Shown here: piece after piece, positions 1 through 20,725 of the stretch | Position numbering within the stretch: position 1 is the stretch's first letter | How the letters are laid out: each line of letters starts with the position of its first letter | DNA from: a virus | DNA length: 20,725 nt | Virus record (IMG/VR): IMGVR_UViG_3300005882_000030 | Span: 1-20,725 of that record | Reading direction: 5' to 3' (one strand) | Program-made: the position numbers and the translations under genes | The notes under the pieces: model-generated | Told to the model about the DNA's origin: nothing | Database searches by the model: none | The model's input: the letters and a program-made list of their open reading frames with translations, nothing else

Positions 1-324
1 TTTAAAACAATTTAAAGACGCTGCTACACCAATAGTATTATTACAACTATTACACCCTGGATCTTCATTAGAATTGCTTATAAATTCTATAAAATATATT
101 CCCCCTAATCTTTCTAAACCTAACATACTAGCTGGTATACTAAAAGATTCAAGGTTTGATTCTTGTGAAAGTAATGATGATACATCTACTGCTAAATCAT
201 AATTCTTATATGTTTCATCAGTCCATACTATGGCTGAAGTTATAATATAAGAAGGGTCAGTCTCAACTGTAACATCTATTGCAGTTTCTGTAGAATTTAT
301 TTTGAAATTTATTATATTTATCAT
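1..324 (-). CDS. Conserved crAss-like phage protein, partial (3' end outside window)
   Basis: The reading frame starts at an ATG (complement of 322-324) and stays open for 108 codons to the window edge, so the C-terminus is missing. The N-terminal half is beta-rich and hydrophilic, with the phrase AIDVTVETDPSYIITSAIVW, then a DLAVDVSSLL segment and a GIYFIEF strand. Cysteines lie at about residues 91, 94 and 106. Its shape and its place at the end of the virion-protein block resemble a protein family I remember from crAss-like phages downstream of the head genes. Its function is unknown to me; a neck, tail or virion-associated role is inferred from position only. The start codon lies only a few bases after a terminator, so expression probably relies on read-through. 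Confidence 0.7.
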   Translation of the reverse strand, partial: MINIINFKINSTETAIDVTVETDPSYIITSAIVWTDETYKNYDLAVDVSSLLSQESNLESFSIPASMLGLERLGGIYFIEFISNSNEDPGCNSCNNTIGVAASLNCFK

Positions 325-330
325 TATTCT

Positions 331-372
331 AAATAAAAAAAGGAGAGAAGAATCAACGACTCAACTCTCCTT
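331..372 (-). terminator. Rho-independent terminator after the 335-aa gene
   Basis: On the minus strand AAGGAGAG (372-365) pairs with CTCTCCTT (347-340) across a 17-nt loop and is followed by TTTTTATTT (339-331). It lies 25 bases after the stop of the 335-aa gene and only 7 bases before the ATG of the next gene. It must therefore leak, or act as an attenuator, if that gene is expressed from this transcript. Confidence 0.75.
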
Positions 373-396
373 GGTTATTATCAATTTAGTTATTTA

Positions 397-1404
397 TTAT
401 GCTTCGTCCAAATCTGCAGGAACATTTCCAGCACCTAAAATAGTGCGCAAATCTGCTAATACTAAATTAGTAGCTGCATTATTAGCTAATGTATCACTAC
501 CTTTATCAACTAAAATAGTTAATACTTTCTTTTGCTTTTCTACAGTTGGTGACTGTCTATCTTCAAAATATTTAATATGTATCACATTATAAACTCCATT
601 TGCTGAAGCATAAAATGGTACTCTATCTTGAAAATCTGCAGGCCATCCACCATATCTAGCAGCATCATACTTATAACCTTTAGCAAACCATTCTAAGTTA
701 ACTGCATATTTACCAGTTCCTTTTCCAGGGTTATTTTCAGCAGTTACTACAACTGAAGCTAATCCAGTATTAGTATGTGTCACATCTCCTGTAAGGAAAG
801 ATTTAGCATTTACATTAAATTCAATTTGTTTACCTATAATTTTTCCAGGTACTACATTTTGAACTTTTCCAGTAATAATTATTTCATCAGTACTATTAGA
901 AGCTACTACAAGCTCACTATTACCTCTACGAGATAAATTGTATTGTAATGATGCAAGTAATCCATCACGGATAGTAGTAACTGTATCTCCACTAGCAGCA
1001 CTAGTATAGAAACCTGAAACAGTTGCAAAATTCTCAGGTGATAATGTACCACCATCGTTATAAATTATACATTCTACTACATAAGTTGTGTTAGCTGTAG
1101 CTGTATCAACAGTAACAGTAACAGATTTTTGTACTTCAGCTGCATAAGTAGCTAAAATTACTTTTTCTACTTTATCAGCTTTTACGATATCTGAAAACTC
1201 ATAATTTAAGTTTTTAGATGAATCACCAGCAGTTTTTTGGTAAACTTTAAAGTTTTCACCAGCTGCTGGAGCTGTACCGTCTGCGGACAGCACTTTAATT
1301 TCTTTGTCAGAGGCAGATGCAATAAAGGTAGCTAACGTAGTCTCAGCGGCTACTGCATTACCAATAATTGGTTCTTCCACTTGTTCTGGGCCAAATACAC
1401 TCAT
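397..1404 (-). CDS. Putative virion structural protein (335 aa)
   Basis: The protein is rich in Ala, Thr and Val, with beta-strand patterns throughout, no membrane segment and almost no cysteine, as expected of a virion subunit. The C-terminal third contains NLEWFAKGYKYDAARYGG, then YNVIHIKYFEDRQSPTVEKQ and KKVLTILVDKG. I recall this arrangement (EWF, a GY.YD/GG turn, a H.KY strand, a basic ITIV strand) from abundant structural proteins of Bacteroidota phages. Codons include more G/C-ending Ala and Thr than the small genes, which would fit high expression. It is the last gene before a strong terminator. Whether it is a capsid auxiliary, tube or collar protein cannot be decided from the sequence. 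Confidence 0.65.
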   Translation of the reverse strand: MSVFGPEQVEEPIIGNAVAAETTLATFIASASDKEIKVLSADGTAPAAGENFKVYQKTAGDSSKNLNYEFSDIVKADKVEKVILATYAAEVQKSVTVTVDTATANTTYVVECIIYNDGGTLSPENFATVSGFYTSAASGDTVTTIRDGLLASLQYNLSRRGNSELVVASNSTDEIIITGKVQNVVPGKIIGKQIEFNVNAKSFLTGDVTHTNTGLASVVVTAENNPGKGTGKYAVNLEWFAKGYKYDAARYGGWPADFQDRVPFYASANGVYNVIHIKYFEDRQSPTVEKQKKVLTILVDKGSDTLANNAATNLVLADLRTILGAGNVPADLDEA

Positions 1405-1433
1405 TTTAATTTAATTTATTTAATTGTTAATTA

Positions 1434-2177
1434 TTATTCATTTCTTGAACTCATTTGAGTTCTAATTCCTACTTTATCATTTTTTTCGTAGTCAGCTGTT
1501 GCTAAATCTACTGCCCTGTCTAATATTTCATAGTGAATACTTTCACTTAATAAACAAGTTTGAGAGGTGTTACTTCCTTGTATTGTTAATCCTTCACCTG
1601 GAAAAGCTGTATCTAAATCAACTAATATTATAGGTTGAGGTAATTGTACATATCTAAATTTATATTCATCTAAAGTATATGGTGTTATTAACTCTACATT
1701 TTTATCGCCACCTTGTTCAGAATAATCCATTCTCCATATCACTGACTTATCAGGATTTTTAAATGGGTTTTTAGATTGCTTATTATATTCATCATGTGTT
1801 TTAGGTACTACATCAATATATTTACCATCAATACATTTATCATCACTACTAACTCTACCAGATTCCTGTATAATTAAAAAAGTATCATCTGGAATAGTAA
1901 AGAATTTAGAATCGTTAGACAAATTATTAGTAGAAGGTATAATAGTAGTAGACTTATGATTTTTAATTAATTCTTTCAAATCATTACGTCTTTTACTACT
2001 TTGCTCAAAACCATCTTGATATTTATTACCTTTTGGATTGAAATAATTTTTTACAATCTCCAACTGGGCTTTAGTTAGAAATACAGATTTCTCATATAAA
2101 TCTATAGGAGGAGCTGAATTACTAGCTATATTGTTATAATGTATATCAAACTGATTTGAAAACTCTTCTACTGTCAT
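1434..2177 (-). CDS. Conserved crAss-like neck or ring-type structural protein (247 aa)
   Basis: The N-terminus reads MTVEEFSNQFDIHYNN, followed by YEKSVFLTKAQLEIVKNYF, a pattern I remember from a widely conserved Bacteroidota and crAss-like phage protein near the capsid genes. Further motifs are KNPFKNPDKSVIWRMD, then a FRYVQLPQPIILVDL strand, a CLLSESIHYEILDRAVDLA helix and a short charged tail. Such proteins are thought to belong to the head-tail connector (ring proteins below the portal), but assignment to a particular ring protein is inference. The gene starts 2 bases after the stop of the 288-aa gene, so the two are almost certainly co-transcribed and probably translationally coupled. 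Confidence 0.65.
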   Translation of the reverse strand: MTVEEFSNQFDIHYNNIASNSAPPIDLYEKSVFLTKAQLEIVKNYFNPKGNKYQDGFEQSSKRRNDLKELIKNHKSTTIIPSTNNLSNDSKFFTIPDDTFLIIQESGRVSSDDKCIDGKYIDVVPKTHDEYNKQSKNPFKNPDKSVIWRMDYSEQGGDKNVELITPYTLDEYKFRYVQLPQPIILVDLDTAFPGEGLTIQGSNTSQTCLLSESIHYEILDRAVDLATADYEKNDKVGIRTQMSSRNE

Positions 2178-2179
2178 TA

Positions 2180-3046
2180 TTAAATAGCATTATCTATCTT
2201 AGCTTCTATTAAAGCTCTAACTTCTTGATTTTTATCAGAATTTAAATATCTAACTGCATTATCAAAAGTTGGTATATTTTCAGACTCACATAATTCTAAA
2301 CCATCAACTGTTGAATATTTATTACCATTTCTAATAATAACTCCACATTCTACACCTTTATTAATTAAAGCTTTAGTTTCAAAGTTAGAATCATTAACTA
2401 CTGATAAAAATTTAGCTGGAGAGTCATCTATATACTCTTCAACTTTACCTTGTATCCATTTAAGTTTTGATTTAGATGATACAGGCGCATTAGATAATAA
2501 TTTTAATATACTAACAAGTTTATCTTTATCATCTTCTATTCTAGAATAAAGCTTAAATGCATCTTTTTTAACATCTAATTTAGCTTTCTTCTCATTTGCA
2601 ACTTCTTCATTTCTTGTAATTACAAATTGTGTAGTAGATTTATCATTTCTTTCTGCCCAAGATAATGCTACATCATCAACTAATGATTCTAATAATTTAA
2701 TAGATATATAACCCATAGGGTCACTCATATCAAATTTATTACTAGCATCATCTTTAAATAACTTAACACTAAATGTTTTCCAAAAATCTTTATAGATAGA
2801 TAAATCTGTACCTAATATCTCTTCAAGATACTCTTTTTCTTCATTAGTTAAAATATTAACTAATCCTCCACTTCTTTTAAGTGGACATCTAAACGTTTTA
2901 GTAGAATTATTTAACATTCCGCCAGATATGACATGATTGTCTCCAACATTAGCAGCCATTCCTTTTTTTCTTGGAATAAACTTAACTGTCACAATTTCAT
3001 TAGGTAACTCAAATTTAGAGGACACCTTTTCTTCTTTCACTTCCAT
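2180..3046 (-). CDS. Conserved crAss-like capsid-associated protein (288 aa)
   Basis: First gene after the major capsid protein. Residues 18-50 hold IVTVKFIPRKKGMAANVGD and NHVISGGMLNNS, followed by LTNEEKEYLEEILGTDLSIY, a DFWKTFSVKLFKDD strand and DMSDPMGYISIKLL. The C-terminal half is helical, with a DSPAKFLSVVND segment and an LINKGVECGVIIRNGNKYS hairpin. I recall this order of motifs from proteins encoded next to the capsid gene in crAss-like phages, where they are presumed virion components, perhaps an auxiliary capsid or head-completion protein. The start is preceded by AAAAAAGGGAG a few bases upstream, a purine-rich stretch resembling a Shine-Dalgarno site. A terminator between the capsid gene and this one predicts lower expression than the capsid protein. 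Confidence 0.65.
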   Translation of the reverse strand: MEVKEEKVSSKFELPNEIVTVKFIPRKKGMAANVGDNHVISGGMLNNSTKTFRCPLKRSGGLVNILTNEEKEYLEEILGTDLSIYKDFWKTFSVKLFKDDASNKFDMSDPMGYISIKLLESLVDDVALSWAERNDKSTTQFVITRNEEVANEKKAKLDVKKDAFKLYSRIEDDKDKLVSILKLLSNAPVSSKSKLKWIQGKVEEYIDDSPAKFLSVVNDSNFETKALINKGVECGVIIRNGNKYSTVDGLELCESENIPTFDNAVRYLNSDKNQEVRALIEAKIDNAI

Positions 3047-3070
3047 TTTTCTCCCTTTTTTAAATTTTAA

Positions 3071-3103
3071 ACAAAATAAAGAGGTGTTTTGGGCACACCT
3101 CTT
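3071..3103 (-). terminator. Rho-independent terminator after the major capsid gene
   Basis: On the minus strand AAGAGGTGT (3103-3095) pairs perfectly with ACACCTCTT (3087-3079) around a 7-nt loop (GCCCAAA), and a U-rich TATTTTGTTT follows. It sits 23 bases after the capsid stop and 25 bases before the next start, so it probably sets the ratio of capsid to downstream proteins through partial read-through. Confidence 0.8.
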
Positions 3104-3126
3104 AAAAAGCCTATATAATTTTTATC

Positions 3127-4635
3127 TTATGTTAAGATAATTGGTTTTAATGTTGCTGTTCTAGAAGGATCTTTTACCATCGCTCCACTACCCCACATTG
3201 CTGTCATGATAGCTGAATCTTCCATATGTTGCATAACTCCACCTCTACGTCCTGTGAATGGATCTCTAATACCAGCTTTATAACCACGTAACTCATCGTC
3301 ACCTCTTACTTTAATTTTCTGGATATTAGGCTCTTCCATAGAACCAATGTAAAGAATGTCATATCTGTAAGATTCTGCTACACCACCATCTGGATGTAAT
3401 ACTTTATTTCTTACTTTATCATCATACATTGGGTCAACTTCTAGCATTACATGAATGTTATTAGGAGCTTTCCATTCAGTGAATTGGAACCCACCTACAA
3501 ATGCATTAGAATGAAACTTAGAAGTAGTCTTATTAATAGCATTAGAATTAGTATTATCAAATCCTACGCCTGTCCAACCAGAAGCTTCAGCTGTTGCAGC
3601 TTTATGGAACTGAGCAGCTCCTCTTTCTCCTGTACGTAGCATAAACTTACGTTCACCCCAATCTAATTTACCTTCTGATAATTCATATAAAGCATCTTCC
3701 AACATTGATATTGTAAAGATATTATATGTAGAGCTATTAGATACTTCCATTTGCTCTCTAATACCAGATCCAGCTTTAATTTCAATATTTGAATTACCTT
3801 TATTTAAGAATCTACCGTTTTCATCTCTGTTGGTTTTACCAAACATTAATGTTTTAGATTTAATTCTAGATAAAGCTTTTTCAAACTGCCAGTATACCTC
3901 TTGCATCCAAGTTACAGATTTATGTGTTTTACCTGTATTAGGATCTCTAGTTTCAATAGCTGCGAAATAGAAAGGTTTAGTTTTACAATCAATCATTGCT
4001 CCTGAAACTTTATGTTCCATACGTAAAGTAGAAACAGAGTTTCTCATTAAGTAAGGAGAAGTGAATTGAATGTCAGCACCACGAGTAGATAATTCATCTT
4101 CAACGTAAGCAGATTCAATACTAAATCTTACACCTGCAACTAAATCAGAACCTGGTACACCACCTAAAGTTTCTTGTCCACCCCAGATTTCAGCTTCATA
4201 CACATAGTTTCCACCTTCTTCATAAGGCTCTTCTAATAATCTATATTGATAATCATCTGGTTTATTACCAGCAATTACATGCACTTTAGAGAAATACTTT
4301 TCTCCAAATACAAGTTCAATACGTGTTCTAGCTGCACCTACTCCAGTATCGCTATCTTGTACTACAGCACCTGCATACCTAGCTTCTACTAAAGCAATGT
4401 TTCTTTCATCACTACCTACTACTTTCCATACGAAATCATCTGAACTGTCAAGAACTTTTTCTGGAAATAAAGATAATGTTGTATCTAAATTTTTCATTCC
4501 AGAGTTTTGTAATAGCACAGTTGTAAGTGGTGATACTAATTGTGGCTGACTTCCAAAGATAGCCCCAATATGATTTTTTAATGTTAATCCTGACCAAGAC
4601 TTACCTTTGGTCATTACAAATTTTCCAATTGACAT
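3127..4635 (-). CDS. Major capsid protein, crAss-like family
   Basis: The 502-residue length matches crAss-like major capsid proteins (about 490-500). The N-terminus has WSGLTLKNHIGAIFGSQPQ and SGMKNLDTTLSLFPEKVLD, followed by a VVGSDERNIALVEAR strand. The middle has IQFTSPYLMRNSVSTLRMEH, then MLEDALYELSEGKLDWGER and FMLRTGERGAAQFHKAA. The C-terminal third has KFHSNAFVGGFQFTEWKAPN, MLEVDPMYDDKVRNKVLHPD, GGVAESYRYDILYIGSMEEP, and the ending DPSRTATLKPIIL. These blocks, in this order, match the crAssphage capsid protein as I remember it. The fold is expected to be HK97-like, forming the icosahedral shell. It follows the scaffold gene and is closed by a strong terminator. No frameshift or inserted element is visible. 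Confidence 0.95.
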   Translation of the reverse strand: MSIGKFVMTKGKSWSGLTLKNHIGAIFGSQPQLVSPLTTVLLQNSGMKNLDTTLSLFPEKVLDSSDDFVWKVVGSDERNIALVEARYAGAVVQDSDTGVGAARTRIELVFGEKYFSKVHVIAGNKPDDYQYRLLEEPYEEGGNYVYEAEIWGGQETLGGVPGSDLVAGVRFSIESAYVEDELSTRGADIQFTSPYLMRNSVSTLRMEHKVSGAMIDCKTKPFYFAAIETRDPNTGKTHKSVTWMQEVYWQFEKALSRIKSKTLMFGKTNRDENGRFLNKGNSNIEIKAGSGIREQMEVSNSSTYNIFTISMLEDALYELSEGKLDWGERKFMLRTGERGAAQFHKAATAEASGWTGVGFDNTNSNAINKTTSKFHSNAFVGGFQFTEWKAPNNIHVMLEVDPMYDDKVRNKVLHPDGGVAESYRYDILYIGSMEEPNIQKIKVRGDDELRGYKAGIRDPFTGRRGGVMQHMEDSAIMTAMWGSGAMVKDPSRTATLKPIILT

Positions 4636-4663
4636 AATTAATTAATTTCTGTTTATTATTATT

Positions 4664-5815
4664 TTATATTACTATTTCTGATCCAATACCGCCATAACTT
4701 TCAGGATCTGCCATAAATGTTGGCTTATTACCTTCATTTTTAAATGAAGTTTGTCTTAATGAATTTTCTAAATCACTAGCAGCTTTACTTTTACTTTTTA
4801 TGATAAGTTTAGAAAAATCTTTAAATCCATTTGTTAACTCGTATAAGTAATAAAGTTTAGTATCAAATTCTATAGGATTTTCTCTACGTTCTCGCATTAA
4901 CTTATTTTCAGCTACTCCATTTGGAGATGTTCCTACAATTTTAGTTATGCTATTATAAACTTTATCTTGTATATTTTTATCTAATTTAATACCCTCAATG
5001 ATTTCTTTTTCTCTATAAATAGAATTTTTTAAATCATTATCAATTTTTTCTTGTTGAGCATTTTGTCTAGCTAATTCTGCAGCTCTTTCCTCTTTTACTT
5101 TTTCTAATTGAATTGACTGTAATTCTTTTAAACTAGCTAAAGATAATTTAGCATCTTCTAAAATAGCATCTTCTCCTAAATCTATTGTCTTTTCCAATAT
5201 ACGTAAAGCTCTTGCTTCTGATATACCTTGACTTATATAATCTTGAAGAATTATATTTTTACTTAATTCAATATCATTTTCTAAAACTTCATCAGTTACA
5301 GATTCTAATGTCTGTATGTTATTCTGATGTTGTTGATATTCTAATAGACTTACTCCTTTATCTAAAGCTTCTACACCTTCTTCTCCTATAGTCTCAATTA
5401 ATCTTTGTCTAGCTTGATTTGATATTTCAGCTTTAAACACTTCTGTTAAAGAATCAATATCTTCAATTTTAGACTCTTCTAGATTTAGAGAAGGTAACAA
5501 TCCTTTTTCTGCTAAAACAGTTGCAAAGGAAGAATATAAGTTGGGAGAAGTTGCATCTTGTTCAGAATCATCACCTTCTTCATCTAAATCTTCACTTTGG
5601 CTACTATCTCCAGAATCCTCATCGTCTTCTTCACCGTCGTGATCTATATTTTCATCATTAGTATCTTTTTCAGAACTATCATCAGTTGAATCGTTATTTA
5701 CGTCTTCATCTGTATTATCTTCATTAAGATATTCATCTAGGCCGCTTATGTCGCCATCAATATTTAATTGAACATTCTCTTGTGAGAACATTCCCATTTC
5801 TAAATCTTCATCCAT
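4664..5815 (-). CDS. Putative head scaffolding protein (383 aa)
   Basis: Residues 28-90 are an extremely acidic, low-complexity stretch of Asp, Glu, Ser and Asn. After that comes NLYSSFATVLAEKGLLPSLN, a patch typical of phage scaffold proteins, then long helices with coiled-coil character (about residues 190-270, many Glu/Lys/Leu heptads) and a basic stretch near 345-360. The extreme C-terminus reads DPESYGGIGSEIVI. The gene lies exactly between portal and capsid genes, the usual position of the internal scaffold that templates procapsid assembly and is then lost. No protease motif is visible in it or next to it. The assignment rests on composition and position. It is the first gene after a promoter, with AAAGGGAGAAAACA just before its ATG. 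Confidence 0.75.
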   Translation of the reverse strand: MDEDLEMGMFSQENVQLNIDGDISGLDEYLNEDNTDEDVNNDSTDDSSEKDTNDENIDHDGEEDDEDSGDSSQSEDLDEEGDDSEQDATSPNLYSSFATVLAEKGLLPSLNLEESKIEDIDSLTEVFKAEISNQARQRLIETIGEEGVEALDKGVSLLEYQQHQNNIQTLESVTDEVLENDIELSKNIILQDYISQGISEARALRILEKTIDLGEDAILEDAKLSLASLKELQSIQLEKVKEERAAELARQNAQQEKIDNDLKNSIYREKEIIEGIKLDKNIQDKVYNSITKIVGTSPNGVAENKLMRERRENPIEFDTKLYYLYELTNGFKDFSKLIIKSKSKAASDLENSLRQTSFKNEGNKPTFMADPESYGGIGSEIVI

Positions 5816-5836
5816 TGTTTTCTCCCTTTAATTACA

Positions 5837-5868
5837 CAAATATAATAATTTTTATTATAAAAGTCAAT
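5837..5868 (-). promoter_or_regulatory. Bacteroidota-type promoter before the scaffold and capsid genes
   Basis: On the minus strand the -7 element TATATTTG (5844-5837) fits TAnnTTTG exactly. ATTG (5868-5865) lies 20 bases upstream, a near match to the -33 element TTTG. The same 20-base spacing occurs in the two promoters near 16.7 and 17.5 kb. Start of transcription would be near 5830, giving a leader of about 15 bases before the scaffold ATG. Confidence 0.6.
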
Positions 5869-5910
5869 AAAACTTTTAATTATTTTTTTTTTAACACCAT
5901 TAACTAATAG

Positions 5911-8298
5911 CTATTTCTGTGTTGCTTTCTTTTGTTTTGAAACAGCAATCTTCTTATCTTCTTTCTCCATTTTATCTTTATGCATCTTCATAGCATCATC
6001 AAGACTTCTAATTTTAATAAGTTTTTCTTCTCTAGCTTTAGCTTTATCTAATTCAAATTTTTCTTGATCCAAATTATCAACTATACCATCTTCAGAATTT
6101 AATTCTTTAGCTAGTTCTGCAATATAAATCTTAGTTTCATTATCTCTTTGATTCATTATATCTTCTAATTGTAATTTAGATTGCTCTAACTGCATTGCTT
6201 GTTCTTGAGCTTGTTGAGCTAATTTATTACTATCTTCTTGAGCTTTAGCATTTCTCTCATTAACTTTATCTTCAGCTAATTCAAGTTTACGTCTCATATC
6301 AGATAAACTAGGACTAAAGTATATATCCATTATAGTGGACATTCCTCCACCATTTTGCATAAATGCTTGAGCGTTTTGTTTTAACATGTTTTCTAATTCT
6401 ACAGCTTTAGAAGAACTAGTAGCAGTTAAACCATAATCACACTCTGCAAATTCATTACCATCTATATTAAGTATTTCTATTGATTGATCATCTAATATAT
6501 ACTGAACTTTTTTATTTTGACCCCTAAGAGCTATTTTAGCAGTTTCTAAGAATGCATTTAAAACTCTTAATTTAACTTTCTCATGTGTATGAAACCAATA
6601 TTCTGTAATATGACTAGATTGATTAACAGATCTTTCAACACCAGAAGCTGTTTCATTTTGGTGGATTGCACCTTCTCTTTGTTTAGAAACACCTGCTATT
6701 TCAGACATTTCCATTTTAATAAATTCTAATAGTTGGATATGTTGCTGAATATAAGTACCAGTCTCCATATCAATAGCTCGTCCACCTTGAGTGTTCATGC
6801 TACCAGCTAACTTACCAGTTGCAGCTCCTTGATTACCTTCTTTAAAACTATCTATTACTGCTATCTTATTGACAATAGCAAAATGTAACCATTTCTCTAT
6901 TTCCCAGTTATCTGGTACTTTAGCTAAATCTAATTCAAATATTTTACCATAGTTAGTTGATATAGCTTTGTTAAGTCTATCCCAAATAACATCATACATA
7001 TATTGATAGTTTTTCATTCTATCAATAAGAGATATAGCTTTACCTTGATTAGTATTATATATTTGACCTATAATACCTGGATGACAATAAGATGGATTAT
7101 TAAGTTTATTATATTGTACTTCTTTAGGTTTCATATTAATATAAATATCCTTACCTATTTTAGTACCTTCCCACCATTCATTAACCCACATAGAAGTGGA
7201 TTCTTCACCTAATGCTTCATTAGGAATATATTCCTCAGACATTATCTTATATTCTACATCTCCTTCTTCAGTATAATATTTTACATTCTGAATTTTTTTA
7301 AGTGATTTCCAATATACTCTAAATACACGTATGTTACCATTCTCATCTGTAAAATCTGATGAAAATCTATGACCATTAATCTCAGCTAATCCAAACATAG
7401 AGTCTATAAATGGATTGCCTTGGTTATCTAAAGCATCTCTTAATAATGTATGATTGTTATCATCATCTGAATAATTACTACCAGACCTACCCATTGTAGT
7501 ATAATCTTGTATGTAATCTATATCAGCAGGTTTTAATTCATGATGATAATAATCTATAATTCTACCTGGTGACCAATGATCCTCAATTATAATTAAGGAT
7601 GAATCTTCTATTCTATCAGAATTTCCAGATCTAACAGTATAAACTTTTAAAGGGTTTAGTTCTGTTAATACAGGTTCTTTATGAACTATTTCTACTTGAT
7701 ATATTTCTTCTGCTACTAATAAAGCATTTTTAAAACCTTTTAAGAATAAAGTATCAAACTCTTGTTCTTTCCAATAATGTCTTAAAATTTGATTAGCCAT
7801 CTTTTCTCTAAGATCTTGCCAATCATACTTCATATAATCCTCTAACTTCTTTAATTCTTGCTCTAATTCCTCTTTTTCATATCTCTCTTGTAATATAGAA
7901 GATAATCTAGAAAATAATTCTTTTTTCCTAGTTTCTTCTTTATAAGATACTGCTTCTGGATTAGTGACAGCTATCCTCCAATCAAATCTACGTTTAGATT
8001 CTTCACCTACTAATAGATCAATTTTAGGAACTATGATAGGATGATGAGGTAAATTATCTGGTATAAAAGATGCGTTTAATTGATATGGGTTAACCACATC
8101 AACTAAATCTCTTATATCAACTTTACCATCATATAAGTTTAAATTAATAACTTTATTAGTTAAACTTTTACGTACAGTCTCATTATGATAAAAAGAATAT
8201 CTATCTGCATAATCGATATTATCCTTTCTCCACTGTTTAGTTTTCTGTTTATAAGTCTTCCTTTGTGAAGGTTGATTTTGTGTAAGTATTCTTGTCAT
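5911..8298 (-). CDS. Portal protein, crAss-like
   Basis: The 795-residue protein forms, by family, the dodecameric ring at the capsid vertex through which DNA is packaged and ejected. The N-terminal region has DRYSFYHNETVRKSLTNKVI, NLNLYDGKVDIRDLVDVVNP and IIVPKIDLLVGEESKRRFDW, the kind of clip and wing segments I remember from crAss-like portals. The middle part carries ISLIDRMKNYQYMYDVIWDR, then an MEMSEIAGVSKQREGAIHQN segment with NETASGVERSVNQSS, typical of a portal stem. Residues 668-795 form a long, highly charged coiled coil rich in Gln, Glu and Lys, which would be the barrel or C-terminal extension. The gene lies between terminase and scaffold. About 105 AT-rich bases separate it from the terminase stop; there I see only a weak TATATTTA box and no convincing promoter. 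Confidence 0.88.
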   Translation of the reverse strand: MTRILTQNQPSQRKTYKQKTKQWRKDNIDYADRYSFYHNETVRKSLTNKVINLNLYDGKVDIRDLVDVVNPYQLNASFIPDNLPHHPIIVPKIDLLVGEESKRRFDWRIAVTNPEAVSYKEETRKKELFSRLSSILQERYEKEELEQELKKLEDYMKYDWQDLREKMANQILRHYWKEQEFDTLFLKGFKNALLVAEEIYQVEIVHKEPVLTELNPLKVYTVRSGNSDRIEDSSLIIIEDHWSPGRIIDYYHHELKPADIDYIQDYTTMGRSGSNYSDDDNNHTLLRDALDNQGNPFIDSMFGLAEINGHRFSSDFTDENGNIRVFRVYWKSLKKIQNVKYYTEEGDVEYKIMSEEYIPNEALGEESTSMWVNEWWEGTKIGKDIYINMKPKEVQYNKLNNPSYCHPGIIGQIYNTNQGKAISLIDRMKNYQYMYDVIWDRLNKAISTNYGKIFELDLAKVPDNWEIEKWLHFAIVNKIAVIDSFKEGNQGAATGKLAGSMNTQGGRAIDMETGTYIQQHIQLLEFIKMEMSEIAGVSKQREGAIHQNETASGVERSVNQSSHITEYWFHTHEKVKLRVLNAFLETAKIALRGQNKKVQYILDDQSIEILNIDGNEFAECDYGLTATSSSKAVELENMLKQNAQAFMQNGGGMSTIMDIYFSPSLSDMRRKLELAEDKVNERNAKAQEDSNKLAQQAQEQAMQLEQSKLQLEDIMNQRDNETKIYIAELAKELNSEDGIVDNLDQEKFELDKAKAREEKLIKIRSLDDAMKMHKDKMEKEDKKIAVSKQKKATQK

Positions 8299-8404
8299 AA
8301 TCTGTAAATATAATAAATTATATTTAATAAACCTATTTTAAATAAAATTATTCTTAATTTATTATTCATTAAATAATAGCTAAAAAGTATTAGTTATTGA
8401 TGTA

Positions 8405-10669
8405 TTACCTTATAAAGGGGCAAAATTTACTATAATTTTTAGTAAAAAAGGAATCATTTGATAATTTCTTAATTTTAATACCTTCATTTTCTTTTGCAGA
8501 TATAATTCTTTTATATCTATCTGCTCTTAATATAAATAACATAATTCCAGCTGATACCCTATCAAAGTTACCATCAGCATTCCATTTAATACATTCTTCT
8601 ATATATCCTAAACTTCTTAATCTATGTAGGTTTAATCTCTCATCTTCATCATCACCATAAGCTTTTGTAACCATCCAATCAGCTTGAAGTAGTCTACCCC
8701 AAGAGTTAATAGGAGCAGAAGCTCTAGTACCTTTAGCTCTATTACCATATAAATTAGTAGCTTTAATAAGCTCCATATCTTTAAGTATTTGAGGTGTATC
8801 ACATAAATAATGTAATGCATTTTTCTCATCAAAGAATGAAAATAAACCTTTCAAGTTGCTCTCATAATTAGCTTCAGCATTATAAAATTTTAATAATCTT
8901 AAAGCTATTTCATAAGCATCTCTAGCTTTTCTAGGTCTACCTGAATACTCTGCAACTATTCTATCAGTAAAGGTATCCATTACTAACATACTAAATAAAG
9001 ATTCTCCTGTATCAGAATCAATAGGGTCAATTCCAGCGATATACCTACCTCTCTGTATAGTACCTTCAGCATTTTTACGAGGCATTTCAAATATCTCTAC
9101 AGCTCCAGTTTTATTACCACCTGTTAATTCATAACTCCTTAATGGATATAAATCTGCATTTAACTTCCATTCTACCTCTCCTGAGTTATTAACTATTAAA
9201 TCTCCAACATAATGTTCTGCAACAAATGTTTCTTTCTTAATAGATATTGTTTCTAAGTATTCTTTTAGATCTGCTACAGGAAATACTGTACCTTCAGTTC
9301 TCATTACAGCCTCTTGAGGAGTAACAGGTTCCTCAGCTTTCTTTTGTGTAATTGCTAATGCATCTGTAGAGTTATATTTAACTTGATATCTTTCTAAACA
9401 TATGTCTACTAATGCTTTAATAACATCTGGTTCACCAGTTTCTTCATCATAACAACCGTTTCTATTTAAGTAACCTCCCCAAAAGAAACCACATAATGTT
9501 TCACCGTTAGTATTTCTATCATATACATTAGGTATACCATAAATATTATAAGCTCCTGGATTATAAAATAATTTCTCTGAACCTTCAAAAGAAGCCCCTT
9601 CAGTACCACCAGTACCACCAGCAAGCATAAATCCAAATGATACATCTCCATCTTCCACAGCTTTTCTATTAACGTTCCAAGCTTTTTCTAAGTTAGGAAA
9701 TAAACCGTCCTCTTCATAATGTATTAGAGGACCCCTTATACCCCTAGCTTTATCAGGATTATCTTTAAGTGATATTCCAAATACAGAAGATAATAAACCT
9801 TTACGTGCACCATATTCATCCTCATATCCTATTTGGACTTCCATAGCTTTTTTACCATCTACAAGCCTCATACGAGGTAATGGTGTATGTTCTCCTATCC
9901 AATCTAGACAATCTAATACTTTACCCCATATACCTTTATCTCCAGATAAGAATCCTTTATCAGATGCTAAATGAAAGTTAGGGTTACCAGAACCTGGGAA
10001 TATATACATATTTCTAGGTGATTCAGAAGCATTTTTAAAGCTAAAGCCAATCCCTCTCGTCTTGAGAATTTTACCATGTTGACCATTTTCTTTAGCTGCA
10101 TGTGTGTAATGAAAATATAAATAATCTCCTAACCAAGGCTTAGGGAACTTTCTAACACGTTCACCTCTCTCTTTTTTACTACCAGAAGAAGATTTTTTAT
10201 CTTTCTTTTCAGTTAACCATATTGGACTATAATTCCAATAGAAGTATAATTCTCCTGGTATCCATTCACCATCAGGTCTAACTAATCCATATTTCCATCT
10301 ATGTAATTCTTGAGCCCAAAAAGCAGCATATTCAGATTTAGGATTAGGGTTAGGTATTAAATTAGTATATCTACCATTTTTTTCAAAAAAAATAGCTCTT
10401 TCTCTAAAAAAATCTAAATCTTCTAATATATGTGGATTAGTTAAATCTATCTTTCTTCTACCATCCTCATAAGGAACTTCTTCACCTTCTTTATTAATGT
10501 AAGTCATGACCTCACAATCTTTAATATAAGGTCTATCAATAGAAGTTAAATTCTGTATAAACTTAACTTGAGATATATATTCTAATACATCATCCCATAC
10601 CTCTTTAGGGACTCTTTCTTTAAGTTCATCATTTAATGGTGATTGATAATGATTTAATTTTAATTCCAT
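8405..10669 (-). CDS. terL: Terminase large subunit (packaging ATPase and nuclease)
   Basis: The 754-residue protein drives DNA into the prohead and cuts the concatemer. In place of the canonical GxxxxGKS P-loop the ATPase half has KTRGIGFSFKN (about residues 203-213), the deviant form I recall for crAss-like terminases. LIHYEEDG (315-322) is the Walker B with the catalytic acid at E319/E320, and AGGTGGTEG (350-358) is the coupling motif. The nuclease half shows the three acidic positions of an RNase H-like fold: D548 in AGIDPIDSD, E603 in NYESN and D703 in NFDRVSAG. The C-terminus SFFTKNYSKF is also familiar from this family. The start overlaps the GroEL-like gene's end by 10 bases. No intron or intein interrupts it. 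Confidence 0.93.
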   Translation of the reverse strand: MELKLNHYQSPLNDELKERVPKEVWDDVLEYISQVKFIQNLTSIDRPYIKDCEVMTYINKEGEEVPYEDGRRKIDLTNPHILEDLDFFRERAIFFEKNGRYTNLIPNPNPKSEYAAFWAQELHRWKYGLVRPDGEWIPGELYFYWNYSPIWLTEKKDKKSSSGSKKERGERVRKFPKPWLGDYLYFHYTHAAKENGQHGKILKTRGIGFSFKNASESPRNMYIFPGSGNPNFHLASDKGFLSGDKGIWGKVLDCLDWIGEHTPLPRMRLVDGKKAMEVQIGYEDEYGARKGLLSSVFGISLKDNPDKARGIRGPLIHYEEDGLFPNLEKAWNVNRKAVEDGDVSFGFMLAGGTGGTEGASFEGSEKLFYNPGAYNIYGIPNVYDRNTNGETLCGFFWGGYLNRNGCYDEETGEPDVIKALVDICLERYQVKYNSTDALAITQKKAEEPVTPQEAVMRTEGTVFPVADLKEYLETISIKKETFVAEHYVGDLIVNNSGEVEWKLNADLYPLRSYELTGGNKTGAVEIFEMPRKNAEGTIQRGRYIAGIDPIDSDTGESLFSMLVMDTFTDRIVAEYSGRPRKARDAYEIALRLLKFYNAEANYESNLKGLFSFFDEKNALHYLCDTPQILKDMELIKATNLYGNRAKGTRASAPINSWGRLLQADWMVTKAYGDDEDERLNLHRLRSLGYIEECIKWNADGNFDRVSAGIMLFILRADRYKRIISAKENEGIKIKKLSNDSFFTKNYSKFCPFIR

Positions 10670-12087
10670 CTATTATTATTTACAACTACAGCTTTAGTAC
10701 TTAGTATCACTTTAGATACTGATATAGCATTTTGTATAGCTACTCTTGTAACTTTTACTGGATCTATAATACCTTTTTCAAATAAATTATCTTTTAAATC
10801 TACTTTGGCTCCATTATCTATTATCTTATTATAAGGTTCTGTAAGACATTCTTGAAACATAGTAGGCATCATAGGACTAATAAGATATAAAGCTTTACCA
10901 GCACCCTCTATAATACCCTCTTCTAATGCACAAGATACAGCTAATACAGCGTCATCTATTCTATCTTTACGCTCTTTCATTTCTACTTCAGATTTACCAC
11001 CAACTTTAATTATAGAAGTAACACTTTGTAGATTATCTATTCTTTGTTGTATTAAACCTTTTTGATTACTTTTAGCTTCTTTAAGGTTTAATTTTAAATC
11101 TGATATTAATTCTTCAACTTTTTTAGGTGTATTTTTTACAGTTAGTACTGTATGTTCAATACCTACAGTTATATTACTTAACATATGGGCAGTTACATTA
11201 TTACTATAATTTTTAACTTCACTTGAAGTATATAACTTTATATCTGATATTAAATCTTTTCTATGTTGTGCAAACCCAGGACTTTTAATTAAAACTATAT
11301 TTAATTTATTTTTATTAAAATTATCCTTTAGTAATGACACTACCTGTTCTGTGAAGTGATCTGCAATTATTGCTATACCTTGTGAATTACTTTCAATTGC
11401 ATGAGCATATGGTTTTAAATTATCTAATTGTCCATCTATAATTAGTAAAGGTATGTTTTTATACTCAGCTATTTGTTTAGCTCCATTAGTAATGAAAGCT
11501 TTATCAAATATAGGAGCTTCTATTCTCATACCTCTAATAACTTCTAAATCATCATATTCTTTGTCTGATTCAAGAACTTTAACTATTTTACTTTTATTAA
11601 AAGCTTTCTGTATTAATTCTCCTATGTTTGGATCATTATTAGATGCTATAGTAGCTACATTAACTATATCTGTAGGTTTTAATTTTTTAGATTTTTTCCT
11701 AAGTTCATCTATTACATATTTTTCAAGCAGTTCTAATTGAACTTTAATCTCATTATATTCTACCCCTTCATTTAACAACTGAAACCCTTTATTTATAATA
11801 GCTTGTGCTAAACAAGTAGAAGTAGTTGTTCCGTCTCCAGCTAAAGATACTGTTTTATTAGCCACTTCTTTAATTAAGTTAGCAGCTATATTCTTAACTG
11901 TATCGTCAAAAAATATAGATTTAGCTACTGATACTCCATCTTTTGTTATATATGGATTACCATTAAGATCTGTTATAATTACAGTAGATCCATTAGGACC
12001 TAATGTAAGTGTTACAGCATCTGCCAATTCATTAATACCTTCTAATAATAATCTTTGACATTCCTTCCCTTTAATTATCCTCTCCAT
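10660..12087 (-). CDS. groEL-like: GroEL-like chaperonin (phage-encoded Cpn60)
   Basis: Chaperonin signatures are present along the whole length: LADAVTLTLGPNGSTVII (about 21-38, phosphate loop), ITKDGVSVAKSI (47-58, D50), AGDGTTTSTCLAQAI (83-97, D85 equivalent to the E. coli catalytic D87), IKVGGKSEVEMKERKDRIDD (360-379, D379 equivalent to D398), EEGIIEGAGKAL (389-400) and GIIDPVKVTRVAIQNAISVS (439-458). The apical part aligns by eye through EAPIFDKAFITN and IKSPGFAQHRKDLISDI. In that alignment one of the aromatic substrate-binding residues (F204) is kept and two tyrosines are replaced. At 475 residues it is about 70 shorter than bacterial GroEL and lacks the Gly-Gly-Met tail. All ATPase residues are kept, so it is probably active. 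It sits directly before the terminase, and a GroES-like gene lies three genes upstream. Confidence 0.93.
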   Translation of the reverse strand: MERIIKGKECQRLLLEGINELADAVTLTLGPNGSTVIITDLNGNPYITKDGVSVAKSIFFDDTVKNIAANLIKEVANKTVSLAGDGTTTSTCLAQAIINKGFQLLNEGVEYNEIKVQLELLEKYVIDELRKKSKKLKPTDIVNVATIASNNDPNIGELIQKAFNKSKIVKVLESDKEYDDLEVIRGMRIEAPIFDKAFITNGAKQIAEYKNIPLLIIDGQLDNLKPYAHAIESNSQGIAIIADHFTEQVVSLLKDNFNKNKLNIVLIKSPGFAQHRKDLISDIKLYTSSEVKNYSNNVTAHMLSNITVGIEHTVLTVKNTPKKVEELISDLKLNLKEAKSNQKGLIQQRIDNLQSVTSIIKVGGKSEVEMKERKDRIDDAVLAVSCALEEGIIEGAGKALYLISPMMPTMFQECLTEPYNKIIDNGAKVDLKDNLFEKGIIDPVKVTRVAIQNAISVSKVILSTKAVVVNNNRWN

Positions 12088-12646
12088 CTATTTTTAATCC
12101 GTCTTCAAATATATTAAACGATTTACTTCCTTTTTTCTTATTTTCCATATCTTCTAGCTCTTTAACAACTTCTTTATATGCAGCTTTTAAATCTGCCATT
12201 AATTTAGGCACTCGTTGTACAGATGTAGTAATTTTACTAATATCTGTTACAGGTTTACCTTGGTTATTTCTTTCTGCTAATAAAGCTTTTGTATTCTCTA
12301 GATAATCTCCTATATCAGAAGCTGCTTGGCTAGTTTGCCTATATAGCCTCTGTATAACAGTTTCATGTTTAGTATATAGGGCTATAGCTTCATCTATTAC
12401 TTTATCCTTCTCCCATCCTTTAGGTAATCCAACTATATCTTTTTTTAATTCAATTAATCTAGTTTTTTCATCCATAGAAGTGTAATCTGATTTAATATCA
12501 CACCAGAAGTATATAAATAACATTTCTGCCATAGCCACTTCTTTTTCTTTAGATTTATCTCTTTTTAGTATCTTATTAAAAGGCAACAAGCCCCAAACCT
12601 CTTCATCGATTTGGAGCTGCCAATTAACTATCTTAAATAGCTTCAT
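12071..12646 (-). CDS. Conserved phage protein of unknown function (191 aa)
   Basis: Predominantly helical and charged. The N-terminus (MKLFKIVNWQLQIDEEVWGL) is followed by a basic loop and a hydrophobic helix AEMLFIYFWCDIKSDYTSMD. Residues about 85-170 form helices with a Gln/Ser/Ala-rich turn (YRQTSQAASDIGDYLENTKA) and VQRVPKLMADLKAAYKEVVK. The last 25 residues are Lys/Asp-rich. It overlaps the GroEL-like gene by 17 bases and the 85-aa gene by 14, so translation is probably coupled. The place just before the chaperonin and terminase would suit a packaging or assembly factor, possibly a small terminase subunit, but there is no DNA-binding motif I can point to. Function unknown. Confidence 0.7.
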   Translation of the reverse strand: MKLFKIVNWQLQIDEEVWGLLPFNKILKRDKSKEKEVAMAEMLFIYFWCDIKSDYTSMDEKTRLIELKKDIVGLPKGWEKDKVIDEAIALYTKHETVIQRLYRQTSQAASDIGDYLENTKALLAERNNQGKPVTDISKITTSVQRVPKLMADLKAAYKEVVKELEDMENKKKGSKSFNIFEDGLKIDGEDN

Positions 12647-12890
12647 TATGATTTAACTTTTTTAAACTTTTAGGTGATTGTTTTATAGCATCTTTCATTG
12701 CTTTTTCACCTATATCTTTACTATTTTGAGGACCTTCAGTTACAGGGGTACAATGTTTTTCTACTACTTCCATTGCCATATTAACAATTGTTACTTCTTT
12801 AGCATTAGAAAATAATCCACCTTTTACTACTCCTAAATCTACTACTTGTTTTAAAATATTTACTGCTTGTTCTAAATTCATTTTATTCAT
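12633..12890 (-). CDS. Small conserved phage protein (85 aa), unknown
   Basis: Two amphipathic helices (LEQAVNILKQVVDLGVVKGG and VTIVNMAMEVVEKHC) followed by a polar, Lys-rich tail. No known domain recognised. A start at the second Met (MNLEQ) is possible, but the first Met lies 2 bases downstream of the preceding stop and is used here. It overlaps the 191-aa gene by 14 bases, in a chain of overlapping genes between the GroES-like and GroEL-like proteins. A role in head assembly is inferred from position only. Confidence 0.65.
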   Translation of the reverse strand: MNKMNLEQAVNILKQVVDLGVVKGGLFSNAKEVTIVNMAMEVVEKHCTPVTEGPQNSKDIGEKAMKDAIKQSPKSLKKLNHNEAI

Positions 12891-12892
12891 TA

Positions 12893-13078
12893 TTAAAAAA
12901 TTATATCTATTCTACATATTAAAAATCCAAAAGATAATCCTTCTTTCATTTTAACTTTATTTTCATTCTCTTCACTCTCACCTTCATCTATTACCCACAT
13001 ATTATTAAATCTTGTAAATCCAAGAAGTTGGTCTGTATGAGGTAATATACTCCAACTAAAAAATATATTATCTAACAT
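12893..13078 (-). CDS. Small phage protein (61 aa), unknown
   Basis: A 61-residue reading frame overlapping the end of the GroES-like gene by 11 bases and ending 2 bases before the next start, so it tiles the operon neatly. It contains an aromatic N-terminal half (FFSWSILPHTDQLLGFTRFN), a charged Glu/Asn/Lys loop and a hydrophobic end (LSFGFLICRIDIIF). The pattern suggests a short beta-rich fold rather than a membrane protein, because the hydrophobic runs are short. Unrecognised. The case for a real gene is mainly its fit between neighbours. Confidence 0.5.
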   Translation of the reverse strand: MLDNIFFSWSILPHTDQLLGFTRFNNMWVIDEGESEENENKVKMKEGLSFGFLICRIDIIF

Positions 13079-13430
13079 CTACTGCATCTATTATATTATC
13101 ATTAATTAATCCAAATACTCTATCTTTTATAGTTATAGGTCTTATTTTAATTTTACCTACTCTTTCATGAGCATTATCTTGAGATGGTACATATTCCATC
13201 ATTCTTTCTAAATCTAATAATACTTTATCTCCAGGTTTATAATCTCTATCTACACCCCCTGTAGCAACTATATATTGATATTCATCTAATCCAGAAGTCA
13301 TTCCTAATCCAAGCTCTTCTGATTCATCCATATTTAATGTTACTATTACTTTTCTCCCTAATGGTTTAACTGGGAAATCAGATATTAATTCTAATACGTC
13401 ATCCTGTGTTAAATTACTTAATTCTTCCAT
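13068..13430 (-). CDS. groES-like: GroES-like co-chaperonin
   Basis: Length (120 aa) and layout fit the Cpn10 fold with a 20-residue N-terminal extension. PVKPLGRKVIVTLNMDESEE (about 20-39) corresponds to the PLHDRVIV strand. GLGMTSGLDE (41-50) occupies the mobile-loop position that docks on GroEL. YIVATGGVDRDYKPGDKVLL (53-72) matches the central GEVLAVG...VGDIV block. FGLINDNIIDAVD (106-118) matches the C-terminal LIMSESDILAIV strand. It would cap the phage chaperonin encoded downstream, or the host GroEL, to fold large virion proteins; T4 gp31 is the known precedent for a phage GroES substitute. It overlaps both neighbouring genes by 11-17 bases. Confidence 0.85.
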   Translation of the reverse strand: MEELSNLTQDDVLELISDFPVKPLGRKVIVTLNMDESEELGLGMTSGLDEYQYIVATGGVDRDYKPGDKVLLDLERMMEYVPSQDNAHERVGKIKIRPITIKDRVFGLINDNIIDAVDVR

Positions 13431-13716
13431 TTCTTCTACTATTAATTTTTTTAATATTATTACTTTGTTTAAACTTCTTATTTACTAATAACCTACTAAA
13501 ATACAACTTTCCAAATCCTAAAAAATTAAAATTAGTTTTTAATTCATCTACCTCTTCAACTGTAGTTTTATCTTCTAAATCTATTTTTTTAATTTGTAAA
13601 GCACTAAACTCATATGGTGATTCAACTAGATGTTTTATATCTTCATCTCTCATTTTATATTTTAATCCCAATTTATGTATTAATGCTTTTACTTTTTTAG
13701 AATCTATCCTATTCAT
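13414..13716 (-). CDS. Small basic conserved phage protein (100 aa)
   Basis: Basic, mainly helical protein. The N-terminal part RIDSKKVKALIHKLGLKYKM could be a small helical DNA- or RNA-binding segment. The middle part has KIDLEDKTTVEEVDELKTNF followed by NFLGFGKLYFSRLLVNKKFK, a phrase I recall from a short conserved protein in many Bacteroidota phages. The C-terminal 20 residues are rich in Asn, Lys and Arg. It overlaps the GroES-like gene by 17 bases and the 126-aa gene by 8. Function unknown; a nucleic-acid-binding role is a guess from charge. Confidence 0.68.
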   Translation of the reverse strand: MNRIDSKKVKALIHKLGLKYKMRDEDIKHLVESPYEFSALQIKKIDLEDKTTVEEVDELKTNFNFLGFGKLYFSRLLVNKKFKQSNNIKKINSRRNGRIK

Positions 13717-14089
13717 CTATAATGTTTAAGTTGTAAATAATTTTAAAATTTTTACTATCTTTACTTAATTGAGGCATATATGCTGGGTTTATTTTATCTT
13801 TTAATATAATATTATTTTGCCTAAAATAAGTCATTATATTTTGTAAAGTAGCATCAGATAACCCTAACTCCTCTTTTATTAATTTTTTTGTTTCATAATC
13901 AAATACTATCTTCCATAGTATCTTTTCATTAGTAATATCTTTACTAAATTTATAATGATAATATAGAAATAACGCTAATACATTCTGTCTTTGATTTGTA
14001 AGTTTATGAAAAGGTCTAGTAAAACTTAACCATTTATTAAATAAGTCTTTTACAGTTGTATTTATACTTACTTCTTTTATATTTTTCAT
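13709..14089 (-). CDS. Putative winged-helix protein of crAss-like phages (126 aa)
   Basis: Residues 13-45 (LFNKWLSFTRPFHKLTNQRQ, then NVLALFLYYHYKFS) and 75-100 (IKEELGLSDATLQNIMTYF, with a turn and RQNNIILKDK) look like the helices of a winged helix-turn-helix, ending in a short beta hairpin. The FxKWLxFTxPFHKLT phrase is familiar from a conserved protein of Bacteroidota phages encoded near terminase and PhoH. It might be a late regulator or a DNA-recognition (small terminase-like) subunit, but neither has support beyond the fold guess. Its stop overlaps the next start by 8 bases, and its own start overlaps the PhoH-like stop by 4 (ATGA). Confidence 0.68.
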   Translation of the reverse strand: MKNIKEVSINTTVKDLFNKWLSFTRPFHKLTNQRQNVLALFLYYHYKFSKDITNEKILWKIVFDYETKKLIKEELGLSDATLQNIMTYFRQNNIILKDKINPAYMPQLSKDSKNFKIIYNLNIIDE

Positions 14090-14739
14090 TTCTCTAAATA
14101 ATCTATGATATCTGTAAGTATAGGATTTCTATGATTAGATGTTAAAGTTTTAATACCAACTAAACCTGATTTAGCTAATTTATCTACAACACTAATACAA
14201 GAATCTTTTCCTACAGCTTTATCTATTTGTTCCCTACTCCCACAAAATATAATTTTACTTTCTTTACCTAATCTAGTAAGTATAGTTCTAAAGTCTTCAT
14301 ATGTCATATCTTGAAACTCATCTACTATAACTACTGATTCCATGAATGTAACCCCTTTAGCTACACTTATAGGCATTATCTCTATATCACCTGACTTACG
14401 CATTCTATTAGTAGTTTCCTTTCCTTGACAGACATCTAAGTTTTGTAATATAGGAAATACATATGGATGCATTTTATCATCTACTGTACCAGGTAATGTT
14501 GATAATGTATTCTTTAATATAGGTCTAGTTATCCATATTTTGTTAAATTGTTTCTTCCTAAATGAACTAATAGCTGCATATACAGCTGCTAATGATTTAC
14601 CCGAACCAAAGTCCCCCAATAAGAAATTAACATCATAATGATAGAAATTACTTATAAATTCTTTTTGTTCTTCATTTAAATTAACATTTAATTTAGGTTC
14701 ATGTTTCAATTGTTTCTTACTCTTGTTCGGTACTCCCAT
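14086..14739 (-). CDS. phoH-like: PhoH-like P-loop ATPase
   Basis: The 217-residue protein has Walker A GDFGSGKS (42-49), the PhoH-family block TRPILKNTLSTLPGTVDDKM followed by HPYVFPI (71-96), Walker B VVIVDEFQDM (136-145) with the Q characteristic of superfamily 1 helicase-like ATPases, a sensor-like IIFCGSREQID (163-173) and NHRNP near the C-terminus. PhoH-like proteins are common in phages. They are ATPases probably acting on RNA, and their role in infection is not settled. The start codon lies inside the end of the zinc-ribbon gene (23-base overlap). Confidence 0.9.
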   Translation of the reverse strand: MGVPNKSKKQLKHEPKLNVNLNEEQKEFISNFYHYDVNFLLGDFGSGKSLAAVYAAISSFRKKQFNKIWITRPILKNTLSTLPGTVDDKMHPYVFPILQNLDVCQGKETTNRMRKSGDIEIMPISVAKGVTFMESVVIVDEFQDMTYEDFRTILTRLGKESKIIFCGSREQIDKAVGKDSCISVVDKLAKSGLVGIKTLTSNHRNPILTDIIDYLEK

Positions 14740-15025
14740 TTAAATATTCTTCTATGTTTTTATATATAATTAAATCATTAATACTTCCACATCTCATACA
14801 TCTATCATTATCCACATCATCAACTTCTATATGTAAACTTTTACAGAACTTACATGCTGCTACAGGTAAATCATCATAATCTTCTTCCATTTCTTTTAGT
14901 TCATTTAATTTATTTCTTATTAACTCCACATATTCAGAATCAAATATATTAAATGGAGCTATATTATTATAATATTCTACATGTTGTAATAATTCTTCAT
15001 AATATTTTATTAATTTATTGTTCAT
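14717..15025 (-). CDS. Small zinc-ribbon protein (102 aa)
   Basis: A helical N-terminus (MNNKLIKYYEELLQHVEYYN) and an acidic linker lead into two CxxC knuckles: C58-C61 in AACKFCKS and C76-C79 in DRCMRCGS, separated by IEVDDVDND. This is a classic four-cysteine zinc ribbon. The phrase CKSLHIEVDDVDND.C.RCGS followed by an aromatic-acidic end (IYKNIEEYL) is familiar from a conserved protein encoded beside PhoH in Bacteroidota phages. Zinc ribbons of this size often contact nucleic acid or RNA polymerase; here that is inference. It overlaps both neighbours. Confidence 0.75.
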   Translation of the reverse strand: MNNKLIKYYEELLQHVEYYNNIAPFNIFDSEYVELIRNKLNELKEMEEDYDDLPVAACKFCKSLHIEVDDVDNDRCMRCGSINDLIIYKNIEEYLNGSTEQE

Positions 15026-15200
15026 CTTTTATTATATTAACTGATGTAGTATATTTACCATCTACCTTTTTAATTTTATCTATCTTATACTCATATTTAG
15101 GATATTTCTCAATAAATTTATTCATTCTAGTTTTAAATATATCTATCTCATTTAATATCTCAACTACTGTATCTTTTACTAAAATATATGTATTATCCAT
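15015..15200 (-). CDS. Small phage protein (61 aa), unknown
   Basis: Alternating hydrophobic and charged residues: TYILVKDTVVEILNEIDIFK forms a helix, then RMNKFIEKYPKYEYKIDKIK and a short beta strand TTSVNIIKDE. No known domain. It overlaps the upstream gene by 8 bases and the zinc-ribbon gene by 11, the tiling expected of genuine genes in this operon. Confidence 0.6.
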   Translation of the reverse strand: MDNTYILVKDTVVEILNEIDIFKTRMNKFIEKYPKYEYKIDKIKKVDGKYTTSVNIIKDEQ

Positions 15201-15495
15201 CTATATTAATATTATTATCTATTTTATACTGTTCCCATTCTTCTTTCCCCATAATATCAGGGAATCTTTTCCCATTATTACAAGACTCTCTAACAAACAT
15301 CTTCTTTTCAGTAGGACAATTACATACTTTACACTTACCTGTAACTAAACAGTCATTCTTACACTTTGTAAGTCTCCAAGCTATCTGTTCTCTCTCATGC
15401 TGAGGTAAACCTACTAATTTATCATAAAATAACCTAGCGTGTCCCTCTATAAATGAGGAAATATTTTTTATATTAAATATATCTTTAGCTTTCAT
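15193..15495 (-). CDS. Cysteine-rich conserved phage protein (100 aa)
   Basis: An N-terminal helix (NISSFIEGHARLFYDKLVGL) and PQHEREQIAWRLTKCKNDCL precede a compact cysteine cluster: C45, C49, C55, C58 and C60, with C72 following in VRESCNNGKRFPD. The C-terminus (EEWEQYKIDN) is acidic and aromatic. The spacing C-x3-C-x5-C-x2-C-x1-C suggests a zinc- or metal-binding knuckle. I remember similar proteins (R..KCK.DC...GKC..C.C, then SCN.GKRFPD.M...EW) in crAss-like and other Bacteroidota phages, where their function is unknown. It overlaps both neighbours. Confidence 0.75.
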   Translation of the reverse strand: MKAKDIFNIKNISSFIEGHARLFYDKLVGLPQHEREQIAWRLTKCKNDCLVTGKCKVCNCPTEKKMFVRESCNNGKRFPDIMGKEEWEQYKIDNNINIDG

Positions 15496-15625
15496 TTTTA
15501 AATAATTCTAATTGTTTTTGTAATAACAGTCGTTGCTCTATATAATATTTTAACATAACATCATGTGCTGGATTTTCGTATAATTCTCCATCAATTATTT
15601 TATATCTAGAAGGTAAATTATTCAT
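15485..15625 (-). CDS. Very small phage protein (46 aa), unknown
   Basis: ATG at 15625-15623 and TAA at 15487-15485. It fills the only gap in this part of the operon and overlaps the upstream 90-aa gene by 8 bases and the downstream cysteine-rich gene by 11. The start NNLPSRYKIIDGELYENPAH is followed by a helix ending in EQRLLLQKQLELFKN. Codon use (A/T-ending) matches the neighbours. Unrecognised, but its fit in the overlap chain makes it likely to be translated. Confidence 0.6.
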   Translation of the reverse strand: MNNLPSRYKIIDGELYENPAHDVMLKYYIEQRLLLQKQLELFKNES

Positions 15626-15890
15626 CTTCCTTAACCTTTAATGATTCGTAGTATTGATGCATCTTACCTAATAGTAGAAACTTCTCAAACTCTCCTATCT
15701 TTCTTTCAGAATACTTAGCAGCTTCTTCAACTACATTACTATCATCTATAATAACATCCCCTTTACTCATTTCCTGAGCTATATCTTCCATCTCCCCAAG
15801 AATCTTATATACTTCTTTAGTTCGTTGCTTAACCTCTTTCTTTTTAGCTCTAGCAGCTATTCTCTTACCTTGTTTTAAAAAATTACTCAT
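15618..15890 (-). CDS. Small helical, basic-start phage protein (90 aa)
   Basis: The first 28 residues are strongly basic (KQGKRIAARAKKKEVKQRTK), followed by acidic helices (ILGEMEDIAQEMSKG and VVEEAAKYSERKIGEFEKFL). The split charge and high helix content could indicate a nucleic-acid-binding tail on a helical body, but no domain is recognised. Overlaps the next gene by 8 bases at each end. Confidence 0.6.
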   Translation of the reverse strand: MSNFLKQGKRIAARAKKKEVKQRTKEVYKILGEMEDIAQEMSKGDVIIDDSNVVEEAAKYSERKIGEFEKFLLLGKMHQYYESLKVKEDE

Positions 15891-16074
15891 TAGAATTCCT
15901 TTCTTTTTCTATAATTTCATTAATAATAATTTCTATGTCAAATATTGTATTTTCACATAATTCTACATCATTAGTAATTATATTTAAACCTTCTTCTCTA
16001 TCATATAATATAGTTAATCCATTTTCAAATGAATATCTATAAGTATTAGGTTTAATTTCAATATCTTTTCCCAT
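15883..16074 (-). CDS. Small acidic phage protein (63 aa), unknown
   Basis: Beta-rich first half (KPNTYRYSFENGLTILYDRE) followed by an acidic helical end (TIFDIEIIINEIIEKERN). No known domain. The start shares one base with the upstream stop and the end overlaps the 90-aa gene by 8 bases, supporting real translation in the chain. Confidence 0.58.
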   Translation of the reverse strand: MGKDIEIKPNTYRYSFENGLTILYDREEGLNIITNDVELCENTIFDIEIIINEIIEKERNSNE

Positions 16075-16364
16075 TATAAACTCTCTATAAATAATTTAAA
16101 CAAATTATAATCCTTTCTCTTAATAATAACAAAATCACCTTTAAAATCCACATCAGCTACATCCTCCATAGGATAATATTGTTTTGTTCTAATAAGTTCA
16201 TCTGATAAATAATCAATAGCATTATGTAATACTAATTTCTTTTCTCTATCTAACTTACTTTCATTTAATGTTCCACTATTATTTATATTAACAGCAGACT
16301 TATGATCTATTACTACATGGAATACATCTTCCTCTAATACTTCTAATATTTCTTCTTTATTCAT
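16074..16364 (-). CDS. Small phage protein (96 aa), unknown
   Basis: An acidic N-terminal helix (KEEILEVLEEDVFHVVIDHK), a polar loop, a helix around KLVLHNAIDYLSDELIRTKQ and two C-terminal beta strands (DFKGDFVIIKRKDY). No recognised domain or motif. It overlaps the 93-aa gene upstream by 8 bases, and its stop meets the next start. Confidence 0.58.
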   Translation of the reverse strand: MNKEEILEVLEEDVFHVVIDHKSAVNINNSGTLNESKLDREKKLVLHNAIDYLSDELIRTKQYYPMEDVADVDFKGDFVIIKRKDYNLFKLFIESL

Positions 16365-16638
16365 CTCCCAAATTCATCTTTACATTACTACTTACTATTC
16401 CTTTACTATTAAATATAAGTACATCTTTAATCCATTTCTTTTTATGTTCTACAAATATTTGTAATTTCTTATTACCTTCTGTAGTATATTCTATAGCAAC
16501 GTTTATATTTGTAATTTCATTACCTCTATACTTTCTAGTATAATAGTTTTTTCTATTCCAAACCTCTCTAATATTATATACTAAATCTTGTTTTATTTCT
16601 AGATACTTATTAAATACTTCTGTTTCTATTATATTCAT
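16357..16638 (-). CDS. Small phage protein (93 aa), unknown, first gene after a promoter
   Basis: Mixed helix-strand protein: IETEVFNKYLEIKQDLVYNI, a basic segment VWNRKNYYTRKYRG, then alternating strands NINVAIEYTTEGNKKLQIFV. Unrecognised. It is the first gene downstream of the promoter at 16702-16733, so it opens the long operon running through PhoH to the terminase. Two in-frame ATGs exist nearby only at the listed start; an AT-rich leader with no clear Shine-Dalgarno precedes it, as is usual in Bacteroidota. Confidence 0.6.
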   Translation of the reverse strand: MNIIETEVFNKYLEIKQDLVYNIREVWNRKNYYTRKYRGNEITNINVAIEYTTEGNKKLQIFVEHKKKWIKDVLIFNSKGIVSSNVKMNLGDE

Positions 16639-16701
16639 ATATTACTATATATTTACTATATATTTCTTTTGTTACTTTTCTTTGTTTGTATCAAACTTAT
16701 A

Positions 16702-16733
16702 CAAAGGTACGAAATATTTTTGACAATTCCAAA
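16702..16733 (-). promoter_or_regulatory. Bacteroidota-type promoter, second copy of the twin pair
   Basis: On the minus strand TTTG (16733-16730), 20 bases, then TACCTTTG (16709-16702), matching the TTTG / TAnnTTTG consensus. The block TTTGGAATTGTCA and the flank GTACCTTTGTATA are shared with the promoter at 17464-17495. The leader holds GTAACAAAAGAAATAT, a variant of the repeated unit in the other leader. It would drive the 93-aa gene and everything downstream. Confidence 0.85.
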
Positions 16734-16750
16734 TTTTTTATCAATTATTT

Positions 16751-16936
16751 TTAAAAAACTTTTTCTCTACTCAATTCAAACTCTCTACAATAGTACGTAT
16801 CACCCCATCCTACCTGTACTTCATAAGATAATGCTTTTGTCAAATAATAATAAATAATATTAGTTATTATACCTGGTTCACTATCTGGAGTGTTATGGTA
16901 TACTTTTTCTCCTATTTTAAATTCTGGTACTTTCAT
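16751..16936 (-). CDS. Small SH3-like barrel protein (61 aa)
   Basis: Short beta-rich protein with the order FKIGEKVYHNTPDSEPGIIT, SYEVQVGWGDTYYC and FELSREK. A GEKVYH strand, a glycine turn, a central V.W strand and an ELS.EK end is the pattern of small SH3-like or Tudor-like barrels common in phages, some of which bind DNA or RNA. Its ATG overlaps the stop of the 40-aa membrane gene (ATGA). It ends just upstream of the second promoter. Confidence 0.65.
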   Translation of the reverse strand: MKVPEFKIGEKVYHNTPDSEPGIITNIIYYYLTKALSYEVQVGWGDTYYCREFELSREKVF

Positions 16937-17055
16937 TTCTTCTTCTTTTTATTTCTTATATCAAAACATAAATTTAAAGCTCCATATATAGCCAATCCAG
17001 ACCATAGTATAAATCCTATTATATCCCACCATGAATCTATTAAATATATCTGCAT
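16933..17055 (-). CDS. Very small membrane protein (40 aa)
   Basis: ATG at 17055-17053 and TGA at 16935-16933, the stop overlapping the next start as ATGA. The peptide starts MQIYLIDSWWDIIGFILWSG, continues LAIYGALNLCF, and ends with a basic tail of RNKKKKK. A single hydrophobic segment (about residues 12-31) followed by five lysines predicts one transmembrane helix with its C-terminus in the cytoplasm. It lies 4 bases after the stop of the 116-aa gene. Candidate roles such as superinfection exclusion or lysis are speculative. Confidence 0.65.
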   Translation of the reverse strand: MQIYLIDSWWDIIGFILWSGLAIYGALNLCFDIRNKKKKK

Positions 17056-17059
17056 TATA

Positions 17060-17410
17060 TTAATATTTCTTAAATGTGTTAAAATTATTCAAATCTATTA
17101 CTTTCTTCTTAGGTTCTTTAATAGTTGTTCTAGTATTAAATATACCTTCCTTATCTACTAGCTCACAATGTTCCTGAAACTTCTTTAAAGCCTCTCTAAT
17201 CATGTCTAAATTAAACTGTCCAGTGGGTTCAAACCAATCACTTACATACATTAATCTATCATCTCTTTTAATAAATGTTTCTAATAGTATTCTATTAACT
17301 GGACCATCATATTTAAAGTAATTAGATACTTGTAAGTTATATTTAGGATATCTTAACTCTCTATACTTAACTGCTAAGTCAAACCAATCACTTCTTTGTC
17401 TCTTAGTCAT
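17060..17410 (-). CDS. Phage protein of unknown function (116 aa), first minus-strand gene
   Basis: First gene of the minus-strand half, directly after the promoter at 17464-17495. The N-terminus is basic and aromatic (MTKRQRSDWFDLAVKYRELR), followed by a VSNYFKYDGPVNRILLETFI helix, an acidic middle (YVSDWFEPTGQFNLDMIREA) and a lysine-rich C-terminus (IKEPKKKVIDLNNFN). It could be a small DNA-binding or regulatory protein, given its place next to the divergent control region, but no motif proves it. Confidence 0.62.
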   Translation of the reverse strand: MTKRQRSDWFDLAVKYRELRYPKYNLQVSNYFKYDGPVNRILLETFIKRDDRLMYVSDWFEPTGQFNLDMIREALKKFQEHCELVDKEGIFNTRTTIKEPKKKVIDLNNFNTFKKY

Positions 17411-17463
17411 ATATTATCATATATTATTAAATATTTCTTTGTTACTTTCTTTGTTACACTATA

Positions 17464-17495
17464 CAAAGGTACAAAAAATAAATGACAATTCCAAA
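17464..17495 (-). promoter_or_regulatory. Bacteroidota-type promoter, first copy of the twin pair
   Basis: On the minus strand TTTG (17495-17492), 20 bases, then TACCTTTG (17471-17464). The downstream leader contains a perfect tandem pair of GTAACAAAGAAA, followed by TATTTAATAATATATG. It should drive the 116-aa gene and its two small followers. The shared 13-base TTTGGAATTGTCA block with the 16.7-kb promoter is longer than the consensus requires and may be bound by a phage factor. Confidence 0.87.
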
Positions 17496-17664
17496 TATTT
17501 TAACACTTTTATTTAGAAATATAGCTAAAAAATTTTTTTTGGTAATTTTTTAAAAAGTTTATTATAGGTGTTTACGTTGGATAATCTAAACATCAACCCC
17601 CACTCTTTTTTGCTTTTGCGGATACCCCTATGGTACTATTTATAAATCTTAAAACATAGAAAAG
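17496..17664. promoter_or_regulatory. Divergent control region with inverted repeat
   Basis: Non-coding stretch between the two transcription directions. It holds A/T runs, an inverted repeat GGTGTTTA (17567-17574) / TAAACATC (17587-17594) with a 12-base spacer, and a C-rich patch (CATCAACCCCCACTC). A weak plus-strand promoter candidate is TTTG (17609-17612), 21 bases, then TACTATTT (17634-17641), which misses two positions of TAnnTTTG. The inverted repeat could be an operator or an RNA leader hairpin. Plus-strand transcription of the SSB-like gene and the structured RNA probably begins here. Confidence 0.45.
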
Positions 17665-18045
17665 ATGAAAACAGTTAAAAATGAACACACAGGACAGCCA
17701 GAGTACAGAATACCAGCTACAGTAGTTTCTATAGCTAATTCAGTTGCAAAATTGAAGAATGATAAAGAAACACCCTATCGTATGGGAGTAATTAGTATAG
17801 TATATCCAGCTACAGGCGAGAAAGATGAAGTTTCGTGCAGATTCTACGTTGCATCACTTGAAGCTAATCCTGATTTGTTTAAGGCAGGTTCTACCATTGA
17901 AGCTCACATCCAAGCGGAGGGAGAGTATGCAGGTAGAGCAACAGCTCATTTAGCAGGCTTTAAAGTAGCTGATATGAGTAAATTCGGTGCTTCTACTAAA
18001 GCTACTACTAAAGTAGCAGAAGAAGAAGAAATCGAATTAGAGTAG
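17665..18045 (+). CDS. SSB-like OB-fold protein (126 aa)
   Basis: Beta-rich core (about 14-100) with strands EYRIPATVVSIANSVAKL, YRMGVISIVYPA, EVSCRFYVASLE, GSTIEAHIQAEGEY and ATAHLAGFKVADM. This order and the length suggest an OB fold, as in single-stranded DNA-binding proteins. The end is a flexible Ala/Thr linker and an acidic tail (VAEEEEIELE), as in SSBs that recruit partners through the C-terminus. The canonical hydrophobic tip (DDDIPF) is absent. Codons are noticeably richer in G and C than in the neighbours, consistent with high expression. It opens the plus-strand transcript that continues into the structured RNA, since the GAAA hairpin after its stop has no U-tract. SSB is the best guess; another OB-fold protein is possible. 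Confidence 0.6.
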   Translation: MKTVKNEHTGQPEYRIPATVVSIANSVAKLKNDKETPYRMGVISIVYPATGEKDEVSCRFYVASLEANPDLFKAGSTIEAHIQAEGEYAGRATAHLAGFKVADMSKFGASTKATTKVAEEEEIELE

Positions 18046-18047
18046 AT

Positions 18048-18084
18048 TGATAGTGACAGGGAGAAATCCTTGTCACTTATATCA
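18048..18084 (+). other. GAAA-tetraloop hairpin at the 5' end of the structured region
   Basis: GTGACAGGGA (18053-18062) pairs with TCCTTGTCAC (18067-18076), including one G·U, around a GAAA (GNRA) tetraloop. TGATA/TATCA add five outer pairs across a 3-base bulge. It starts 2 bases after the SSB-like stop. A U-tract is missing, so it is a poor terminator and a better RNA 3'-end protector or the first domain of the large RNA. Confidence 0.7.
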
Positions 18085-18143
18085 TTAAATACTACTAAAC
18101 CAGTGTCACTTATCTAAGTGTCATTGTTATCTAAATATCCTAG

Positions 18144-18283
18144 GTAATGAGAGGGTAGTGAGAGTTTATAATTATAAATAATATTAATATTATGTGATTT
18201 AATAGTGTTAAATTAGTGATGAAACGCTGTTAAGTGTAGTGTTTATAACCATTCACTACATATCACACTCTCACTCTCATTAC
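18144..18283 (+). other. Multi-branch RNA domain closed by a 17-bp bulged stem
   Basis: GTAATGAGA (18144-18152) pairs with TCTCATTAC (18275-18283) and GTGAGAGT (18158-18165) with ACTCTCAC (18267-18274). The two helices are contiguous on the 3' side and separated by a 5-base GGGTA bulge on the 5' side. Inside are hairpins ATTTAA/TTAAAT (18197-18213) and TGTAGTG/CACTACA (18235-18260), plus two adjacent palindromes (18165-18178 and 18178-18193). Confidence 0.7.
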
Positions 18284-18352
18284 AATTTACCATATTATAA
18301 ACAATAATATAGCTAAATAAATAATAACTAGGTAGTAATACACCTTAAAAGT

Positions 18353-18418
18353 ATTACCATTGTACATTATGAAATAAATGTATATCTTCAACCAGATGGA
18401 TGGTACAATAAGGGTAAT
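18353..18418 (+). other. Bulged 13-bp RNA stem
   Basis: ATTACC (18353-18358) pairs with GGTAAT (18413-18418) and ATTGTAC (18359-18365) with GTACAAT (18403-18409). The helices are contiguous on the 5' side with a 3-base AAG bulge on the 3' side. A small hairpin ATCT/AGAT (18384-18397) lies inside. Confidence 0.65.
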
Positions 18419-18475
18419 CAGTCCTTATAATTAACTATAAAATCCCATTAGGTAATTACTGCAGTAGTTATTGGT

Positions 18476-18528
18476 GCACTTATATACACTGTCAATATAT
18501 AATTAATATTGGTAAATACAATAAGTGC
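18476..18528 (+). other. Nested RNA hairpin
   Basis: GCACTTAT (18476-18483) pairs with ATAAGTGC (18521-18528). CAATAT/ATATTG (18493-18498 / 18506-18511) form an inner helix with a 7-base loop, leaving near-symmetrical internal loops of 9 bases on each side. A hairpin with 7 pairs and a TGCA loop lies just upstream at 18453-18470. Confidence 0.65.
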
Positions 18529-18835
18529 TTATAAGACATTATAATACTAACCTTCAGAATTTAAATATTCACGGTAATGTCGTTAAGTTAACTAGATTAA
18601 CCACTAATAGTATTATTAATTATTTATTAATAGAGGACAGTTAATGGTCTTTATCCTCGCACTAAATAGCAAGATAGACATGCGCTAATTATGGATATTT
18701 TTATCACAAAATTCTACGTATCAGCCAATTCGTAGTAGGTATTTAATACCTTAAAGGCTAACCACTTATACTAGTTAAACGGTGGAAAAGAATACTAGTA
18801 AAAATTATAATATTGAATAATAGTAGGTATTATAG

Positions 18836-18968
18836 ACTCATATTGCACTAATGAAGCACTTGATGAAGGTGCGAAGCTTATGAGTATAATTTTTAAACTC
18901 TCATCCAATTTGCAGGTTTAAACCAGTTTAGAGCTGAGTTAGTCAAGGTGCAACCTTGTGAGAGTTTA
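18836..18968 (+). other. Two adjacent closed RNA domains
   Basis: ACTCATA (18836-18842) pairs with TATGAGT (18879-18885) and encloses GCACTT/AGGTGC (18856-18872, one U·G). Directly after, TAAACTCTCA (18894-18903) pairs with TGAGAGTTTA (18959-18968) and encloses CAAGGT/ACCTTG (18944-18958) and the palindrome GGTTTAAACC (18915-18924). The 13-mer GTGAGAGTTTATA at the 3' end also occurs at 18158-18170. Confidence 0.65.
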
Positions 18969-19008
18969 TATTCTTCACAACATAGAATTAAAACTCAAGT
19001 TGTTGAGC

Positions 19009-19054
19009 TGTGTTATAGGCTACGTAACACATAAGCAAAAGAACAGAAAGCCTA
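19009..19054 (+). other. Possible H-type pseudoknot
   Basis: TGTGTTA (19009-19015) pairs with TAACACA (19025-19031). The 9-base loop begins TAGGCT (19016-19021), which is complementary to AGCCTA (19049-19054) downstream. The 17 bases linking the helices (19032-19048) are mostly adenine, as in pseudoknots stabilised by minor-groove contacts. Opening one pair of the first stem gives the single base needed to cross the second helix. Confidence 0.5.
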
Positions 19055-19317
19055 TTAACAATAACACGAGAAAACCTCTGATGAGTGACTTAAACGTGTA
19101 TAAATAAAAGTTGAAACATCTTGTAATGTGTAGATGCATATACAATATAAAGAGAAAACTCATTTTAGAGTTTATTAGAATGAAACAAATGTGATTGTAG
19201 TTAATATGCAGTCTTTAAGTAGGCAACTACATTTGTGTATAGTTCTTACTTTTTATATATTACAAGTTTAATAGTGAGAAAATCCTATTAGTTAAAATGT
19301 CAGGTTTAATAATTTAA

Positions 19318-19485
19318 AACATATATCATGTTAACAATATTAAAGAAGCTGAAATACTTGCTAGAAATAGTTTAAATAATGGATTTATGGAAAGTACTTT
19401 AGTTGATTATGACAAAAGTAGAGAAGAAACTTTTCCTAATTGGAGAAATGAATGTAGTGAAGAATTACAAAAAGTATTAACGTAA
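19318..19485 (+). pseudogene. Coding-like open stretch without a start codon (55 codons)
   Basis: Between two in-frame TAA codons lies a reading frame with protein-like composition: NNIKEAEILARNSLNNGFME, then STLVDYDKSREETFPNWRNE and CSEELQKVLT. The wobble positions are A/T-rich as in the phage genes, and the stretch shows less obvious pairing than its flanks. The first ATG is at 19387 and would give only 32 residues. It may be a gene remnant, an exon-like piece, or a short gene using a non-ATG start. Unrecognised. Confidence 0.35.
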
Positions 19486-19792
19486 AGAGAACTGAAACCG
19501 ACCAGCTCTATAAATATTAGAAGTGCTAGGAATACATAACTACGCACAAGTGTACCAACTGTATTGTGATATGTTGGATAAAGAATATACAAGTCCTACA
19601 ATATATTTGAAGCGTAGAAATACCCAAGATAATATTAAGCCGAGTAGGTACTATTAGTTTAGTTAGATATTCTAATAATAATACACTTAGGAGTTCACAG
19701 CAAGAGATAAAAACTTACAGATTGAGTTAAGTAGGCTGAAACATTTATTATCTCGTGACCATTTATAATAGTGAATAGCACAAGGTTATTTA

Positions 19793-19870
19793 ATGGCTAT
19801 GTTGGAGTCAGCTATTATAGATGGTGCTAATAGAATACTTATTGCAAAAGTTTTAACAGTTGTACCTTAA
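19793..19870 (+). CDS. Possible 25-aa peptide ending inside the terminator loop
   Basis: The frame reads MAMLESAIIDGANRILIAKV followed by LTVVP and a TAA at 19868-19870, which lies in the loop of the terminator. In-frame TAA TAG TGA sit upstream at 19768-19776. The peptide looks like a protein C-terminus. It could be a leader peptide coupling translation to termination, or a fragment of a lost gene. Low confidence that it is translated. Confidence 0.25.
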   Translation: MAMLESAIIDGANRILIAKVLTVVP

Positions 19871-19885
19871 ACAACTGTTTTTATT
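19855..19885 (+). terminator. Rho-independent terminator ending the structured-RNA transcript
   Basis: AACAGTTGT (19855-19863) pairs perfectly with ACAACTGTT (19871-19879) around a 7-base loop (ACCTTAA), followed by TTTATT. It lies 20 bases before the ATG of the next gene and argues against starting that gene at the upstream in-frame TTG, which falls in the stem. Confidence 0.8.
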
Positions 19886-19904
19886 AATCTTAAAATCAAA
19901 GACA

Positions 19905-20603
19905 ATGTCAGTATTAAAAAAAAAAGCACAGGTAATAATGTTACCTACTAAAGAAGCTAGTCAAATACATTGTATTAGAAAAAATAGAGCTGAATTTGAA
20001 TTACAATTCAAAACTATACCTTTTAAAACTATTAAACCTTTTAATGGTTATCATCTTTACATAGTTTCAGATGAAGAAATTAAAGAAGGTGATTGGATTA
20101 TGGATACTAATAATCAACCTTATCAAGTACAAGGAAAAGAGATAATAAAATTATGTAATAGTAATAAATTGATAAAATCTTTAAATAAAATAATAGCTAC
20201 TACTGATAGTTCTTTAATTAAAGAACATGATGATACAGTGCCTTATCCTAAAATGAGAAATACAGGTATATATTTAATACCTCAAGATTTCATTAAACAT
20301 TATATTAAAGAATATAACAAAGGTAATATTATTACTGATGTTATGGTTGAATATGAAGAAATTCCTTTAACCGTTGAAGATTTAGATTATCCTGATTTAG
20401 ATGGTGAATATAGACCAGACTATAAATTAAAAGTTAATCCAAAAGACAATACTATTACAATTCATTCAGTGAAAAATAGTTGGAATAGAGAAGAAGTTGA
20501 AGATAAATTACATCAAATGTGTAAATGGTTTAATACTGATGTTATGCCTACAGGGTTTTTATCAAGAACTAGAATAGATAAATGGATTGAAGAAAATTTA
20601 TAA
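19905..20603 (+). CDS. Conserved crAss-like phage hypothetical protein (232 aa)
   Basis: The frame is open from 19860 (TTG), but the first 15 codons overlap a terminator, so the ATG at 19905 (MSVLKKKAQVIMLPTK) is chosen. The N-terminal part has beta strands and GYHLYIVSDEEIKEGDWIMD, followed by QVQGKEIIKLCNSNK and KIIATTDSSLIKEH. The middle has LIPQDFIKHYIKEYNKGNII and TDVMVEYEEIPL. The C-terminus has LKVNPKDNTITIHSVKNSWN followed by REEVEDKL. I remember this set of phrases (LYI.SDEEIKEGDW, K.IATTD.SL, IPQ.FI..Y...YNKG, V.VEYE, then an SWNREEV end) from a protein common in Bacteroidota phages, function unknown. The SWNREEV segment might reflect a small DNA-modification or regulatory role, but that is open. 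Confidence 0.75.
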   Translation: MSVLKKKAQVIMLPTKEASQIHCIRKNRAEFELQFKTIPFKTIKPFNGYHLYIVSDEEIKEGDWIMDTNNQPYQVQGKEIIKLCNSNKLIKSLNKIIATTDSSLIKEHDDTVPYPKMRNTGIYLIPQDFIKHYIKEYNKGNIITDVMVEYEEIPLTVEDLDYPDLDGEYRPDYKLKVNPKDNTITIHSVKNSWNREEVEDKLHQMCKWFNTDVMPTGFLSRTRIDKWIEENL

Positions 20604-20659
20604 ATAGAATTCCATGTATTTTTTAATAATAAATAACATAAATAATCAATCTATATACT

Positions 20660-20725
20660 ATGATAAATGCATTATCTGAAATGTTATTACAAATAATAAC
20701 AGGAATAGTAATATTATTCACTATA
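20660..20725 (+). CDS. Start of a small membrane protein (partial)
   Basis: ATG at 20660 opens a frame that runs off the window after 22 codons: MINALSEMLLQIITGIVILF followed by TI. The run from about residue 9 onwards is strongly hydrophobic and predicts an N-terminal transmembrane segment. It lies 56 bases after the previous stop on the same strand. A holin-like or small inner-membrane protein is possible, but too little is visible. Confidence 0.45.
   Translation, partial: MINALSEMLLQIITGIVILFTI

Follow-up and report, generated by a model that had tools for sequence, protein, structure and literature searches.

Candidate tandem promoters with a TGTCA element at the head of the chaperonin–terminase–portal–capsid arm of a Steigviridae-like phage

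Results

Gene context of the two promoters

The window, that is, the whole stretch of DNA analysed here, is a 20.7-kb record (20,725 nt) and a fragment of a phage genome, the source of which, as judged from its genes, is a Steigviridae-like (Crassvirales) phage. Tightly packed minus-strand open reading frames, which were taken as genes, run from position 17410 to the left end of the window, and the features at and downstream of the two promoters are the following.

17464–17495, minus strand: promoter P1, TTTGGAATTGTCATTTATTTTTTGTACCTTTG, consisting of TTTG (−33) with the GAATTGTCA extension, a 20-base spacer and TACCTTTG (−7 box)
17483–17495, minus strand: extended −33 block of P1, TTTGGAATTGTCA, with the TGTCA element at 17487–17483
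17434–17457, minus strand: P1 leader, A-rich, with a perfect 12-base tandem of two GTAACAAAGAAA units (17457–17446 and 17445–17434), found by eye
17060–17410, minus strand: first gene after P1, 116 aa, without Pfam or PHROG match
16702–16733, minus strand: promoter P2, TTTGGAATTGTCAAAAATATTTCGTACCTTTG, with 13-mer, spacing and TACCTTTG identical to those of P1
16721–16733, minus strand: extended −33 block of P2, TTTGGAATTGTCA, with the TGTCA element at 16725–16721
16663–16689, minus strand: P2 leader, with a looser pair of P1-type units, ACAAACAAAGAAA and GTAACAAAAGAAA (16689–16677 and 16675–16663), found by eye
16357–16638, minus strand: first gene after P2, 93 aa, without Pfam or PHROG match
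10660–12087, minus strand: phage GroEL-like chaperonin, whose closest named match is in Cellulophaga phage phi14:2
8405–10669, minus strand: terminase large subunit (TerL; phrog_6681), downstream of P1 and P2 in the same orientation

The portal and capsid genes (phrog_6547 and phrog_11589 by PHROG matches) are on the minus strand downstream of the promoters as well, and the test for a late-arm pair found Crassvirales-type TerL, portal and capsid downstream on the promoter strand in the window. The window TerL is ~38–42% identical to those of cr111_1, cr126_1, DAC15 and crAss001. BLASTN of positions 16000–18200 against annotated phages gave no match, and the first gene after P1 returned nothing when used as the query for close relatives; TerL was used instead. 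Among the 80 TerL loci scanned, homologues of the P2 gene were found behind a promoter of the same class at 10 relative loci (11 sites), and a homologue of the P1 gene at L354, plus one at L365 over 28 residues only. Separately, a region of ~1.8 kb without a long open frame lies between two divergent arms at 18046–19859, with no tRNA or Rfam match in it.

Anatomy of P1 and P2

A sequence-only reading of this DNA had proposed two minus-strand promoters with a shared block, an equal 20-base spacer in both, and spacer bases that differ while the block is conserved, and all three proposals were borne out. Both promoters are present exactly as listed above, each with TTTG–N20 spacing, and they are identical at 13/13 positions of the 13-mer, 8/8 of the −7 box and 4/5 of the next five bases, versus 6/11 in the N11 between block and box. 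The Bacteroidota primary-sigma promoter carries TTTG 19–21 bases upstream of its −7 box. TTTG at N20 in P1 and P2 falls within this range, and TACCTTTG agrees with the TAnnTTTG form of that −7 box at both sites. The outer boxes are therefore ordinary Bacteroidota primary-sigma boxes, which match the sigma-ABfr consensus given in the accessible part of PMC7366714, and the novelty lies in the block between them. A scan of the window for E. coli-type promoters was uninformative, with 117 hits versus 129.6 in shuffles.

The 13 bases identical between P1 and P2 would suit a likeness arisen by chance or by recent duplication within this phage, and we regard the probability of this as negligible. TTTG–N20–TANNTTTG occurs at two sites in the window, P1 and P2 only, versus a mean of 0.14 in shuffles, and two such sites were reached by 1 of 100 window shuffles. 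With a position-weight matrix built solely from 160 sites of other phages, in which TTTG and TANNTTTG were held fixed, P2 scored 47.3 bits and P1 45.5 bits, and these were the only window matches of at least 6 bits; one of 20 Markov-shuffled windows reached that score, at 8.7 bits. These controls, together with the permuted 13-mer described below, speak against chance, and the diverged flanks (22/40 bases identical in the 40 upstream of each promoter) and the conservation of the pair in relatives refute the explanation. The two promoters had also been thought to split the small-gene cluster into two transcription units. This part did not hold: the scan found no terminator-like site between P1 and P2, and the units are therefore to be called tandem and overlapping.

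The leader repeats had likewise been described correctly, as a perfect tandem pair in P1 and a looser variant pair in P2. No RNA structure beyond chance was detected in the two leaders (fold z −0.27 for P1 and −1.17 for P2). Paired AACAAAG-type units were seen in 8 of 20 relative leaders, which were hand-picked rather than randomly sampled, and these eight came from seven loci whose TerL proteins are 74–76% identical, with one at 69%. Since Bacteroidota messages lack Shine-Dalgarno sequences, as stated in the accessible part of PMC6847099, a role in translation is probable for the A-rich leaders and their paired AACAAAG units.

Placement in crAss-like relatives and named phages

Pairing and position of the promoters are kept in relatives. 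At 45 of the 80 TerL loci, chosen for having more than ~3.4 kb upstream of TerL (L397, with 3.6 kb, was left out, and several are near copies), 83 sites were located upstream of and facing TerL, three downstream on the same strand and none on the other strand. Where at least 8 kb upstream of TerL was available, at least one promoter was present at 30/30 loci and two to four at 27/30. Among 70 distinct TerL-relative sites, TGTCA was exact in 43 and TTTG was found in 19, with TTAG and CTTG in the others. Fourteen long crAss-like contigs (1.25 Mb), taken from the 21 of at least 50 kb and chosen after the TerL placement scan, contained 27 TGTCA–N11–TANNTTTG sites versus 0 for the control; by position, 22 of the 27 are in the cluster upstream of TerL and five elsewhere. 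The regulon signal that had been suggested is thus not genome-wide in crAss-like phages, most copies in these 14 contigs being confined to that cluster.

In crAss001 (627 and 1625), DAC15 (1908 and 2480), cr111_1 (81747, 86870 and 90091) and phi14:2 (97757 and 97147), two to three TTTG–N20 promoters each were found at the start of the virion-gene arm or close to it, with TGTGG in place of TGTCA at DAC15 1908. One promoter lies 8.6 kb upstream of TerL in cr126_1, and in cr108_1 a single looser site precedes GroEL. Exceptions to this placement were recorded at phi14:2 97403 (plus strand, away from the arm) and 62147, cr111_1 46761 and cr126_1 83138. Of 15 named Bacteroidota phages, six matched the 13-mer pattern when three mismatches were tolerated (11 sites versus 2 for the control), and 11 matched TTTG–N20–TANNTTTG (31 sites versus 6). 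The stricter YTWG–N4–TNTCA–N11–TANNTTTG was found in five, all Steigviridae, at 13 sites versus 0; it was absent from cr108_1, although this phage also belongs to the Steigviridae, and from p-crAssphage (BK010471), crAss002, cr52_1, B124-14, FCL-2, 11b, Fpv3, DAC23 and phi38:1. Judged by sequence and placement, the P1/P2 pair is a predicted tandem late-arm promoter block; it is not unique to this phage and, within the crAss-like phages, not part of a genome-wide regulon.

A second promoter-like class, in which TTTGCAWAGRTKGA precedes TANNTTTG, was observed on the minus strand of three Steigviridae (crAss001 89177–89208, DAC15 83567–83598 and cr126_1 35302–35333). The crAss001 site falls within the end of a helicase gene, so this class may be conserved coding sequence.

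A rigid three-part frame shared by many phages

The phage promoters follow one pattern, YTWG–N4–TGTCA–N11–TANNTTTG. YTWG was positioned exactly 8 bases upstream of TGTCA–N11–TANNTTTG in 51/51 distinct crAss-like sites, the window included, and in 39/40 sites of other phages; when YTWGS, TGTCA and the −7 box were all demanded of a site, each gap showed a single spacing. This fixed frame argues for one rigid reader, such as the polymerase holoenzyme, and not for separately placed factors. The block also shares bases with the polymerase site and exceeds the usual −35 contact in length, as might be expected of an operator for a phage or host repressor across the −33 region, in which case its conservation would reflect regulation. 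We consider this very improbable, given that operators usually move, whereas the distance from the block to both boxes was constant in the sets tested, and that the block recurs in different phages and before recA.

On viral contigs, 15 stretches carried the exact pattern TTTGGAATTGTCA–N11–TACCTTTG, for which the sequence-only reading had proposed a scan. Once only TANNTTTG was required and the spacer left free, at least 119 stretches matched the 13-mer, versus three for a composition-matched permuted 13-mer, none of them with N11. Among the matches listed, the spacer of the exact-13-mer promoters in viral contigs was N11 at 89 of 108 distinct sites, N12 at nine and N10 at five; it was still N11 at 71 of 90 listed sites after those from the window and from the N11-only search loci had been excluded. 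New loci made up 83 of the 119 stretches listed in the second viral scan, and within these new loci 72 distinct listed sites had no −7 box within 30 bases. The 98 carrier loci plus the window formed 47 groups at two shared proteins (30 of them single) and 24 groups at one, although the relatedness of the loci is underestimated because the stretches are short; their GC content ranged from 0.24 to 0.46. A signal private to this phage, as had been envisaged, is contradicted by these many phage groups carrying the block.

Dozens of promoters of this type occur in other phage lineages. For TTTG–TANNTTTG, the phage genome G004 showed a peak of 55 sites at N20 versus 0–8 at any of the other spacings between 14 and 26, and N20 sites numbered 66 in G040 and 30 in G039, for which 100 of 345 kb were covered. 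The logo derived from TTTG–N20–TANNTTTG alone was TTTGGWANTGTCA with an A-rich flank and was similar in the three genomes; G004 fitted best, and fewer than half of the sites kept the inner G in G040 and G039 or the C in G040. In portal, capsid or terminase, G004 and G039 belong to other families than the window, and the G040 proteins tested were non-structural.

The G004 pieces L237 and L239 and the G040 pieces L242–L243 are those with dozens of such promoters. In some of these an inverted repeat was seen by eye that lies within the block and spacer or spans them; such repeats could be operators or attenuating hairpins. In the pair L024 and L007, a contig binned to a Chthoniobacterales MAG and a viral contig have almost identical promoter stretches, and the bin may therefore hold phage DNA.

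Occurrence in host chromosomes

That these are conserved promoter-like sites, as first proposed, was upheld, and host chromosomes carry the shared block far more rarely than phages do. Among 395 Bacteroidota genomes, one contained the exact pattern, and YTWG–N4–TGTCA–N11–TANNTTTG gave four matches in 147 Bacteroidota genomes (1.8–5.7 Mb) versus six for a reversed control. The closest of the four to the phage form, in G140, adjoins an integrase. Exact copies were nevertheless located before recA in two Cytophagia MAGs, G009 and G013, with further copies in these two before an RRM-type protein, a DEAD-box helicase and a repeated sequence (names read from sequence), and in G324 one copy precedes five tRNA genes (a tRNA operon). 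Because these copies precede host genes, some hosts may use the TGTCA element. G009, which was taken as a centre because a match was there, has eight full-pattern matches. Its repeated short sequence, preceded by the element at C104 (607–638 and 1348–1379) and on C46, C77 and C113, is possibly a mobile repeat.

The copies before recA, the RRM protein, the DEAD-box helicase and the tRNA operon were the reason for first reading the element as the optimum of an ordinary host promoter. Such an ordinary promoter at extreme consensus, the best form of a weak preference shared by host promoters and nothing new in kind, is a possible but less likely account, and since it overlaps the main reading the two are not exclusive. 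It draws on the Cytophagales genome G009, in which N20 sites numbered 45 versus 7–22 at other spacings and lean to the phage letters at several positions, counts that are biased upward because the stretches were chosen for holding matches. It draws also on rRNA promoters: 16S rRNA was found in 22 of 61 genomes, seven of which had TTTG–N19/20/21–TANNTTTG upstream, with a TTTGG core in four of the seven and, in one of these four, TCA at the corresponding position. As a host counterpart of the phage promoter the rRNA promoters were rejected, TGTCA being present in 0/7. The host-optimum reading was lowered because of the control-level count in the 147 genomes and because samples of hosts G098 and G144 showed no TTTG peak at N20; for TTG, N20 was the highest of 14 spacings in G098, at 31 versus 10–28. 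Given the control-level count and the missing peak, it is not evident that the host enzyme would recognise the pattern unaided, a point against the host-polymerase reading given below.

Proposed mechanism and reader of TGTCA

The reading we prefer, with a probability of about 0.6, is that P1 and P2 are tandem promoters for host RNA polymerase with its primary sigma factor, heading the chaperonin–terminase–portal–capsid arm, and that TGTCA raises polymerase binding. In the proposed scheme, the polymerase would meet a −33 box of form YTWG (here TTTG), then TGTCA starting 4 bases downstream (approximately −28 to −24), and the TANNTTTG −7 box 11 bases past TGTCA would complete the rigid frame. By raising polymerase binding, TGTCA would most likely allow phage promoters to out-compete host promoters, and the doubling would give more output and provide the genes after P2 with their own start.

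In a BLASTP comparison that covered part of G039, no protein family was found to be shared by the crAss-like phages with every other lineage sampled, and the widest family, which includes annotated intron endonucleases of crAss001, reached three of the five other sets; a host reader is therefore favoured, although small, fast-evolving regulators would be missed by such a comparison. No Sigma70_r4 match was found in 14 crAss-like relatives, phi14:2 or DAC15, and crAss001 had one, below the cut-off. Two Sigma70_r4-type domains above the cut-off were observed in the promoter-rich phage G004 (C1, 25758–25916 and 5657–5788).

Rather unlikely, in our estimate, is that TGTCA is bound by a phage-made activator or polymerase modifier, with host sigma reading the outer boxes and the phage factor setting late timing. 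The full pattern being frequent in phages and at control level in 147 host genomes would agree with such a factor, as would the arm being described as late in the accessible text of PMC10136315 and PMC8375218 and the VpsT-like regulator annotated in this operon of crAss001, cr111_1 and cr108_1. Against it, the element keeps the same position across phages with different structural genes, for which no common protein family was found, and it stands before recA in two Cytophagia MAGs.

On timing, in the accessible part of the review PMC10136315 the virion polymerase transcribes the early and middle genes of Crassvirales, the late ones being left, as likely, to the host polymerase, and late, rifampicin-sensitive expression of the arm is given as likely or expected. 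The accessible part of PMC8375218 makes both middle and late genes of crAss001 dependent on host polymerase, so that the two sources, as far as available, disagree on the middle genes; it places the inhibition of host transcription at 10–30 min and the start of the late genes at 30–60 min. Promoters so strong would be expected to act early, yet the terminase and structural genes of crAss001 are reported late, which stands against the host-polymerase reading. A tentative extension, which we hold to be doubtful, is that Bacteroidota RNA polymerase has a third core promoter element in TGTCA at −28 to −24, exploited by many phage lineages and avoided by nearly all hosts, which would keep phage promoters read during host shutdown.

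Discussion

P1 and P2 have in common with the sigma-ABfr promoter (TTTG at −33 and TAnnTTTG at −7) both boxes, their approximate distance and an orientation facing the genes, and differ from it by the extra TGTCA in a rigid frame and by the strict N20. The T5 and T7 A1 promoters of E. coli phages are near-consensus and are used to take over the host polymerase; P1 and P2 resemble them as phage promoters far closer to the ideal than host promoters are, whereas T5 and T7 A1 follow the E. coli −35/−10 grammar and are not known to have a separate element at −28 to −24. The MotA-dependent middle promoters of T4 depend on an activator with a site near −30. The extra element beside the −35 region is a feature that P1 and P2 share with them, but the −33 box is kept here and no common phage activator was found. 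Steigviridae late transcription, likely by host polymerase, as in crAss001 and phi14:2, concerns an arm with chaperonin, terminase and portal, and the same class of site as in the window.

Some of the most abundant human gut viruses belong to the Crassvirales. The three-part pattern provides an exact late-promoter candidate for the cultured phages crAss001, DAC15 and phi14:2, may point to a promoter element as yet undescribed in the phylum Bacteroidota, and offers compact candidate promoters for Bacteroidota genetics as well as a sequence tag for operon annotation in uncultured phages. In the literature searched, seen in part, outside of which lies the phi14:2 polymerase paper, neither the TGTCA element nor a late promoter of crAss phages was found described, and searching for the 13-mer gave unrelated papers only. 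The review PMC10136315 nowhere uses the word promoter, and the accessible part of PMC8375218 contains no phage promoter motif.

A conserved RNA behind one promoter in relatives

A conserved non-coding RNA of ~180 nt or more was observed behind one such promoter in crAss-like relatives (L407:3565–3739, L402:3256–3430, L371:2375–2558, L385:2209–2383 and 11 further relatives). A model of this RNA matched 15 loci of 44 sources, 10 of which were its own training loci, and gave no match in the window or in the supplied pieces of named phages. No Rfam match at gathering score was obtained for five of the loci, and single-sequence folds were no better than shuffles (z 0.39, −1.04 and 0.76). The RNA features a GCAAC/GTTGC hairpin and a GCGAGGU...ACCUCGC helix, three of whose pairs are changed on both sides.
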